From NCBI RefSeq assembly GCF_009711185.1, contig NZ_WMIF01000002.1, forward strand, positions 62,001-126,000: 64,000 bases of DNA, given 5' to 3'. The notes beneath the pieces are model-generated. The model had not been told where the DNA came from, ran no database searches, and saw only the letters and a list, made by a program, of their open reading frames with translations. Each line of letters opens with the position of its first letter. Within the stretch, counting starts at the first letter, position 1. The position numbers and the translations under genes are program-made. This stretch comes from Paracoccus limosus. GTDB lineage: Bacteria; Pseudomonadota; Alphaproteobacteria; Rhodobacterales; Rhodobacteraceae. Below are positions 1-64,000 of the stretch, piece after piece.

Positions 1-85
1 GCGCGCGGCCAAAGCCGGTCTGGGCCAGCGCCGGGCCAGTCATGAGCAGGGACAGGGCAAAGGGCAGCAGGCCAAGCCGGGTCAT
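1..85 (-). CDS. lptA: LptA, lipopolysaccharide transport periplasmic protein (5' end only)
   Basis: Only about the first 28 codons lie in the window; the gene runs off its left edge. The peptide starts MTRLGLLPFALSLLMTG and has a typical Sec signal with a cleavage site after ALA (about residue 21). The identification rests mainly on position: it follows lptC by 50 bases in the same direction, and LptA, the periplasmic bridge that carries LPS from the inner-membrane LptBFGC complex to LptD, is normally encoded there. The visible part contains no family motif, so the call is contextual. Confidence 0.7.
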   Translation of the reverse strand, partial: MTRLGLLPFALSLLMTGPALAQTGFGRA

Positions 86-135
86 CAGGATTCCTTTCTG
101 CCGCACGATATCGCTCGGGGCCGACGCAGCCCGGG

Positions 136-714
136 TCATGGCCGATATATCAAGCGGACTCCGCCCTTCAAATCAAGAATCTGCTCGCTCGCATCGGGTG
201 CGACCGGGCGTAATTCCATATTGCCGGCGGTCAGATCGCCAAAGGGGGCGCGCACATCCACCTGCTGGTCGGACCGCACCGTGCCGGCGCTGGTCGAGGC
301 AAGGAATTCGGGCGCGGTCAGCACCCAGCCATCGGCGGTAGTCATGCGCACACCGTCGCCCAGCGTGACCTGATCGCCCTCGACCCGGGCCGAGCCCGCG
401 CTGACATCGGCGGCGCGGCCGTCCTGCGCACGGATCGTCATGCGCACCGCGCTAAGGCTGCCGCTGCCCTTGCCTTTGCCCGGCACCGCCTCGGCCCCCG
501 AGATGGTCAGCTGCGCGCCATTGTCGGTGACGCCGGTATAGGTCGGATTGGTCACCGCCTGCCGCTCGGCCAGATCCTGCGGATCGACATTGGCATAGGG
601 GATGCCCACGTCGGGTTCGGGCTTGCGGCCCAGAAGGAACAGCACCGACAGGATCGCCAGCGCCGTCAGCGGCAACAGCACGCGCAGCCAGGCGACGATC
701 CGCGAGCGCAGCAT
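136..714 (-). CDS. lptC: LptC, LPS export system inner-membrane protein
   Basis: This 192-residue protein has one N-terminal membrane segment (about residues 11-28, after MLRSRIVAWLR) followed by a periplasmic beta-rich domain, the LptC/YrbK layout and length. LptC is the bitopic partner of LptBFG and hands LPS to LptA. The repeated pattern of short strands (for example VRMTIRAQDGRAADVSAGSA and VDVRAPFGDLTAGNMEL) fits the beta-jellyroll fold shared with LptA. It begins 3 bases after the kdsD stop codon and is followed by lptA, so the three are very probably cotranscribed. Confidence 0.9.
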   Translation of the reverse strand: MLRSRIVAWLRVLLPLTALAILSVLFLLGRKPEPDVGIPYANVDPQDLAERQAVTNPTYTGVTDNGAQLTISGAEAVPGKGKGSGSLSAVRMTIRAQDGRAADVSAGSARVEGDQVTLGDGVRMTTADGWVLTAPEFLASTSAGTVRSDQQVDVRAPFGDLTAGNMELRPVAPDASEQILDLKGGVRLIYRP

Positions 715-717
715 GGC

Positions 718-1671
718 CTAGACCATCCCGGTGCGCAGGAAGTCGTGGATATGCAGCAGGCCGACGGGCTTGCGATCCTCAAGCACGAACAGGCTGGTGA
801 TCTTGCGCTCCTGCATCTGGGCCAGCGCCTGCTCGGCCAGTTTCTCGGGCGAGATGGTGCGCGGATCGCGCGTCATCACCTGTGCAGCGCGCAGGTCCAA
901 AAGCCCCTGCATGTGCCGCCGCAAGTCCCCGTCGGTGATGATGCCGGTCAGGTTGCCCTGCGCATCGATGACGCCGGTCACGCCAAAGCCCTTTTGGCTG
1001 ATGACCAGCAGCGCCTCGGACATGGGGGCGGTTTCAGCCACCAGCGGGATGTCGCGATGCATCAGATCGCCCACCCGCGACAGTTTCGCCCCCAGCTTGC
1101 CACCGGGGTGGAAGGTGCGGAAATGTTCGGGCGTGAATTTGCGATGTTCCATCAGCGCGATGGCCAGCGCATCGCCAAGTGCCATGGTCATCGTCGTCGA
1201 GGTGGTGGGCACGATGCCCGAACCACAGGCCTCGGGTGCAGCAGGCAGCAGCAGCGCCACATCCGATTGCCGCAGCAGCGTCGAGTCGGGGCGCGAGGCC
1301 ACGCCGATCAGCGGGATTTCAAAGCGGCGGGTATGGGCGATCAGGTCGGCCAGTTCCGGCGTCTCGCCCGAGTTCGACAGCACCAGCGCCACGTCGTTTT
1401 GCGTCACCATGCCCAGATCGCCATGGCTGGCCTCGCCGGGATGGACGAATTGCGCCGGCGTCCCGGTCGAGGCGAAGGTCGCCGCGATCTTGCGCCCGAC
1501 ATGGCCCGATTTGCCCATGCCCGAGACGATGACCCGGCCCTGCGCGGCCAGGATCAGTCCGACCGCGCGGTCGAAACTGTCGTCAAGGCCGGCGGCCAAT
1601 GCCTCAAGCCCCGAGATTTCGGTGCGGATCACCCGCCGGGCGGTATCCAGATATGCGCTCATGCCGCCCAT
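718..1671 (-). CDS. kdsD: D-arabinose-5-phosphate isomerase (KdsD/KpsF family)
   Basis: This enzyme converts ribulose 5-phosphate to arabinose 5-phosphate, the first step of Kdo synthesis for lipopolysaccharide. The 317 residues comprise an N-terminal SIS sugar-isomerase domain (GMGKSG at 51-56, HPGEASHGD at 77-85, SNSGET at 99-104) and two C-terminal CBS domains from about residue 200. The length is standard. The start at 1671 directly abuts the rnd stop codon TAG. A second ATG three codons later, reading MSAYLD, is equally possible. The link with lptC and lptA explains its role in LPS supply. Confidence 0.93.
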   Translation of the reverse strand: MGGMSAYLDTARRVIRTEISGLEALAAGLDDSFDRAVGLILAAQGRVIVSGMGKSGHVGRKIAATFASTGTPAQFVHPGEASHGDLGMVTQNDVALVLSNSGETPELADLIAHTRRFEIPLIGVASRPDSTLLRQSDVALLLPAAPEACGSGIVPTTSTTMTMALGDALAIALMEHRKFTPEHFRTFHPGGKLGAKLSRVGDLMHRDIPLVAETAPMSEALLVISQKGFGVTGVIDAQGNLTGIITDGDLRRHMQGLLDLRAAQVMTRDPRTISPEKLAEQALAQMQERKITSLFVLEDRKPVGLLHIHDFLRTGMV

Positions 1672-2286
1672 CTAATGATGAAATATGTCTTTTTCATCGC
1701 CCCAGCCCATCAGGTCAAGATGGGCGCGGGCGGGCAGGAAATCGAAACAGGCCTGCGCCAGTCCCAGGCGCCCCTCGCGTTCCAGGCGCTTTTCCAGCTC
1801 GGCCTTCAGCCGGTGCAGGTAAAGCACGTCCGAGGCGGCATATTCCAGCTGCGCATCGGTCAGTAGGGCGGCGCCCCAGTCGCTGGTCTGCTGCTGTTTC
1901 GAGATGTCCACGCCGACCAGTTCGGACAACAGGTATTTCAGCCCGTGCCGCTCGGTAAAGGTGCGGATCAGGTGGCTGGCGATCTTGGTGCACCAGACCG
2001 GGGCGGTAACGACGCCAAAGGCCGCCTCCAGCGCAGCGATGTCGAAGCGGCCGAAATGGAACAGCTTCAGCACCTTGGGATCGGCCAGCAGCCGGGCAAG
2101 GTTCGGCGCCTGCCGTTGGCCACGCGCGATCTGCACCAGATGCGCGTCGCCATCGCCCGAGGACAGCTGCACCAGACACAGCCGGTCGCGGCGCAGGTCC
2201 AGCCCCATCGTCTCGGTGTCGATGGCCACCACCGGACCAAGCTGCAAATCGTCGGGCAGGTCGTTCTGATACAGGTGAATGCTCAT
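1672..2286 (-). CDS. rnd: Single-domain ribonuclease D-type 3'-5' exonuclease
   Basis: This DEDD-family exonuclease is expected to trim RNA 3' ends. The 204-residue protein carries motif I DTET (residues 23-26), motif II FHFGRFD (76-82) and motif III Y149/D153 in YAASDVLYL, so the catalytic residues are complete. It lacks the C-terminal HRDC domains of the longer E. coli enzyme; this short form is common in alphaproteobacteria. I chose the start MSIHLYQND because the family homology begins there; the open frame extends 47 codons further upstream without recognisable sequence. It is the first gene before kdsD, lptC and lptA. Confidence 0.88.
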   Translation of the reverse strand: MSIHLYQNDLPDDLQLGPVVAIDTETMGLDLRRDRLCLVQLSSGDGDAHLVQIARGQRQAPNLARLLADPKVLKLFHFGRFDIAALEAAFGVVTAPVWCTKIASHLIRTFTERHGLKYLLSELVGVDISKQQQTSDWGAALLTDAQLEYAASDVLYLHRLKAELEKRLEREGRLGLAQACFDFLPARAHLDLMGWGDEKDIFHH

Positions 2287-2443
2287 CGCAGCTCCGCGCA
2301 GGGCCATGGGGATGGGATGGCTTACCCCCATTTGCGGCCGGCGCGCCAGCCCCGGCGCATCCCGGCCCGGGCCGGCCCGGCGGTGGCCCGCGCAGCCTTG
2401 GTTGCGGTTGCGGCATTGCTGCAACAATCCTTAGTGTTTCTCT

Positions 2444-2483
2444 TTGGATTCTGGATAATCCCTTAGTAAAATACTTGTGTATT
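2444..2483 (+). promoter_or_regulatory. Promoter with two small palindromes upstream of the TonB receptor
   Basis: A sigma-70-like promoter, TTGGAT (2444-2449), 17 bases, TAAAAT (2467-2472), lies in an AT-rich patch about 55 bases before the receptor start. GGATT-N6-AATCC (2446-2461) overlaps the -35 element and AATAC-TTGT-GTATT (2470-2483) overlaps the -10 element and start site. Such placement suits repressor operators, for example metal- or haem-responsive ones. Neither half-site matches a Fur, RirA or Irr site that I can name, so the regulator is unknown. Confidence 0.5.
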
Positions 2484-2537
2484 ATGCCGGCGTCCCGATA
2501 AATCACCGCGGACCCCCATGACCTTATAGGCAAGCAG

Positions 2538-4559
2538 ATGAAATTGCACCATATTATTCCTTTGGCGGGCGTTTCGACGCTGGCCCTTGCGACGGCGCTG
2601 GCCGCGCAAGAGGCGGCCCAGCCCGCCGGCACCATCACGCTGGACCCGATCACGCTGGTCGCCAATGGCAAGGAAAACGTCGAAGCGACCGGAGGTGTCG
2701 CCGTCTCGCAAGAGGATATCGAGGCGCTGCAACCTGCCGATGTCTCGGACCTGTTCGCACGCGATTCGGCGATCACCGTGTCGGGGGGCGCCGGGCCGGC
2801 CAAGCGGATCCATGTTTTTGGTCTGGAGCAGTCGAACCTTGCGGTCAGCGTCGATGGCGTGCCGCAAGGCCCAACCAGCTGGCACCACACCGGCTCGAAC
2901 GTGATCGACCCGGCTTTCCTGAAGTCCGTCGAGGTCGAGGCCGGTGCCGCCGCCGCCGATGCCGGTTTCGGCGCGGCCGCCGGTGCGGTGCGCTATGAGA
3001 CCGTGGGCGCCAAGGATCTTTTGACCGATGGTCGCAGCCAGGGCGGGCGCGTCGGCCTGTCCTGGGGCACGAACGGGCGCGGCTGGTCGGGGTCGCTGGC
3101 CGGTTACGGCATCTATGGCGGCTTTGACTGGTTCGCGATGGTGCATGGCACCCATGGCAAGAATTACAAGAACGGCGCCGGCTATGAGATTGCCGGCACC
3201 GAGCCGGGTGCCGCCGGGGCGCTGGTCAAGCTGGGCTATGAGGCCGAGGGCCACCGTCTGGAGCTGGCTTTCGACCACAGTCAGGACGACGGCGACCGCA
3301 CCACCAAGATGAACATGGACCTGAACGCGGACAAGCTGGTCTATCCGCTGAAGGTCACGCGCGACTCGCTGAGCCTGAAATACAGCTCGACCGCGCCGAC
3401 CGATGCCTGGGATCCGGCGGCCAAGCTTTATATCACCGAGAACAAATATGACCGCCCGAACTATGTCCCCGATGGCACCAACGGCGATATGAAGCTGAAG
3501 AACCGCACCATCGGCGGTGAGTTCAAAAACACCTATACGCTGGGCGCGGGCAAGATCACCTCGGGCATCGACTGGGCCTATAACGATTACGATGTCGACA
3601 ACTACGGCGACACCGATCACCGTTACTGGACCATGGAGACGATGCAGATCGGCGCCTATGTGCAGGGCCGGTTCGAATTCGACAATGGCATCGACCTGTC
3701 GACCGGCGCCCGCGTCGACAATTATCGCTTCACCGATTTCAACGGCGGCCGCCATTCCGACACCGGCGCCAGCGTCAACGGCACCCTGTCCTATGAATTC
3801 GCCCAAGGCTATGAGGTGTTTGCCGGTGCCTCGCACACCTGGCTGGGCTATCGCTTTGGCGAATATGCGCTGCTGCATGCGCGCGGCTCGAACCTCTATG
3901 TCGCGGATGAATACAAGGCGTCCAGCGCGCGCAACATCAAGCTGGGTCTGAACGCCAATCAGGACAACTGGACCGGCAACCTGACCTTCTTTGACACCCG
4001 CCTGAAGAACATGGGCGAGTTCATCTTCCCCGAGGTGGAAACCGAAGCGCCCTATCTGGGCAATGTCGATGAATACCGCAGCAGGGGCTTTACGCTGCAA
4101 GGCACCTACAGCTGGGGTTCGGGTCGCGTCGGCGGCAGCTTTACCAAGGCCAATGTCAGTCAGGGTGGCATCGACGTGCTGCCGGGCGGCGGTGCGGCGG
4201 TCCCGGTCGGCAAGGTCGCGACGCTGTTCGTCGATCAGGAGCTTGCGCAGTATAACGCCAAGGTCGGCGCCTCGCTGGAATGGGCCGACAAGCTGAAGGG
4301 CAACTACAATACGACCGACGGCGGCTTTTACGATGAAAGCTCTTATACGGTCGTGAACCTTTACGGCGAATGGCGGCCCGAGAGCTATCAGAACGTCGTC
4401 CTGCGCCTTGGCGTGGATAACGTCTTTGACCGCACCTATTACGAACGGTCGAGCTATGGCGAACGCGACGTGATCCGCGGCGGCGCGCTGGCGCGCGACA
4501 TCAACCCGCTTTACGCGCCGGGCCGCACCGTCACGCTGGGCCTGAAGCTGGATTTCTGA
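2538..4559 (+). CDS. TonB-dependent outer-membrane receptor
   Basis: A 673-residue outer-membrane receptor with a signal peptide (cleavage near LAAQ, residue 23), a TonB-box-like LDPITLVA shortly after it, a plug domain (about 45-150, including VDGVPQGP and VEVEAGAAAADAGFGAAAGA) and a 22-strand-type barrel ending in LGLKLDF with a terminal phenylalanine. These proteins import scarce ligands such as ferric siderophores, haem or other metal complexes using TonB energy. I do not see the FRAP/NPNL signature of haem receptors, so the substrate is open. It is monocistronic: its own promoter precedes it and a strong terminator follows. Confidence 0.85.
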   Translation: MKLHHIIPLAGVSTLALATALAAQEAAQPAGTITLDPITLVANGKENVEATGGVAVSQEDIEALQPADVSDLFARDSAITVSGGAGPAKRIHVFGLEQSNLAVSVDGVPQGPTSWHHTGSNVIDPAFLKSVEVEAGAAAADAGFGAAAGAVRYETVGAKDLLTDGRSQGGRVGLSWGTNGRGWSGSLAGYGIYGGFDWFAMVHGTHGKNYKNGAGYEIAGTEPGAAGALVKLGYEAEGHRLELAFDHSQDDGDRTTKMNMDLNADKLVYPLKVTRDSLSLKYSSTAPTDAWDPAAKLYITENKYDRPNYVPDGTNGDMKLKNRTIGGEFKNTYTLGAGKITSGIDWAYNDYDVDNYGDTDHRYWTMETMQIGAYVQGRFEFDNGIDLSTGARVDNYRFTDFNGGRHSDTGASVNGTLSYEFAQGYEVFAGASHTWLGYRFGEYALLHARGSNLYVADEYKASSARNIKLGLNANQDNWTGNLTFFDTRLKNMGEFIFPEVETEAPYLGNVDEYRSRGFTLQGTYSWGSGRVGGSFTKANVSQGGIDVLPGGGAAVPVGKVATLFVDQELAQYNAKVGASLEWADKLKGNYNTTDGGFYDESSYTVVNLYGEWRPESYQNVVLRLGVDNVFDRTYYERSSYGERDVIRGGALARDINPLYAPGRTVTLGLKLDF

Positions 4560-4578
4560 TCCCGCCCGATGACAGGAC

Positions 4579-4606
4579 AAGGCCCCGCGCGCTGCGGGGC
4601 CTTTTT
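4579..4606 (+). terminator. Intrinsic terminator after the TonB receptor
   Basis: A perfect 10-base stem (AAGGCCCCGC with GCGGGGCCTT) and 5-base loop is followed by a T-run, 19 bases after the receptor stop codon. The A-rich left flank may let it also serve the converging LysR gene. Confidence 0.9.
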
Positions 4607-4617
4607 CCTTGCCGCCA

Positions 4618-5541
4618 TCAGCCCCGCGCCGGGACCAGCCATGGCGGCGTGCGCAGTTCGGCCGCGAGATGGTCGATAAAGCGGCGCATCTTGGCCGGCA
4701 GCGGCGTCACCGGCGGCCAGACCGCGACGATGGGCATGCGCCGGGTCGGATGATCGGGCAGCACGCGTTCCAGCGTGCCCTCGGCCAGCGCCGGCGCGAC
4801 GATGAAGCCCGGCAGCATCGCCAGCCCCAGCCCCTGGATCGCCATGCAGCGGATCGCCTCGCCATTGTTCAGCGAGATCCGGCTTTCGACCATGGGCGAG
4901 ACGAAACGCTCGCGTTCCTGAAACTGCCACAGCGCGCTGTTGGGGACATGGCTGTAGCCGATCACCTGCAGGCCGCGCAGGTCGTGGATCGAGGCAGGGC
5001 GGCCATGCCGGTCCAGATAGGACGGGGCGGCCACGGCCATGCTTTCATCTTCGCACAGCTTGCGCTGCATCAGCGCCTTGTCCCGGATCTTGCCGATGCG
5101 GATGCCGATGTCGAAGCCCTCGCGCGCCAGATCGCGGGTGCGGTCGTCGTAATCCACCGTCAGCTCCAGCCCCGGGTTGGCCTCGGCAAAGCGGGCGATG
5201 ATCGGCCCCAGATGCAGCACGCCAAAGCTCATCGGCGCGGCGATGGACAGGCTGCCGCGCAAGGGCGCCACCCCGTCCATGTCCCAAGCGGTGGATTCCG
5301 CCGCCGCCACCAGCTCGGCCACGGCAGGGCGCAGGCGTTCGGCCAGACGCAGCGCCGCCTCGGTCGGTGTGATCCGCCCGGCATTGCGGCGAAACAGCGC
5401 CGCGCCCAGCGTCGCCTCCAGATCGGTGATCCGCTTGCTGACCACGGATTTCGACAGGTTCATCCGGGCCGCCGCCGCCGTGACGGTGCCCAGCTCCATC
5501 ACGGTCAGAAAGGTTTCCAGATCGTTCAGGTCGTAGCGCAT
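4618..5541 (-). CDS. LysR-family transcriptional regulator
   Basis: A 307-residue LysR-type regulator. The N-terminal winged helix-turn-helix (about residues 5-62) includes the family pattern GTVTAAAARMNLSKSVVSKRI, LEATLGAALFRR; the effector-binding domain fills the rest. I chose the start MRYDLNDL; a longer frame upstream reads into the intergenic region. It is divergent from the ring-cleaving dioxygenase gene 136 bases away, the classic arrangement for a LysR protein that controls its neighbour. The likely inducer is an aromatic or quinone-type compound, but that is inference from the neighbour. Confidence 0.88.
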   Translation of the reverse strand: MRYDLNDLETFLTVMELGTVTAAAARMNLSKSVVSKRITDLEATLGAALFRRNAGRITPTEAALRLAERLRPAVAELVAAAESTAWDMDGVAPLRGSLSIAAPMSFGVLHLGPIIARFAEANPGLELTVDYDDRTRDLAREGFDIGIRIGKIRDKALMQRKLCEDESMAVAAPSYLDRHGRPASIHDLRGLQVIGYSHVPNSALWQFQERERFVSPMVESRISLNNGEAIRCMAIQGLGLAMLPGFIVAPALAEGTLERVLPDHPTRRMPIVAVWPPVTPLPAKMRRFIDHLAAELRTPPWLVPARG

Positions 5542-5677
5542 GCCCACAGGATAGCCATGCCGCCCACCGACGGAAAGCCCCGGCGTTCGTGCCGCCCGAA
5601 CACAAGGTTCGGCCCCGCGCCGCTGGCGGAAACATCCGTCCGGGCCGATATCCCTGCCAACCAAGAGAGGAGCCGTC

Positions 5678-6622
5678 ATGCAACTCACCGGCATTCACCA
5701 CCTGACCGCCATCACCGCGCAAGCGCGCGAAAACAAGCGGTTCTACACCGACACGCTGGGCCTGCGTCTGGTCAAAAAGACCGTCAATCAGGACGACACC
5801 AGCGCCTATCACCTGTTCTATGCCGACGGGCTGGCCTCGCCCGGCACCGACCTGACCTTTTTCGACTGGCCGGCGGCGCGCGAACGACGCGGCACGCATT
5901 CGATCAGCCGCACCGGGCTGCGCATCGGCAAGGACAGCTTCGACTATTGGGCCGCGCGTCTGGGGGATGCAGGGCTAAGCATTGCGGCGCCCAGCCTGCT
6001 GGATGGTCGCGTCTCGCTGGATTTCGAGGATCCCGAAGGGCAGCGTTTCCGCCTGACCGAGGATCTGGCCGAGGTCGCCGCCAACCCGTGGCAGAAATCC
6101 CCGGTGCCGGCTGCCCATCAGATCCACGGGCTGGGGCCGATCACCATTTCGGTGCCCGACCTTGCGCCGACCGAGATCGTGCTGACGCATGTGATGAACA
6201 TGCGCCGGGGGCGCGACTATGCCAGCCCGGACGGCCATGGCACCGTGCATGTCTTCGAGATGGGCGAGGGCGGCCCCTCGGCAGAGCTGCATGTCGCGGT
6301 CCAGCCCGATCTGCCGGTGGCCCGGCAGGGTGCGGGCGCGGTGCACCACGTCGCCTTCCGCGTGCCCGATCACCCGACGATCCACGAATGGGCCGAGCGT
6401 CTGAACCAGATGCGCATCCCCAGCTCGGGCGAGGTCGAGCGTTACTATTTCCGCTCGCTCTATTTCCGCGAGCCGGGCGGCAATCTGTTCGAGATCGCGA
6501 CCGATGATCCGGGCTTTGCCGTGGACGAGCCGCTGGCGACCTTGGGCGAAAGCCTGTCGCTGCCGCCCTTCCTTGAAGGCCGGCGCGAGCAGATCGAGGC
6601 CGGGCTGAAGCCGCTGGACTGA
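5678..6622 (+). CDS. Ring-cleaving dioxygenase, MhqO/glyoxalase (VOC) family
   Basis: This 314-residue protein consists of two vicinal-oxygen-chelate modules, as in MhqO/YkcA-type hydroquinone dioxygenases. The start [14 protein letters not shown] is typical of the family. Candidate metal ligands are H7 or H8, H223 or H224 (AVHHVAFRV) and E272 ([10 protein letters not shown]). Known relatives open quinol or catechol-like rings and protect against quinones. The ribosome-binding site is AGAGGAG. The divergent LysR gene probably regulates it. The exact substrate cannot be read from sequence. Confidence 0.85.
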
Positions 6623-6629
6623 CATGAAT

Positions 6630-6658
6630 GCGCCGCCGGAGCGATCCGGCGGCGCCTT
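6630..6658. terminator. Bidirectional terminator between the dioxygenase gene and chaC
   Basis: An 11-base perfect stem (GCGCCGCCGGA with TCCGGCGGCGC) and a GCGA loop is followed by CCTTT on the plus strand. It lies between two convergent genes, 7 bases after one stop codon and 10 before the other. Confidence 0.8.
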
Positions 6659-6667
6659 TCGCATGGG

Positions 6668-7393
6668 CTAGGCCTGCGGACGGTCACCCGTGTGCAGCGC
6701 CCGGATCTCGGATGCGACCAGTTTCTGCAACCGCCACAGGTTGCGGTCCTGAATGCCGAATTGTTCCAGATGGCTGACGGTGTTGAACAGGTATTCGGCG
6801 CAAGAGCCGATCGGCCCGCAGGCCCGCGCCAGCAATTGCGCCACCTGTTCCAGCGGCAGCCGGCTAAGGATGCGCGGCCCGGTCGGTCCGGCCCAGAACA
6901 CCAGCACGCGCCGGCTGCCCTGTTCGGTGCGGACCGGGATCCAGCGCACCATGTCGCGGTTCTGGTGAAAGCGGATCTCGCGGCGCAGCATCCGTCGCAA
7001 CTGGTCCCGGCGGTCATGGTCGGGGATGCGATAGATCACGCCGTCGCAGCGCCCGCCGCGCTCCAGCGCCATCATCAGCCCCATGTGCTGCGGCGAGCCG
7101 CGCCAGCGGTGCATCTTCAGGCAGAACGAGCGGTGCCAGCCCCAGGCCGAGGCGCGGCGATGCTCGATGGCGTCGAAATCCGGTTTCCAGATCAGCGAGC
7201 CATAGGCAAAGACCCACAGCGGATCCGGGCCGCAATCCTCGTCCAGCGCCTGCGCCATGGCATCAAGTTCACTCTCGCCCATTTCGGTCCAGCCGGGTTC
7301 GGGGCCAAGGTCGGGCTCGGGCCGCAGGGTCAGCGCGACCAGTTCGGGGGTCAGGGTCATCTGCCGCGGCGGGCGGCGGGGCGGGGCATTCAT
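6668..7393 (-). CDS. chaC: ChaC-family gamma-glutamylcyclotransferase
   Basis: ChaC enzymes cleave glutathione to 5-oxoproline and Cys-Gly in the cytosol. The 241-residue protein has the diagnostic substrate-binding loop VFAYGSLIW (YGSL at 64-67) and a probable catalytic Glu139 in LRREIRFHQ. The first 55 residues are a Pro/Glu-rich lead without domain character. It converges on the dioxygenase gene, with a shared terminator, and its promoter must lie in the 206-base divergent gap before the next plus-strand gene. Confidence 0.9.
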   Translation of the reverse strand: MNAPPRRPPRQMTLTPELVALTLRPEPDLGPEPGWTEMGESELDAMAQALDEDCGPDPLWVFAYGSLIWKPDFDAIEHRRASAWGWHRSFCLKMHRWRGSPQHMGLMMALERGGRCDGVIYRIPDHDRRDQLRRMLRREIRFHQNRDMVRWIPVRTEQGSRRVLVFWAGPTGPRILSRLPLEQVAQLLARACGPIGSCAEYLFNTVSHLEQFGIQDRNLWRLQKLVASEIRALHTGDRPQA

Positions 7394-7599
7394 GGCGCTC
7401 TTTCGTCAGTCCATGCCGGGCCGGCGTCAGGGGCGCGCCGCCCGATATCGGGCCAAGGTGGCGCGATCCTGCCATAGCTGCAACCCCCGAAGCCGGGAAT
7501 TCGCTGCCGGTTGCGGTTCTGCGGGATCGTGAGGCCGGCGGCCTTGCGTAGCGCCCCGCCGCTGGGCAGGCTGGCGCGGAACCGACACAAGGACCACCC

Positions 7600-9237
7600 A
7601 TGCCCAGCCTTGCCGATGCCCTGCCGGGCACCCTGTCCAACCCGCCGCTGGCGGTGGGCCTGAACGGGTTGCATGACTGGAGCACGGCGCAGCCTTTCCT
7701 TGACCATTTCAAGATGGCGCGGCCCTGGTCGGGCACGATCAGCGGCCAGTTCGGCGCGCGGTCCTTTGAGGCGCTGCAGCAGGCGGGGGCCGTGGACGCG
7801 CAGGGCTGGCTGGTCGCCGTGCCCCCCGGCGTGGACTGGGTCAGCACGGTCTTGCTGACCGGGCTGTATCCGGGCGCACGGGATCTGGCCGACCGCTATC
7901 AGATGACCTGGACCGGCACGGCCGAGCTGGAGCTGCTGGGCGGGCGCAACCTGCTGCGCGACGGCAACCGGATCGAATTCGATTACGACCCGGCGCTGGA
8001 CAGGATGATCGAGCTGCGGATCCACGCGCTGACCAGCCCCCTGCGCGACATCCGCGTGGTGCAGCTCGACAATGCGGCGCGGTTGCGGGCGGGCGGGATC
8101 TTTCGCTGCGAATGGCTGGATGCGATCCGCAATTACCGGCTGCTGCGCTTCATGGACTGGATGGCGACCAATGGCTCGGCGCAACGCGGCTGGCAGGGCC
8201 GGCCACGGGTCGATGATGCCTTTTACACATGGCGCGGCGCTCCGGTCGAGGTGATGCTGGCGCTGGTGGCCGAGGTCGGCGCCGATCCGTGGTTCTGCAT
8301 CCCGCACCGGGCCGATGCCGGCTGGATCGAGGGCTTCGCCCGGCAGATCAGCACCAGCCTGCGTCCCGGCCTGACGGCATGGTATGAATATTCGAACGAG
8401 GTCTGGAATTTCGGCTTTGAACAGGCGCGATGGGCCGTCGAGCAGGCGCGGGGGCGCTGGCCCTCGGCCGGGGACGGGTTCATGCAGCTCTATGCCGCCC
8501 GCGCCGTCGAGATGGCGGCGATTCTGGATCGGGTGCATGCCGGTTCGGGCGTCGGTCATGTCAAGGTGATCTCGACCCAAACGCATTGGCTGGGTCTGGA
8601 AGAGGCAGTGCTGAACGCCCCCGAATGGCAGGCCGAAAATCCGCTGCAACCGCCGCCCTATCGCCATTTCGATGCCTATGCCGTCTCGGGCTATTTCGAG
8701 GGCGGGCTGAGCGCGGATGAGAATGTGGCGCGGGTCCGGGCGCTGCTGGCGCAGGGCGGCGAGGCGCAGGCCCGCACCGCGCTGCGCGACCAGCTGCTGA
8801 GCGGCGGCTGGCCCAACAGCGGCCGCACCATCGCCAATCTGCGCGAGACATGGGACCATCACGCCCGCGTCGCCGGTAAACATGGCTTGCGGCTGGTCAT
8901 GTATGAGGGCGGGCCGCATATCGTGCTGCCGGATGAGGTGGCCGAGGATGCTGCGCTGGCCGCGTTTTACGAACGTTTCGCCTATTCCGCCGAGATCGCG
9001 CAGGTGCAGGCGGCGGCGCTGGACGAATGGCGTGCGGCCGGTGGCGAGCAGTTCAACCTCTTTGTCGAATGTGCCGGACCCAGCCGCTATGGCTATTGGG
9101 GATTGCAGCGCCATCTGGGCGATGAAAACCCGCGCTGGGCCGCCGTCGAGGCCTGGAATGCTAGCCACGACGGCCCCGAGGGGCGCGACGGCGCCTTCAT
9201 CGGGCCGGCGGACCTGACCCGATGCGCGCCGGGCTGA
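7600..9237 (+). CDS. Glycoside-hydrolase-like protein (clan GH-A-type motifs), function unknown
   Basis: A 545-residue protein that I cannot assign to a named family. Early sequence LAVGLNGLHDWSTAQPFLDHFK and later motifs resemble TIM-barrel glycosidases of clan GH-A: E267 in WYEYSNEVWNF would be the acid/base and E436 in LVMYEGGPHI the nucleophile, 169 residues apart. There is no signal peptide, and a stop codon upstream in frame (7549-7551) excludes a longer exported form from the usual start codons, so it appears cytoplasmic. The 3' end lies 3 bases from that of hemH with no terminator between. The sugar substrate and the reaction are unknown. Confidence 0.6.
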   Translation: MPSLADALPGTLSNPPLAVGLNGLHDWSTAQPFLDHFKMARPWSGTISGQFGARSFEALQQAGAVDAQGWLVAVPPGVDWVSTVLLTGLYPGARDLADRYQMTWTGTAELELLGGRNLLRDGNRIEFDYDPALDRMIELRIHALTSPLRDIRVVQLDNAARLRAGGIFRCEWLDAIRNYRLLRFMDWMATNGSAQRGWQGRPRVDDAFYTWRGAPVEVMLALVAEVGADPWFCIPHRADAGWIEGFARQISTSLRPGLTAWYEYSNEVWNFGFEQARWAVEQARGRWPSAGDGFMQLYAARAVEMAAILDRVHAGSGVGHVKVISTQTHWLGLEEAVLNAPEWQAENPLQPPPYRHFDAYAVSGYFEGGLSADENVARVRALLAQGGEAQARTALRDQLLSGGWPNSGRTIANLRETWDHHARVAGKHGLRLVMYEGGPHIVLPDEVAEDAALAAFYERFAYSAEIAQVQAAALDEWRAAGGEQFNLFVECAGPSRYGYWGLQRHLGDENPRWAAVEAWNASHDGPEGRDGAFIGPADLTRCAPG

Positions 9238-9240
9238 GCG

Positions 9241-10269
9241 TCAGATCCAGCCGCCCAGATTCTCGGTGATGATCGTGGTCAGCACGTCGATATGGTCGGG
9301 ATCGGCGTTCAGGCAGGGGATATAGGTAAATTCCTTGCCGCCGGCATGCCCAAACGCCTCGCGGATCTCGCCCTGGATTTCCTCGAGCGTTTCGATGCAG
9401 TCCGACGAGAATGCCGGCGAGATCACCGCGATCTCGGTGATGCCCTGCCTTGCCAGCTCGGCGACATGCTCGACCGTATAGGGCTTCAGCCATTCCTCGC
9501 GGCCAAAGACCGACTGGAAGCTGGTGTCGATCACGCCCTCGGGCCAGCCAAGCGCTTCGCGCAGCAGGCGCGAGGTCTTCTGGCACTGGCAATGATAGGG
9601 GTCGCCCTGCATCAGATAGCGTTTCGGCATGCCGTGATAGCTGGCGACCAGCTTGCGCGGCACCCGGCCGTTCAGCGCGCGGGTGACCGAGCCCGCCAGC
9701 GCGGCGATATAGTCGGGCCGGTCGAAATAGGGCGCGACGGTGCGCGCCGCCGGCTGCCAGACCTGTTTCATCAGTGCGCGGAAGAACTGGTCATTGGCCG
9801 TGGCCGAGGTCGCGCCGGCATATTGCGGGTAAAGCGGCAGGAACAGGATGCGGTCGCAGCCGGCCTTGACCATGCGATCCACCACCGCCTCGGTCGAGGG
9901 ATTGCCGTAGCGCATGCAGAACTCGACCATCACTCGATCGCCCCAGAGGCCCGCGGCGCGGTCGCGCAGCGCCGCCACCTGCTCTTTGGTGATGGTCATC
10001 AGCGGGCTTTCATTCGCCTCGGTGTTCCAGATGGTCTTGTAATTCGCCCCCGAGGTGAAGGGCCGCTTGGTCAGGATGATGCCCTGCAGGATCGGCTGCC
10101 ATTTCCAGCTTGGCAGGTCGATCACCCGCTTGTCCGAGAGGAACTCGTTCAGATAGCGGCGCATCGACCAGTAGTCGGTGCCATCGGGCGTGCCCAGATT
10201 GGCGATCAGCACGCCGATGCGGCGCGGCGGGATGGCCGGATGCGCGGAGGGCAGGGTGTCTTGCGTCAT
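9241..10269 (-). CDS. hemH: Ferrochelatase
   Basis: Ferrochelatase inserts ferrous iron into protoporphyrin IX, the last step of haem synthesis. The 342-residue length is normal. The start region IGVLIANLGTPDG, the catalytic His212 in SYHGMPKRY and Glu293 in SDCIETLEEI are all present. Cysteines 227, 229 and 291 might bind a cluster, as proposed for some bacterial ferrochelatases, but this is speculative. The start codon overlaps the stop of the upstream methyltransferase-like gene (ATGA), so the two are translationally coupled. Confidence 0.95.
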   Translation of the reverse strand: MTQDTLPSAHPAIPPRRIGVLIANLGTPDGTDYWSMRRYLNEFLSDKRVIDLPSWKWQPILQGIILTKRPFTSGANYKTIWNTEANESPLMTITKEQVAALRDRAAGLWGDRVMVEFCMRYGNPSTEAVVDRMVKAGCDRILFLPLYPQYAGATSATANDQFFRALMKQVWQPAARTVAPYFDRPDYIAALAGSVTRALNGRVPRKLVASYHGMPKRYLMQGDPYHCQCQKTSRLLREALGWPEGVIDTSFQSVFGREEWLKPYTVEHVAELARQGITEIAVISPAFSSDCIETLEEIQGEIREAFGHAGGKEFTYIPCLNADPDHIDVLTTIITENLGGWI

Positions 10270-11105
10270 TGCGGTTTCCTGAGGCTGGCCAGCGCCTCGG
10301 CCAGCGGCACCTTGGCCGAGCCGGGTTTCAGCGGCTGCTGCTGGCTGGCATCGGGCGCCCAGCCGGTCAGAAAGACCAGCTCATAGGTGGCGCGGATGCG
10401 CTGCGGGTCATGCGGATCGGGGTGGCTTTCGGCATAGATCTGGCCGGCGCGCGCCAGCACGTCGCGCCGGGTCGGGCGGCGCAGGCGCTGGGCCAGCGCA
10501 TTGCCCTCGCCCATGGCGCGCAGATCCTGCGCCAGATGGAACAGGCTGCGATAGCTCGCGGCCTGCGTGATCTGGTCGGCGACCGGCAGCGCCAGTCCGG
10601 CGCGCGGCAAAAGCGCGCCCAGATCGCGGATCTCGCCCATCGGCAGGACGCGCGGCGACAGCCCTCCCGCGACCTCGGCCTCGGCGCGGGTCAGCACCTC
10701 GCGCAGTTCCTGCAGGCTGCGACCGCCGGGCAGGGCGGCGATGAACAGCCCGTCGGGGCGCAGGGCGCGGGCCGATTGCACGATCTGGCCCACCGGATCA
10801 TCGGCCCAATGCAGCGCCATGGCATGGATCACCAGATCATGCGCGCCGGGTTGCAGATCCAGCACGGGCGCATCGGCGGTGATGCGGGCGCCGGGGAATT
10901 CGGCGCACCAGAAATCGGGGTGGCCGGTCACGACGGCGGCGGCGGTAAAGGTCCTGTTAACCTCGGCCAGCCTATCCTGGATCTCGTCGGCGGCGATTCG
11001 ATGCAGGAAATCGACGTGGCCGATACGGCCTGCCCGGGCGCGGTTGCGCAGCAATGCGTCGCGGTCGGTCAGGCTGGAAACGGGGCTTTGACGGGCAGGC
11101 ATCAT
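10266..11105 (-). CDS. Methyltransferase-fold protein, NDUFAF5/BioC-like
   Basis: A 279-residue class-I methyltransferase-like protein. It matches the NDUFAF5-type group in FTAAAVVTG, HDLVIHAMALHWADDPVGQI, RALRPDGLF and the C-terminal PTRRDVLARAGQIYAE. Human NDUFAF5 hydroxylates an arginine in complex I, so a role in respiratory complex assembly is possible. The usual glycine-rich SAM loop is replaced by AAAVVTGHPDF, which argues against an ordinary methyl transfer. It is coupled to hemH by a 4-base overlap, and its start codon overlaps the divergent comF start. Confidence 0.75.
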   Translation of the reverse strand: MMPARQSPVSSLTDRDALLRNRARAGRIGHVDFLHRIAADEIQDRLAEVNRTFTAAAVVTGHPDFWCAEFPGARITADAPVLDLQPGAHDLVIHAMALHWADDPVGQIVQSARALRPDGLFIAALPGGRSLQELREVLTRAEAEVAGGLSPRVLPMGEIRDLGALLPRAGLALPVADQITQAASYRSLFHLAQDLRAMGEGNALAQRLRRPTRRDVLARAGQIYAESHPDPHDPQRIRATYELVFLTGWAPDASQQQPLKPGSAKVPLAEALASLRKPQ

Positions 11106-11868
11106 GGTGGCGCACCATAGGGGGCTTCGCGCCCTGATGAAAGGCGCATTGCGGCTGATCTATCCGCCGCAATGTCTGGGCTGTGGCGAGCCGGTGGGCG
11201 ATGATGGCGGGCTGTGTCCGACCTGCTGGGCCGAGGCGGAATTCATCTCGGGCACGGCCTGTTCGCGCTGCGGCACGCCGCTGCCTGATGAGGGGCTGGG
11301 ACAGGACGATGCCGAGGGCGCGCTGATCTGCGACGACTGTCTGGCGCGCGCCCGGCCATGGGTGCGGGGGCGGGCGGCGCTGGTCTATCGCGGCACCGGG
11401 CGCAAGCTGGTCCTGATGCTGAAACATGGCGACCGGCTGGATCTGGCGCCGGCGCTGGGCGACTGGACGGCGCGAGCGGCGACGCCCCTCGTGCGTCCAG
11501 ATATGGTCGTGGTGCCGGTGCCGGTGCATTTGCGCCGGCTGGCCAAACGCAAATACAATCAGGCGGCGCTGTTGTCGGCGCGGGTGGCGCAGGTGCATGG
11601 GCTGACCCATCTGCCGCAGGCGTTGCGCCGCACCCGGCACACGCCGATGCAGGATCACGGCAGCGTCGCCGACCGCTTTGCCAATGTCGAGGATGCGATC
11701 ACCGTGGCGCCCCGGCAGGCGGCGCGGTTGCAAGGGCGCGCGGTGCTGCTGGTCGATGATGTGATGACCTCGGGCGCGACGCTGGCGGCGGCGGCCAATG
11801 CGCTGCGTGCGGCGGGATCGGGCCCGGTGTCGGTGCTGGTGCTGGCGCGGGCGGTCAAGGATACCTAG
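11104..11868 (+). CDS. comF: ComF-family phosphoribosyltransferase-like protein
   Basis: A 254-residue ComF/GntX-type protein. Two zinc-ribbon cysteine sets are visible (C24, C27, C38, C41 and C53, C56, C76, C79), then a phosphoribosyltransferase domain with the PRPP loop VLLVDDVMTSGAT near residue 216. In competent bacteria ComF acts in DNA uptake; elsewhere its role is unclear. The ATG at 11104 has AGG upstream and overlaps the divergent start codon. A second start at 11137 (MKGALRLIYPP) lies closer to the usual family start and may be the true one. Confidence 0.85.
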   Translation: MVAHHRGLRALMKGALRLIYPPQCLGCGEPVGDDGGLCPTCWAEAEFISGTACSRCGTPLPDEGLGQDDAEGALICDDCLARARPWVRGRAALVYRGTGRKLVLMLKHGDRLDLAPALGDWTARAATPLVRPDMVVVPVPVHLRRLAKRKYNQAALLSARVAQVHGLTHLPQALRRTRHTPMQDHGSVADRFANVEDAITVAPRQAARLQGRAVLLVDDVMTSGATLAAAANALRAAGSGPVSVLVLARAVKDT

Positions 11869-11901
11869 ATAGCAGGAGAGACAGCTGAAAAGGAGCCGCG
11901 C

Positions 11902-12165
11902 ATGGCCAAGGTCGAGATCTATACCACCCCCACCTGCCCCTATTGCATGGCCGCCAAGGCCCTGCTGCGCAAAAAGGGCGTCGCCTATGAGGAAACCGAT
12001 GTCAGCCGCGATCCCGACCTGCGCATGGCGATGACGCAGCGCGCCGGCGGGCGGCGCAGCGTGCCGCAGATCTTTATCGACGGCCAGTCGGTCGGCGGCT
12101 CGGACGACATCCATGCGCTGGACGCGCAGGGCAAGCTGGACGGGCTTCTGGGCCTGCCGGCATGA
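11902..12165 (+). CDS. grxC: Glutaredoxin 3
   Basis: An 87-residue dithiol glutaredoxin with active site CPYC (residues 12-15), the cis-proline motif RSVPQIFI and the glutathione-binding GGSDDIHAL. It reduces disulfides using glutathione in the cytosol. The ribosome-binding site is AAGGAG. Its last bases overlap the start of the nitrilase-family gene (ATGA), suggesting cotranslation of two glutathione-related proteins. Confidence 0.95.
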   Translation: MAKVEIYTTPTCPYCMAAKALLRKKGVAYEETDVSRDPDLRMAMTQRAGGRRSVPQIFIDGQSVGGSDDIHALDAQGKLDGLLGLPA

Positions 12166-13103
12166 GCCTGCCCGGATCGGGGCGCGGGGACGGGCCGGCA
12201 GCGGATCTTGCGGTGCCAGGTTTTGCCGCGCCGGATTTCGGCGCCCCTCTGCGCGCCGGGCTGGTGCAGCTGTCCGTCTCGGACGATCCCCAGGCGAACC
12301 TGCCTGAAACCCGCGCCCTGATCCGCGAGGCGGCCCAGGGGGGAGCATCATTGGTGCTGACCCCCGAGGCGACAAATATCCTGAACGCCGACCGCGACAC
12401 GCAGGAACGGGTCCTGCATCTGGAAGGCGACGATCCGACGCTGGCGGCGCTGCGCGCGGATGCGCAGGCCTTGGGCATCTGGCTGCTGATCGGTTCGCTG
12501 TCGCTGAAGGTCGCCGACAGCTGCGATGGCCGCTTTGCCAACCGCAGTTTCCTGATCGGCCCGGATGGCGAGATCCGCGCCCGCTATGACAAGCTGCACA
12601 TGTTCGACGTGACCGTGTCCGAGACGGAGAGCTATCGCGAATCGGCGGCCTTCCGGCCCGGCGAACGCGCCGTGCTGGGGCAGGGGCCATGGCCCGTCGG
12701 CATGACGGTCTGCTACGACCTGCGCTTTCCGCAGCTTTACCGCGATCTGGCGCGGGCAGGGGCGCGGGTGCTGACCGTGCCCGCCGCCTTCAACGACACC
12801 ACCGGCGCCGCGCATTGGGAGGTGCTGCTGCGCGCCCGCGCCATCGAGACCGGCTGCTATGTTCTGGCCCCGGCGCAATGCGGCCAGCATGAAAACCGGC
12901 TGTGCCCGGACCGCAAGCCCCGCCGCAGCCATGGCCATTCGCTGGCGGTCGATCCATGGGGCCGGGTGCTGGCCGATGGCGGGACGTGCCGTGGCGTCAC
13001 TTTCGTTCAGCTTGACCCGGCGGCAGTAGTCGGGGCACGGTCCCGCATCCCGTCGCTGACCCACGACCGGCCCTATGCCGCTCCCCGAGAAACCGATGCC
13101 TGA
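12162..13103 (+). CDS. Carbon-nitrogen hydrolase, Nit1-like amidase
   Basis: A 313-residue nitrilase-superfamily hydrolase with the full catalytic triad: E69 (LTPEATN), K144 (YDKLHMFDV) and C184 (VCYDLRFP). The DLHMFD-type and DLRFPQLYR motifs place it near Nit1/YafV-like deaminated-glutathione amidases, which fits the coupling to grxC. The core begins near residue 31; the first 28 residues are a Gly/Pro-rich lead, so the true start may be internal, though the overlap with grxC favours this one. Confidence 0.85.
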   Translation: MSLPGSGRGDGPAADLAVPGFAAPDFGAPLRAGLVQLSVSDDPQANLPETRALIREAAQGGASLVLTPEATNILNADRDTQERVLHLEGDDPTLAALRADAQALGIWLLIGSLSLKVADSCDGRFANRSFLIGPDGEIRARYDKLHMFDVTVSETESYRESAAFRPGERAVLGQGPWPVGMTVCYDLRFPQLYRDLARAGARVLTVPAAFNDTTGAAHWEVLLRARAIETGCYVLAPAQCGQHENRLCPDRKPRRSHGHSLAVDPWGRVLADGGTCRGVTFVQLDPAAVVGARSRIPSLTHDRPYAAPRETDA

Positions 13104-13593
13104 CAAAGCCTTGCCCGTGACCGAGCCCACCGGCTCAGAAGCCGCGCCCGATTCGCTGGCGGCCAGCCTGTTTGCCGAGGTGTTCATCGCCGACCAGCTT
13201 GCCCGTGACCTGATCGGCAAGTCGCTGCCCAAGGGTATGCAGATCTCGCATTTCTCGGTGCTGAATCTGCTGGCGCATATGAATGCCGAGCGCACGCCGG
13301 CCGAACTGGCCGAGGCGTTCCATGTCACCCGGGGCGCGATGACCAATACGCTGTCGCGGCTGGAATGGGCGGGGCATGTGCATATCCGCCCCGATTGGGA
13401 CGATGCCCGGCGCAAGTTCGTGGCGATCAGCCCGGCGGGCCGTGCGGCGCGCGACATGGCGCTGGCGGCCTTCATGCCGCGCATCGCCGATGTGGTGCGT
13501 GATGTCGGCCCCGACCGGGTGCGGGCGGCGCTGCCGGTGCTGCGCGTCCTGCGCCGCCAGCTGGACGAGACGCTGCGCCAGCCGCTGCGCTGA
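13075..13593 (+). CDS. MarR-family transcriptional regulator
   Basis: A 172-residue winged-helix regulator. The recognition region reads TPAELAEAFHVTRGAMTNTLSRLEWAGHVHIRPDWDDARRKFVAIS, the standard MarR helix-turn-helix and wing. Such proteins are dimeric repressors released by small ligands. It overlaps the end of the preceding hydrolase gene by 29 bases. An internal ATG at 13096 (MPDKALP) is an alternative start with less overlap. It converges on ubiG with 6 bases between the stop codons. The target is unknown. Confidence 0.85.
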   Translation: MPLPEKPMPDKALPVTEPTGSEAAPDSLAASLFAEVFIADQLARDLIGKSLPKGMQISHFSVLNLLAHMNAERTPAELAEAFHVTRGAMTNTLSRLEWAGHVHIRPDWDDARRKFVAISPAGRAARDMALAAFMPRIADVVRDVGPDRVRAALPVLRVLRRQLDETLRQPLR

Positions 13594-13599
13594 GCCGGA

Positions 13600-14346
13600 T
13601 CAGGCGGTGCGCAGCGCCGTCATGGCATAGTTCACTGACAGGTCGCGATGCGACAGCGACCAGCTCCAGCCCAGCGGGTTGAAGACCATGCCGCAGCGGT
13701 CCACGACCGACAGGCCGGTGGCCTCGGTCATCGTGGCCAGCTCGTCGGGGGTGATGAAGCGGCGCCAGTCATGCGTGCCCTTGGGCAGCCAGCGCATGAT
13801 CCATTCCGCGCCAATGATCGCCGCGCCAAAGCTTTTGGCGGTGCGGTTCAGCGTCGACTGGATCAAGAGCCCGCCGGGTTTGACCAGATCGCGGCAGGTC
13901 GCGATGAACTCGGCCGGATCTGCCACGTGCTCGACGATCTCCAGCGCCATGACCGCGTCATAGCTGTGCCCCTCGGCAGCCAAGGCCTCGGAGGTGGTGG
14001 CGCGATAGTCGATCGCCAGCCCCTGTTCCTCGGCATGAAGGCTGGCGACGGCGATATTGCCGGTTGCAGCATCGGCGCCGGTGACTGTGGCACCCAGCCG
14101 CGCCATGGGTTCAGCCATCAGCCCGCCGCCGCAGCCGATGTCGAGGATCGTCAGCCCCTCGAAGGGCAGGGCGGCATCGCGGTCGCGCCCGAACTGCCCG
14201 GCGATCTGCGCGGTCACATAGTCCAGCCGGGTCGGGTTCAGCATGTGCAGCGGCTTGAACTTGCCCTGCGGATCCCACCATTCTGCGGCCATGGCCTGAA
14301 ACTTGGCCACTTCGGCCGGGTCGATGCTGCTTAGTCTTTCGGTCAT
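13600..14346 (-). CDS. ubiG: Ubiquinone biosynthesis O-methyltransferase
   Basis: UbiG performs both O-methylations in ubiquinone synthesis. The 248-residue protein begins [29 protein letters not shown], a hallmark of the family, and has the SAM loop LDIGCGGGL (68-76). It is divergent from the proline iminopeptidase gene, with about 50 bases between the start codons. Confidence 0.95.
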
Positions 14347-14397
14347 CAGGCCGTCCTTCGTATGGCGGGCGCGCGCAGCGCGTTATATAGTCAGGGG

Positions 14398-15405
14398 ATG
14401 GACAGATTGGCAGGGCAAATCGGCGGCACACCGTCGCATGGCAGGCTGCACCCGATGGTCGAGCCTTTCGACCAGCGCCAGCTGGACGTGGGCGATGGCC
14501 ATGTGCTGCATGTCGAGCAAAGCGGCAATCCCGATGGCGTGCCGGTGATCGTGCTGCATGGCGGGCCGGGTGGCGGTTGCAGCCCCTATATGCGGCGCTT
14601 CTTCGATCCGGGGCATTTCCGGGTGGTGCTGTTCGACCAGCGCGGCTGCGGCCGCTCGCGCCCACATGCCGAGGTGGCGGCGAACACCACCCAGCACCTG
14701 ATCGCTGATATCGAGCGCATCCGCCGCGAGCTGGGCCTTGGTCGCGTCATCCTGTTCGGCGGCAGCTGGGGCGCGACCCTGGCCGTGGCCCATGCCGAGG
14801 CGCATCCCGAGGCGGTTTCGGCTTTGGTGCTGCGCGGCGTGTTTCTGGGCCGCAAAAGCGAGCTCGACTGGTTCTATGGCGGGGGTGCGGCGCGGTTCTT
14901 TCCCGACCGCTGGGCCGAATTCCAGTCGGTGATCCCCGAAAGCGAGCGTGGCGACATGATCGCGGCCTATCACCGCCGGCTGTTCAGCGGCGAGCGTGGC
15001 CAGGAAATCCGCCACGCGCTGCCGTGGCTGATCTGGGAAAACGCGCTGGCGGGCCTTGAGATCGCCGGCCCCGGCCATGCCCCGCCCGATTACGCCCGCG
15101 CCTTTGCCCGGCTTGAGAACCATTATTTCGTGCATGGCTGTTTTCTTGAGGACGAGCAGCTTTTGCGCGACCGCCACCGGATCGAGCATATTCCGGCGGT
15201 GGTCGTGCAGGGCCGCTATGACATGGTCTGCCCGCCGCAGACCGCATGGCAGTTGGTCGATGGCTGGAACAAGGCCGAGCTGCGGTTGGTGCCCGCCTCG
15301 GGTCATGCGCTCAGCGAGCCGCGAATCGCCGCCGAGCTGGTGCGGGTGATGGACGGGCTGCGCGATGCCGCCCGCCCGCCGCGCCGGGCCGGCGAGGGTA
15401 TTTGA
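14398..15405 (+). CDS. pip: Proline iminopeptidase
   Basis: A 335-residue alpha/beta hydrolase of peptidase family S33 that removes N-terminal proline. Visible features are the oxyanion region [10 protein letters not shown] (54-63), the nucleophile Ser123 in GGSWGATLA, an acid in [10 protein letters not shown] and the histidine in [10 protein letters not shown] chose the ATG at 14398 because AGGGG precedes it and the family homology follows; 12 further open codons upstream lack support. The frame ends about 18 bases before the rimP promoter. Confidence 0.92.
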
Positions 15406-15422
15406 CGCCTCTTCGGTTTTCC

Positions 15423-15451
15423 TTGCAAAAGCCGCGCATCTGGCCTATATG
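15423..15451 (+). promoter_or_regulatory. Promoter of the rimP-nusA-infB operon
   Basis: TTGCAA (15423-15428), 17 bases, TATATG (15446-15451) is a good sigma-70 promoter. Transcription should start near 15458, leaving a leader of roughly 90 bases before rimP. Confidence 0.7.
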
Positions 15452-15457
15452 CAGCTC

Positions 15458-15529
15458 AACAGCGGCGCAGGCGTCCAAAACCTGCCCCACCGGTAAGACG
15501 CACGGGCCGCCCAATCGGCCCGTTTTTTG
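15458..15529 (+). ncRNA. rimP leader (putative transcription attenuator)
   Basis: Between the promoter and the rimP start lies a complete intrinsic terminator: ACGGGCCG (15502-15509) pairs with CGGCCCGT (15516-15523) and runs into six T. A weaker upstream hairpin pairs GCAGG (15467-15471) with CCTGC (15481-15485). The Rfam collection describes a rimP leader in alphaproteobacteria with a terminator in this position, thought to attenuate the operon. The autoregulating factor is unproven; NusA, encoded downstream, is an attractive candidate. The leader could also accumulate as a short RNA of about 70 nucleotides. Confidence 0.75.
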
Positions 15530-15545
15530 TATTTGGGATAGCGAT

Positions 15546-16154
15546 ATGACCGACCTCATCGCCAAGACCGCCATCGACCGGCGCCTGGCCGAGATCATCG
15601 GCCCCGTGATCGAGGATCTCGGGTTCGAACTGGTGCGCATCCGTCTGCAGAGCGGCAAGACCGCGACCCTGCAGATCATGGCGGACCGGCCCGATGGCGG
15701 CATCAATGTCGACGATTGCGCCGATATCTCGACCGCCGTCAGCGCGGTTCTGGATGTCGAGGACCCGATCGAGGACAATTACCACCTTGAGGTCAGCAGC
15801 CCCGGCATCGACCGACCGCTGACCCGGATGAAGGACTTTGACACCTTCGAGGGGTATGAGGTCCGGCTGGAAACCAACCAGCCCATCGACGGCCGCAAGC
15901 GCTTCAAGGGCGTGCTGGCCGGCACCGAGGGCGACGAGGTGCTGCTGAACATCGAGGAAGGCGGCGCGGTCCAGACCATCGGGCTGAATTTCGACTGGCT
16001 CAGCGATGCCAAGCTGGTGCTGACCGATGAACTGATCGCCGAGATGCTGCGGCAAAAGAAAGAAGCGGGCGTGCAGATCGACAACCTCGACGAAAGCGCC
16101 TTTGACGAGATCGAAACGGAGGCGGACGACGACAGCGCCGCCGCGAAGGAGTGA
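15546..16154 (+). CDS. rimP: Ribosome maturation factor RimP
   Basis: A 202-residue RimP, required for maturation of the 30S subunit. The N-terminal domain contains [23 protein letters not shown] and [16 protein letters not shown]; the C-terminal SH3-like domain contains [14 protein letters not shown] and the FKGVLAG stretch. The C-terminus is an acidic tail of about 25 residues rich in D and E. I chose the ATG at 15546, directly after the leader terminator. The nusA start follows 3 bases after the stop codon. Confidence 0.95.
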
Positions 16155-16157
16155 GCC

Positions 16158-17768
16158 ATGGCCATCACCTCTGCCAACCAGCTTGAACTGCTGCAAACCG
16201 CCGAGGCCGTCGCGCGGGAAAAGATGATCGACCCCGATCTGGTGATCGAGGCCATGGAGGACAGCCTGGCCCGGGCCGCCAAGTCGCGCTACGGCAGCGA
16301 AATGGACATCCGGGTCAAGATCGACCGCAAGACCGGCAATGCCACCTTTACCCGCGTCCGCACCGTCGTTGCCGATGAAGAAGTCGAGAATTATCAGGCG
16401 CAACTGACCGTCGCCCAGGCCCGCCCCTATCTGGACAATCCGCAGATCGGCGACGAGATCATCGACGAGGTGCCGCCGGTCGAGCTGGGCCGCATCGCCG
16501 CGCAATCTGCGAAACAGGTTATCCTGCAGCGCGTCCGCGAGGCCGAGCGTGATCGCCAGTACGAAGAATTCAAGGACCGCGCCGGCACCATCATCAACGG
16601 CGTCGTCAAGCGCGAGGAATATGGCAACATCATCGTCGATGTCGGCCGCGGCGAAGCCATCCTGCGCCGCAACGAAAAGATCGGCCGCGAAAGCTATCGC
16701 CCGAACGACCGCATCCGCGCCTATGTCAAGGATGTGCGCCGCGAAGCGCGTGGTCCGCAGATTTTCCTGTCGCGCACCGATCCGCAGTTCATGGCCGAGC
16801 TGTTCAAGATGGAAGTGCCGGAGATCTATGACGGCGTGATCGAGATCAAGGCCTGCGCCCGCGATCCGGGGTCGCGCGCCAAGATCGCCGTGATTTCCTA
16901 TGACAACTCGATCGACCCGGTCGGCGCCTGCGTCGGTATGCGCGGCTCGCGCGTGCAGGCCGTGGTGGGTGAACTGCAAGGCGAAAAGATCGACATCATC
17001 CCGTGGTCGGATGATCAGGCGACCTTCCTGGTGAACGCGCTGCAACCGGCCGAGGTCGCGAAGGTCGTTTTTGACGAGGACGCGACCCGCATCGAGGTGG
17101 TGGTGCCCGACGAACAGCTGTCGCTGGCCATCGGCCGTCGCGGCCAGAACGTGCGTCTGGCCAGCCAGCTGACCGGGCTCGACATCGATATCCTGACCGA
17201 GGAAGAAGAATCCAAGCGCCGTCAGGCCGAGTTCAACGCCCGCACCAAGCTGTTCATGGACACGCTGGATCTGGACGAGTTCTTTGCCCAGCTGCTGGTC
17301 GCTGAAGGCTTCACCAATCTGGAAGAGGTGGCCTATGTCGATCAGGACGAGCTTCTGTCCATCGACGGCGTGGATGCTTCGACCGCCGACGAGCTGCAGA
17401 CCCGTGCCCGCGAGCATCTGGAAGCTGCGAATCGCGCCGCTCTGGAAAATGCCCGCGCCCTTGGCGCCGAGGAAAGCCTGATCGAATTCGACGGTCTGAC
17501 CCCGCAGATGGTCGAGGCGCTGGCCAAGGACGACGTCAAGACGCTGGAAGATTTCGCCACCTGCGCCGATTGGGAACTGGCCGGCGGCTGGACCACCGAG
17601 AATGGCCAGCGCAAGAAAGACGACGGCATTCTGGAACCCTTCGGCGTCAGCCTTGAGGATGCGCAGACCATGGTCATGACCGCCCGCGTGATGCTGGGTT
17701 GGGTCGATCCGACCGAGCTGGAGGCCGAGGCGGCCGAAGGCGAAGACGAACAGGAGGCCGGGGTGTAA
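16158..17768 (+). CDS. nusA: Transcription termination/antitermination protein NusA
   Basis: NusA binds RNA polymerase and controls pausing, termination and antitermination. The 536 residues show the N-terminal polymerase-binding domain, the S1 domain ([18 protein letters not shown]), two KH domains ([21 protein letters not shown] and [20 protein letters not shown]) and C-terminal helix-hairpin-helix acidic repeats. It is the second gene of the rimP operon and may feed back on the leader terminator upstream. Confidence 0.97.
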
Positions 17769-17783
17769 CGCCCCGGGGACCTG

Positions 17784-18404
17784 ATGACACGCGGGGGCCG
17801 TATCAAGGACCGCGAGACGTCGGAACGTCGCTGTATCGTGACGGGCGAAACCCAGCCAAAAGCTGGGTTGATCCGCTTTGTTGCGGGCCCTGATGCGCAG
17901 GTGGTGCCGGATCTGGCCGAAAAGCTGCCGGGGCGCGGCTTTTGGGTGCTGGCCGACCGTGCCGCGCTGGACAAGGCGGCGGCCAAGGGACTGTTCTCGC
18001 GTGGGGCCAAGGCGCAGGTTTCAGCTCCTCCGGAGCTGGTTTCCATGATAGAATCCGGGCTGGCAAAGCGGGTGACCGATACCCTGTCGCTGGCCCGCAA
18101 GGCCGGCATCGCGGTGGCCGGCTTTGAAAAGGTCAAGGAGTGGCTGGCAGGCGGCAGGGCCAAGGTGCTGTTGCAGGCCAGCGACGGATCGGAACGCGGC
18201 AAGGGCAAGCTGTGGACACCGCCCGGTGGGCGCTGGTTCGGCTGCCTGACCGCATCAGAATTGGGTTTGTCCTTTGGGCGTGATCATGTCATACACAGCG
18301 CGCTTGCGCCGGGGGCACTGACCGACACGTTGATCAGGGACGCGAGCAGACTGAATGGTCTGCGCGGGCATGACGGCGGCAATGCGGCCGCCGGGAAGGA
18401 ATGA
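17784..18404 (+). CDS. YlxR-family RNA-binding protein fused to an L7Ae-like domain
   Basis: A 206-residue protein with an N-terminal YlxR (DUF448) domain containing [23 protein letters not shown] and [18 protein letters not shown], followed from about residue 90 by an L7Ae/YlxQ-like region ([36 protein letters not shown]). In Firmicutes these are two separate genes between nusA and infB; here they are one. YlxR homologues have been linked to the RNase P RNA. The C-terminus ([18 protein letters not shown]) fits the alphaproteobacterial form. Confidence 0.9.
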
Positions 18405-18411
18405 AATCGGA

Positions 18412-20958
18412 ATGAGCGATACTGACGGAAAGAAACCCCTGGGTCTTGGTGGCGGCTCTGGTCGTTCGGGCCAGGTGAAGCAAAGCTTCAGCCATGGCCG
18501 GACCCATAATGTCGCGGTCGAGGTCAAGCGCAAGCGCGTGATCGTGCCGGGCAAACCGGCTGCGGCGGGCGGTGCGCGCGCGGGCTCTCCCTCGGCGATC
18601 GGCGGCGATCCTTCCAAGCGCCCGGCGGGCATCTCGGATGCCGAGATGGAGCGCCGCATGGCCGCCCTGCGTGCCGCCAAGGCCCGTGAGGTCGAGGAAG
18701 CCGCGCAGCGCGAAGCCGAGGAAAAGGCCCGCGAGGAAGAGCGCGAACGTCGCCGGCTGGAGGCCGAGGCGAAAGAGCGCGAGGATCGCGAACGCGAGGA
18801 AGCCCTGCGCCTGAAGGCCGAAGAGGACGAGCGCCGCGCCCGCGAGGCCGAGCTGCGCGCCCAGAAGAAAGCCGAAGTCACCAAGCCCAAGGCCCCCGAA
18901 GCCCGTCCCGCCCCCGCCGACCGCGCTGCGGCCGAAGCGGCGGCTGCGCGTGCCGAGACCAAGGGCGTGACCTCGACCGCGCCGCGCAAGACCGAGCGCG
19001 AGCGTGACACCCGCACCACGACCGATGATCGCGACAACCGCAACAAGGGCCGCGACGACAGCCGCCGCACCGGCAAGCTGTCGCTGAGCCAGGCCATGGA
19101 CGGCGAAGGCGGCCGCCAGCGTTCGCTGGCCGCGATGAAGCGCAAGCAGGAAAAAGCCCGGCAAAAGGCCATGGGCGGCAACATGCGTCAGGAAAAGCAG
19201 GTACGCGACGTGCAGCTGCCCGAAACCATTCTGGTGTCGGAACTGGCCAACCGCATGGCCGAGCGCACGCCCGATGTCATCAAATCGCTGATGCGCATGG
19301 GCCTGATGGTCACGGCGAACCAGGCGATCGACGCCGATACTGCGGAACTGGTCATCGATGAATTCGGCCACCGCGCCGTGCGCGTCTCGGATGCCGACGT
19401 GGAACAGGTCATCGATCAGATCGAGGACAAGGACGAGGATCTGAAGCCGCGCGCCCCGATCGTCACGATCATGGGCCACGTCGACCACGGCAAGACCTCG
19501 CTTCTGGATGCGATCCGCAAGACCAGCGTCGTCTCGGGCGAGGCCGGTGGCATCACCCAGCATATCGGCGCCTATCAGGTGAAAGCCTCGAACGGCTCGA
19601 CGCTGACCTTCCTCGATACGCCCGGCCACGCGGCTTTCACCTCGATGCGGGCCCGTGGCGCGCAGGTGACGGATATCGTCGTGCTGGTGGTTGCGGCCGA
19701 TGACGCCGTGATGCCGCAGACGATCGAGGCGATTGCCCATGCGAAAGCGGCCAAGGTGCCGATGATTGTGGCGATCAACAAGGTCGACAAGCCCTCTGCC
19801 GATCCGCAAAAGGTCCGCACGGCCCTGCTGCAGCACGAAATCGTCGTCGAGGCGATGTCGGGTGACGTGCAGGACGTGGAAGTGTCGGCCAAGACCGGCC
19901 AGGGTCTGGACCAGCTTCTGGAAGCCATTGCCCTTCAGGCCGAGATCCTTGAGCTGCGCGCCAACCCCGATCGCCCTGCCCAAGGTGCGGTGATCGAGGC
20001 CAAGCTGGATGTCGGTCGTGGCCCGGTCGCGACGGTTCTGGTGCAGAATGGCACCCTGCGTCGTGGCGACATCTTTGTTGTCGGCGAACAGTGGGGCAAG
20101 GTGCGCGCGCTGATCAACGACAAGGGCGAGCGCGTCGACGAGGCCGGTCCTTCGGTCCCGGTCGAGGTTCTGGGTCTGAATGGCACGCCTGCGGCAGGTG
20201 ACGTTCTGAACGTGGTTGAAACCGAAGCTCAGGCGCGTGAAATCGCCGATTATCGCGAACAGACCACCAAGGACAAACGCGCTGCTGCCGGTGCTGCCAT
20301 CACGCTGGATCAGATGTTGGCCAAGGCCAAGGCGGACGAAAACGTCGCCGAGCTTCCGGTGGTGCTGAAGGCCGACGTGCAGGGTTCTGCCGAAGCCATC
20401 GTTCAGGCGCTGGAAAAGATCGGCAACGACGAGGTGCGCGTCCGCGTGCTGCATTACGGCGTCGGTGCCATCACCGAGTCGGATGTGGGTCTGGCCGAAG
20501 CCAGCCAGGCACCGGTCATCGGCTTCAACGTCCGGGCAAACGCGCCGGCGCGGAATGCCGCCAACCAGAAGGGCGTCGAGATCCGTTACTACTCGATCAT
20601 CTATGATCTGGTGGATGACATCAAAGCGGCCGCTTCGGGCCTGCTGTCGGCCGAGGTGCGCGAAAACTTCATCGGCTATGCCGAGATCCGCGAAGTCTTC
20701 CGCGTCACGGGCGTCGGCAATGTCGCCGGCTGTCTGGTGACCGAGGGCGTGGCACGCCGTTCGGCAGGCGTGCGCCTGCTGCGCGACAACGTCGTCGTCC
20801 ACGAAGGCACGCTGAAGACGCTGAAGCGCTTCAAGGACGAGGTTCGGGAAGTGCAATCCGGTCAGGAATGCGGCATGGCCTTTGAAAACTATGACGACAT
20901 CCGCAAGGGCGATGTCATCGAGATCTTTGAGCGCGAGGAAGTGCAGCGCCAGCTGTGA
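18412..20958 (+). CDS. infB: Translation initiation factor IF-2
   Basis: IF-2 brings initiator tRNA to the ribosome. The 848-residue protein has a long, highly charged Glu/Arg/Ala coiled-coil N-terminus (about residues 75-170), an IF2_N region ([31 protein letters not shown]), the GTPase domain with G1 GHVDHGKT (355-362), DTPGHAAF and NKVD, and the C-terminal domains that bind formyl-Met. I chose the ATG at 18412, where MSDTDGKK begins. A terminator follows within 25 bases. Confidence 0.97.
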
Positions 20959-20982
20959 TCCGGGCGACATGATCCAAGAACG

Positions 20983-21013
20983 GGGCGGTCCTGCGGGGCC
21001 GCCCTTTCGTTTT
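20983..21013 (+). terminator. Terminator of the rimP-infB operon
   Basis: A 9-base stem (20983-20991 with 20996-21004, one GU pair) with a TGCG loop is followed by TTTCGTTTT, 24 bases after the infB stop codon. I see no gene between it and 21183. Confidence 0.8.
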
Positions 21014-21182
21014 GGGTATCCGGCGGGCGCGGTTCAGCCGGGGCAGGCCGAGCGCACGGTGCCGGAAAAGGTGAGTTTTGGGCACCCGTGGGGGCAGCCG
21101 CAGCAAAGGGCGGTCAAGCCGCTGATCTTGCGTCATGATCCGGCCCGCGCCTGCGGCAGGACCACCGGGAAAGGCGCGGCAC

Positions 21183-21218
21183 AAAAAAAGACGGGGCCCG
21201 TCCGCGCGAGCCCCGTCA
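21183..21218 (-). terminator. Terminator of the 43-codon gene
   Basis: Read on the minus strand, GACGGGGC (21218-21211 side) pairs with GCCCCGTC and runs into seven U. It lies 30 bases after the stop codon of the small gene at 21248-21379 and supports its being transcribed. Confidence 0.8.
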
Positions 21219-21247
21219 ATGGTGTTGTGGCACTGCTGGGGCGCTTG

Positions 21248-21379
21248 TCACGCCATCACTACGGGCTTGCCTTCGTAAGTCTTGCTGCCGACGCGCACAA
21301 TGATATTGCCGTTCGAAGCATGACGTTCAAAGACGCCCTGGACAGAAATGCAGCTCCCGATCGTGATCGTGCGAATCAT
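21248..21379 (-). CDS. Small conserved-looking protein of 43 residues
   Basis: A short frame starting MIRTITIGSCISVQGVFE and ending YEGKPVVMA. It has a very strong ribosome-binding site (GAGGAGGAGAT about 7 bases before ATG), an AT-rich leader of about 110 bases and its own intrinsic terminator. The alternating hydrophobic pattern (GNIIVRVGSKTYEG) suggests a small beta-sheet protein. There is one cysteine, at position 10. I do not recognise a function. It lies downstream of mutT but is separated by the AT-rich gap, so it probably has its own promoter. Confidence 0.7.
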   Translation of the reverse strand: MIRTITIGSCISVQGVFERHASNGNIIVRVGSKTYEGKPVVMA

Positions 21380-21498
21380 GTCCAGATCTCCTCCTCTACA
21401 GGATTTCAGGATTGCCACAGAATCGTTAAAAGTTAACTAATAATGTGTAACAGGCCGGCAGAATAATTAAATTACCCACCCGTTGTGTTGTATTAGTC

Positions 21499-21897
21499 TC
21501 ATATCCACTCGCGTAAAACGGGAATTAAGGGGATATCGGCCGGCGGCATGGGGTATTTGTTCAATTCTTCGGCAGTAGCCCAAGACAGGCGCTGCCCTTC
21601 CTGAGGCATCGGCACACCCTGCCAGCGCCGGCAGGCGAACAGCGGCATCAGCAGGTGGAAATCGTCATAGCTGTGGCTGGCAAAGCTGAGCGGCGCCAGA
21701 CACGAGGACCAGGTCTCGATGCCCAGTTCCTCATGCAGCTCGCGGATCAGCGCCGCTTCGGGGGTCTCGCCCGGCTCGACCTTGCCGCCGGGAAATTCCC
21801 ACAGGCCTGCGAGGGACTTGCCCTCGGGGCGCTGTGCCAGCAGCACGCGGCCGTCCTTGTCGATCAGGGCGACGGCCGCGACCAGCACGATCCTCAT
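21499..21897 (-). CDS. mutT: MutT, 8-oxo-dGTP diphosphatase
   Basis: A 132-residue Nudix hydrolase that removes oxidised nucleotides. The Nudix box begins at GG 37-38 (WEFPGGKVEPGE) and ends with RELHEELG (52-59). Family features such as LLAQRPEGKSLAGLWEFPG point to MutT rather than another Nudix type. Its start overlaps the argJ stop codon by 4 bases. Confidence 0.93.
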   Translation of the reverse strand: MRIVLVAAVALIDKDGRVLLAQRPEGKSLAGLWEFPGGKVEPGETPEAALIRELHEELGIETWSSCLAPLSFASHSYDDFHLLMPLFACRRWQGVPMPQEGQRLSWATAEELNKYPMPPADIPLIPVLREWI

Positions 21898-23336
21898 GAG
21901 CGGTAATCGGCGTTGATGTCGATGTAGCCATGCGTCAGGTCGCAGGTCCAGACCGTGCGCTCGGCCTTCCCCAGCCCCAGATCGACGCCGATCACCAGAT
22001 GATCGCGCTTCATATAGGCGCTGGCCTTGGCCTCGTCATAGCTGGGGGCGCGCCAGCCGTTTTCGGCCAGAACCATGTCGCCAAAGCGGATGGTCAGCCG
22101 GTCGCGGTCGGCGGTGGCGCCGGATTTGCCCACGGCCATGACCACGCGGCCCCAGTTGGCGTCCTCGCCGGCGATGGCGGTCTTGACCAGCGGCGAGTTG
22201 GCGATGGCCATGGCGACGCGATGGGCGTCCTCGGGCGTGGTCGCGCCGGTCACCTGCACCTCGACGAATTTCGTCGCGCCCTCGCCGTCGCGCACCACCT
22301 GCTGGGCCAGATCCAGCATCACCTCACCCAGCGCCTTGACGAAATGCCGGGCCGGGGTCGAACGCAGATCGGTGATCTCGGCCGCCGGGGATTTGCCGGT
22401 CGCGGCAAGGATCAGCGAATCCGAGGTCGAGGTGTCGCTGTCCACGGTGATGGCGTTGAAGGTGCTGTCCATCTGGCTGCTGAGGATGCGTTGCAGCAGA
22501 TCGGGTGCGATCTTGGCGTCGGTAAAGACATAGACCAGCATGGTCGCCATGTCCGGGGCGATCATCCCCGACCCCTTGGCGATGCCGACGATATTGATGG
22601 TGCCGCCCTCCGCCTCGAACGAGGCCGCGGCGCCCTTGGGGAAGGTGTCGGTGGTCATGATCGCGCGCGCGGCGGCGGCGGCGCCCTGTGCGTCCAGCTC
22701 GCCTGCAAGCTGATCGACGATGGCGGTGATGCGCCCGGCCGGCAGCGGCTCGCCGATCACGCCGGTCGAGGACGAGAACACCCGGTCACGCGGCACGCCA
22801 AGCGCCGAGGCGACGCTGCCCGTCACCTTGTCCACCGCCTGCTGGCCATCGGCGCCGGTAAAGGCATTGGCATTGCCCGAGTTCACGATGATCGCCGCGC
22901 CGGCCCCGGTGTCGGGTTTCAGCGCCAGCTTGGCCTGACAATCCAGCACGCTGGCCGCCCGGGTCGAGGATTTGGTAAAGGCGCCCGCGATCGCCGTGCC
23001 CGGCGCCAGCCGGACCAGCATCACGTCGGTGCGGCCCTGATATTTCACCCCGGCCGCACCCGAGGCGAATTCGGCCCCGGCGATCACCGGCAGTTCGGGA
23101 AAGCTGGCCGGCGCCAGAGGCGAGACCAGCTTGGTCTTTTTCGCGGCGGCCTTGGCCGTCACCTTGGCGGTTGCCTGCGACGCGGCCGAAGCGGCGCCCG
23201 GCAGATGGTCCTCGATCCGGGTCTCGATCTCACCCACAGCCTGTTCGGCGCGCTGCTTGAGCTTTTTCAGCTTTTTCTTCAGCGCCTGCAGCCGTTCGCT
23301 ATCCGAGCGTTTCGCTTTTTTTTCAGCCTTGGCCAT
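21894..23336 (-). CDS. argJ: Bifunctional ornithine acetyltransferase/N-acetylglutamate synthase with N-terminal extension
   Basis: ArgJ recycles the acetyl group between N-acetylornithine and glutamate in arginine synthesis. The 480-residue protein has the self-cleavage site before Thr265 (MATMLVYVF) and the family core starting at SPLAPASFPELPVIAG. The first 70 residues are unusual: a Lys-rich helical stretch (LQALKKKLKKLKQRAEQA) followed by an Ala/Lys-rich linker. They resemble histone-like or coiled-coil sequence and have no role in catalysis that I know of. The gene lies 3 bases after the parvulin gene and overlaps mutT. Confidence 0.93.
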   Translation of the reverse strand: MAKAEKKAKRSDSERLQALKKKLKKLKQRAEQAVGEIETRIEDHLPGAASAASQATAKVTAKAAAKKTKLVSPLAPASFPELPVIAGAEFASGAAGVKYQGRTDVMLVRLAPGTAIAGAFTKSSTRAASVLDCQAKLALKPDTGAGAAIIVNSGNANAFTGADGQQAVDKVTGSVASALGVPRDRVFSSSTGVIGEPLPAGRITAIVDQLAGELDAQGAAAAARAIMTTDTFPKGAAASFEAEGGTINIVGIAKGSGMIAPDMATMLVYVFTDAKIAPDLLQRILSSQMDSTFNAITVDSDTSTSDSLILAATGKSPAAEITDLRSTPARHFVKALGEVMLDLAQQVVRDGEGATKFVEVQVTGATTPEDAHRVAMAIANSPLVKTAIAGEDANWGRVVMAVGKSGATADRDRLTIRFGDMVLAENGWRAPSYDEAKASAYMKRDHLVIGVDLGLGKAERTVWTCDLTHGYIDINADYRS

Positions 23337-23339
23337 GGC

Positions 23340-24182
23340 TCATTCCCCCAGGATATCGGTCTTGTTCAGCAGCGCCGGATCAAGGTTCGGCGTCTTTTCG
23401 ATCTTGGACTCGGTCACGCGCTTTTCGATGGCGGCCTGCACCTTGTCGCGGCGCACCTGCACGGCCAGCTGGTCCTTGATCTCGTCGAACTTGGGCGGCG
23501 TCACCTCGCGCGAGTCGATCAGCTTGATGACATGCCAGCCGAAACCGGTCTGCACCGGGGCCGAGATCTCGCCCTTTTTCAGTGCCTTCACCGCCTCGGC
23601 AAAGGGTGGCACCATCTGTTCTGCCTGGAACCAGCCCAGATCGCCCTTGTTCGGGCCCGAGGTCGGGTCGGTCGATTTCTGCTCGGCCAGCGTGCCGAAA
23701 TCGGCGCCGCCCTTCAACTCCTTCTCGATGGCGTCAGCCTCTTCCTTGGTTTTCACAAGGATATGGGCGGCATCATATTCCAGCTTGGGCGTGGTCTGGC
23801 CGCCAAAGGCCTGATCATAGGCGGCTTTCAGCTCGTCCTCGGTCGGCTCGGCGGAGGCGACCTTTTCCAGCACCGAACCGGCCAGATAGGCGCGCTTTTC
23901 GATCTCAAGCGCGGCAGTGTCACGCTTGCTCAGCGGCTCGGCCTCTTGGGCCACGGCGGTCTGGCGGATCATCTGGTCCAGCATCAGATCCCACAGCGCG
24001 GTATCGGGCAGGCCCTGCGTGGTCTGCGCATCCATGCCCTGACGCATGGCGATCATCTGGCCCAGCGTCACGCTCTCGCCATTGACGGTGGCGACGACCG
24101 TGCTGGCATCCTGGGCAAAGGCGGGCAATCCGCCGAAGGCGGCGCCGGCAAGCGCGGTGGCGGCAAGAAGCGATTTCAGCAT
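23340..24182 (-). CDS. Exported parvulin-type peptidyl-prolyl isomerase
   Basis: A 280-residue periplasmic foldase. The signal peptide (MLKSLLAATALAGAAFG, cleavage after AFA) precedes a SurA/PrsA-like N-terminal region and a PpiC rotamase domain from about residue 130 (YDAAHILVKTKEEAD, KGDLGWFQAEQMVPPFAEA, TGFGWHVIKL). I chose the start at the signal peptide. It is the first gene of the parvulin-argJ-mutT run and is divergent from secA, so an export motor and an exported foldase share a promoter region. Confidence 0.9.
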   Translation of the reverse strand: MLKSLLAATALAGAAFGGLPAFAQDASTVVATVNGESVTLGQMIAMRQGMDAQTTQGLPDTALWDLMLDQMIRQTAVAQEAEPLSKRDTAALEIEKRAYLAGSVLEKVASAEPTEDELKAAYDQAFGGQTTPKLEYDAAHILVKTKEEADAIEKELKGGADFGTLAEQKSTDPTSGPNKGDLGWFQAEQMVPPFAEAVKALKKGEISAPVQTGFGWHVIKLIDSREVTPPKFDEIKDQLAVQVRRDKVQAAIEKRVTESKIEKTPNLDPALLNKTDILGE

Positions 24183-24246
24183 GTTTTCCCTTTCCGGGGA
24201 CTGGTTCCAAAAGGTCGCGCCACGCATCGGTGAACCGGCGCAAAGA

Positions 24247-24275
24247 TTGACAGCATGGCCCTTGGCGCATACATC
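24247..24275 (+). promoter_or_regulatory. Promoter of secA
   Basis: A consensus TTGACA (24247-24252), 17 bases, then TACATC (24270-24275), in the 218-base gap between the divergent parvulin and secA genes. It would give a leader of about 120 bases, long enough for regulation, though I see no SecM-like frame in it. Confidence 0.6.
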
Positions 24276-24400
24276 CGGCCCAACCGAAAATGCGCGCCCG
24301 TCGCCGTTTTTCCGGCCCAAGTGATAGGGCAAGGCGAATGGTGGCGGCAAGTGGTCGGAACGTCCCGCGCACTCCCAGATACGCGATTTTGAAGGCTCAC

Positions 24401-27106
<2,706 letters not shown>

Positions 27107-27110
27107 GATG

Positions 27111-27132
27111 GGGGCCTTCGGGCCCCTTTTTT
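27111..27132 (+). terminator. Intrinsic terminator after secA
   Basis: GGGGCC-TTCG-GGCCCC followed by six T, beginning 5 bases after the secA stop codon. The UUCG tetraloop makes it very stable. Confidence 0.92.
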
Positions 27133-27161
27133 CATCGCCGACGCCTCTGGCCAGCTTGGCA

Positions 27162-27236
27162 TTGGGTATTTGGAAAATGGTGAAGAGTTGGGGGGCGGTG
27201 CGCCTCCAGCCCTTTCACCATTTCTTAAATACCCAA
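27162..27236. repeat. Palindromic repeat, family 1, copy 1 (complete)
   Basis: A 75-base inverted repeat. Its left arm 27162-27184 contains GGGTATTTGGAAAATGGTGA, and its right arm 27214-27236 is the reverse complement with three mismatches in 23 bases. The GC-rich centre is about 29 bases. It lies between the convergent secA and petR genes. Related arms occur at 37885-37912 and 47016-47118. Confidence 0.85.
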
Positions 27237-27265
27237 ATCCGGCGGTGCTGTCAGAACGGCGCTGG

Positions 27266-27982
27266 TCAGTCGGGCACCAGCATGTACCCGGTGCCGCGCA
27301 CGGTTTGCAGATAGCGCGGCTCGCGCGGGTCTGGTTCGATCTTGCGGCGCAGCCGGGTGATCTGCACGTCAATGGCGCGTTCCGAGTTTTCGCCGGCGTC
27401 TTCGCCCGGGCTGCGGCCAAGATCCTCGATCAGCGTGCTGCGGCTGACCGGTTGGCGCGGCGTATCGGCAAGGCGTCTCAGCAGCGCCTGTTCGGTGCCG
27501 GTCAGGCGCAGCGGCACCTCGCCCTGCCAAAGCTCGCCCTTGTCGGCGTCATAGCGCAGCGGGCCGATCGACAGGAACTTGGGGCCGCGCGTTTCGGCCG
27601 CCGGCATGCGGCGCAGGATGGCGGCGATGCGCAGCAACAGCTCGCGCGGTTCGAAGGGCTTGGCGAGGTAGTCGTCGGCGCCACTTTCCAGACCTGAGAT
27701 CCGGTCCTGCGTCTCGCCCTTGGCGGTCAGCAGCAGGATTGGCGTCGCCATGCGCTGGCGCAGGTCGCGGGTCAGCGAGAATCCGTCCTCGCCGGGCATC
27801 ATCACGTCCAGCACGATCAGGTCGAAATCCAGCCCCGACAGCAGCCGGCGGGCATGGGCGGCGTCGCGGGCCGTGGTGACCAGAAAGCCGCTGCGCATCA
27901 GGAAGCGCCGCAGCAGGGTGCGGATGCGTTCGTCGTCATCAACGATCAGGATATGGGCAAGCGGCTGGTCGGGCTGGGTCAT
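27266..27982 (-). CDS. petR: PetR-like OmpR-family response regulator
   Basis: A 238-residue response regulator. The receiver domain has the acidic pocket D15-D17, phospho-acceptor D59 (LIVLDVMMPGEDG), T86 and K108; the winged-helix DNA-binding domain ends RGTGYMLVPD. No histidine kinase gene is next to it. The partner is instead a MarR-type gene overlapping by 4 bases, the petP-petR arrangement described in Rhodobacter capsulatus, where PetR is needed for growth. The bc1 genes that follow petR there are not adjacent here. The name rests on this synteny. Confidence 0.82.
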   Translation of the reverse strand: MTQPDQPLAHILIVDDDERIRTLLRRFLMRSGFLVTTARDAAHARRLLSGLDFDLIVLDVMMPGEDGFSLTRDLRQRMATPILLLTAKGETQDRISGLESGADDYLAKPFEPRELLLRIAAILRRMPAAETRGPKFLSIGPLRYDADKGELWQGEVPLRLTGTEQALLRRLADTPRQPVSRSTLIEDLGRSPGEDAGENSERAIDVQITRLRRKIEPDPREPRYLQTVRGTGYMLVPD

Positions 27983-28497
27983 GTCGGCTCTTGCAGGTCT
28001 TTCAGGGCCTTGTATTGGCGCAGCGTATCACGATCCATCATCGCCTCAAGCACCTGACGGAAGCCGGCCACCGCATGCGGGCCGGCGGCGCGATAGGCGG
28101 CTCGCATGCGGGCGCGCTGGGTTTCCGAGAGGCGACGTTCAAGTGCGATGCCCTGTTCGGTCAGGAACAACTGGCGCTCGCGCCGGTCGCGGCGGCCGAC
28201 GCGGCTTTCCACCAGCCCGTCGTCAAGCAGGGCGCGCAAGACCCGGTTCAGCGATTGCTTGGTCACGCCCAGCACATCCAGCAGCGCTGTGACCGTCAGC
28301 CCCGGATCGCGGTTGATGAAATGCAGCGCGCGATGATGGGCGCGGCCGTAATCCAGTTCGGACAGGATCAGGTCGGGGTCGCTGGTAAAGGCACGATAGG
28401 CAAAGAACATCGCCTCGATGCCGCGGCGCAGCTGGTCATCGGTCAGGAACAGCAGGTTCTCGCCGCCGGTCGGGATCTGGCCGGGCTGGTTCTGCAT
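27979..28497 (-). CDS. petP: PetP-like MarR-family regulator
   Basis: A 172-residue MarR-type regulator with the helix-turn-helix GLTVTALLDVLGVTKQSLNRVLRALLDDGLVESRVGRRDRRERQLFLT. I chose the ATG at 28497 because AAGGGGGAA precedes it; the longer frame runs into the promoter. Its stop codon overlaps the petR start. In R. capsulatus, PetP is a MarR-like protein encoded just before PetR. A palindrome over its -10 element suggests autoregulation. Confidence 0.82.
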   Translation of the reverse strand: MQNQPGQIPTGGENLLFLTDDQLRRGIEAMFFAYRAFTSDPDLILSELDYGRAHHRALHFINRDPGLTVTALLDVLGVTKQSLNRVLRALLDDGLVESRVGRRDRRERQLFLTEQGIALERRLSETQRARMRAAYRAAGPHAVAGFRQVLEAMMDRDTLRQYKALKDLQEPT

Positions 28498-28518
28498 GGT
28501 TTCCCCCTTGTTTCTGTC

Positions 28519-28552
28519 ACGTCTTATTACGTCAGAATTGTTGACATTCCAA
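28519..28552 (-). promoter_or_regulatory. petP promoter with ACGT-N6-ACGT palindrome
   Basis: On the minus strand, TTGGAA (28552-28547), 17 bases, TAATAA (28529-28524) is a good promoter for petPR. ACGT-N6-ACGT (28519-28532) covers the -10 element. A plus-strand TTGACA at 28541-28546 may serve ilvE, but its -10 is poor. A MarR-type dimer could bind the palindrome; this is inference. Confidence 0.55.
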
Positions 28553-28647
28553 TCGCTGAAAGTTAGCCCGGGTGACGAAATGCGCAACTAAAATGCGTGC
28601 TAATCTGCATATGCGAAATAATCGTAAATAAATGGCCGGAGGAATGG

Positions 28648-29520
28648 ATGGCTGCCGCCTATGACGATCGTGACGGGAAAATCTGGATGGACGGCGCGCT
28701 GGTCGAGTGGCGCGAGGCCAAGGTGCATATCCTGACCCATGCGCTGAACTATGCCAGCTCGGTGTTCGAGGGCGAGCGCTGCTATGGCGGCAAGATCTTC
28801 AAGGGCCGCGCCCATTCCGAGCGGCTGATCGAATCGGGGCGGCTGCTGGACCTGAAATCACCCTATGACGCCGATGCGATCGACGCCGCCAAGGCCGCCG
28901 TCTTGCAGGCCAATGGGCAGAGCGACGCCTATATCCGGGTGATCATGTGGCGCGGCTCGGGGATGGACATGGGCGTGTCAGCGGTGCGCAACCCGATCCG
29001 GCTGGCGGTCGCCGCCTGGGAATGGGGCAACTATTACGGCGATGCGAAATGGCAAGGCGCCCGGCTCGACATCGCGAAATGGAAACGTCCCAGCCCCGAC
29101 ACCATCCCGACCGCCGCCAAGGCCGCCGGGCTTTACATGATCTGCACCATCTCGAAACACGCGGCCGAGGCCAAGGGATGCTCGGATGCACTGTTCATGG
29201 ATTACCGGGGCTATGTGGCCGAGGCGACCGCGGCGAATGTGTTCTTCGTCAAGGATGGCGAGGTGCATACGCCGCTGGCCGACGCCTTCCTGAACGGCAT
29301 CACCCGCCAGACCGTCATTGGACTGCTGCGCGACAGGGGCGTGGCCGTGCATGAACGCCATATCCTGCCCGCCGAGATCGCTGGTTTCGAGGAATGTTTC
29401 CTGACCGGCACCGCCGCCGAAATCACCCCGGTGGCGCAGATCGGCGAGGATTGGCGCTTTCGCATCGGCCCGGTCAGCCGCGACATCGCTGCCGCCTACG
29501 AGCGGCTGGTGCGCAGCTGA
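28648..29520 (+). CDS. ilvE: Branched-chain amino-acid aminotransferase
   Basis: A 290-residue fold-type-IV PLP enzyme that makes Leu, Ile and Val from their keto acids. The Schiff-base lysine is K158 in DTIPTAAKAAGLY; other family motifs are SSVFEGERCY and EATAANVFFV. I chose the ATG at 28648 because GGAGGA precedes it and MAAAYDDRDGKIW is the family start. It is divergent from petP. Confidence 0.95.
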   Translation: MAAAYDDRDGKIWMDGALVEWREAKVHILTHALNYASSVFEGERCYGGKIFKGRAHSERLIESGRLLDLKSPYDADAIDAAKAAVLQANGQSDAYIRVIMWRGSGMDMGVSAVRNPIRLAVAAWEWGNYYGDAKWQGARLDIAKWKRPSPDTIPTAAKAAGLYMICTISKHAAEAKGCSDALFMDYRGYVAEATAANVFFVKDGEVHTPLADAFLNGITRQTVIGLLRDRGVAVHERHILPAEIAGFEECFLTGTAAEITPVAQIGEDWRFRIGPVSRDIAAAYERLVRS

Positions 29521-29571
29521 TCGCGCCGCGACCAAAGGGGCGGCCGCGCCGCAAGGGCCGGCCGCCGCCGA

Positions 29572-29760
29572 TCAGACCTGTTGGCCGCGTTCGATACGGG
29601 CGAATTCGCGGATGCGCCGCGTCGCCTGCGCATTTTCGTTGCGCGCGCGCGCATGCAGGCGGGCCACTGCAGGGTGCAGCCCCGATTCGCGCTCATGTCG
29701 GGTAAAGTGCAGGATCCGGCCCGCGCCGGTCTCGTGCTGCTTGTCGGCAACATGTTTCAT
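29572..29760 (-). CDS. Small basic protein of 62 residues, unknown
   Basis: A frame beginning MKHVADKQHETGAGRILHFTRH, rich in Arg and His, with GAGG about 6 bases before the ATG. It fills the gap between ilvE and ptsN on the minus strand. Its composition is consistent with a small nucleic-acid-binding protein, but no motif proves it. There is no visible terminator of its own. It could be a real gene or a chance frame; the ribosome-binding site and fit to the gap tip the balance slightly. Confidence 0.45.
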   Translation of the reverse strand: MKHVADKQHETGAGRILHFTRHERESGLHPAVARLHARARNENAQATRRIREFARIERGQQV

Positions 29761-29851
29761 GCTGTGCCTCGCTGATCAAGAAGACCCGACTATAGCCCAG
29801 GATCGGCGGAAATTCATCCTGAAACTGCCGTCCAAGGCCGGACGGGCGGAT

Positions 29852-30316
29852 TCAGGCCGCCTTGATGCCCGGCGCGGCCGACAGCATGGCGTGCAGCGCC
29901 ACCGGGTCGTCATTGGCCCGCAGCTTGCTGCGCAGATCCTGATCGCGCAGCGTGCGCGAGACCAGCGCCAGCGCCTTGAGATGGTCGACGCCCGAATTCT
30001 TGGGCGCCAGCAGGGCAAAGATCAGGTCCACCGGCTGGCGGTCCACCGCGTCGAAATCCAGCGGCTTTTCCAGCCGCAGGAACAGGCCCACCACCCGGTC
30101 CAGCCCATGCAGCCGGGCATGCGGCAGGGCGACGCCATGGCCGACCCCGGTCGGGCCCAGCGTTTCACGCTCTTGCAGGGCATCCAGGGTCTGGGCGGCA
30201 TCGACGCCATAGACCGCGCGGGCCTGTTCGGCAATTTCCTGGAACAACCGCTTCTTGCTGGTGCTCTGGGTCATCGTCCGCACGGCGGCGGGTGATAGAA
30301 TGTCGCTAATCTGCAT
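29852..30316 (-). CDS. ptsN: PTS IIA-like nitrogen-regulatory protein
   Basis: A 154-residue EIIA-Ntr protein. The phosphorylated histidine is H66 in GVGHGVALPHARL, and the fold motifs PVDLIFALLAP and HLKALALVSR are present. In the nitrogen PTS it relays phosphate from PtsO and affects potassium transport and other processes. I chose the start MQISDILSP. It is the gene after hpf in the same direction, the normal pairing. A cation antiporter lies just beyond hpf, which may be coincidental. Confidence 0.93.
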   Translation of the reverse strand: MQISDILSPAAVRTMTQSTSKKRLFQEIAEQARAVYGVDAAQTLDALQERETLGPTGVGHGVALPHARLHGLDRVVGLFLRLEKPLDFDAVDRQPVDLIFALLAPKNSGVDHLKALALVSRTLRDQDLRSKLRANDDPVALHAMLSAAPGIKAA

Positions 30317-30335
30317 ATCGCCCGAAATTGTCCTT

Positions 30336-30364
30336 GTCCCGGCCACGCCAAACGTGACCGGGAC
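30336..30364 (-). other. Stable hairpin between hpf and ptsN
   Basis: GTCCCGG pairs with CCGGGAC, and inside it CACG pairs with CGTG around a 5-base loop. There is no T-run, so it is more likely an RNA-processing or stability element, or a weak terminator, than a full stop. It could help set different levels of Hpf and PtsN. Confidence 0.45.
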
Positions 30365-30394
30365 GTTTATTCGTCACACTGTTCGTCGGACAGT

Positions 30395-30970
30395 CTAGCT
30401 CAGATTGCGGGGATCAATCCAGCCCACGTTGCCATCGTCACGACGATGAACGACGTTGACGCCCCCATGTTTCTCATTGCGGAACACCAGAAGGGGTGAT
30501 CCCGACAGTTCCATCTGCATCACCGCCTCGCCGACCGACAGGGTCGGGACGCTGGTTTCCATCTCGGCGATGATGACGGGTTGCAGGGCGTCGTCCTGCG
30601 CCTCCCATTCGTCCTCGTCGGCGGCCAGCACATACATTCCGGCCTGCTCGAAGGCCACAGGCTCGACCCGGTCCTTGTGATGGTCTTTCAGCCGGCGCTT
30701 GTAGCGGCGCAGCTGCTTGTCCATCCGTTCCTTGCACTGTTCAAAGGCAGCATAGACCTCGGTCGAGCCACCCTTGGCCTGAACGGTCAGGCCGGTGGAC
30801 AGGTGCACCACCGCGTCGCAGATGAATTCATGCGCATTCTTGGAAAAGATGACCGTCGCATCGGTCGGGCGCTGCGAATATTTGTCGATGGTCTCGCCCA
30901 GTTCTGTTTGCACATGTGTCGAGAGGGCATCTCCGACGTCGATCTGCTTTCCGCTGATTTGATAGCGCAT
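30395..30970 (-). CDS. hpf: Ribosome hibernation-promoting factor, long form
   Basis: A 191-residue long-type Hpf. The N-terminal S30AE domain (MRYQISGKQIDVGDALSTHV to about residue 100) blocks the ribosomal decoding centre; the C-terminal domain (about 125-188, VGEAVMQMELSGSPLLVFRNEK) dimerises and yields 100S ribosomes. It is followed by ptsN. A TTGACA upstream lacks a convincing -10, so a stress sigma factor may be used. Confidence 0.94.
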   Translation of the reverse strand: MRYQISGKQIDVGDALSTHVQTELGETIDKYSQRPTDATVIFSKNAHEFICDAVVHLSTGLTVQAKGGSTEVYAAFEQCKERMDKQLRRYKRRLKDHHKDRVEPVAFEQAGMYVLAADEDEWEAQDDALQPVIIAEMETSVPTLSVGEAVMQMELSGSPLLVFRNEKHGGVNVVHRRDDGNVGWIDPRNLS

Positions 30971-31250
30971 GTTGGTCCGTCCTTTCCTTTGTCCGGCCTG
31001 TCGTTACGCCGCCCGGGCGGGCTGGCCGCCCGGGGTGTTCGCGGCCCGCCTGGGCGATCCGCAACATGGCTATTTGGTAACAGCCCTTCGATCCTGTCAA
31101 CGGCCCGGCGCCGAAACTGGTTTCAGGCTCTGAGGGCGAATATCGCGCGGGTTGTTCCACCCCACCGGAAGGCAAGGCATTTTCCCGACTTCAAGCCCGG
31201 CGGGAGCCCGGCTAGTCTTGGTCAGAAACGCGTGATCAGGAGTGGCAGGA

Positions 31251-33023
31251 ATGGAAGGGACTGAGGCGGCGCATCAGGTCGCGCAGCATGTAGAGCACGG
31301 CGCCAATATCGGCCCGGTCGTGGTGCTGCTGGCGGCGGCGGTGATCGCCGTGCCGCTGTTTCGCCGCGCAGGGCTGGGGTCGGTGCTGGGCTATCTGGCG
31401 GCCGGGCTGGTGGTCGGGCCCTTTGGGCTGGGCCTGTTCAACGATCCGCAATCGGTGATCGCCGTGGCCGAACTGGGCGTGGTGCTGTTTCTGTTCATCA
31501 TCGGCCTTGAAATGCAGCCCTCGCGGCTGTGGTCGATGCGGGGCGAGATCTTTGGCATCGGTCTGGCGCAGGTGGTGCTGGCCATGGCGGCGCTGACCTG
31601 CGTTGGTCTGGCACTGGGCTTTCCGGCGCCGGCCAGCTTTGTCTCGGGCGCGGGCTTTGTGCTGACCTCGACCGCGATCGTCATGCAGATGCTGTCCGAG
31701 CGCAACGAGATGTCGCTGCCCAAGGGGCGGCGCATCGTCTCGATCCTGCTGCTTGAGGATCTGGCGATCGTGCCGCTGTTGGCGCTGGTCGCCTTTCTGG
31801 CGCCGGGTGGCGAAACCGTGACGCTTGCGCAACGGCTGGTCGGCATCGGCATCGGTCTGGGTTGCATTGCGGCGCTGGTGGTGGCTGGCCGCTATCTGCT
31901 CAATCCGATGTTCGGCCTGCTGGCACGGTTCGGCGGGCGCGAGGTGATGACCGCCTCGGCGCTGCTGGTCGTGCTGGGGGCGGCGCTGCTGATGCAATGG
32001 GGCGGGCTGTCGATGGCGATGGGCGCCTTTCTGGCCGGTGTGCTGCTGTCCGAATCAAGCTTTCGCCACCAGCTCGAGGCCGATATCGAACCGTTCCGGG
32101 GCCTGCTGCTGGGCCTGTTCTTCATGGGCGTCGGCATGGCGCTGGACCTTGACGTGATCGTGGCCAACTGGGCGCTGATCGCGATCTGCGTGCCGGCCTA
32201 TATGGTCCTGAAGCTGCTGGTGATCTATGTCGTGGCCCGGCTGTTCCGCGCCAGCCATGCCGAATCGCTGGAACGCGCGGTGCTGATGGCGCAGGGCGGC
32301 GAATTCGCCTTTGTGCTGTATTCGACCGCCATGCAGTTCGGCATCATCAACGGTCAGGAAAACGCCACGCTGACCGCCATCGTCATCGTCTCGATGGTGC
32401 TGACGCCGCTGATGATCATCCTGCATGACCGTCAGGCCCGGCCGGCGCCGGTGTCGCTGGAGGGGGTCGAGCCGGCCCGTGATCTGGAGGCGCGGGTGCT
32501 GATGATCGGCTTTGGCCGCATGGGCCAGATCGTCAGCCAGCCGCTGATTGCGCGCGGTCATTCCATCTCGATCATCGAAAGCGATCCGCAGACCATCCGC
32601 GACGCCGATCAGTTCGGCTTCAAGGTCTGGTATGGCGATGGCTCGCGCAGCGACGTGCTGCATGCCGCCGGCGCCGAAAAGGCCAGTCTGATCGTTGCCG
32701 TGCCCGGCGACAAGCACGCGACCACCCGCATCGTCGAACTGGTCAAGCATGAATTCCCGCTGGTTCCGGTTCTGGCGCGTGCCTATGACCGCGAACATGC
32801 GCTGGAGCTGGTCAAGGCCGGGGCCGATTTTCAGGTGCGCGAGACGCTGGAAAGCGGTTTCGTTATGGGGCGCGAGGCCTTGGTGCAACTTGGCGATGAT
32901 CCCGACGAGATCGACAATGTGATGGAAGAGATCCGCAGCCGTGACAGCAACCGCTTCCAGATGGAATGCGTCGGCGGGATCTTTGCCGGCCGCGACCTGA
33001 TCCTGTCGAACCGCAACAGCTAA
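31251..33023 (+). CDS. CPA2-family monovalent cation:proton antiporter with TrkA-N domain
   Basis: A 590-residue KefB/KefC-like protein. About 12 membrane segments fill residues 15-400 (including GAGFVLTSTAIVMQML and AQGGEFAFVL), followed by a cytosolic TrkA-N/RCK domain beginning VLMIGFGRMGQIV, which binds nucleotides. It probably exports potassium in exchange for protons. I chose the ATG at 31251 because AGGAG stands 8 bases upstream; a GTG at 31242 is possible. It is divergent from hpf. Confidence 0.88.
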   Translation: MEGTEAAHQVAQHVEHGANIGPVVVLLAAAVIAVPLFRRAGLGSVLGYLAAGLVVGPFGLGLFNDPQSVIAVAELGVVLFLFIIGLEMQPSRLWSMRGEIFGIGLAQVVLAMAALTCVGLALGFPAPASFVSGAGFVLTSTAIVMQMLSERNEMSLPKGRRIVSILLLEDLAIVPLLALVAFLAPGGETVTLAQRLVGIGIGLGCIAALVVAGRYLLNPMFGLLARFGGREVMTASALLVVLGAALLMQWGGLSMAMGAFLAGVLLSESSFRHQLEADIEPFRGLLLGLFFMGVGMALDLDVIVANWALIAICVPAYMVLKLLVIYVVARLFRASHAESLERAVLMAQGGEFAFVLYSTAMQFGIINGQENATLTAIVIVSMVLTPLMIILHDRQARPAPVSLEGVEPARDLEARVLMIGFGRMGQIVSQPLIARGHSISIIESDPQTIRDADQFGFKVWYGDGSRSDVLHAAGAEKASLIVAVPGDKHATTRIVELVKHEFPLVPVLARAYDREHALELVKAGADFQVRETLESGFVMGREALVQLGDDPDEIDNVMEEIRSRDSNRFQMECVGGIFAGRDLILSNRNS

Positions 33024-33030
33024 GACACGC

Positions 33031-33054
33031 ACCCCGGCCGGATCGGGCCGGGGT
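33031..33054. terminator. Hairpin between the antiporter gene and rppH
   Basis: A perfect 9-base stem (ACCCCGGCC with GGCCGGGGT) and 6-base loop lies between convergent genes. There is no long T-run, so it is a weak intrinsic terminator at best. Confidence 0.5.
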
Positions 33055-33073
33055 CACGCCTTTGGTGCGTGGC

Positions 33074-33571
33074 TCAGGCCAGAAAGGCGTCGAAGTCGCC
33101 CAGAACCTGCTGATAGACCGCGCGCTTGAACGGCACGATGCTGTCGATCAGATCGGCCGCGCGCATCCATTGCCAGCGGTCGAATTCGGGATGGGCGGTT
33201 TCGATGCGCACCTGTTCGTCCCGGCCCTGAAAGCGCAGCGCCAGCCATTTCTGCCGCTGGCCGCCGTATTTGCCCTTCCAGACCTTGCCCAGCAATTCGG
33301 GCGGCAGGTCATAGGTCACCCAGTCCGGGCTTTCGGCCAGCACCTCGACCAGATCGGGGGTGACGCCGGTTTCCTCGACCAGCTCGCGCAAGGCCGCCTC
33401 GCGCGGGGTCTCGCCGGGGTCGATGCCGCCTTGCGGCATCTGCCAGGCGTGGCCGGGATTGTCGATGCGCTGGCCGGCAAAGACCAGCCCGCGATCATCG
33501 ATCAGCACCACACCCGCGCAGGGCCGGTAGGGCAGGCCCGAGGGGCCGGTCATGGTCTCGGCGCCGCTCAT
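33074..33571 (-). CDS. rppH: RNA pyrophosphohydrolase RppH
   Basis: RppH removes pyrophosphate from RNA 5' ends and starts mRNA decay. The 165-residue protein has [11 protein letters not shown] and the Nudix box [20 protein letters not shown] (48-67), and the region [16 protein letters not shown] found in RppH. It is the last gene of a run in which each gene overlaps the next by 4 bases. Met7 is an alternative start but would lose the overlap with ctpA. Confidence 0.93.
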
Positions 33572-34986
33572 TGCTGCTTGGCCCCCTGACTGGCGGCATC
33601 CTCGCCGGTATTGGCGGGCTTGGCGCTGTCGGGCACGTCATCGGAGCGCACGTTCATCGCCGACAGGCCTTTCAGGATGTCGACGGCATAGGCCAGCTGA
33701 TAGTCCTCTTCGCGCAGCTTGGCGGTGGCCTCGACCTGCTGGGCCTCCTGCTCGATCTGCTTCTTCTCTTCGTCGGACACCGCGTCATTGTTCAGCGCGC
33801 CGCGCAGATCGGCTTCCGAGTTCAGGAATTTCGAATCGGTCTTGGGCTTGTCGGCATTCTCGTCCTCGCCGGGCTTGGGTGCCGGCTGTTCGACGATGAT
33901 GTCGGGCTGAATCCCCAGCGCCTGGATCGAGCGGCCCGAGGGCGTGTAATAGCGCGCCGTGGTCAGCCGGATGGCGCTGTCGGCGGTCACCGGCATCACC
34001 GTCTGGACCGAGCCCTTGCCAAAGGATTTGGTGCCGACGACGATGGCGCGGCGGTGATCCTGCAGCGCGCCGGTCACGATTTCCGAGGCCGAGGCCGAGC
34101 CGCCGTTGATCAGCACGACCATCGGCTTGCCCTGCGCCAGATCGCCCGGCTCGGCGTTCCAGCGCTCCGATTCCTCGGGCTTGCGGCCGCGGGTCGAGAC
34201 GATCTCGCCCTTGTCGAGGAAGGCATCCGACACCGAGATAGCCTGATTGAGCAGGCCGCCGGGGTTGTTGCGCAGATCCAGCACAAAGCCCGTGACCTTG
34301 TCGATGCCGCCGGCGTCCTTGATCGCCTTGGCCATCTCGGTCTTCAGCGTGTCCATGGTCTCGTCGTTGAAGGTGGTGACGCGCAGCACCACGGCATGGC
34401 CGACGATGCGGGTCTTGACCACGGTCAGCTTGATCGTGTCGCGGGTCATGGTCAGGTCGAAGGGTTCCTTGACCCCCTGACGCAGGATGGTGATCTTGAT
34501 TTCCGAACCGATGGGCCCGCGCATCTTTTCGACCGCCTCGTCCAGTGTCAGCCCCATCAGCGATTCGCCGTTCACATGGGTGATATAGTCGCCGGCCTTG
34601 ACGCCCGCCTGCGCCGCAGGGGTGTCGTCGATGGGCGAGATGACCTTGACCAGCCCGTCCTCTTGCCCGACCTCGATGCCAAGGCCGCCAAAGCTGCCCC
34701 GGGTCTGGGTCTGCATGTCCTCGTAATCCTTGGCCGACAGGAACGAACTGTGCGGGTCAAGCGAGGTCAACATGCCGTTGATCGCCGCTTCGATCAGCTT
34801 CTTGTCGTCCACCGGCTCGACGTAATCCGAGCGCACGCGCTCGAACACGTTGCCGAACAGGTCGAGCTGCTCATAGACCGAGGCATTCTTGCCGGTCTCT
34901 TGCGCAAGGATCGGGCCGGCGAATTGGGTGGCCGCGACCGCGCCTGCGAGGGTGCCGATCGCGCCGGCCAGAAGGTAATGTTTCAT
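33568..34986 (-). CDS. ctpA: Carboxy-terminal processing protease, S41 family
   Basis: A 472-residue periplasmic serine protease. It has an N-terminal membrane anchor or signal (residues 4-28), a PDZ domain (about 95-175, [18 protein letters not shown]) and an S41 catalytic domain with GGSASASE (295-302) and the general-base lysine in GTKSFGKG (319-325). The C-terminal 80 residues are charged and coiled. Such proteases degrade murein hydrolases or trim lipoproteins. The overlap with the EnvC-like gene supports a link with murein turnover. Confidence 0.93.
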
Positions 34987-36245
34987 TCGTCGTTCCGTTC
35001 TGCCGGGTTCTGCTCGGTGTCTGGGCTGGCGGAGGCTTGGGATTTCTCGCCGATAATCGGATTCATCACGAACCACTCTGCCGGGTCCAGCGTTTCCTTG
35101 CCTTTGCGCAGTTCAACATACAGTGTTTCATCCTGCCCCGCGCCGCCGCCGATGGCGGCATTGGCGACGAAGTCGGCGCCGAACTCCTGTGCGCTGGGTT
35201 CAGTGCCGCCCATCAGCCCGACCGGCTCGCCGGCCTGCAACACGTCGCCGGTCTCGCCAAAGACCTGACCAAGGCCGGCAAAGATCATCAGATAGCCGCG
35301 CGCCGGCTCAATGATCACTACATTGCCATAGTCCAGAAGCGGGCCGCGATAGCGGATCGTCGCCGGCCAAGGCGTGGTGACCAGCGCCGCCGGGCCGGTG
35401 GCGATGACCAGACCCGGCCGCTTGACCCCGGCGGCATCCGGCTCATTGTAGCGGCGCAGCACGGTGCCCATCACCGGCAGCGGCAGGCTGCCCTGCGCAC
35501 CCTCGAAATCGGCCATCGGCGGGCCGACATCGCTTTCCATGCCGCTGATCCCCGAGGCAAAGGCATCCAGCGAATCCGCCGATTGCACCAGCGTGCGCAG
35601 CTCTTCGGGGTCCTGACCATAGCGCACCGGCATCTGCGAACGGTCGGTGGTGGCCGAGGTCAGCAGCCGCCGCGCCTCTTGCACCTGCGCCAGCCCTTGC
35701 GCCAGCGTATTGGCGGCGTTCAGCTGGATGGCGCGGACGGTGCGGATTTCTTCAAGGTCCTTCTGCATCGACTCGGCCTCGGCCTGCAGGCTGGGGCCGA
35801 CCGAGCTGAGAATCATGCCGGCGCGGGCCGAGGCCTCGGGGCCGGCGGGATGCAGAAGCAGCAGGGTTTCGGGCGATTTCTGCATCGCCGTCATCACACC
35901 CAGCACCCGGCCCAGCTTGTCGCGGCGGGCGTCGAATTCGGCACGGATTTCCTGCTCGCGGATGCCGGCGCGGCGCAGCCCTTCGCGCAGGGCGGCAAGG
36001 CCGCGCTCATAGGCCTGAATCATCTGGGTCAGCGAGGCGACCTGATCCTCTTGGGTCAGGGCCTGATCCAGCTGGCCGGTGGCATCGCGCAGCATCTGGG
36101 CGGCGGCTGCGGCTTCGGCTGCGGCCTGCCCCAGCGGCTCGGCCGGTTCGGTGGCCGGAGTGCCGGCCTGCTGCGCCGAGGTCGCGGGGGCTGCGGCACA
36201 AAGGCCGGCAGCCATGAGGCAGGGCAGAAGGAAACGTCGAATCAT
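34983..36245 (-). CDS. EnvC-like murein hydrolase activator with degenerate LytM domain
   Basis: A 420-residue exported protein: signal peptide (cleavage near SAQ, residue 25), long coiled coil (about 40-200) and a C-terminal LytM/M23 domain (about 285-400). The zinc-binding histidines of active M23 peptidases are missing (RPGLVIATGPAA, YLMIFAGLGQ and YVELRKG where H would be expected). Like E. coli EnvC it should activate amidases during cell separation and not cut peptidoglycan itself. It is coupled to gpmI upstream and ctpA downstream. Confidence 0.88.
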   Translation of the reverse strand: MIRRFLLPCLMAAGLCAAAPATSAQQAGTPATEPAEPLGQAAAEAAAAAQMLRDATGQLDQALTQEDQVASLTQMIQAYERGLAALREGLRRAGIREQEIRAEFDARRDKLGRVLGVMTAMQKSPETLLLLHPAGPEASARAGMILSSVGPSLQAEAESMQKDLEEIRTVRAIQLNAANTLAQGLAQVQEARRLLTSATTDRSQMPVRYGQDPEELRTLVQSADSLDAFASGISGMESDVGPPMADFEGAQGSLPLPVMGTVLRRYNEPDAAGVKRPGLVIATGPAALVTTPWPATIRYRGPLLDYGNVVIIEPARGYLMIFAGLGQVFGETGDVLQAGEPVGLMGGTEPSAQEFGADFVANAAIGGGAGQDETLYVELRKGKETLDPAEWFVMNPIIGEKSQASASPDTEQNPAERNDE

Positions 36246-37765
36246 GCTTTGTCGATCAGGGTGCGGCCGGTCATTTCGGACGGCAGGTCAAGGCCCATCA
36301 GGTCCAGCACCGTCGGCGCGACATCGGCCAGCCGGCCGTTGTGCAGGCTGCTGCCCGCCGGGCCGCCATAAACGATCACCGGCACCGGGTTCACGGTATG
36401 GGCGGTATGCGGACCGCCGGTGTCGGGGTCGATCATGGTTTCGCAATTGCCGTGGTCGGCAATCACCACCGCCGCGCCGCCGGCCTTGTCCAGCGCCGCC
36501 AGCATCATCCCCAACCCCTTGTCCACCGCCTCGCAGGCGCGAACGGCGGCGGGCAGGCTGCCGGTATGGCCGACCATGTCGGGGTTGGCAAAGTTCACCA
36601 CGATCAGATCATAACCGGCCTCGATCGCCTCGACCAGCTTGGCGCTGACCTCGGGCGCGGCCATTTCCGGGGCCAGATCATAGGTCGCGACCTTGGGGCT
36701 TTGCGGCATGAAGCGGTCTTCGCCCGGCTCGGGCGATTCCTTGCCGCCGTTCAGGAAGAAGGTGACATGCGGGTATTTCTCGGTCTCGGCCAGACGGAAC
36801 TGGCGCAGGCCCTTTGCGGCGACCCAGGCGCCCAGGGTATTGACCACCTGCCGCTTGGGATAGGCGGCGGTCATGTATTCGTCGTGCCGGGCCGAGTAAT
36901 CCACCATGCCCAGCAGCGCCGCCCATTCCGGCCGCTTGCCGGTGTCGAAGGCGTCGAAACCCGGCTGGCCGATGGCGGCTAGGATTTCACGCGCGCGGTC
37001 GGCGCGGAAATTGAGGCAGAAGAAGCCATCGCCATCGCGGGCGCCGGCATAATCGGCGATTACGCTGGGCTGGATGAATTCGTCGGTCTCACCGCGCGCA
37101 TAGGCATCGACGACGGCCTGCGCGGCATCGGGCTCGGCCTGACCCTGGCCCTGGATCATGGCGGCATAGGCACGGCTGACGCGTTCCCAGCGGTTGTCGC
37201 GGTCCATGGCGAAATAGCGCCCGCAGACCGTGCCGATGCGCGCGCCCTGCGGCAGATTGCCCTGAAGTTCGGTGATAAAGCCCATGGCCGAGCTGGGCGG
37301 CACGTCGCGCCCGTCGGTCACCGCATGGATCACCACCGGCACCCCCTTGTCGGCAACCGCGCGGGCGGCGGCGATGACATGCTGGATATGGCCATGCACG
37401 CCGCCATCCGAGATCACGCCCATCAGATGCGCGGTGCCGCCGGTCGCCTTGAGCTTGCGGATGAAGTCGCCCAGCCCGGTATTGGCGTAGAAGCTGCCAT
37501 CTTCGATCGCGAGGTCGATCTGGCCCAGATCCATGGCGACGACGCGGCCGGCGCCGATATTGGTGTGGCCGACCTCGGAATTGCCCATCTGGCCGCGCGG
37601 CAGGCCGACATCGGGACCGAAGGTGATCAGCGTGCCATGCGGGCAGTCGCGCATCAGCCGGTCGAAGTTCGGCGTATTTGCCTGATCCGGCGCGCTTTGC
37701 TCGGGCCGCGACGAGATCCCCCAGCCATCGAGGATGCACAGGACGACGGGTTTGGGATGGGTCAT
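36242..37765 (-). CDS. gpmI: Phosphoglycerate mutase, cofactor-independent
   Basis: GpmI interconverts 3- and 2-phosphoglycerate with two manganese ions. The 507-residue protein has VVLCILDGWG at the start, the phosphoserine nucleophile S63 in GQMGNSEVGHTNIG and the metal motifs VNFANPDMVGHTG and VVIADHGNCE. It is the first gene of the gpmI-envC-ctpA-rppH run. This linkage is seen in many alphaproteobacteria, though the reason is unclear. Confidence 0.97.
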   Translation of the reverse strand: MTHPKPVVLCILDGWGISSRPEQSAPDQANTPNFDRLMRDCPHGTLITFGPDVGLPRGQMGNSEVGHTNIGAGRVVAMDLGQIDLAIEDGSFYANTGLGDFIRKLKATGGTAHLMGVISDGGVHGHIQHVIAAARAVADKGVPVVIHAVTDGRDVPPSSAMGFITELQGNLPQGARIGTVCGRYFAMDRDNRWERVSRAYAAMIQGQGQAEPDAAQAVVDAYARGETDEFIQPSVIADYAGARDGDGFFCLNFRADRAREILAAIGQPGFDAFDTGKRPEWAALLGMVDYSARHDEYMTAAYPKRQVVNTLGAWVAAKGLRQFRLAETEKYPHVTFFLNGGKESPEPGEDRFMPQSPKVATYDLAPEMAAPEVSAKLVEAIEAGYDLIVVNFANPDMVGHTGSLPAAVRACEAVDKGLGMMLAALDKAGGAAVVIADHGNCETMIDPDTGGPHTAHTVNPVPVIVYGGPAGSSLHNGRLADVAPTVLDLMGLDLPSEMTGRTLIDKA

Positions 37766-37884
37766 GGGCGGCCTCTTTCGCTTGTACCGTTGCTTCTACG
37801 ATTCCCGGCGGCAGGGGGCAAGTTCGGCAAGTGGCCGTGGCGTGGCCCCGCCGAATCCCGTTGTCGCGCCAGTGGCGCGGTCGC

Positions 37885-37912
37885 ATGGGTATTTGGGAAA
37901 TGGTGAAGATGC
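37885..37912. repeat. Palindromic repeat, family 1, copy 2 (single arm)
   Basis: One arm only, beginning ATGGGTATTTGGGAAATGGT. The opposite arm is absent; a GC-rich hairpin (37912-37946) follows instead. It lies between the upstream end of gpmI and the 3' end of the transglutaminase gene. Confidence 0.75.
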
Positions 37913-37946
37913 GGGCGCCGCCCCGGATGGGCAGGGGCGGCGCCCG
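37912..37946 (-). terminator. Hairpin after the transglutaminase-like gene
   Basis: A perfect 13-base stem (CGGGCGCCGCCCC with its complement) and 9-base loop lies 9 bases after the stop codon. On the minus strand it is followed by ATCTTCACCATTTCCC, which belongs to the repeat arm, so the repeat may supply the U-rich tail of the terminator. Confidence 0.6.
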
Positions 37947-37954
37947 GTTGCGGC

Positions 37955-39064
37955 CTAGGCGGCGATGGGGGCGGCAGTGATCTGGTAGGCAAAGCCCTTG
38001 GCATCCAACTCATTCAGGGGCTGGCCGGCGATTTCGGCCTGAGGATACATCAGGAAGGGCAGGCGGGTGGCGCGGTCGGCCAGCGCGAGGTCTTCGGCCG
38101 TGTTGAAGCCGACCCAATTGCCTTCCCAATTGCCCAGAAGCGCGGCATTCACCTGGCTGACCACCGGATCGCCGGGATCCTTGATCCAGGTTTCGGTTTC
38201 GGCGCGCATGACCTTGAGTACGTCGGCGGGGTCCATGGCCACCCAGCCGTAATCCGAGAGCCAGACCTCGGCCCGGCAGTGCTGGGCGGCGGTGATGGTT
38301 TCGCTGTTGGCGCCGAGCTGCTTGAAGCCGAAGGACGAGGGGGCGACCCGCACGCCGTAGACGTCGCGGGCCGGAACGCCCGAGGCCCGGGCCAGCGCCA
38401 CGAAGAGCCCGTTCAGATCGGCGCATTTCCCGCCGAGCCCGGCGCTGGTCAGGGTGGCCACGGCATGGCCCGGGCCGCAGCCGGGCGTGTCGAGGTTGCG
38501 GTAGCAATGCGCGACGATCCAGGCATAGATCGCCCGGACCTTGTCGAGGTCGCTGCCCGCGCCGGCGGTGATGCGGGCAGCGGTTTCGGCGACGATGCCG
38601 TCCAGCGGCTTGCTGCCGCTGGGGCGCAGCGCGGCCTGCAGGACGGCGGGATCGGCACTGGCTGGCATGGGTTTCGACCAGTCGACCGTGCGGTTGCGGG
38701 TCTGGAAGCGCGAGGTCAGCGCCAGTTCGGGCGGAGCGCTGCCGTCGAAGCGGGCGTGCAGGTAACGCGCGCCGTTGGCCGGGTCGAGGATGATTTCGGC
38801 CTGCGTGGCATTGCCGGAATGGCTGTCATCGAGGCTGTGCTGATAGTCGTTGTCGAGCGATGGCACCGGCAGCCAGATCTGGGCCGGCGCGGCCTTGGGC
38901 AGGGTGACACGGGTGGTGATCTCGTAGCCCCGCCAGTCCGAGGGTTGCGGCGCGAAGACGCGCGGCTGGGCGCCCCGCGCCGCAAGCGGCAGGGCGGCGA
39001 GTGCCGGGGCGATCCCGGCGGCAAGTCCGACTTTCAGAAAGCTGCGGCGAGATTGGGCGGTCAT
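37955..39064 (-). CDS. Tat-exported transglutaminase-like protein
   Basis: A 369-residue protein with a twin-arginine signal (QSRRSFLKVGLAAG, residues 4-17) and a transglutaminase-like domain at about 170-285. The triad is C214 (GGKCADLNGLFVALARASGVPAR), H262 (QHCRAEVW) and D278 (GWVAMDPAD). Bacterial members are often proteases or amidases and rarely cross-link. It lies between gpmI and rlmN but has separate ends, so it is probably its own transcription unit. The substrate is unknown. Confidence 0.88.
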   Translation of the reverse strand: MTAQSRRSFLKVGLAAGIAPALAALPLAARGAQPRVFAPQPSDWRGYEITTRVTLPKAAPAQIWLPVPSLDNDYQHSLDDSHSGNATQAEIILDPANGARYLHARFDGSAPPELALTSRFQTRNRTVDWSKPMPASADPAVLQAALRPSGSKPLDGIVAETAARITAGAGSDLDKVRAIYAWIVAHCYRNLDTPGCGPGHAVATLTSAGLGGKCADLNGLFVALARASGVPARDVYGVRVAPSSFGFKQLGANSETITAAQHCRAEVWLSDYGWVAMDPADVLKVMRAETETWIKDPGDPVVSQVNAALLGNWEGNWVGFNTAEDLALADRATRLPFLMYPQAEIAGQPLNELDAKGFAYQITAAPIAA

Positions 39065-39171
39065 GGTCCGATCCTTTGCATGGCTTTGCAGCAGGGGGCG
39101 AGCCCCGCCCCCGGGATCGCTTCAGGCTAGGCCGAAACCGGCCCTGGCTCAAGCCTTGTGCCCCGGGCCGA

Positions 39172-40350
39172 TCAGGCGCCGGTGCCGGTTTCCGCCGCGA
39201 TTTCTGCCCGCGATTTGCGGCCGCGCTCGGTTGCGGATTTCAGCTGGCCGCAGGCGGCCATGATATCCTCGCCGCGCGGGGTGCGGATCGGGCTGGCGTA
39301 GCCCGCCTTGTAGACGATGTCGGCGAATGCCTCGATCCGTTCCCAGCCCGAGCGGCGATAGGCGACGCCCGGCCATTCGTTGAACGGGATCAGGTTGATC
39401 TTGGCCGGGATGCCCCGGATCAGCTTGACCAGACGGCGGGCGTCCTCGTCGCTGTCGTTCACGCCGTCCAGCATGACATATTCAAAGGTGATGCGTTCGC
39501 TGTTCGACAGGCGCGGGTATTCGCGCAGCGCGTTCAACAGCGTCTCGATGTTCCATTTCTTGTTCACCGGCACCAGCTTGTCGCGCACCTCGTCGGTGGT
39601 GGCGTGAAAGCTGACCGCCAGCAGGCAGCCGATTTCCTCGGCGGTCTTGGCAATTTCCGGAACGATGCCGCTGGTCGACAGCGTGATGCGGCGGCGCGAC
39701 AGGCTGATGCCTTCGCCATCCATCACCACCTTCATCGCGTCACGGACATTGTCGAAATTGTAAAGCGGCTCGCCCATGCCCATCAGCACGACGTTCGAGA
39801 CCAGCCGGCTTTCATCCTTGGGCGCGCCGGGTTGCGGCCATTCGTCCAGATCGTCGCGGGCGACCATGACCTGACCGACGATTTCCCCGGCCGTCAGGTT
39901 GCGCACCAGCTTTTGCGTGCCGGTGTGGCAGAAAGAGCAGGTCAGCGTGCAACCGACCTGACTGGAAATGCACAGCGTGCCGCGGCTTTCCTCGGGGATA
40001 TAGACGGTCTCGACCTCATGCCCGCCGGCGATGCGCAAAAGATATTTGCGCGTGCCATCCGCCGAGACCTGACGGGTGACGATTTCCGGAACCGCGATCT
40101 CGAACCGCTCGGCCAGAAAGGCGCGGTAATCCTTGGCCAGATTGGTCATCTGCGCGAAATCGCGCACCCCCCAGTGATAGACCCATTGCCAGATCTGGCC
40201 CACGCGCATCTTGGCCTGCTTGTCCGGCGTGCCGGCATCGACCAGCGCCTGACGCAGCTGGTCGCGGGTCAGGCCGACGATATTGGTCAGCGCCGTCTCG
40301 GGCAGCTTGCGCGGGATGGTCAGGACGTCTTGCGTGATCGGGGCGTTCAT
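39172..40350 (-). CDS. rlmN: Dual-specificity RNA methyltransferase RlmN
   Basis: RlmN methylates C2 of A2503 in 23S rRNA and A37 in some tRNAs by radical-SAM chemistry. The 392-residue protein has the iron-sulfur motif C134-x3-C138-x2-C141 (GCTLTCSFC), the SAM motif [12 protein letters not shown], and the C-terminal [10 protein letters not shown] with the conserved reactive cysteine. I chose the start [16 protein letters not shown] element about 35 bases upstream may be its -10. Confidence 0.96.
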
Positions 40351-40405
40351 GGCTGGGCAATCCGGGCGGAAGGGGGGCAAGCCGCCTATATAGGGCAAAA
40401 CCCCC

Positions 40406-40435
40406 AAAAAGAAAACAGGGGCCGGTGCCCCTGTT
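40406..40435 (-). terminator. Terminator after the IalB-family gene
   Basis: On the minus strand AACAGGGGC and GCCCCTGTT pair around a 4-base loop and are followed by a U-rich tract (TTCTTTTT). It lies 24 bases after the stop codon. Confidence 0.85.
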
Positions 40436-40459
40436 CATGTCGGTCGCGATTGGCCGGGC

Positions 40460-40987
40460 TTATTTGCAGGCGGCCTGTGCCTTGTTGGTCATCGCGGTGA
40501 TGCCCTTCAGGCTGAACGTGTCCTTGGTCTGGGTGCCGCGCGCCGAACGGCCGCTGATCACCGCCGAGGAACCGGCACGCAGCGCCGAGATCAGCTTGCC
40601 GTCTTCCGTGGGCGAACCGGTCCACGCGCTTTCGCCTTCGGTGAACAGCTTGAACACATTGCCGCCGATATTGACCTCGACCGCCGAGTCCGGCGCAAAG
40701 GGATAGCCGCCCGAGAACGAGACCTCGCCCGACTGGCCGGGGCGATAGGCGATATACAGGCGGATGTCGCTGCGGGTCACATCCTTGGGCTTGCCGCTGG
40801 CATCGGTGTTCTGCGTCGATTTCGGCGCGGACACTGCCCAGCATTCCTTGGGGCTCGAGGCCGAAAAGGCGGTCCAGTCACCGTCGGTCCCGATCACATT
40901 GGTCGAGTCCTGTGCAAGCACGGGGGTCGAAAGGGCGATTGCGAATGCGGTGGCGGCAGCCGCCACACGCGGCGCGGATGTGAACAT
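40460..40987 (-). CDS. IalB-family (invasion-associated locus B) periplasmic protein
   Basis: A 175-residue exported protein with a signal peptide (MFTSAPRVAAAATAFAI, cleavage after VLA, about residue 25). Family features include DWTAFSASSPKECWAVSAPK, RLYIAYRPG and the C-terminal FSLKGITAM. The family was named for a Bartonella invasion factor but is widespread in free-living alphaproteobacteria, where its role is unclear. I chose the ATG at 40987, where AGGAGG sits 7 bases upstream; an ATG six codons earlier has no such site. Confidence 0.85.
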   Translation of the reverse strand: MFTSAPRVAAAATAFAIALSTPVLAQDSTNVIGTDGDWTAFSASSPKECWAVSAPKSTQNTDASGKPKDVTRSDIRLYIAYRPGQSGEVSFSGGYPFAPDSAVEVNIGGNVFKLFTEGESAWTGSPTEDGKLISALRAGSSAVISGRSARGTQTKDTFSLKGITAMTNKAQAACK

Positions 40988-41138
40988 GCTCTGGCCTCCT
41001 GCCATGGTCCGGTTTATCCGGGCTTGTTGCCGATCATTGTGGTGTTTTCAACCATCTCTCGGCAGAATAATGCGAAAACTGCGGCGCGAGAAAGCCCTCG
41101 GTGACAAAAATCGCGCGATTGTCAGAGGAAAACGACCC

Positions 41139-42122
41139 ATGACGGCGGCAAGGCTCATCGAATTGTGGCGCGGCGGGCTGCGCGAAAGCGTCCATAGCGG
41201 CCATGTGGTGATTGCCGATGTGAACGGCATCGTCGAGGCCTGGGGCAATCCCGGCGCGGTGATCTTTCCGCGCTCGTCGTGCAAGATGATCCAGGCGCTG
41301 CCGCTGGTGGAAAGCGGCGCGGCCGATGCCGCCCGGCTGACCGACCGCCAGCTGGCTCTGGCCTGCGCCAGCCATGAGGGGGCGGCGCTGCATGTCGGCG
41401 CAGTCGGTGAATGGCTGGCGCATCTGGGACTTGATGAGGGCGACCTGCGCTGCGGCGCGCATCTGCCGGGCGATGCACATGAACGGCGCCGGCTGGTCTG
41501 TTCGGAGACCGCGCCCTGCCAGCTTCACAACAATTGTTCGGGCAAACATGCCGGCTTCCTGACTCTGATGCGCCATATCAAGGCCGGTCCCGAATATGTC
41601 GAACTGGATCACCCGGTGCAGCGCGCCGTGCGTCGCGCCTTCGAGGAGGTGACGGACGAAAAAGCCGCCGGCTGGGGCATCGACGGCTGCTCGGCGCCGA
41701 ATTTCGCCTGCACGATCGAGGGGCTGGCCCGCGCCATGGCCGGTTTCGCGGCACCGGGCACCGGCGCGCGCGGGCAGGCGCAGCGTCGCCTTTTCGACGC
41801 GATGGTCGCCCACCCCGAGCTGGTCGCGGGCGAGGGCCGGGCCTGCACGGCGCTGATGCGGGCGATGCGCGGCCGCGTCGCGGTCAAGACCGGCGCCGAG
41901 GGGGTCTTTGTCGCCATCATCCCCGAGCGCCGGTTGGGCATCGCGCTGAAAATCGCCGATGGCGGCACCCGCGCCGCCGAGGCCGCGATCACCACGCTGA
42001 TGCTGCATCTCGGGCTCATCGACCGCAATGATCCGGCGGTCGCGCGTTACCTGACCGGCCCGCTGACCAATTGGCGCGGCAAGGTCACCGGCGAGCTGCG
42101 CCGGGCCGAGGGCTTTCCGTAA
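41139..42122 (+). CDS. L-asparaginase, AnsA/Asparaginase_II family
   Basis: A 327-residue asparaginase of the type known from Rhizobium etli, unrelated to the E. coli enzymes. Family motifs are FPRSSCKMIQALPL, LACASHEGAALHV, NNCSGKHAGFL and WGIDGCSAPNFA. It converts asparagine to aspartate and ammonia. I chose the ATG at 41139, which AGAGGAA precedes; a longer frame upstream overlaps the divergent IalB gene and lacks homology. The 3' end meets a repeat element and then priA. Confidence 0.9.
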   Translation: MTAARLIELWRGGLRESVHSGHVVIADVNGIVEAWGNPGAVIFPRSSCKMIQALPLVESGAADAARLTDRQLALACASHEGAALHVGAVGEWLAHLGLDEGDLRCGAHLPGDAHERRRLVCSETAPCQLHNNCSGKHAGFLTLMRHIKAGPEYVELDHPVQRAVRRAFEEVTDEKAAGWGIDGCSAPNFACTIEGLARAMAGFAAPGTGARGQAQRRLFDAMVAHPELVAGEGRACTALMRAMRGRVAVKTGAEGVFVAIIPERRLGIALKIADGGTRAAEAAITTLMLHLGLIDRNDPAVARYLTGPLTNWRGKVTGELRRAEGFP

Positions 42123-42136
42123 GCCGCCGCCCTTCC

Positions 42137-42183
42137 GCTTCTTTCGTGGTGAAATATCCCGGGGGTCCGGGGGCAGCGCCCCC
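42137..42183. repeat. Repeat family 2, copy 1
   Basis: GCTTCTTTCGTGG, then an AT-rich GAAATATCCCGGGGG, then a hairpin GGGGGC-AGC-GCCCCC (42169-42183). It fills the 71-base gap between the convergent asparaginase and priA stop codons. A second copy in the opposite orientation lies at 53370-53436. The hairpin may end transcription from both sides. Confidence 0.75.
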
Positions 42184-42193
42184 GAACGCGCCC

Positions 42194-44395
42194 TCACAGA
42201 AAGCTCTGCGGGTCGATATCCACCGCCAGCCGCAGATTGGTTGGCGGCTTTGGCGCCAGCCGCAGCCAGTCCGCGATCGCCAGCTGCACCGGCGCCTGCC
42301 GGGCCGAGCGGATCAGGATCCGCACCCGGTAACGCCCCCGGATGCGGGCGATGGGCGCCGGCGCCGGACCCCAGACCTCGGCGCCGATCTCTTCCAACGG
42401 CCCGGCCCGGCGCACCAGTTCGCGGGAGTAATCCTCGACCACTGGCTGATCGGGATGCGACAGGATGATCCCCGCCAGCCGGCCAAAGGGCGGCATGCCG
42501 ACCGCCTGCCGCTGCGCTGCCTCGGCGTCCCAGAACTCCTCGTCCTGCCCCGACAGGATGGCACGGATCACCGGATGCTCGGGCTGATGCGTCTGCAACA
42601 GCGCAAGGCCCCGCGCTTCGCCGCCTTCGCGCCCGGCGCGGCCCGCAACCTGCCGCATCAGCTGAAAACTGCGCTCGGCCGCGCGCAGGTCGGCGCCTTG
42701 CAGCCCCAGATCCGCATCGATCACCCCCACCAGCGTCAGCCGGGGAAAGTTGTGCCCCTTGGCGACCAGCTGGGTGCCGATGATGATGTCGGTCTCGCCG
42801 GCGCTGATCGTGGCGATGGCCTCTTTCAGCGCCCGCGCCGAATGGAACAGGTCCGAGGACAGGACCGAGGCCCGTGCCTCGGGGAAACGTTCGGCCACTT
42901 CCTCGGCCAAGCGCTCGACGCCGGGGCCGATGGCGGTCATCTTGCCCTCGACACCGCAGGAGGGGCAGGCAGTCGGAATGGGCTTTGTCGCGCCGCATTG
43001 GTGACAGACCAGACGGTTCTGGAACCGATGCTCGACCATGCGGGCATCGCATTGATCGCAGCCGATTTGTTGGCCGCAGGCCCGGCAGGCGGTGATCGGC
43101 GCATAGCCGCGCCGGTTCAGAAACAGCAGAGACTGCTCGCCCCGCGCCTGCCGCTCGCGGATTTCCCGCGCCAGCGTCGGGCTGATCCAGCGGCCCTTTT
43201 CCATCTCCTCGGCGCGCAGGTCGATGGTGCCCATCTCGGGCAGTTCGGCGGTGCCATAGCGCGCGCGCAGGTCCAGCCGGGCATATTTGCCGCTGGCTGC
43301 ATTGACCCAGCTTTCGACCGAGGGCGTGGCCGAGGCCAGAACCACCTGCGCCTGCCCGATGCTGGCGCGCAGCACCGCCATGTCGCGGGCGGAATAATAG
43401 ACCATGTCTTCCTGCTTGTAGCTGGAATCATGCTCTTCATCGACGACGATCAGCCCCAGATCGGCAAAGGGCAGGAACAGGGCTGATCGCGCGCCGACCA
43501 CCATGCCGACATGGTTTTCGGCCGCCATCATCCACAGCCGGCGCCGCTCGGTCCGGGTGATGCCGGAATGCCATTCGCCGGGACGCGCGCCGAACCGCGT
43601 CTCGACCCGGTTCAGAAATTCGGCCGACAGCGCGATCTCGGGCAGCAGCACCAGCGCCTGCCGGCCCTGGCGCAGACATTCCGCCACCGCCTCAAGGTAA
43701 ACCTCGGTCTTGCCCGAGCCGGTGACGCCGCGCAGCAGCGTGGTGCCATAGGTGCGGCCCTGCACCGCCTGCCGCAACAGCGCCGCCGCATCGGCCTGAT
43801 CGGGGGCCAGCGGCTTGCCGGGCAGGTCCGGGTCCAGCCGCGGAAACGGCAGGTCGCGCGGCGCCCGCACCTCGGCCAGCGTGCCAGCCTTGACCAGCCC
43901 CTGCACCACGCCGCCGCTGACCCCGGCCAGCTGCGCCAGCTCGCCCGGGGCGAAGCCGGCACCGCCGTGATCCTCGATCACCCTCAGCACGGCGGCGCGG
44001 GCGTCGGTCATGCGCTCGGGCGGAGGCCCGGCACGATGGATGATGCGCCGCGCGGCCGGCGGCTGGTCCAGATCCGGCGCCCGCGTCGCCATGCGCAGCA
44101 TCATGGGCAGCGGCGTCAGGGTGTATTCGCCCATCCGCGTCAGGAATTCGATCATCTCGGGCGTCAACGGCGGTGCCTCGACCAGCCGCGCGACGGGGCG
44201 CAGCTTGGCCATGTCGAAATCGCCCATGCCCGGCCCCCAGACCGCGCCCATCACCCGGCGCGGCCCCAGGGGCACCACGACCAGCTGCCCCAGCCGCACC
44301 CCGCCCTCGGGCGCAAGATAGTCGAGCACGCCGACCACCTCTTGCGTCAGCACCGCGATGCGGGCGCCATGCGGATAAAACAGCGGCTGCCGCAT
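42194..44395 (-). CDS. priA: Primosomal replication-restart helicase PriA
   Basis: A 733-residue PriA, which reloads the replisome at stalled forks. It shows the N-terminal DNA-binding region, Walker A GVTGSGKTEV, DEEHDSSYKQ, the zinc-binding cysteines CRACGQQIGCDQCDARM and CHQCGATKPIPTACPSCG, and RAGREGG in helicase motif VI. I chose the ATG at 44395, two bases after the stop codon of the 38-codon gene; it has no clear ribosome-binding site and is probably translated by coupling. Confidence 0.95.
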   Translation of the reverse strand: MRQPLFYPHGARIAVLTQEVVGVLDYLAPEGGVRLGQLVVVPLGPRRVMGAVWGPGMGDFDMAKLRPVARLVEAPPLTPEMIEFLTRMGEYTLTPLPMMLRMATRAPDLDQPPAARRIIHRAGPPPERMTDARAAVLRVIEDHGGAGFAPGELAQLAGVSGGVVQGLVKAGTLAEVRAPRDLPFPRLDPDLPGKPLAPDQADAAALLRQAVQGRTYGTTLLRGVTGSGKTEVYLEAVAECLRQGRQALVLLPEIALSAEFLNRVETRFGARPGEWHSGITRTERRRLWMMAAENHVGMVVGARSALFLPFADLGLIVVDEEHDSSYKQEDMVYYSARDMAVLRASIGQAQVVLASATPSVESWVNAASGKYARLDLRARYGTAELPEMGTIDLRAEEMEKGRWISPTLAREIRERQARGEQSLLFLNRRGYAPITACRACGQQIGCDQCDARMVEHRFQNRLVCHQCGATKPIPTACPSCGVEGKMTAIGPGVERLAEEVAERFPEARASVLSSDLFHSARALKEAIATISAGETDIIIGTQLVAKGHNFPRLTLVGVIDADLGLQGADLRAAERSFQLMRQVAGRAGREGGEARGLALLQTHQPEHPVIRAILSGQDEEFWDAEAAQRQAVGMPPFGRLAGIILSHPDQPVVEDYSRELVRRAGPLEEIGAEVWGPAPAPIARIRGRYRVRILIRSARQAPVQLAIADWLRLAPKPPTNLRLAVDIDPQSFL

Positions 44396-44397
44396 CG

Positions 44398-44514
44398 TCA
44401 GCCCGGAAGGCCCAGCCACATCAGTAGCAGGGGCAGTGGCCAGTTCCCCACCAGCCATGGCCCGGCCAGCAGGCCGGCCAGCACGGGCGAGATGCCGGGA
44501 TCTAGGGCTTCCAT
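44398..44514 (-). CDS. 38-residue hydrophobic micro-ORF upstream of priA
   Basis: A short frame starting MEALDPGISPVLAG with AGGAG 5 bases before the ATG. Nearly all of it is hydrophobic (residues 8-36, with three Trp), so it would be a single-pass membrane peptide. Its stop codon is 2 bases before the priA start, which itself lacks a ribosome-binding site. It may be a small membrane protein, a translational-coupling leader for priA, or both. A longer frame exists in phase, but the good start signal is here. Confidence 0.65.
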   Translation of the reverse strand: MEALDPGISPVLAGLLAGPWLVGNWPLPLLLMWLGLPG

Positions 44515-44656
44515 AGGGTCTCCTGCGACGAACGAGCCCGACTGTGCCACGGGCGCGACATTGCCCGCAACCCGGGCGCGCGCCATGCCGGCTGCCCTTT
44601 CCGCAGCGACTGTTATGCGCTAAACCCCCAGGGAAAGCCTAAGGAGGGGCACGAGC

Positions 44657-45310
44657 ATGAAGTTCTTCGTCGATACCGCAGACACCGCCGCCATTCGCGA
44701 GCTGAATGAACTGGGCATGGTGGACGGCGTCACGACCAACCCGTCGCTGATCATGAAATCCGGCCGTGACATCCTGGAAGTGACCAAGGAGATCTGCGAG
44801 ATCGTCGCAGGCCCGGTCAGCGCCGAAGTGGTCGCCTCGGATGCCGAGGACATGATCCGCGAGGGCAAGCATCTGGCCAAGATCGCCTCGAACATCGCGG
44901 TCAAGGTGCCGCTGACCTGGGACGGGCTCAAGGCCTGCAAGGCGCTCTCCTCCGAAGGCCATATGGTCAACGTCACTCTGTGCTTTACCGCTGCCCAGGC
45001 GCTTCTGGCGGCCAAGGCGGGCGCGACCTTCATCAGCCCCTTCATCGGCCGCATGGACGACATCAACCTCGATGGCATGCAGCTGATCGAGGACATCCGC
45101 ACCATCTACGACAATTACGGCTACACGACCCAGATCCTTGCCGCCTCGATCCGTTCGGTGAACCACATCACCGATGCCGCGCGCATCGGCGCCGACGTGA
45201 TCACCGCGCCGCCCTCGGTCATCAAGGCGATGGCCAGCCATGTGCTGACCGACAAGGGGCTGGAACAGTTCAACGCGGACTGGGCCAAGACCGGCCAGAA
45301 GATCCTGTAA
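44657..45310 (+). CDS. Transaldolase / fructose-6-phosphate aldolase (TalC/Fsa type)
   Basis: A 217-residue small transaldolase-family enzyme. The Schiff-base lysine is K83 in [15 protein letters not shown], with TTNPSLI near residue 26 and [12 protein letters not shown]. In E. coli the close relative Fsa cleaves fructose 6-phosphate, while many bacterial TalC proteins act as true transaldolases in the pentose phosphate pathway; sequence alone does not settle which. AAGGAGG precedes the start. A DUF484 gene follows after 20 bases. Confidence 0.9.
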
Positions 45311-45330
45311 TCCAGCGGCGGGGCCCCGGT

Positions 45331-46023
45331 ATGAGCCTTCCTGACGAACTGCGCGCCCGGCTTCTGGCGCAGCCGGACCTGATCCTTGCCGATCGCGACC
45401 TGATGCGCGCCCTGATCGGGGCGCGCGAGGCGATGCTGGGCGAAAACGTCATCGACATCCGGGGCCTTGCGATGCAGGCGCTGGAATCGCGGCTGGACCG
45501 GCTGGAGGCCACGCATGAATCGGTGATCTCGACCGCCTACGAAAACCAAAGCGGCATGCACACCATTCATCGTGCGGTGCTGTCGCTGCTGGAGCCCGAC
45601 GATTTCGAGGGGTTTTTGGAAAACCTCGACAGCAATGTGGCGCCGATCCTGCGGGTCGAGACGCTGCGCCTGATCATGGCCTCGGGCAGCAATGACATGC
45701 TGCCGCGCGTGCCGCCGGGCCTGTCCATCGTCACGGCCGATGCCATGGCGGAACTGATCGCCGGCGGCCGGCGCGCGCCACGCGGCGATGACATCATCCT
45801 GCGCCGGGCGGCGGCGCAGACGCTGCCCCATCACGGCGACACCCGCGCGCCGATCCGCTCCGAGGCGCTCTTGCCGATCGAGCTTGGCCGGGGTCGCTTT
45901 CCGGCGCTGCTGCTGATGGGCTCGGCCGAGCTCGGACGCTTCACCCCGGCGCAGGGCACCGATCTCTTGCGCTTCTTCGGGCAGGTGTTCCGGCTGGTGC
46001 TTTTGGGCTGGCTGCGGGAATGA
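45331..46023 (+). CDS. DUF484-family protein
   Basis: A 230-residue protein of the DUF484/YigA-like family with a GAF-like fold. Features are LLAQPDLILADRDLMRALIGA, coiled-coil-like residues 50-70, and LPIELGRGRFPALLLMGSAELGRFTPAQGTDLLRFFG. Its stop overlaps the xerC start (ATGA). DUF484 genes stand directly before xerC in gammaproteobacteria too, so a functional link with chromosome-dimer resolution is likely, but the biochemical role is unknown. Confidence 0.85.
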   Translation: MSLPDELRARLLAQPDLILADRDLMRALIGAREAMLGENVIDIRGLAMQALESRLDRLEATHESVISTAYENQSGMHTIHRAVLSLLEPDDFEGFLENLDSNVAPILRVETLRLIMASGSNDMLPRVPPGLSIVTADAMAELIAGGRRAPRGDDIILRRAAAQTLPHHGDTRAPIRSEALLPIELGRGRFPALLLMGSAELGRFTPAQGTDLLRFFGQVFRLVLLGWLRE

Positions 46024-46985
46024 CCGGGCCGGCGGCCAGCACCGAGGCCGCGACGCGGACCCTGCTGCTGGCGCTGGCACCGCTGATGGCCGACGAGCTG
46101 GCGCGCTGGCTGGATGGCGAGCGCGCGGTGCGCGGCCGTTCCGACCACACCATCCGCGCCTATCAGGCGGATCTGCTGAGCTTTCTGGCCTTTCTTGGCC
46201 GGCATCACGGCGAACCGGCGCTGCCGGGCAATCTGGGCGCGCTGACCCAATCCGACATGCGCGCCTTTGCCGCCGCCGAGCGCGGGCGCGGCCTGTCGGC
46301 ACGCTCGCTGGCCCGCCGGCTGTCGGCGGTGCGCAGCTTCATCCGCTGGATGTCCGACCGGCACGGCTTCGACGCCTCGCGTGCGCTGGCCTCGCGTTCG
46401 CCGAAATTCACCCGCTCGCTGCCGCGCCCGCTGGCCGAGGCACAGGCCCGCGAACTTCTGGACCTTGCCGCCGAAACCCACCCCAAGCCATGGATCGCCG
46501 CCCGCGACACGGCGGTGCTGACGCTGCTTTACGGCTCGGGCCTGCGCATCGGCGAGGCGCTGGGCCTGAACGGCAGCGACTGGCCGCTGCGCGAGGCGCT
46601 GACCATCCGCGGCAAGGGTGGCAAGGAACGGCAGGTGCCGGTGCTGCCCGTCGCGCGCGAGGCGATTGCCGCCTATCTCGTCCTGTCGCCTTGGCCCGTG
46701 AACCGCGACGAGGCGCTGTTTCGCGGTGCGCGCGGCGGCAGGCTCAGCGCCTCGGTGCTGGAAGGCGCGATGCGCGGGCTGCGTCAGGCGCTGGGCCTGC
46801 CGGCTTCGGCGACGCCGCATGCGCTGCGCCACTCCTTTGCCACGCATCTTCTGGCGGCAGGGGGCGATCTGCGCACGATTCAGGAATTGCTGGGCCATGC
46901 CAGCCTCTCAACGACGCAGGTCTATACCGGCGTCGATGACGCGCATCTTCTGGCCGTCTATCGCGCCGCGCATCCCCGAACGTAA
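46020..46985 (+). CDS. xerC: Tyrosine recombinase XerC
   Basis: A 321-residue site-specific recombinase that resolves chromosome dimers at dif with XerD. All catalytic residues are visible: R176 (YGSGLRIGEAL), K199 (RGKGGKERQVP), H267 and R270 (PHALRHSFATHLL), H293 (LLGHASL) and Y302 (QVYTGVDD). The upstream DUF484 gene points to XerC, not XerD. No mobile-element neighbours suggest a phage integrase. Confidence 0.93.
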   Translation: MTGPAASTEAATRTLLLALAPLMADELARWLDGERAVRGRSDHTIRAYQADLLSFLAFLGRHHGEPALPGNLGALTQSDMRAFAAAERGRGLSARSLARRLSAVRSFIRWMSDRHGFDASRALASRSPKFTRSLPRPLAEAQARELLDLAAETHPKPWIAARDTAVLTLLYGSGLRIGEALGLNGSDWPLREALTIRGKGGKERQVPVLPVAREAIAAYLVLSPWPVNRDEALFRGARGGRLSASVLEGAMRGLRQALGLPASATPHALRHSFATHLLAAGGDLRTIQELLGHASLSTTQVYTGVDDAHLLAVYRAAHPRT

Positions 46986-47015
46986 GCTTCCTGACCGCGA
47001 TCCTGGATATGGGTA

Positions 47016-47118
47016 ATGGGTATTTGAAAAATGGTGAAATGCTCGAGGTCGCGCTCAGCTGGCGCGGCCTCTGCCTTTGGGGCGCGTTCTGGCATTTCAC
47101 CATTTTCCAAATACCCAT
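47016..47118. repeat. Palindromic repeat, family 1, copy 3 (near-perfect inverted repeat)
   Basis: Two 27-base arms (47016-47042 and 47092-47118), starting ATGGGTATTTG, complementary but for one mismatch, enclose about 49 GC-rich bases. The RNA would fold into one long hairpin. It lies between xerC and the TauE/SafE gene on the same strand, so here it is not only a convergent-end element. Confidence 0.9.
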
Positions 47119-47177
47119 CGGCCTTGCCACCCGCGCCGGGCTTTACAATTTCGCGCGGCAGCCGCATCAGCGCCATT

Positions 47178-47936
47178 ATGTTCGACCTTTCGCTTGATCT
47201 TGTCCTGATGCTGGTGGGCGCGGCCTTTGCCGCCGGTTTCGTCGATTCCATCGCCGGGGGCGGCGGGCTGATCACCGTGCCGGCGCTGCTTTTGGCCGGG
47301 ATCCCGCCGACGCAGGCCTTGGCCACCAACAAGGTGCAGGGAGCGTTCGGCGCTGCCACTGCCGCGATTTCCTATGCCCGGCGCGGGCTGGTCGATCTGC
47401 ACAGCCAAAGGCGCGCCGCGGCCATCGCCTTTGCCGGCGGGCTGGCGGGCGCGCTTTGCGTCGCTGCCCTGCCGACGCAGCTTTTGCGCTATGTCCTGCC
47501 GGTGGTGCTGATCGGGATTGCGCTGTTTTTTGCGCTGAAGCCGGGGCTGAACGATCTTGACCGCACGCAGCGCATGGCGCCCGCGCTGTTCAGCCTGACC
47601 GTGGTGCCGGCCATCGCCTTTTACGACGGGCTTCTGGGGCCGGGGACCGGGGCATTCCTGATGCTGGGGTTCGTCATGCTGGCGGGCTATGGCGTGCTGA
47701 AGGCCACAGCGCATACCAAGCTGCTGAATTTCGCCTCGAACCTTGGCGGGCTGGTGGCCTTTGCGGCGGTTGGCAAGCCGCTATGGCTTCTGGGCGCGAC
47801 GATGGCGGTGGCGCAAGTCGCCGGCGCCACGCTGGGCGCGCGGCTGGCCATGCGGATCGGCGCGCGCATCATCAAGCCGCTGCTCGTCGTCACCTCGACC
47901 GGGCTGGCGCTGCGGCTGATCTGGCAGATGCTCTAG
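47178..47936 (+). CDS. TauE/SafE-family membrane permease
   Basis: A 252-residue membrane protein with about 8 segments. The family signature GFVDSIAGGGGLITVPALLLAG (residues 20-41) and the repeat LGPGTGAFL in the second half are clear. Members export or import small anions such as sulfite or sulfoacetate. I chose the ATG at 47178. Its stop TAG overlaps the stop TAG of the convergent HAD gene within one CTAG. Confidence 0.9.
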   Translation: MFDLSLDLVLMLVGAAFAAGFVDSIAGGGGLITVPALLLAGIPPTQALATNKVQGAFGAATAAISYARRGLVDLHSQRRAAAIAFAGGLAGALCVAALPTQLLRYVLPVVLIGIALFFALKPGLNDLDRTQRMAPALFSLTVVPAIAFYDGLLGPGTGAFLMLGFVMLAGYGVLKATAHTKLLNFASNLGGLVAFAAVGKPLWLLGATMAVAQVAGATLGARLAMRIGARIIKPLLVVTSTGLALRLIWQML

Positions 47937-48580
47937 CCCGGCAGATCCAGCAGCGCGGGCAGGTGCGTCATGTCGTCAAACAGCCGCGCCCCCTCGGCGG
48001 CCAGCGCGGGATTGCCCTCGGGCGCATAGCCGAAGCAGCGGATGCCGGCGGCGCGCGCGGCGCGGGCGCCGGTCGGGCTGTCCTCGATCACCACGCAATC
48101 GGCGGGTGCCGCATTCAGAGCGCGGGCGGAAGCAAGGTAAAGATCCGGCGCCGGTTTCGGCAGCGTATCCGCCTGACCCGAGAGCACGGCGCGGAACCTT
48201 TGCGTCAGGCCGGGAAACTGGCCCAGCGTCACCAGCATCTTTTCCGGCGAGCCGTTCGAGCCAATGGCATAGGGAATGCCCGCCGCGTCCAGCCGGTCCA
48301 GCACCGTCAGGATGCCCGGCACCAGCGCGACGCCCTGTGCCAGATGGTCGTAAAGCCGCGCATAGAAGCGCTCGACCCAATCGGCGGGGATCCGGGCGCC
48401 CATGGCGCGGGCGCGGGCGCCGACCTCGGCCATGACGCTGCCGACGAAGCCTTCGTTCAGCTGGTCCAGCGTCAGCTCCAGCCCGCGCTCGGCGAAATCC
48501 CGTTGCAACAGCGCCAGCGTCGCCGGTTCGGTATCCACGACGACGCCGTCGCAGTCAAAGATCACGGCCTTGGGCGGCAT
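47933..48580 (-). CDS. HAD-superfamily hydrolase (beta-phosphoglucomutase/phosphoglycolate-phosphatase-like)
   Basis: A 215-residue HAD hydrolase. Motif I is FDCDGVVVDTE with nucleophile D9 and D11; motif II is AIGSNGSP; motif III is KPAPDLYLASA; motif IV is VIEDSPTGARAA. The helical cap between motifs I and II is of the phosphatase type. It probably dephosphorylates a small sugar phosphate; the substrate is unknown. Confidence 0.88.
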   Translation of the reverse strand: MPPKAVIFDCDGVVVDTEPATLALLQRDFAERGLELTLDQLNEGFVGSVMAEVGARARAMGARIPADWVERFYARLYDHLAQGVALVPGILTVLDRLDAAGIPYAIGSNGSPEKMLVTLGQFPGLTQRFRAVLSGQADTLPKPAPDLYLASARALNAAPADCVVIEDSPTGARAARAAGIRCFGYAPEGNPALAAEGARLFDDMTHLPALLDLPG

Positions 48581-48651
48581 TGGGGGCTCCGTGGGTTGGG
48601 GCGGGTATAGGCCCGTCCCTGACGCCTGACGGCGCCCGCGTCAAGGTGGGC

Positions 48652-49392
48652 TCAGACCCCGCAGCGTTCCAGAAAGCCCGCAAGGATGCCGGCCAGCCGG
48701 TCGGCCCACAGGCTCTGGCCCTCGGCATCGGCGATCAGGTCGTTGCGCACCTCGATCAGCACATTGGGCCGGCCCTGCGCCAGCCCGTGCCGGTCGATCG
48801 AATCGCCCTGCAGATGGCCGGAATAGGGTTCGTTGTCGCCGGTGACCCAGCCTTGGTCGCGACATTCGCGGATCAGCGCCGGGCCCAGCCGCGTGTCCAG
48901 ATGCGAATAAAGCACCCCCACCGACCAAGGCCTGCGCGGGCGGCCACGCAATTGCCGGGTAAAGCTGTGGATGGCGCAGATCGCCCGGTCGGGCAGCGCT
49001 GCGGCCAATTCCGCATAAGCCTGGTGATAGGGGCGGTAAAGCCGATCCAGCCGCCGCTCGCGTTCGGCCGCGTCGGCATGGCGGTTCGCGGGGATCACCG
49101 TGCCGTCATAGATCCGCATCAGCAGCGTCGGGTCGTCCTCGCCCCGGTTCGGGTCGATCACGAGGCGCGAGAAATCAGACAGGATCGCCGGCGCATCCAG
49201 CCGCAGCGCCAGGTCCCGCGCCAGCCCCGCCGCGCCGATGTCATAGGCGATATGGCGGCCCATATCCTCGGGCGCGATGCCCAGATCGCCGCCGCCGACC
49301 CAATCGGGCACCCGGTTGGTGGCGTGATCGCAGGTGATGAGCCAACGCGACGGGCGATCCGCGCCCAGCATGGAAAAAGGTCTGGCTGTCAT
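48652..49392 (-). CDS. N-formylglutamate amidohydrolase-family protein
   Basis: A 246-residue protein of the N-formylglutamate amidohydrolase (HutG-like) family. Family motifs are ITCDHATNRVP near the N-terminus, DIGAAGLARDLALRL, DFSRLVIDPNR and IEVRNDLI. No other histidine-degradation gene is nearby, so it may act on a related amide. I chose the start MTARPF; an ATG 8 codons upstream is possible. It is divergent from pyk. Confidence 0.85.
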   Translation of the reverse strand: MTARPFSMLGADRPSRWLITCDHATNRVPDWVGGGDLGIAPEDMGRHIAYDIGAAGLARDLALRLDAPAILSDFSRLVIDPNRGEDDPTLLMRIYDGTVIPANRHADAAERERRLDRLYRPYHQAYAELAAALPDRAICAIHSFTRQLRGRPRRPWSVGVLYSHLDTRLGPALIRECRDQGWVTGDNEPYSGHLQGDSIDRHGLAQGRPNVLIEVRNDLIADAEGQSLWADRLAGILAGFLERCGV

Positions 49393-49401
49393 GGTGCCTT
49401 T

Positions 49402-49479
49402 GCTTGCATGGGGCACGCATTAGTGCAAGCCATGGCCCCAGCGCACCGTTGCCGCCCATGGCCGAATGGGACTATACAG
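49402..49479 (+). promoter_or_regulatory. pyk upstream region: inverted repeat and possible promoter
   Basis: A perfect inverted repeat GCTTGCA-N15-TGCAAGC (49402-49430) lies about 45 bases before a possible promoter, TTGCCG (49449-49454), 19 bases, TATACA (49474-49479). The repeat could bind a regulator of pyk or of the divergent amidohydrolase gene. The spacing is long, so the promoter call is tentative. Confidence 0.4.
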
Positions 49480-49515
49480 CGCCTGCTAGCGCAATCATCG
49501 ACGGGAGAGAGACGG

Positions 49516-50961
49516 ATGAGACGGCATCGCAAGGTCAAGATCGTGGCAACCCTCGGGCCGTCGTCCAGCGATTTCGCGACCATCCGCGCCCTGTTCGAGG
49601 CCGGCGCCGACGTGTTCCGCCTGAACATGAGCCACGGCACCCATGACGAACAGCGCGCCCGCTATGACATCATCCGCCGGGTCGAGGCGGAATCGGGCCG
49701 CCCGATCGCGGTGCTGGCCGACCTGCAGGGCCCCAAGCTGCGCGTCGGCGCCTTTGCCGCAGGCCCGCATGACCTGCACGAAGGTCAGGCCTTCCGCTTT
49801 GATCTGGACGACACGCCCGGCACCGCCGCGCGCGTGCAGCTGCCCCACCCCGAGATCTTTGCCGCGCTGGAGCCCGGCTCGCAGCTTCTGGTCAATGACG
49901 GCAAGATCCGCCTGCGGGTCGAGGCCTGTGGCCCGGATTTCGCCGATTGCGTGGTGACGGCGGGCGGGCCGATTTCCAACCGCAAGGGCGTCAACGTCCC
50001 CGATGTGGTGCTGCCCCTGGCGGCGCTCTCGGACAAGGACCGCGACGATCTGGAATTCGCCTGCCAGCTGGGCGTGGACTGGCTGGCCCTGTCCTTTGTC
50101 CAGCGCCCCGAGGATGTGCTGGAGGCACGCGAACTGGCCAAGGGCCGCGCCGCCATCCTGTCGAAAATCGAGAAACCCGCCGCCGTGCGCGCCTTTTCCG
50201 AGATCCTGAAGGTCTCGGACGGGATCATGGTGGCGCGCGGCGATCTGGGCGTGGAACTGCCGGTGCATTCGGTGCCGCCGATCCAGAAACGCCTGACCCG
50301 CGCCTGTCGCGCTGCCGCGAAACCCGTGATCGTCGCCACGCAGATGCTGGAATCGATGATCGAAAGCCCGATGCCGACCCGCGCCGAAGTTTCGGACGTG
50401 GCGACGGCGATCTATGAGGGCGCCGACGCGATCATGCTCTCGGCCGAAAGCGCCGCCGGCGCCTATCCGGTCGAGGCGGTGGCGACCATGGACAACGTCG
50501 CGCGTTCCGTCGAAAGCGATCCGACCTATCGCGAGATCATCGAAAGCTCGCGGCAGGCCAAGCGCCAGACCGTGGCCGATGCCATGGTGGCGGCGGCGCG
50601 CGAAATCGCCGAGACCACCGATATTTCCGCGATCTGCGCCTATACCTCGTCGGGCACCACGGTCAGTCTGGTGGCGCGCGAACGTCCCCGCGTGCCGATC
50701 ATCGCCATGACCGCCGAGGATACCGCGCTGCGCCGCATGTGCCTGACCTGGGGCGCGCATTGCGTCAAGACGCCCGAGCTGGAGCGGTTCAAACAGGCCG
50801 TGGTCAATGCCGCGAAAGCCGCGCGCGATTTCGGTTTCGCCGATGAGACCAACCAGATCGTGGTGATGGCGGGCGTGCCCTTCAACCAGTCGGGCACCAC
50901 CAACATCCTGCGCGTTGCGCCTTGCGACGAGCGCTTGATCTATCGCACCGATCCGGAATAA
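49516..50961 (+). CDS. pyk: Pyruvate kinase
   Basis: Pyruvate kinase makes pyruvate and ATP from phosphoenolpyruvate. The 481-residue protein has KIVATLGPSS, the substrate loop NMSHGTHDE, the catalytic KIEKPAAV with MVARGDLGVELP, and the activation helix EVSDVATAIYEGADAIMLS. The C-terminal allosteric domain is complete. I chose the ATG at 49516, which GGGAGAGAGA precedes. Confidence 0.97.
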   Translation: MRRHRKVKIVATLGPSSSDFATIRALFEAGADVFRLNMSHGTHDEQRARYDIIRRVEAESGRPIAVLADLQGPKLRVGAFAAGPHDLHEGQAFRFDLDDTPGTAARVQLPHPEIFAALEPGSQLLVNDGKIRLRVEACGPDFADCVVTAGGPISNRKGVNVPDVVLPLAALSDKDRDDLEFACQLGVDWLALSFVQRPEDVLEARELAKGRAAILSKIEKPAAVRAFSEILKVSDGIMVARGDLGVELPVHSVPPIQKRLTRACRAAAKPVIVATQMLESMIESPMPTRAEVSDVATAIYEGADAIMLSAESAAGAYPVEAVATMDNVARSVESDPTYREIIESSRQAKRQTVADAMVAAAREIAETTDISAICAYTSSGTTVSLVARERPRVPIIAMTAEDTALRRMCLTWGAHCVKTPELERFKQAVVNAAKAARDFGFADETNQIVVMAGVPFNQSGTTNILRVAPCDERLIYRTDPE

Positions 50962-51025
50962 GCCGCTGATCCAACAGGTCCGCCGGCCATGCACGGGCGG
51001 ACCCTTCAAGCAAGAGGGCTATGCG

Positions 51026-51502
51026 ATGATCGATCTGCTGCTGCTGTTGGGCGTGGCGCTTTGCGTGATTTCGGTGCTGATGGCGGTGGTCTCGGTGATC
51101 CGCACCCAGCCGCCACGTGGTGCGGCGGTCCTGGTGGTGCTCGGCATCGCCGTGCTGTTCGCGACCAGCTGGATCGGCAACCGCGCTTTGGGCGTCACCG
51201 ATGTCAGCGAGGCTTGGCAGCGGGTGATCAGCGGCGCAAGCTTTGCCCCCGAAAGCAGCAGCGTGACGGCCGAACCCGCCGCTGCGACCGCTGCCGCGCC
51301 TGAAACCGCCCCGGCGGCGGCGACGGCCGCCGAACCTGCCCCTGCGGCCGAACCCGCACCCGCGACGGTACCTGCGGCCGAGCCTGCCACCCCGGCCGAG
51401 CAATCCGCAACCAGCCCGGATGCTGCGGCTGTGCCGGCCCCCGAGACGGCCCCCGCCGCAACCGGCGACACGGCCCCCGCCGCGCCGGCCGGTCAGCAGT
51501 AA
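51026..51502 (+). CDS. Membrane protein with Ala/Pro/Glu-rich tail
   Basis: A 158-residue protein with two membrane segments (about residues 3-24 and 32-50) and then, from about residue 75, a low-complexity tail built of Ala, Pro, Glu and Thr with repeated EPAPA and AAEPA units. The tail may span the periplasm, like those of TonB or other envelope proteins, but there is no C-terminal domain. The function is unknown. It follows pyk in the same direction after 64 bases. The repeats may vary in length between strains. Confidence 0.75.
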   Translation: MIDLLLLLGVALCVISVLMAVVSVIRTQPPRGAAVLVVLGIAVLFATSWIGNRALGVTDVSEAWQRVISGASFAPESSSVTAEPAAATAAAPETAPAAATAAEPAPAAEPAPATVPAAEPATPAEQSATSPDAAAVPAPETAPAATGDTAPAAPAGQQ

Positions 51503-52561
51503 TCACCCGGCCAAGGCTGCGGCCAGCGCCTCGGCCTCGGCCGCATCATTGTCGAGATGCGGCGTGATCCGCAGCAGCGCGACCCCGGGGTTAAGCTGCG
51601 CCTGCGGTTCCTCGACGGCGGGATCGGGCCATTTCGCGACGATCCCGGCCCGCTCCAGCGCCTGCGCCAGCCGCGCCCGTTCGCTGGCCGGCACCGCCAG
51701 CGTGATATGGCCCGGCGCCTGTTCGCCTGCCGGCGTGCCCGCCGCCAGCCATCCGGCCAGCCGGTCGTCGCGCCCCAGCGCCCGGCGAAACAGCGCGGCA
51801 ATGTCGTTCAGCCGCGCGCCCGCCTGCGTCACGCCCATCGTCAGCACCTGATCCAGCGCCGCCGCCATGCCCAGCCGCAGCGCGACATTGGCATCCATCG
51901 GCTCAAGCCCTGCGGCTTGTACGCCCAGCACGGCGCTGGCGCGTGGCGACAGCGCCAGCAGTGCCGTGGCACGCGGGCCGCGCAGCCATTTGCGCGCCGT
52001 GCCGGCCAGCACGTCCCAACCCTGCGGCACCTCGATGCGGCCCAGCGATTGCGCGGCATCGACGATGACCAGCGTCTGTTCGGGCCGGGGCAGGGCAGCA
52101 ATCCGGGTCCCCGGATAGACCAGCCCCTGCGCGCTGGTAACCTGCGGCAGCAGCAATGCCGCCACGTCCTCGTCCATGCGCGCGGCCCATGCGGCGGGGT
52201 CCAGTGCCTCGTCGCGCGGCAGGATGTCCAGCCGCAGGCCCAGATCCGGCGCGACATGGCGCAGATGGCGCAGGTGGTTGCCCCATTCATGCGGCGCGAT
52301 CAGCAGGCGCCGCCCACTCAGCGGCAGCCGCGCGATGGCGGCCAGCCAGAATTGCGAGGTGGTATGGCCAAGCGCGACCTGCGCCGGCGTGGTGCCGACC
52401 AGCCGCGCCGCCTTGGCGCGCAGCTGGGTCAGCTCAGCCTCGGCCATGCTCAGGGCGGCCAGACTGCCCGCCTCGGCCTCGCAGCGGGCATGGGTCAAAA
52501 GCCGCGCCCGGGTCGCGGCGCTGGGCAGGCCATGGCCGCCGGCATTGAGATAGATCGTCAT
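51503..52561 (-). CDS. Class-V aminotransferase-fold PLP enzyme
   Basis: A 352-residue fold-type-I PLP protein of the cysteine-desulfurase/isopenicillin-epimerase group. The Schiff-base lysine is K191 ([10 protein letters not shown]) and D168 ([10 protein letters not shown]) would bind the pyridine nitrogen. No desulfurase cysteine loop is evident and no sulfur-mobilisation gene is nearby, so the reaction is open. I chose the ATG at 52561 (MTIYLNAGG), to which AAGGGA is better spaced than to the ATG 9 bases upstream. Its stop codon is adjacent to that of the preceding convergent gene. Confidence 0.82.
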
Positions 52562-52631
52562 CCGTGCCATTCCCTTGTATGCAGTCGCGGGCAGGCTGCC
52601 CCGCCGGGCCGGCAGGGTCCAGCCTTTGTGC

Positions 52632-52660
52632 TTGCCAAGATCCGTGGCGCGCCTTATAGG
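52632..52660 (+). promoter_or_regulatory. Promoter of rpmI-rplT
   Basis: TTGCCA (52632-52637), 17 bases, TATAGG (52655-52660), giving a leader of about 70 bases. infC, which often precedes rpmI, is absent here, so this operon has its own promoter. Confidence 0.65.
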
Positions 52661-52736
52661 GCACGCTTCCACCCGTGCGGCCGGCCGATATGGCATTGCC
52701 GAGTCGCGCGTTCACTCTGACCGCAAGGAGAGTAAA

Positions 52737-52937
52737 ATGCCGAAGATGAAGACCAAATCGGCCGCGAAAAAGCGGTTCTCGATGACGGCCTCGGGCAAGG
52801 TGAAAGCCGGCCCGGCTGGCAAGCGCCATGGCATGATCAAACGCTCGACGAAATTCATCCGCGACGTGACCGGGACCATGATCCTGTCCGAATCGGACGC
52901 GAAAATCGTCAAGAAATACATGCCTTACAACCGCTAA
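52737..52937 (+). CDS. rpmI: Ribosomal protein bL35
   Basis: The 66-residue bL35 begins [20 protein letters not shown] and is highly basic, as in all bacteria. AAGGAG precedes the ATG at 52737; the longer open frame upstream is not coding. rplT follows after 12 bases. Confidence 0.97.
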
Positions 52938-52949
52938 GGAGAACCGGAC

Positions 52950-53309
52950 ATGGCACGAGTCAAATCGGGTAAAGTCACCCACGCCCGCCACAAGAAGGTT
53001 CTTGACGCGGCAAAAGGCTATTACGGCAACCGTTCGCGCAACTTCCGCACCGCGACCCAGGCTGTCGACAAGGCGAACCAATATGCGACGCGCGACCGCA
53101 AGGCCCGCAAGCGCAATTTCCGCGCGCTCTGGATCCAGCGCATCAACGCCGCCGTTCGCGCGGTCGATGCCGAGATGACCTATTCGCGCTTCATCGCCGC
53201 GCTGGCGAAAGCCGGGATCGAAGTGGACCGCAAGGTTCTGGCCGATCTCGCCGTGCACGAGCCCGAGGCCTTTGCCGCCGTGGTCGCACAGGCGAAAGCC
53301 GCCGCCTGA
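52950..53309 (+). CDS. rplT: Ribosomal protein bL20
   Basis: The 119-residue bL20 begins [19 protein letters not shown] and includes [14 protein letters not shown] and [21 protein letters not shown]. It is needed early in 50S assembly, and in some bacteria it represses its own operon; I see no clear pseudoknot here. A strong terminator follows. Confidence 0.97.
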
Positions 53310-53337
53310 TTTTTCGGGCAAGGCTGACAGGAAATTG

Positions 53338-53361
53338 ACCCGCGCCAAGGCGCGGGTTTTT
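53338..53361 (+). terminator. Intrinsic terminator after rplT
   Basis: A perfect stem ACCCGCGCC-AA-GGCGCGGGT followed by five T, 28 bases after the rplT stop codon. Confidence 0.9.
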
Positions 53362-53369
53362 CTTTGTCC

Positions 53370-53436
53370 GGGGGGCTCTGCCCCCATGCCGGGCCGGGCA
53401 CGGCATTCCCCCGGGATATTTTCCCACGAAAGAAGC
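53370..53436. repeat. Repeat family 2, copy 2 (inverted)
   Basis: In the opposite orientation to copy 1: hairpin GGGGGC-TCT-GCCCCC (53371-53385), a second palindrome with ATGCCG and CGGCAT arms, then CCCGGGATATTTT and CCACGAAAGAAGC (53424-53436). It lies just after the rplT terminator and before the P450 gene. The extra ATGCCG palindrome is absent from copy 1. Confidence 0.75.
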
Positions 53437-53465
53437 GCGCGGCGGCGGAACCGGGGTGGCGGGCG

Positions 53466-54830
53466 ATGGTTGCGGATGCGATGGAACAAAAGCCTTATCC
53501 CGTTCGCGTGCCTTTGCACCGCAAGCCTTTGGGGGTGATCGGCTCGGCCATGGTCGCGCGGCGCAATGTGCTGGAGCTGATCCCCGAGATCGCCACCCGT
53601 CAGCCGATGGTTTCGGGCAAGGTCGGCAAGCGCTGGCATATGGTCATGGACCCCGAGGCCCTGCGCATCGTGCTGAAGGACCGGGTCGAGGATTATCCGA
53701 AATCGGTGGTGACCAAGCTGCTGCTGGAGCCCGCTATCGGCCAGTCGCTGTTCGTGGCCGAGGGCGCGCATTGGCGCTGGCAGCGCCGGGCTGCCGCCCC
53801 GGCCTTTGCGCAGCGCCATGTCGAGGCACTGGCCCCGGTGATGACCGCCGCCGCCGAGGCCAGCGCCCGGAGGCTGGCTGCCGCGCAGGGGCCAGTCGAT
53901 GTCTTCGCCGAGACGGTGGCCGCGACCTTCGAGGTGATCTCGGATGTGACATTTTCCGGCGATGAGGGGTTCGACCGGGATGCGGTGCATCATGCGATCA
54001 ATGCCTATATCGCGCGCATGGGGCGGATCTCGGTTCTGGATATTCTGGGCCTGCCGGGCTGGATCCCGCGTCCGGGGCGGCTGTGGGGCGGGGGCGATCT
54101 GCGGCGGATGAAGCGGGCCGCCGATCAGGCCATCGCCGCGCGCGCCCGGACCGGCCCGCGCCCTGTGCCCGATCTGCTGGACCTGCTGCGCGCCGGCGAG
54201 GACCCCGAGACGCAGCGTCGCATGTCGCTGGCCGAGCTGCGCGACAACCTGCTGACCTTCATCGTCGCCGGGCATGAGACGACGGCTCTGACGCTGGCCT
54301 GGGCGCTGTATCTGCTGGCCTTCGATCCCCAAGTGCAGGAGCGGGCGGCAGCCGAGGCGCGGGCGGTGCTGTCGGGGCGTGCGGCCACGGCGGCGGATCT
54401 GCCGCGCCTGCCCTATATCCGGCAGGTGGCCGACGAGGCCTTGCGGCTTTATCCGCCCGCCGCCCTGCTGTCGCGCACCGCGCTGGTCCATGACAGCCTT
54501 GGCGGGCGCGAGGTGCTGCCGGGCGACACGATCATGCTGCCGGTCTATGCGCTGCATCGCCACCATCTGCTGTGGGACGACCCGGACGCCTTTGATCCCG
54601 ACCGCTTTGCGCCCGGCGTCACCCGCGACCGCTATGCCTTTCTGCCCTTTGGCGGTGGCCCGCGCATCTGCATCGGCGCCGGTTTCGCCCTGCAAGAGGC
54701 GGTGATCATTCTGGCCACGGTGCTGGACCGGCTGGAGTTCGCGCTGACCGCGCGCCTGCCGCAGCCGCGCATGATCCTGACGCTGCGCCCGCAGGGCGGG
54801 GTCTGGCTGAACCTCCGCGAACGCGCTTGA
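53466..54830 (+). CDS. Cytochrome P450
   Basis: A 454-residue soluble-type P450 monooxygenase. It has the oxygen-activation motif AGHETT (268-273), ExxR in EALRLYPPA, and the haem-ligand loop FGGGPRICIG with C402. No membrane anchor is visible. There is no ferredoxin or reductase gene nearby, so electrons must come from elsewhere. The sequence is of the CYP4/CYP102-like bacterial type in general pattern, but the substrate cannot be inferred. Met6 (MEQKPYP) is an alternative start. It follows a repeat element and may be a later arrival. Confidence 0.92.
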   Translation: MVADAMEQKPYPVRVPLHRKPLGVIGSAMVARRNVLELIPEIATRQPMVSGKVGKRWHMVMDPEALRIVLKDRVEDYPKSVVTKLLLEPAIGQSLFVAEGAHWRWQRRAAAPAFAQRHVEALAPVMTAAAEASARRLAAAQGPVDVFAETVAATFEVISDVTFSGDEGFDRDAVHHAINAYIARMGRISVLDILGLPGWIPRPGRLWGGGDLRRMKRAADQAIAARARTGPRPVPDLLDLLRAGEDPETQRRMSLAELRDNLLTFIVAGHETTALTLAWALYLLAFDPQVQERAAAEARAVLSGRAATAADLPRLPYIRQVADEALRLYPPAALLSRTALVHDSLGGREVLPGDTIMLPVYALHRHHLLWDDPDAFDPDRFAPGVTRDRYAFLPFGGGPRICIGAGFALQEAVIILATVLDRLEFALTARLPQPRMILTLRPQGGVWLNLRERA

Positions 54831-54861
54831 ACCCGCGCCCGCACCGCGTCAGGATGGGGCC

Positions 54862-55206
54862 ATGATCACCATCTATCACAAGCCGACCTGCTCGACCTCG
54901 CGCAAGGTGTTGCAGATGATCCGCGACGCCGGGCACGAGCCTCATGTCATCGACTATGCCCAGACCGGTTGGACCCGCGGCCAGCTGCTGGGCCTGTTCT
55001 CGGCCGCCGATGTGACGCCCGTGCAGGCCCTGCGCGTCAGGGGCACCGATGCGGCGGAACGCGGTCTGGTCGGCGCCGACGATGACACCATCCTGGATCA
55101 CATGGTGCAGAACCCGCTGCTGGTCGAACGCCCCATCGTCTGCGGACCCGGCGGCGTGCGCCTGTGCCGCCCGGCCGAGCTGGTTGCCGAAACCCTGCGG
55201 CGCTGA
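54862..55206 (+). CDS. ArsC/Spx-family thioredoxin-fold protein
   Basis: A 114-residue ArsC-like protein. The redox cysteine is C10 in KPTCSTSRK and the downstream ERPIV contains the arginine typical of glutaredoxin-linked arsenate reductases. There are no other ars genes nearby, so it may be a YffB-like protein or a general thiol-redox protein and not a resistance factor. It follows the P450 gene by 31 bases. Confidence 0.8.
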
Positions 55207-55267
55207 GGCTTTTCCCGCGCGCCCCTGCGTGCTAATCGGCGCGGGAACCGCAAGGAAAGCCGCCTCC

Positions 55268-56359
55268 ATGTCCGACCAGTCCGATCTGATCTCCCTTCGC
55301 CAGTCCTATCTTGACCGCATCTCGGGCGCCGCCGACGCCGATACGCTGGAGCAGGTGCGCCTGGCCGCCCTGGGCAAGAAGGGCGAAATCAGCGGAATGA
55401 TGAAGGAACTGGGCCGCATGACGCCGGAAGAGCGTCAGACCCGCGGCGCGGAACTGAACCGTCTGCGCGATGAGGTCGACACCGCGCTGCGCGCCCGCAA
55501 GCAGGGGCTTGAGGATGCGGCGCTGGACGCCCGGCTCAAGGACGAATGGCTGGACGTGACCCTGCCGGGGCGTCCGCGCCCGCAGGGCTCGATCCACCCG
55601 GTCAGTCAGGTGACCGAGGAAGTCACCGCGATCTTTGCCGACATGGGCTTTCGCGTCGCCGAAGGGCCGCAGATCGAATCCGACTGGTTCAATTTCGACG
55701 CGCTGAACATCCCGCCCGAGCATCCCGCCCGGCAGGAACACGACACCTTCTTCATGGCCCGGGCCGAGGGCGACCTGCGCCCGCCGCATGTGCTGCGCAC
55801 ACATACCTCGCCGGTGCAGATCCGCGCCATGCAGGCGACCGGCGCGCCGATCCGCGTCATCGCGCCGGGCCGCGTCTATCGCATGGACATGGACCAGACC
55901 CATGCGCCGATGTTCCATCAGGTCGAAGGTCTGGCGCTTGGCCGCGACATTTCCATGGCGAACCTGAAATGGACGCTCGAGGAGTTCTGCCGCGCCTTCT
56001 TTGAACTCGACGAGGTCGAGCTGCGTTTCCGCGCCAGCCATTTCCCCTTCACCGAGCCCTCGGCCGAGGTCGATATCCGCTGCTCGTGGGAAGGCGGCAA
56101 GCTGACGCTGGGCCAAGGCAATTCCTGGCTGGAAATCCTCGGCTCGGGCATGGTGCATCCCAAGGTTCTGGCCGCCGGCGGCATCGACCCGGACCAATGG
56201 CAGGGCTTTGCCTTCGGCATGGGCATCGACCGGATCGCCATGCTGAAATACGGCATACCGGACCTGCGCGCGTTCTTTGAATCGGACCTGCGCTGGCTGC
56301 GGCATTATGGTTTTGCTGCCGGCGACGTGCCGAGCGTGGCGGGCGGGTTGTCGCGGTAA
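55268..56359 (+). CDS. pheS: Phenylalanyl-tRNA synthetase alpha subunit
   Basis: A 363-residue PheS. The N-terminal coiled coil (to about residue 85) binds tRNA and the class-II catalytic core has [49 protein letters not shown] and [19 protein letters not shown] chose the ATG at 55268. Its partner pheT starts 1.87 kb downstream and not immediately, because three other genes intervene. Confidence 0.97.
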
Positions 56360-56453
56360 GCGGCAAGGAGAATTTAAACTCCAATCCATTAACTTGATAT
56401 GATGCGCTGATTTGTGTGCCACTAGGCCAAAGCTATTAAACGGCGGTCTTATT

Positions 56454-57035
56454 ATGTGGATGGGCACTTTCTTCGCAATCGCGCTGCTTTTTCCTTTTTC
56501 TGCTGCGGCGTGGGAGTTTTTGAATATTGAGGGGGAAGGAGCAGGCACATTGAATGCCTGCGCTGCTATTCAGGACTATCGGGACAGTTTCGTCATAGTT
56601 CGCCTTTATGGCGACGTGCTGGACATCGTATTTCACCATCAGGATTTCGCCTTGCCCTACGATCAGGTGCTCGGACCGGTTGGTGTCGACCTTGATGGTG
56701 CGATTTACATCGCTGCGGCGAGCACATTCGCGCGTGGTGGCTCCGATACCCATTCTACGACATCAACCGTGCAGATGCTCTTCAAGCCGGACGAATTTGG
56801 GAAGATCTTTAACGCATTTCGTAACGGACGCATGCTGCGCGTCGTTTTTCCTAACGGTGACAGCTACAGCATTCCGCTCGCCGGCAGTGCCCGCGCTTTG
56901 AATATGGCCTCAGATTGCTGGCGTGCCAAGCAGACCGGTCCTGATGAGAAAAATCCTTTCGTGGTTCCCGAGCAGAAAAATCCGTTTCAAACACCTGCTA
57001 GCCAGCCTGGCAATCCTTTCGAAGTGCCTGCCTGA
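56454..57035 (+). CDS. Secreted protein with NPF repeats, unknown
   Basis: A 193-residue protein in a visibly more AT-rich stretch than its neighbours. The signal peptide MWMGTFFAIALLFPFSAAA is cut near residue 19. The middle (about 25-155) is an unrecognised globular domain with two Cys. The last 30 residues carry three repeats, NPFVVP, NPFQTP and NPFEVP (from residues 167, 176 and 187). I do not know the family. The AT-rich base use and the position between pheS and pheT suggest acquisition by transfer. I chose the start by the signal peptide; 14 upstream codons are open. Confidence 0.7.
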   Translation: MWMGTFFAIALLFPFSAAAWEFLNIEGEGAGTLNACAAIQDYRDSFVIVRLYGDVLDIVFHHQDFALPYDQVLGPVGVDLDGAIYIAAASTFARGGSDTHSTTSTVQMLFKPDEFGKIFNAFRNGRMLRVVFPNGDSYSIPLAGSARALNMASDCWRAKQTGPDEKNPFVVPEQKNPFQTPASQPGNPFEVPA

Positions 57036-57047
57036 TCCTATACCCCC

Positions 57048-57560
57048 TCACAACGCCCCCTGAATCATCAAAAACCCTGGCAGCCAGCCGGTAAACACGC
57101 CCACCAGCAGCGTCACCCAGCCCGCCTTGCGCGCTACCGGCATCCGCAGCGCCAGCATCAGGAAATACAGAAACCACAGCCCTGCCCAAGCCAGCCAGTT
57201 CACCGCCATCCATGTCTCGCCGGCGCCAAGCGCATCGCGGAACGCCAGCACTGACACCGGCAGCGCCGTCACGGCGACGAACAGGCTGAACCAGCCAAGG
57301 CCGCGGCCATCCGCGCCCGAAATCCGGTTCCATGCCACCCACAGATAGGTGGTGCAGAACAACAGGGACAGCGTGGCGTTGCGGATCGAGGCCGCGTCGG
57401 CCTGATGGCCAAAGGCATCGTGCAAAACCACCGCGCCCGAGACCAGCGCCGTGACCAGATTGATCACCACGATCTCGCGCCCGTCGATGCGGTCCAGAAG
57501 CCACAGCCCGTTGATGACCAGAACGGCCCCGACATAGAACAAGACGAACCCGGTCAGCAT
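57048..57560 (-). CDS. AmiS/UreI-family transporter
   Basis: A 170-residue membrane protein with six segments. The start MLTGFVLFYVGAVLVINGLWLL and the ending GWLPGFLMIQ match the UreI/AmiS family of proton-gated urea and short-amide channels. The family motif around WFLYFLMLALRMPVARKAGW is present. No urease or amidase gene is adjacent, so the solute is uncertain. It is convergent with the NPF-repeat gene. Confidence 0.82.
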   Translation of the reverse strand: MLTGFVLFYVGAVLVINGLWLLDRIDGREIVVINLVTALVSGAVVLHDAFGHQADAASIRNATLSLLFCTTYLWVAWNRISGADGRGLGWFSLFVAVTALPVSVLAFRDALGAGETWMAVNWLAWAGLWFLYFLMLALRMPVARKAGWVTLLVGVFTGWLPGFLMIQGAL

Positions 57561-57674
57561 TTCCCCCTCATGTCAGCCTGAAAGGCTGACCGAGGCTCTA
57601 GCCGGGCGCGCGCGCCGGCACTACGCGCCGGCGTCGATAATCAGCATCAGAAATGCCGGGGGAATGACCCGCGA

Positions 57675-57986
57675 TCAGCCCAGCCGCGAGCCAAGCCGAT
57701 AGCGGATCTCGTCCTTGTCCTCCTGGATCATGCCGGGGATCAGGAACAGGTCGATCAGCGCCCACAGGCAGACCAGCCCGATCAGCGGCCAGCCGATCAG
57801 GATCGGTGCCGTCAGCCAGCCCAGACCCCACATCGCCAGCATCAATAGGCCGCTGACCCAGCGCCCCAGATACATGCGATGCGCGCCAAAGCCCCACAGA
57901 AAGATCGCCAGCAGATAGGCGACCAAAGGCGATTTGGCGTCATTGGCGACCCGTTGCTCGATCAGCATTTCGCGTTGCGTGTCCAT
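57675..57986 (-). CDS. TM2-domain protein
   Basis: A 103-residue membrane protein with the TM2 signature: a hydrophobic segment containing AYLLAIFLWGFGAHRMYLGR, then a second one, and the short sequence WALIDLFLIPGM. TM2 proteins are widespread with unknown roles. I chose the ATG at 57986, which GGGAG precedes; the frame upstream is not supported. It lies just before pheT on the opposite strand. Confidence 0.82.
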   Translation of the reverse strand: MDTQREMLIEQRVANDAKSPLVAYLLAIFLWGFGAHRMYLGRWVSGLLMLAMWGLGWLTAPILIGWPLIGLVCLWALIDLFLIPGMIQEDKDEIRYRLGSRLG

Positions 57987-58229
57987 TGGCTCCCGTGTCC
58001 AGAATATCTGGTCTATGTTAATGTCCCTTACATATAGGGCGGCGGCGGCGCGCGACAAGATCGGTGCACAGGCTGTGTACGCCCGGTGTACGCGCCGTGT
58101 ACGGCTGTCACAGCGCCATCCCCAGCAATTGCTGGAAAATCCGCGTCAGGCGGGTCGGGGCGGTGCACAACCCTACCATTCCGCCGCGCCATGCGCTAAG
58201 GGACGCGCAAACGACCGGAGCCCGCGCCC

Positions 58230-60617
58230 ATGAAATTCACCCTCTCCTGGCTCAAAGAGCATCTCGACACCACCGCCTCGCTGGATGCGATCACTGAGGC
58301 GCTGACCGATCTGGGTCTGGAGGTCGAGGGCGTGACCGATCCGGCCAGCCGCTTGAAATCCTTCACCATTGCCAAGGTGATCGAGGCCGTCCAGCACCCG
58401 GATGCCGACCGCCTGCGGGTCTGCAAGGTGATGACGGACGAGGGCGAAAAGCAGATCGTCTGCGGCGCGCCCAATGCGCGGGCCGGCATTACCGTGGTGC
58501 TGGCCAAGCCCGGCGATTACGTCCCCGGTCTGGATGTGACGCTGAGCGTGGGCAAGATCCGCGGCGTCGAAAGCCATGGCATGATGGCGTCCGAGCGCGA
58601 GCTGGAGCTTTCCGACGAACACAATGGAATCATTGAGCTTTCCTCGGGTGAAGTTGGCCAGAAATTCGTCGATTGGCTGGCCCTGAACCGCCCCGAGGCG
58701 GTCGATCCGGTCATCGAGATCAAGATCACCCCGAACCGTCCCGACGCGCTTGGCGTCCACGGCGTCGCCCGCGATCTGGCCGCGCGCGGTCTGGGCGTTC
58801 TGAAACCCATTGCCGACGTTTCGGTGCCGGGCACGTTCCCCAGCCCGATCAAGGTGGTGATCGCGCCAGAAGTGGCTGAAAAGGCGCCGTTCTTCAGTGG
58901 CCGTCTGATCCGGAGCGTCGAGAATGGCCCCTCGCCGGAATGGCTGCAAAAGCGCCTGACCGCCATCGGCCTGCGCCCGATCAACACGCTGGTCGACATC
59001 ACCAATTTCTTCACCTTTGACCTGAACCGCCCGCTGCACGTGTTTGACGCGGCCAAGGTCAAGGGCGACCTGCATGTCCGTCCCTCGGCCCCGGGCGAGG
59101 AACTGCTGGCGCTGGACGGCAAGACCTATGCCTTTGCCCCCGGCACCATGATCATTGCCGACGACCAAGGCCCGGAAAGCATTGCCGGAATCATGGGCGG
59201 TGAGCATTCGGGCTGTTCGGATGAGACCACCGATGTGTTTCTGGAAAGCGCCTATTGGGACCCGATCGCCATCGCGACCGTGGGCCGGGCGCTGAAGGTC
59301 AATTCGGATGCGCGCTACCGCTTTGAACGCGGCGCCGACCCGGCATTCACCCAAAAGGGGCTGGAGCTGGCGACGCAGATGATCCTTGATCTGTGCGGCG
59401 GCGAGCCCTCTGAGGTCGTGACCGCAGGCGCGATCCCCGACACCACCCGCAGCTATGCGCTGGATCCGGCCCGTGTCATCAGCCTTGTCGGCATGGAGAT
59501 CCCCGAGGCCGAGCAGCGCCGCACCCTTGAGGCGCTCGGCTTCCGGCTGGAAGGCGATCAGGCCTTCGTGCCCAGCTGGCGCCCTGACGTGCTGGGCAGT
59601 GCCGATCTGGTCGAGGAAGTCGCCCGCATCGCCAGCCTGACAAAGCTGCAAGGCCAGCCTTTGCCTCGCCCGCAGGCCGGCGTGCCGCAGCCGGTGCTGA
59701 CGCCTTTGCAGCGCCGGGAATCGGCGGCGCGGCGCCTGGCGGCCAGCCTTGGCTACAATGAATGCGTCACCTACAGCTTCATCGACCAGCCGGCAGCCGC
59801 GCTGTTCGGCGGCGGCGCCGACGCGGTGCGGATCGAAAACCCGATCAGCAGCGAGATGACCCATATGCGCCCCGACCTGCTGCCCGGCCTGCTGGCGGCG
59901 GCGGCGCGCAATCAGGCGCGTGGCTTCATGGATCTGGCGCTGTTCGAATGCGGCCCGGTCTTTGCCGGCGGCGAGCCGGGCGAGCAGGACCTGCATCTGA
60001 CCGCGATCCTGGTCGGCAATACCACGCCGCGCGACCCCTATGCCTCGCGCCGCAAGGTCGACATCTATGACGCCAAGGCCGATGCCGAGGCCGTGCTGGC
60101 CGAGATCGGCGCCCCCGCAAAGGCCCAGATCAACCGCAAGCTGGCCGCGTGGTGGCATCCCGGCCGCGCCGGCAATGTCGCGCTGGGTCCGAACGCGCTG
60201 GCCACCTTTGGCGAGATCCACCCCAAGGTCGTGCGCCACTTCGGTATCAAGGGCACGGTTGTGGCCTTTACCGTCCGTATCGCCGCCGTGCCGCTGCCCA
60301 AGGTGCGCACGCCGTCCCGTCCGGCGTTGGCGCTCTCGGGCCTGCAAGCGGTCGAGCGTGATTTCGCATTCGTCGTCGATCCGCAGGTCGAGGCGCTGAC
60401 GCTGGTCAATGCTGCAGCCGGCGCCGACAAGGCGCTGATCGAGCGGGTGACGGTCTTTGACCAGTTCACCGGGCTTGAGGGCGGCAAGAAATCCATCGCC
60501 ATCACCGCCCGACTGCAACCCAAGGACAAGACCCTGACCGATGCCGAGATCGAGGCCGTCAGTGCCAAGATCGTCGACAAGGTCAGCAAGGCCACCGGCG
60601 GCGTGCTGCGGGGCTAA
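58230..60617 (+). CDS. pheT: Phenylalanyl-tRNA synthetase beta subunit
   Basis: A 795-residue PheT. The N-terminal EMAP-type tRNA-binding domain (VIEAVQHPDADRLRVCKV), the B3/B4 editing domain (LRPINTLVDITNFFTFDLNRPLHVFD), the B5 domain and the C-terminal ferredoxin-fold anticodon-binding domain (SGLQAVERDFAFVVD) are complete. It pairs with PheS as a 2:2 complex. Being detached from pheS, it needs its own promoter, probably in the 243-base region upstream. Confidence 0.97.
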   Translation: MKFTLSWLKEHLDTTASLDAITEALTDLGLEVEGVTDPASRLKSFTIAKVIEAVQHPDADRLRVCKVMTDEGEKQIVCGAPNARAGITVVLAKPGDYVPGLDVTLSVGKIRGVESHGMMASERELELSDEHNGIIELSSGEVGQKFVDWLALNRPEAVDPVIEIKITPNRPDALGVHGVARDLAARGLGVLKPIADVSVPGTFPSPIKVVIAPEVAEKAPFFSGRLIRSVENGPSPEWLQKRLTAIGLRPINTLVDITNFFTFDLNRPLHVFDAAKVKGDLHVRPSAPGEELLALDGKTYAFAPGTMIIADDQGPESIAGIMGGEHSGCSDETTDVFLESAYWDPIAIATVGRALKVNSDARYRFERGADPAFTQKGLELATQMILDLCGGEPSEVVTAGAIPDTTRSYALDPARVISLVGMEIPEAEQRRTLEALGFRLEGDQAFVPSWRPDVLGSADLVEEVARIASLTKLQGQPLPRPQAGVPQPVLTPLQRRESAARRLAASLGYNECVTYSFIDQPAAALFGGGADAVRIENPISSEMTHMRPDLLPGLLAAAARNQARGFMDLALFECGPVFAGGEPGEQDLHLTAILVGNTTPRDPYASRRKVDIYDAKADAEAVLAEIGAPAKAQINRKLAAWWHPGRAGNVALGPNALATFGEIHPKVVRHFGIKGTVVAFTVRIAAVPLPKVRTPSRPALALSGLQAVERDFAFVVDPQVEALTLVNAAAGADKALIERVTVFDQFTGLEGGKKSIAITARLQPKDKTLTDAEIEAVSAKIVDKVSKATGGVLRG

Positions 60618-60623
60618 GCGAAT

Positions 60624-60643
60624 GCCGGCCCTATGGGGCCGGC
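60624..60643. terminator. Hairpin between pheT and the small secreted-protein gene
   Basis: GCCGGCCC-TATG-GGGCCGGC, a perfect 8-base stem between convergent genes, 6 bases after the pheT stop codon. There is no T-run, so it is at most a weak terminator. Confidence 0.5.
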
Positions 60644-60652
60644 GGCCTGCCC

Positions 60653-61024
60653 TTACTGCACCGTGACCGAGACGCAGCCTTTCAGGCTGCCGGGCATGCC
60701 GGGGGCCGTATTGTTGGTGCAAAACTTGTCGGTGCCCTTGAAACCAGCAGCGGGCGTATAGATTATCCCTTGCGGTGACAAAGTGATCTTGCCCGATTTG
60801 GGGGCGCGGGTCAGCTTGACCTGCGTTGCCGGGGTCTTGCTTTGCCCTTTGATAAAGCTGGGATAGCCGATCACGCACTGCTTGTCGCCTGCGGACATCT
60901 GGAATTTGCCATTGCCTTGGCCGCTGGCCCAGCCGCGCCCGTTGCTGCCCGAGCATTCCGCCTGAGCGGCGCCCGCTGCCAAAAGCCCCCCGATTACAAG
61001 ACCGAAAAAAGCACGTTTGAACAT
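60653..61024 (-). CDS. Small secreted protein with Ig-like (tandem-95) repeat pattern
   Basis: A 123-residue exported protein: signal peptide MFKRAFFGLVIGGLLAAGA, cleavage after AQA (residue 22). The C-terminal half has the pattern PKSGKITLSPQGIIYTPAAGFKGTDKF, typical of a single cadherin- or Ig-like bacterial repeat. Four cysteines could form disulfides. The ribosome-binding site GAGG is 6 bases from the ATG at 61024. The function is unknown. Confidence 0.75.
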   Translation of the reverse strand: MFKRAFFGLVIGGLLAAGAAQAECSGSNGRGWASGQGNGKFQMSAGDKQCVIGYPSFIKGQSKTPATQVKLTRAPKSGKITLSPQGIIYTPAAGFKGTDKFCTNNTAPGMPGSLKGCVSVTVQ

Positions 61025-61506
61025 GATGACCTCATTACATGGAAACTCGTTCGAGCGTATCACGGAAAGGTGATTCTATAAGGCCGTATTTTGAGGTGAT
61101 CTGGCAGGATTGGGGCCAAGCGACAGCGCAGGATCACTTGCAGATTGCCGAGCCGTCGTAATGCCGACACGGGGGCAGTCATCGGGCGAGCGCGAGCTGA
61201 AATCCCGCCTTTTGGAGAATGCTCATTGCATGCGTCGCGCGTACTTATGGGACGACCCGACGACCGATATTTCGCAATACCGGCAAGCCCGCCGAATAAC
61301 GCCCCCATGTGCAATCAGCCCCAGCCTGATTACGGCGCCACCAAGCCCATCATATTCCGGCCCATGCCGCGCCGAAATCAGGGCACGAATGCCGACGCTG
61401 CCATGATCCAGCTCACCGGTGGGTCGCTCATGCGTTTGCTTTCCCAGCCTGCAGCAGGGCGCAGCGCAGGTGCGCCTCGCCCCGGCCCGCAGCCCCGATC
61501 CGCCCT
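61025..61506. other. 482-base stretch with no supported gene
   Basis: No frame here has a good start signal, recognisable domain or coherent length. It is less GC-rich in its first half than the flanking genes. Short frames on both strands (for example one reading GPEYDGLGGAVIRLGLIAHGG on the minus strand) look like fragments. It may hold a decayed gene or mobile element. I could not identify the source. Confidence 0.5.
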
Positions 61507-62208
61507 TTACGCCGCGCCGACCTCGATGCCGCGCTGAACGGCGGGGCGGGCAAGGAAGCGGTCCAGATAGGCCTGCACATTGGCAAACCCGTCCATGCCG
61601 GTTTCCGCCTCGGCCTCGTAATTCACCCGCACCGTGCGCAGCCACGGCCCGATCGCCATATCGGCGATGGAATATTCGCCAGTGATCCAGTCGCGGCCCT
61701 GCAATTGCTTGTCGAGCACACCCAAAAGCCGCCGCGCCTCGGTGAAATAACGGGTGCGCGGGCGGGGATCCTCGATCTCCTTGCCCTTGTAGCGGTGAAA
61801 GAACCCGACCTGACCCAGCATCGGCCCCAGCCCGCCCATCTGCCACATCAGCCATTGGATGGTGTGATAGCGCGCGGCGCCCGAGGCGGGCAGGAATTTC
61901 CCGGTCTTGTCGCCCAGATAGATCAGCATGGCGCCGGTCTCGAACAGGCCGATGGGCTGGCCGTCCGGCCCGTTCGGGTCGATCATCGCCGGGATCTTGT
62001 TATTGGGGTTCAGCGACAGGAACTCCGGGGTGAACTGGTCCTCGGGGTCGGTGATGCTGATGCGATGCGCGTCATAGTCCAGCCCGCATTCCTCAAGCAT
62101 GACCGAGGTCTTGATGCCATTTGGGGTATTCAGTGTATATAGCTGGATCACGCCGGGCCGCTTCGGTGGCCAGCGGCGGGTGATCGGAAACGCGGCAAGA
62201 TCGGTCAT
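61507..62208 (-). CDS. Glutathione S-transferase, Nu-class-like (YghU/YfcG type)
   Basis: A 233-residue GST. The N-terminal thioredoxin fold carries [21 protein letters not shown], where T and N replace the usual catalytic Ser/Tyr as in Nu-class enzymes, and NKIPAMIDP with the cis-proline. The all-helical C-terminal domain is complete. Such enzymes have disulfide-bond reductase and peroxidase activity. I chose the start MTDLAAFP; the frame is open much further upstream without homology. Confidence 0.88.
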
Positions 62209-62295
62209 ATCGGCCTCTATGGGTATGGGCTGGATTTTCGCCGTCCGTTGTGGGCACACTCGCGCCAACGCGTGCGACATGAAAAAGGTAAGTAC

Positions 62296-62730
62296 ATGCT
62301 GAAGGAATTCAAGGAATTCATCGCCAGGGGCAATGTCGTCGATCTGGCAGTCGGTATCATCATCGGTGCCGCGTTCACGGCGATCGTGAACTCGCTGGTG
62401 GCCGATCTGATCAACCCGATCATCGGTCTGCTGACGGGCGGCACCGATTTCAGCGGCCATTATCTGGTGCTCAAGGGCGACGTGCCCGCCGGGGCCAGCC
62501 TGAAGGCCGCCCGCGATGCCGGGGCCGCGGTCTTTGCCTATGGCTCGTTCCTGTCGGCGGTCATCAACTTCCTGATCATCGCATGGGCGGTGTTCCTGCT
62601 GGTCAAGGGCGTGAACAAGCTGCAAAGCGCCGCTGTCCGCAAGAAAGAGGAAGAAGCCGCGCCGGCCGGCCCGACGCAGGAAGAGCTGCTCATGCAGATC
62701 CGCGACGAGCTGCGCGCCAACCGCGCCTGA
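62296..62730 (+). CDS. mscL: Large-conductance mechanosensitive channel
   Basis: A 144-residue MscL, the homopentameric emergency pressure valve. The N-terminal amphipathic helix and first membrane segment [27 protein letters not shown] are canonical; the second segment is [18 protein letters not shown]; the C-terminal helix is charged. The periplasmic loop is slightly long. I chose the ATG at 62296; AAGG is 6 bases upstream. Confidence 0.96.
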
Positions 62731-62844
62731 GCCTGAACAGATCGGCGGCGCATGCCTTGGCCTGCGCCGCATTTCTTTGCGCCACCCCCGTAATCGTGCA
62801 AAGATCGGACGCGAAAGCCCGACTTTCCCGCAGGAGATCCCGGC

Positions 62845-63306
62845 ATGATCGAGCTTGACGCAATCGACCGTCGCATCCTTTCGGTGTTGCAGCGCGACGG
62901 GCGCATCACCAATGCCGAACTGGCCGCCGAGGTTGCGCTATCGGCCAGCGCCTGCCACCGCCGTGTGCAGCGGCTTGAGGAAACCGGGCTGATCCGGGGC
63001 TATGTGGCGCTGCTGGACGCGCGCAAGCTGGAGCGGCCGACGACGGTTTTCGTCGAGATCACGCTGTCAGGACAGGCCGACGAGCTTCTGGAAGCCTTCG
63101 AGCGCGAGGTGCGCAAGATCCCCGATGTGCTGGAATGTCACCTGATGGCCGGATCGGCGGATTACCTGTTGAAGGTGGTGGCGCAGGATACCGACGATTT
63201 TGCCCGCATCCACCGCCAGCGGCTGGCCAAGCTGCCGGGCGTGGCGCAGATGCATTCGTCGTTTTCGCTCAAGACGGTGGCCCAGACCACGGCCCTGCCG
63301 GTCTGA
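62845..63306 (+). CDS. Lrp/AsnC-family transcriptional regulator
   Basis: A 153-residue Lrp-type regulator. The N-terminal helix-turn-helix (LDAIDRRILSVLQRDGRITNAELAAEVALSASACHRRVQRLEETGLIRGY) and the C-terminal RAM ligand domain (ECHLMAGSADYLLKVVAQD) are complete. These regulators sense amino acids, most often leucine or others. The target is not visible. It converges on rpsU. Confidence 0.93.
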   Translation: MIELDAIDRRILSVLQRDGRITNAELAAEVALSASACHRRVQRLEETGLIRGYVALLDARKLERPTTVFVEITLSGQADELLEAFEREVRKIPDVLECHLMAGSADYLLKVVAQDTDDFARIHRQRLAKLPGVAQMHSSFSLKTVAQTTALPV

Positions 63307-63322
63307 GGGCAAAGATCCAAGG

Positions 63323-63353
63323 GCAAAAGAAAACCCCCGCCGGGGCAGGGGTT
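63323..63353 (-). terminator. Terminator of rpsU
   Basis: On the minus strand AACCCC and GGGGTT pair around a 10-base GC-rich loop and are followed by TTCTTTT, 25 bases after the rpsU stop codon. Confidence 0.75.
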
Positions 63354-63378
63354 CTCGGAAACGAACGTGTCGCTCGTC

Positions 63379-63585
63379 TTACAGTGCGCCTTCGCGCTGT
63401 GCCTTTTTACGGGCCAGCTTGCGGGCGCGGCGGACGGCCTCGGCCTTTTCACGGGCCTTTTTGACCGAGGGTTTCTCGAAATGCTGCTTGAGCTTCATTT
63501 CACGGAACACCCCCTCGCGCTGAAGTTTTTTCTTCAGAGCACGAAGCGCCTGTTCGACGTTATTGTCGCGAACACTTACCTGCAT
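63379..63585 (-). CDS. rpsU: Ribosomal protein bS21
   Basis: The 68-residue bS21 starts [21 protein letters not shown] and has the basic C-terminus [28 protein letters not shown] precedes the start. It is divergent from the COQ9-family gene. Confidence 0.97.
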
Positions 63586-63696
63586 GTGGTTGTCACCACC
63601 TTCCTAGGTTAAAGTTGAGCTGAATTGCAGGACGCGGCCTTCTAGCAAGGCGAATCGCTTTTGTCCAGAATTTCCGGCCACCACGAGGAGGGAGCC

Positions 63697-64000
63697 ATGA
63701 CCAGCGAAAAAGACCGCCTGATCGAGGCGGCGCTGCAGCATGTGATTTTCGACGGCATGTCCGACCGCGCGGTGGAACAGGGCGCGCGCGACATCGGCAT
63801 GACGGCGGCGCTGGCGCGGGTGCATCTGCCGCGCGGCGGCGTCGATCTGGCCGCCGCCTATCACCGCCGCGGCGATGCCGCGCTGCGCGCCGACCTTGCC
63901 GCCAACCCGCCGCAGGGCCGCTTTCGTGACCGCGTGGTCGAGGCGGTGATGCGCCGGCTGGCGTTGTCGGATCGCGAGATGGCGCGGGCGGGGGCGGTGG
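63697..64000 (+). CDS. COQ9-family ubiquinone biosynthesis protein (5' part)
   Basis: The first 101 codons of a gene cut by the right edge. MTSEKDRLIEAALQHVIFDG is followed by a TetR-like helical start, DRAVEQGARDIGM, and VDLAAAYHRRGD, matching the alphaproteobacterial COQ9 family. COQ9 binds quinone intermediates and supports COQ7 hydroxylase. GAGGAGGGA stands just before the ATG. ubiG earlier in the window belongs to the same pathway. Confidence 0.85.
   Translation, partial: MTSEKDRLIEAALQHVIFDGMSDRAVEQGARDIGMTAALARVHLPRGGVDLAAAYHRRGDAALRADLAANPPQGRFRDRVVEAVMRRLALSDREMARAGAV

Follow-up and report, generated by a model that had tools for sequence, protein, structure and literature searches.

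A predicted leaderless GH-A-type glycosidase of Paracoccus limosus and its family in Rhodobacterales exopolysaccharide operons

We describe a gene of Paracoccus limosus that encodes a predicted glycosidase from a family that is mostly tied to exopolysaccharide operons and is also present on viral contigs. The gene lies in a 64,000-nt stretch of contig NZ_WMIF01000002.1 (hereafter the window, whose own positions are used below). Our preferred reading, to which we give a probability of about 0.5, is that the protein is an intracellular retaining GH-A-type glycosidase acting on exopolysaccharide-type oligosaccharides. The fold and the catalytic residues are well supported, as far as a structural model and conservation reach, and it is fold and conservation, not motif spacing, that carry the case for a GH-A glycosidase. 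In the proposed mechanism, E267 would serve as the acid/base at the C-terminal end of barrel strand 4, and E436 as the nucleophile at that of strand 7. The enzyme most likely stays in the cytoplasm, because a signal peptide is absent, and kinship and co-occurrence suggest that its substrate would be a linkage in an exopolysaccharide repeat unit or in the breakdown oligosaccharides of that unit. The gene and its product have the following features.

7600..9237, plus strand: coding sequence of 545 aa with an ATG start (open reading frame); predicted leaderless GH-A-like glycosidase of a family without a Pfam or NCBIfam name
7589..7593, plus strand: AAGGA, Shine-Dalgarno-like, 6 nt 5′ of the ATG (sequence reading)
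7648..7659, plus strand: barrel strand 1, residues 17-20 (DSSP on the model)
7729..8064, plus strand: beta domain of nine strands (residues 44-155) that separates barrel strand 1 from strand 2 (DSSP on the model)
8386..8409, plus strand: EYSNEVWN at the end of barrel strand 4, with the E267 codon at 8398-8400, putative acid/base (model, conservation, translation)
8899..8913, plus strand: MYEGG in barrel strand 7, with the E436 codon at 8905-8907, putative nucleophile (model, conservation, translation)

The reading frame has no internal stop codon, and its GC3 (0.832) compares with 0.804-0.863 in nine neighbouring genes. A promoter and terminator scan of the gene found nothing, but such scans mean little in this organism. 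A sequence-only reading had placed E267 within YSNEVWN and E436 within MYEGG, and translation confirms both motifs and the residue numbering. The same reading took the spacing of the two motifs to be that of a GH-A acid/base and nucleophile. The full family motif pair arose in 0 of 2000 shuffles of the window protein, but a loose pair ('NE ... [YFWM]E[GAS]' at the given spacing) arose in 218 of 2000; motif spacing alone is therefore weak evidence. The claim that the protein lacks a signal peptide holds: the frame extends only 16 codons 5′ of the ATG, without a hydrophobic stretch. A hidden upstream leader or frameshift was considered and rejected on the same short open frame and on the upstream DNA of the orthologues, which has no shared leader.

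Searches with the window protein agree with the statement that it matches no known family: there was no Pfam or NCBIfam match at E ≤ 10, no PHROG match at E ≤ 0.01, no match among the INPHARED phages and no related entry in a PDB sequence search. We also searched the PDB with the profile of a 42-row family alignment, which holds the window protein and 41 of 80 genome loci chosen for spread (those omitted include L033 and L064, with frame problems, and L065 and L079, with truncated ORFs); it returned four matches, all unrelated (best E 0.22). Judged by sequence, neither Pfam nor NCBIfam, the two libraries searched, has a name for the family. We found no description of it in the literature within titles and abstract openings, a coverage that leaves out subscription papers.

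We now consider the fold. An AlphaFold2 model of the window protein, built from 42 aligned sequences (pLDDT 92.4, pTM 0.92), is a predicted eight-strand barrel with strands at residues 17-20, 181-183, 229-234, 259-264, 319-325, 359-366, 431-439 and 483-487 (DSSP), so that, on the model, a fold other than a TIM barrel is excluded. Strand 4 (259-264) is followed by S265, N266 and E267, which places E267 three residues past the strand end, and E436 lies inside strand 7 (431-439); the model thereby bears out the predicted clan GH-A placement of the two glutamates. Their strand positions suggest that they would face each other; in retaining glycosidases the catalytic carboxylates are 4.5-6.5 Å apart. 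Around them, the model places R183 on strand 2, H236 after strand 3, N266-E267 at strand 4, Y365 on strand 6, E436 on strand 7 and W500 just before residues 501-503, which we take to be the set expected of GH-A active sites.

Comparison of the model with known structures by VIA-align, which covers only the families present in the VIA list, aligned 982 of 998 chains at Z ≥ 8, and the top rows came from GH51, GH79, GH39, GH5 and GH164. The best structural match is with the GH51 alpha-L-arabinofuranosidases 1pz3 and 2c7f (for 1pz3, Z 23.0, 300 residues aligned at 3.3 Å), followed by 5bwi (Z 22.3, 289 residues, 3.1 Å), a bacterial heparanase that we take to be a GH79 member, and GH39 2bfg (Z 20.5, 276 residues, 3.7 Å). 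Glycosidases also rank first in Foldseek, where the TM-scores of the top ten rows are low (0.32-0.37 of the query), and a BFVD fold comparison ranks GH5-type phage proteins first, with no close relative among them.

Likeness of fold does not extend to family membership. We rejected GH51, GH79 and GH5 on sequence, since no Pfam match was found at E ≤ 10, and GH39 likewise; all four are kept as fold kin. GH51 enzymes carry a C-terminal beta-sandwich after the barrel and have their catalytic glutamates on strands 4 and 7, whereas the window model has no such sandwich (DSSP finds no strand past residue 503), bears a beta domain between strands 1 and 2, and is only 10-13% identical to the GH51 rows. 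The GH51 Pfam model has no match among 96 class relatives. The GH79 heparanase is alike in fold, but its identity is 12% and no sequence model matches; Pfam does hold a GH79 model. Against GH39, the family to which the hydrolase PslG presumably belongs, hhalign gave the window family a probability of 0.9%, a weak test with only three GH39 rows; those three rows do retrieve GH39 PDB entries, whereas the 42-row profile retrieves none. A GH5 PROSITE-type signature is present only in part. A predicted glycosidase family that recurs in Rhodobacterales exopolysaccharide operons goes unrecognised: none of the 42 family members matches a glycoside hydrolase model (Pfam at E ≤ 1, NCBIfam at E ≤ 0.1).

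The proposal of a new glycosidase family stands in that the GH-A barrel has no Pfam or NCBIfam model, but the protein is not a lone oddity, and the suggested homologue search uncovered a sizeable family. A pattern scan of genome contigs found 127 relatives, of which the best 80 were analysed. The scan used six peptide patterns, none containing R183, H236, N266, E267, Y365, E436 or W500, and these seven residues are invariant in all 80 aligned ORFs from the best 80 of 127 relatives, both glutamates included. Among the 29 ORFs at fetched loci from the genus (best matches only, at most 30, and some identical to genome-scan loci), E267 is kept in 27, all but L164 and L165, and E436 in all 29. At viral loci, E267 and E436 are kept wherever aligned (56/56 and 45/45), a result that is partly circular because that scan used the patterns E[YF]SNEVW and YEGG.

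The neighbours of the relatives point towards polysaccharide synthesis. We examined 84 loci, comprising the 80 genome loci (best 80 of 127 relatives) and four around orthologues of the window gene; one place is counted twice, because L141 and L171 coincide with L001. Within the fetched flanks, mostly at most 6 kb, 71 of the 84 loci carry at least one exopolysaccharide marker, with context families read from one representative per cluster and with CbiA, just under its cut-off, as the sole match of marker cluster 5. GT2 genes occur at 67 loci; there are 68 of them, every one shares the strand of the family gene, and the median gap is -15 bp. Of the loci, 48 have a family 4 glycosyltransferase, 43 a PF13440 flippase and 33 a PF02706 chain-length protein, while a Wzy-like protein (PF04932, below its own cut-off) is found in 8 and a sugar transferase (PF02397, cluster 8), which is excluded from the marker count, in 10. 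The 13 marker-free loci are L001, L002, L015, L018, L065, L073, L076, L077, L080 and L168-L171, and in four of these (L015, L018, L065 and L073) one flank or both are short.

Six annotated plasmid copies span the same range of contexts. The Shinella copy is accompanied by O-antigen ligase and polysaccharide export genes, the Paracoccus marcusii copy by glycosyltransferases and a lipopolysaccharide gene, and the Roseobacter and Sulfitobacter copies have some exopolysaccharide-type genes in their vicinity. The Paracoccus liaowanqingii copy has no such genes around it, and for the copy of strain Arc7-R13 the sole such gene is a family 25 glycosyltransferase at a distance of about 5 kb. In databases, plasmid copies are annotated, among other things, as hypothetical protein, calcium-binding protein or ABC transporter substrate-binding protein.

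Two further genes recur among the 84 loci. An NRPS-like protein with AMP-binding, luciferase-like monooxygenase and carrier domains (L005 73-3498) is encoded near the exopolysaccharide locus in 30 of them, and a phosphopantetheinyl transferase (L042 3486-4175) in 28; an amino-acid-modified polysaccharide is conceivable. Separately, the locus L053 (CP059262.1) is titled Exiguobacterium profundum, a Bacillota name, and its layout is typical of Rhodobacterales; the record is probably mislabelled or mixed.

Many relatives carry a second predicted enzyme. Leaderless fusions of an SGNH esterase to the GH-A barrel occur in 46 of the 80 loci (best 80 of 127 relatives), as called by a crude hydropathy rule and not by SignalP. 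In 45 of the 81 family ORFs from L001-L080, the SGNH domain precedes the barrel and a Met stands exactly 11 residues before the VGHSL block; this Met is encoded by GTG in L014 and L017. In one more fusion, L062, the Met stands 10 residues before the block. With a start only 11 residues before VGHSL, a signal peptide would not fit. By eye, a leader is present in six fusions (L006, L007, L008, L012, L054 and L067), and the script called L012, L054 and L148 leaderless, the first two having leaders by eye. Among clear stand-alone members of L001-L080, the hydropathy rule assigns a leader-like N-terminus to 18 of 19, the exception being L001, an orthologue of the window gene; L011, L024, L025, L037, L046, L055, L064, L065 and L079 were left out of this count as truncated or unclear. 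Exported relatives and relatives with Ca-binding repeats also exist. In one ORF, L069 5878-7974, the N-terminal sequence MSFSLVSLLFIGHSLLGAALAAVE resembles a first SGNH strand that became a leader once the rest of the SGNH domain had been lost.

A model of the SGNH domain (L010 residues 1-275, pLDDT 90.3) resembles the DUF4886 protein 4i8i (Z 21.3) and the putative SGNH hydrolase 4s1p (Z 17.8). Across 24 rows, drawn from the 46 leaderless fusions, S16 and H200 are invariant and D197 is nearly so; PF13472 matches 8 of these rows at E ≤ 1 (best 4.7e-4), with L010 itself below the cut-off. By its predicted fold, its serine in block I and its Asp-x-x-His in block V, the fused domain appears to be of SGNH type.

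The window gene itself is not a member of an exopolysaccharide operon. Its surroundings in the window, as identified by Pfam, contain the following genes.

6668..7393, minus strand: chaC (PF04752), divergent neighbour, which also adjoins the orthologue in genomes G120 and G121
9241..10269, minus strand: hemH (ferrochelatase, PF00762), convergent, 3 bp downstream
2538-4559: TonB-dependent receptor gene, 3 kb upstream of the glycosidase gene
136-714, minus strand: LptC-like gene, 6-7 kb upstream
718-1671, minus strand: SIS-CBS isomerase gene, 6-7 kb upstream, presumably of arabinose-5-phosphate isomerase type

The gene had been said to stand without transporter or sugar-catabolic genes. A Pfam scan of the 16 neighbouring ORFs found no sugar-catabolic gene, in keeping with the second part. 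The first part is true of the immediate neighbours, chaC and hemH, but a TonB-dependent receptor gene lies 3 kb upstream, with LysR, glyoxalase and chaC genes in between. The same scan revealed neither phage nor secretion genes in these ORFs, and the window contains no tRNA gene. The wider neighbourhood includes two lipopolysaccharide genes, the LptC-like and SIS-CBS ones.

Within the genus, 29 of 125 genomes have a match, and only 5 of 125, the window genome included, have one above 60% identity. The other four members of this window clade are 61-65% identical to the window protein, and 25 checked family positions, the catalytic ones included, are identical in all five. By the hydropathy rule, four of the five show no leader. 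The fifth, L142, has a longer open frame, in which the rule flags a hydrophobic segment about 50-70 residues ahead of the barrel and upstream of the presumed Met, and we tentatively read this segment as non-coding; in L139 and L140 the frame extends upstream without a strong hydrophobic stretch. In G040 and G070 the orthologue lies elsewhere, adjoining a Hint-domain gene with comEC nearby, and no neighbour common to all five genomes was seen.

The SGNH esterase that is fused to the barrel in many relatives would here be encoded separately, in an exopolysaccharide locus on contig C56 of the window genome (G000). We list this gene together with a distant prophage copy of the barrel from the same genome.

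G000 contig C56, L192 9751-10596: SGNH-only gene in an exopolysaccharide locus, leaderless, ending where the fusions continue towards the barrel
G000:C1:69390-71054, L082 1504-3165: prophage copy, a distant barrel copy in a 1111-aa open frame

Around the SGNH-only gene, a search identified a flippase (49% identity) and an NRPS-like gene (59%), and glycosyltransferase, sugar-transferase and Wzz-like genes were recognised by eye. An SGNH gene like this one (E < 1e-78) occurs in 20 of 125 genomes, all five of the window clade included, a co-occurrence with a hypergeometric probability of 6.6e-5 under a cut-off set after seeing the table and with genome kinship ignored; with any SGNH match (62 of 125 genomes) the value is 0.028, kinship again ignored. 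The pair is not obligatory, because 13 of these 20 genomes lack a family member altogether. In G070 the SGNH start is of the same kind as in G000, and the starts in G120 and G121 are unsure because no Met stands close before the SGNH block.

We next placed the window gene in a 35-row tree. It recovers the window clade with support 100/97, in a 100/100 set of 16 rows that contains prophage copies, viral-contig copies and exported Paracoccus members. Within this set the clade joins the prophage copies at 94/83, a node that is not starred, and the AU test does not reject an alternative in which it groups with exported and viral members (p-AU 0.22). A 95-row tree omitted rows below 70% coverage, duplicates and 47 of the 80 genome loci. 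The idea that the window gene was split from a local SGNH-GH fusion is weakened, because the trees group it with phage and exported Paracoccus members.

The prophage copies differ from the window clade at the catalytic positions. Terminase, portal, scaffold and major head genes lie ahead of the L082 copy, and a head-closure gene comes after it; the copy has Lys at position 267 (E267K) and other residues at 365 and 500, with E436 kept, and is likely a catalytically dead phage protein, a pseudoenzyme. It matches PF13364 weakly, under the cut-off (E 0.025). L164 and L165, from G046 and G047, carry N266T, E267K, Y365Q and W500H with about 500 extra residues after the barrel, and by these substitutions they too would be catalytically dead. 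The distance between the L165/L174 copy and a phage tape-measure gene is about 6 kb, and further family copies are present, two in G047 and one in G046.

How, then, is the window enzyme to be explained? Several points stand against the exopolysaccharide reading: the gene lies outside an exopolysaccharide locus, the pairing with the SGNH gene is not obligatory, the leader calls depend on a crude rule that flags L142, the Foldseek TM-scores are low, and the tree places the clade with phage-borne and exported Paracoccus members and away from the SGNH fusions. A position outside such a locus would also suit an intracellular catabolic enzyme that cleaves oligosaccharides taken up by the cell and unrelated to the exopolysaccharide it makes; the protein is leaderless, its gene is alone on its strand, the catalytic residues are intact, and a TonB-dependent receptor gene lies 3 kb upstream. 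We nevertheless think this improbable, considering that none of the 16 neighbouring ORFs scanned is sugar-catabolic and that the relatives mostly sit beside glycosyltransferases and flippases. The tree also brings in a domesticated phage virion enzyme, now an orphan, which would act outside after lysis or not at all, and which would be leaderless because phage proteins leave by lysis. The clade joins prophage copies (94/83) in a 100/100 set together with two jumbo-phage-like copies, and its distribution is patchy, with 5 of 125 genomes and at least two chromosomal contexts. On the other hand, there is no phage gene in the 16 neighbouring ORFs and no tRNA in the window, the protein lacks an additional domain that could attach it to a virion, the prophage copies examined (L082, L164 and L165) lost the E267 that the window clade kept, the competing grouping with exported and viral members survives (p-AU 0.22), and long branches meet in the tree. 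This origin likewise has a low probability in our estimate.

The near-universal leader-like N-terminus of the stand-alone relatives raises the further prospect that the gene is a decaying orphan, derived from an exported relative by loss of the leader and now without a role; its rarity, and the lack of a neighbour seen in common among the five genomes, fit that account. Decay is hard to reconcile with 25 positions identical in five members that are otherwise 61-65% identical, a GC3 of 0.832 like that of the neighbours and a frame without internal stops, and we regard it as quite unlikely. Least probable, in our judgement, is non-classical export of an enzyme acting on the cell's own extracellular polysaccharide. 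Exported relatives and relatives with Ca-binding repeats provide a precedent, but the window protein has no long C-terminal extension, no RTX repeat (because it has no Pfam match of any kind) and no secretion gene among the neighbours scanned.

An intracellular glycosidase acting on exopolysaccharide-type oligosaccharides remains our preferred reading, and it can be extended, as a doubtful and speculative proposal, to the Rhodobacterales as a whole. A leaderless cytoplasmic pair of SGNH esterase and GH-A enzyme, encoded as one protein by many exopolysaccharide operons but as two in the window lineage, might edit or clear repeat units at the inner membrane face before flippase export, a form of proofreading; the same fold would have been taken into phages, where some copies may be dead binders.

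Known hydrolases of exopolysaccharide pathways provide partial parallels. PslG is encoded within the psl operon of Pseudomonas aeruginosa, has catalytic residues E165 and E276, and is called intracellular (PMC9075953); as a hydrolase of an exopolysaccharide operon, it appears to be the closest functional parallel to the window enzyme. Another report gives its first 30 residues as a predicted signal peptide and its location as mainly at the inner membrane (PMC6813494), whereas the window protein has no such signal. PgaB combines a deacetylase and a glycoside hydrolase in one protein, seemingly by the same logic as the SGNH-GH-A fusions, but it is reported to be periplasmic (PMC5933820); the fusions and the window protein are leaderless. 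PrmQ is a GH16 hydrolase encoded with a Sphingomonas exopolysaccharide pathway and has a predicted export signal (PMC11340318); it is an exopolysaccharide-locus hydrolase of an alphaproteobacterium, but of another GH family and exported by prediction. A leaderless exopolysaccharide hydrolase would be unusual by these accounts, because PrmQ, like PslG, has an export signal. The role of an intracellular hydrolase in an exopolysaccharide operon is called elusive in the PslG report (PMC9075953). If the SGNH-GH pair works inside the cell, the purpose of such an enzyme becomes testable. The family enzymes could also serve as biofilm-dissolving tools.

Additional copies are present on viral contigs. 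L084 and L085 are two family copies on a 284,776-bp jumbo-phage-like viral contig; one of them is part of a 2225-aa frame, with a collagen-like tail-fibre gene upstream. The 995-aa frame of L086 comes from a viral contig of 20.9 kb. It appears identical to L147 in genome G085 when length and a stretch of sequence are compared; either this is a prophage or the contig was wrongly called viral.
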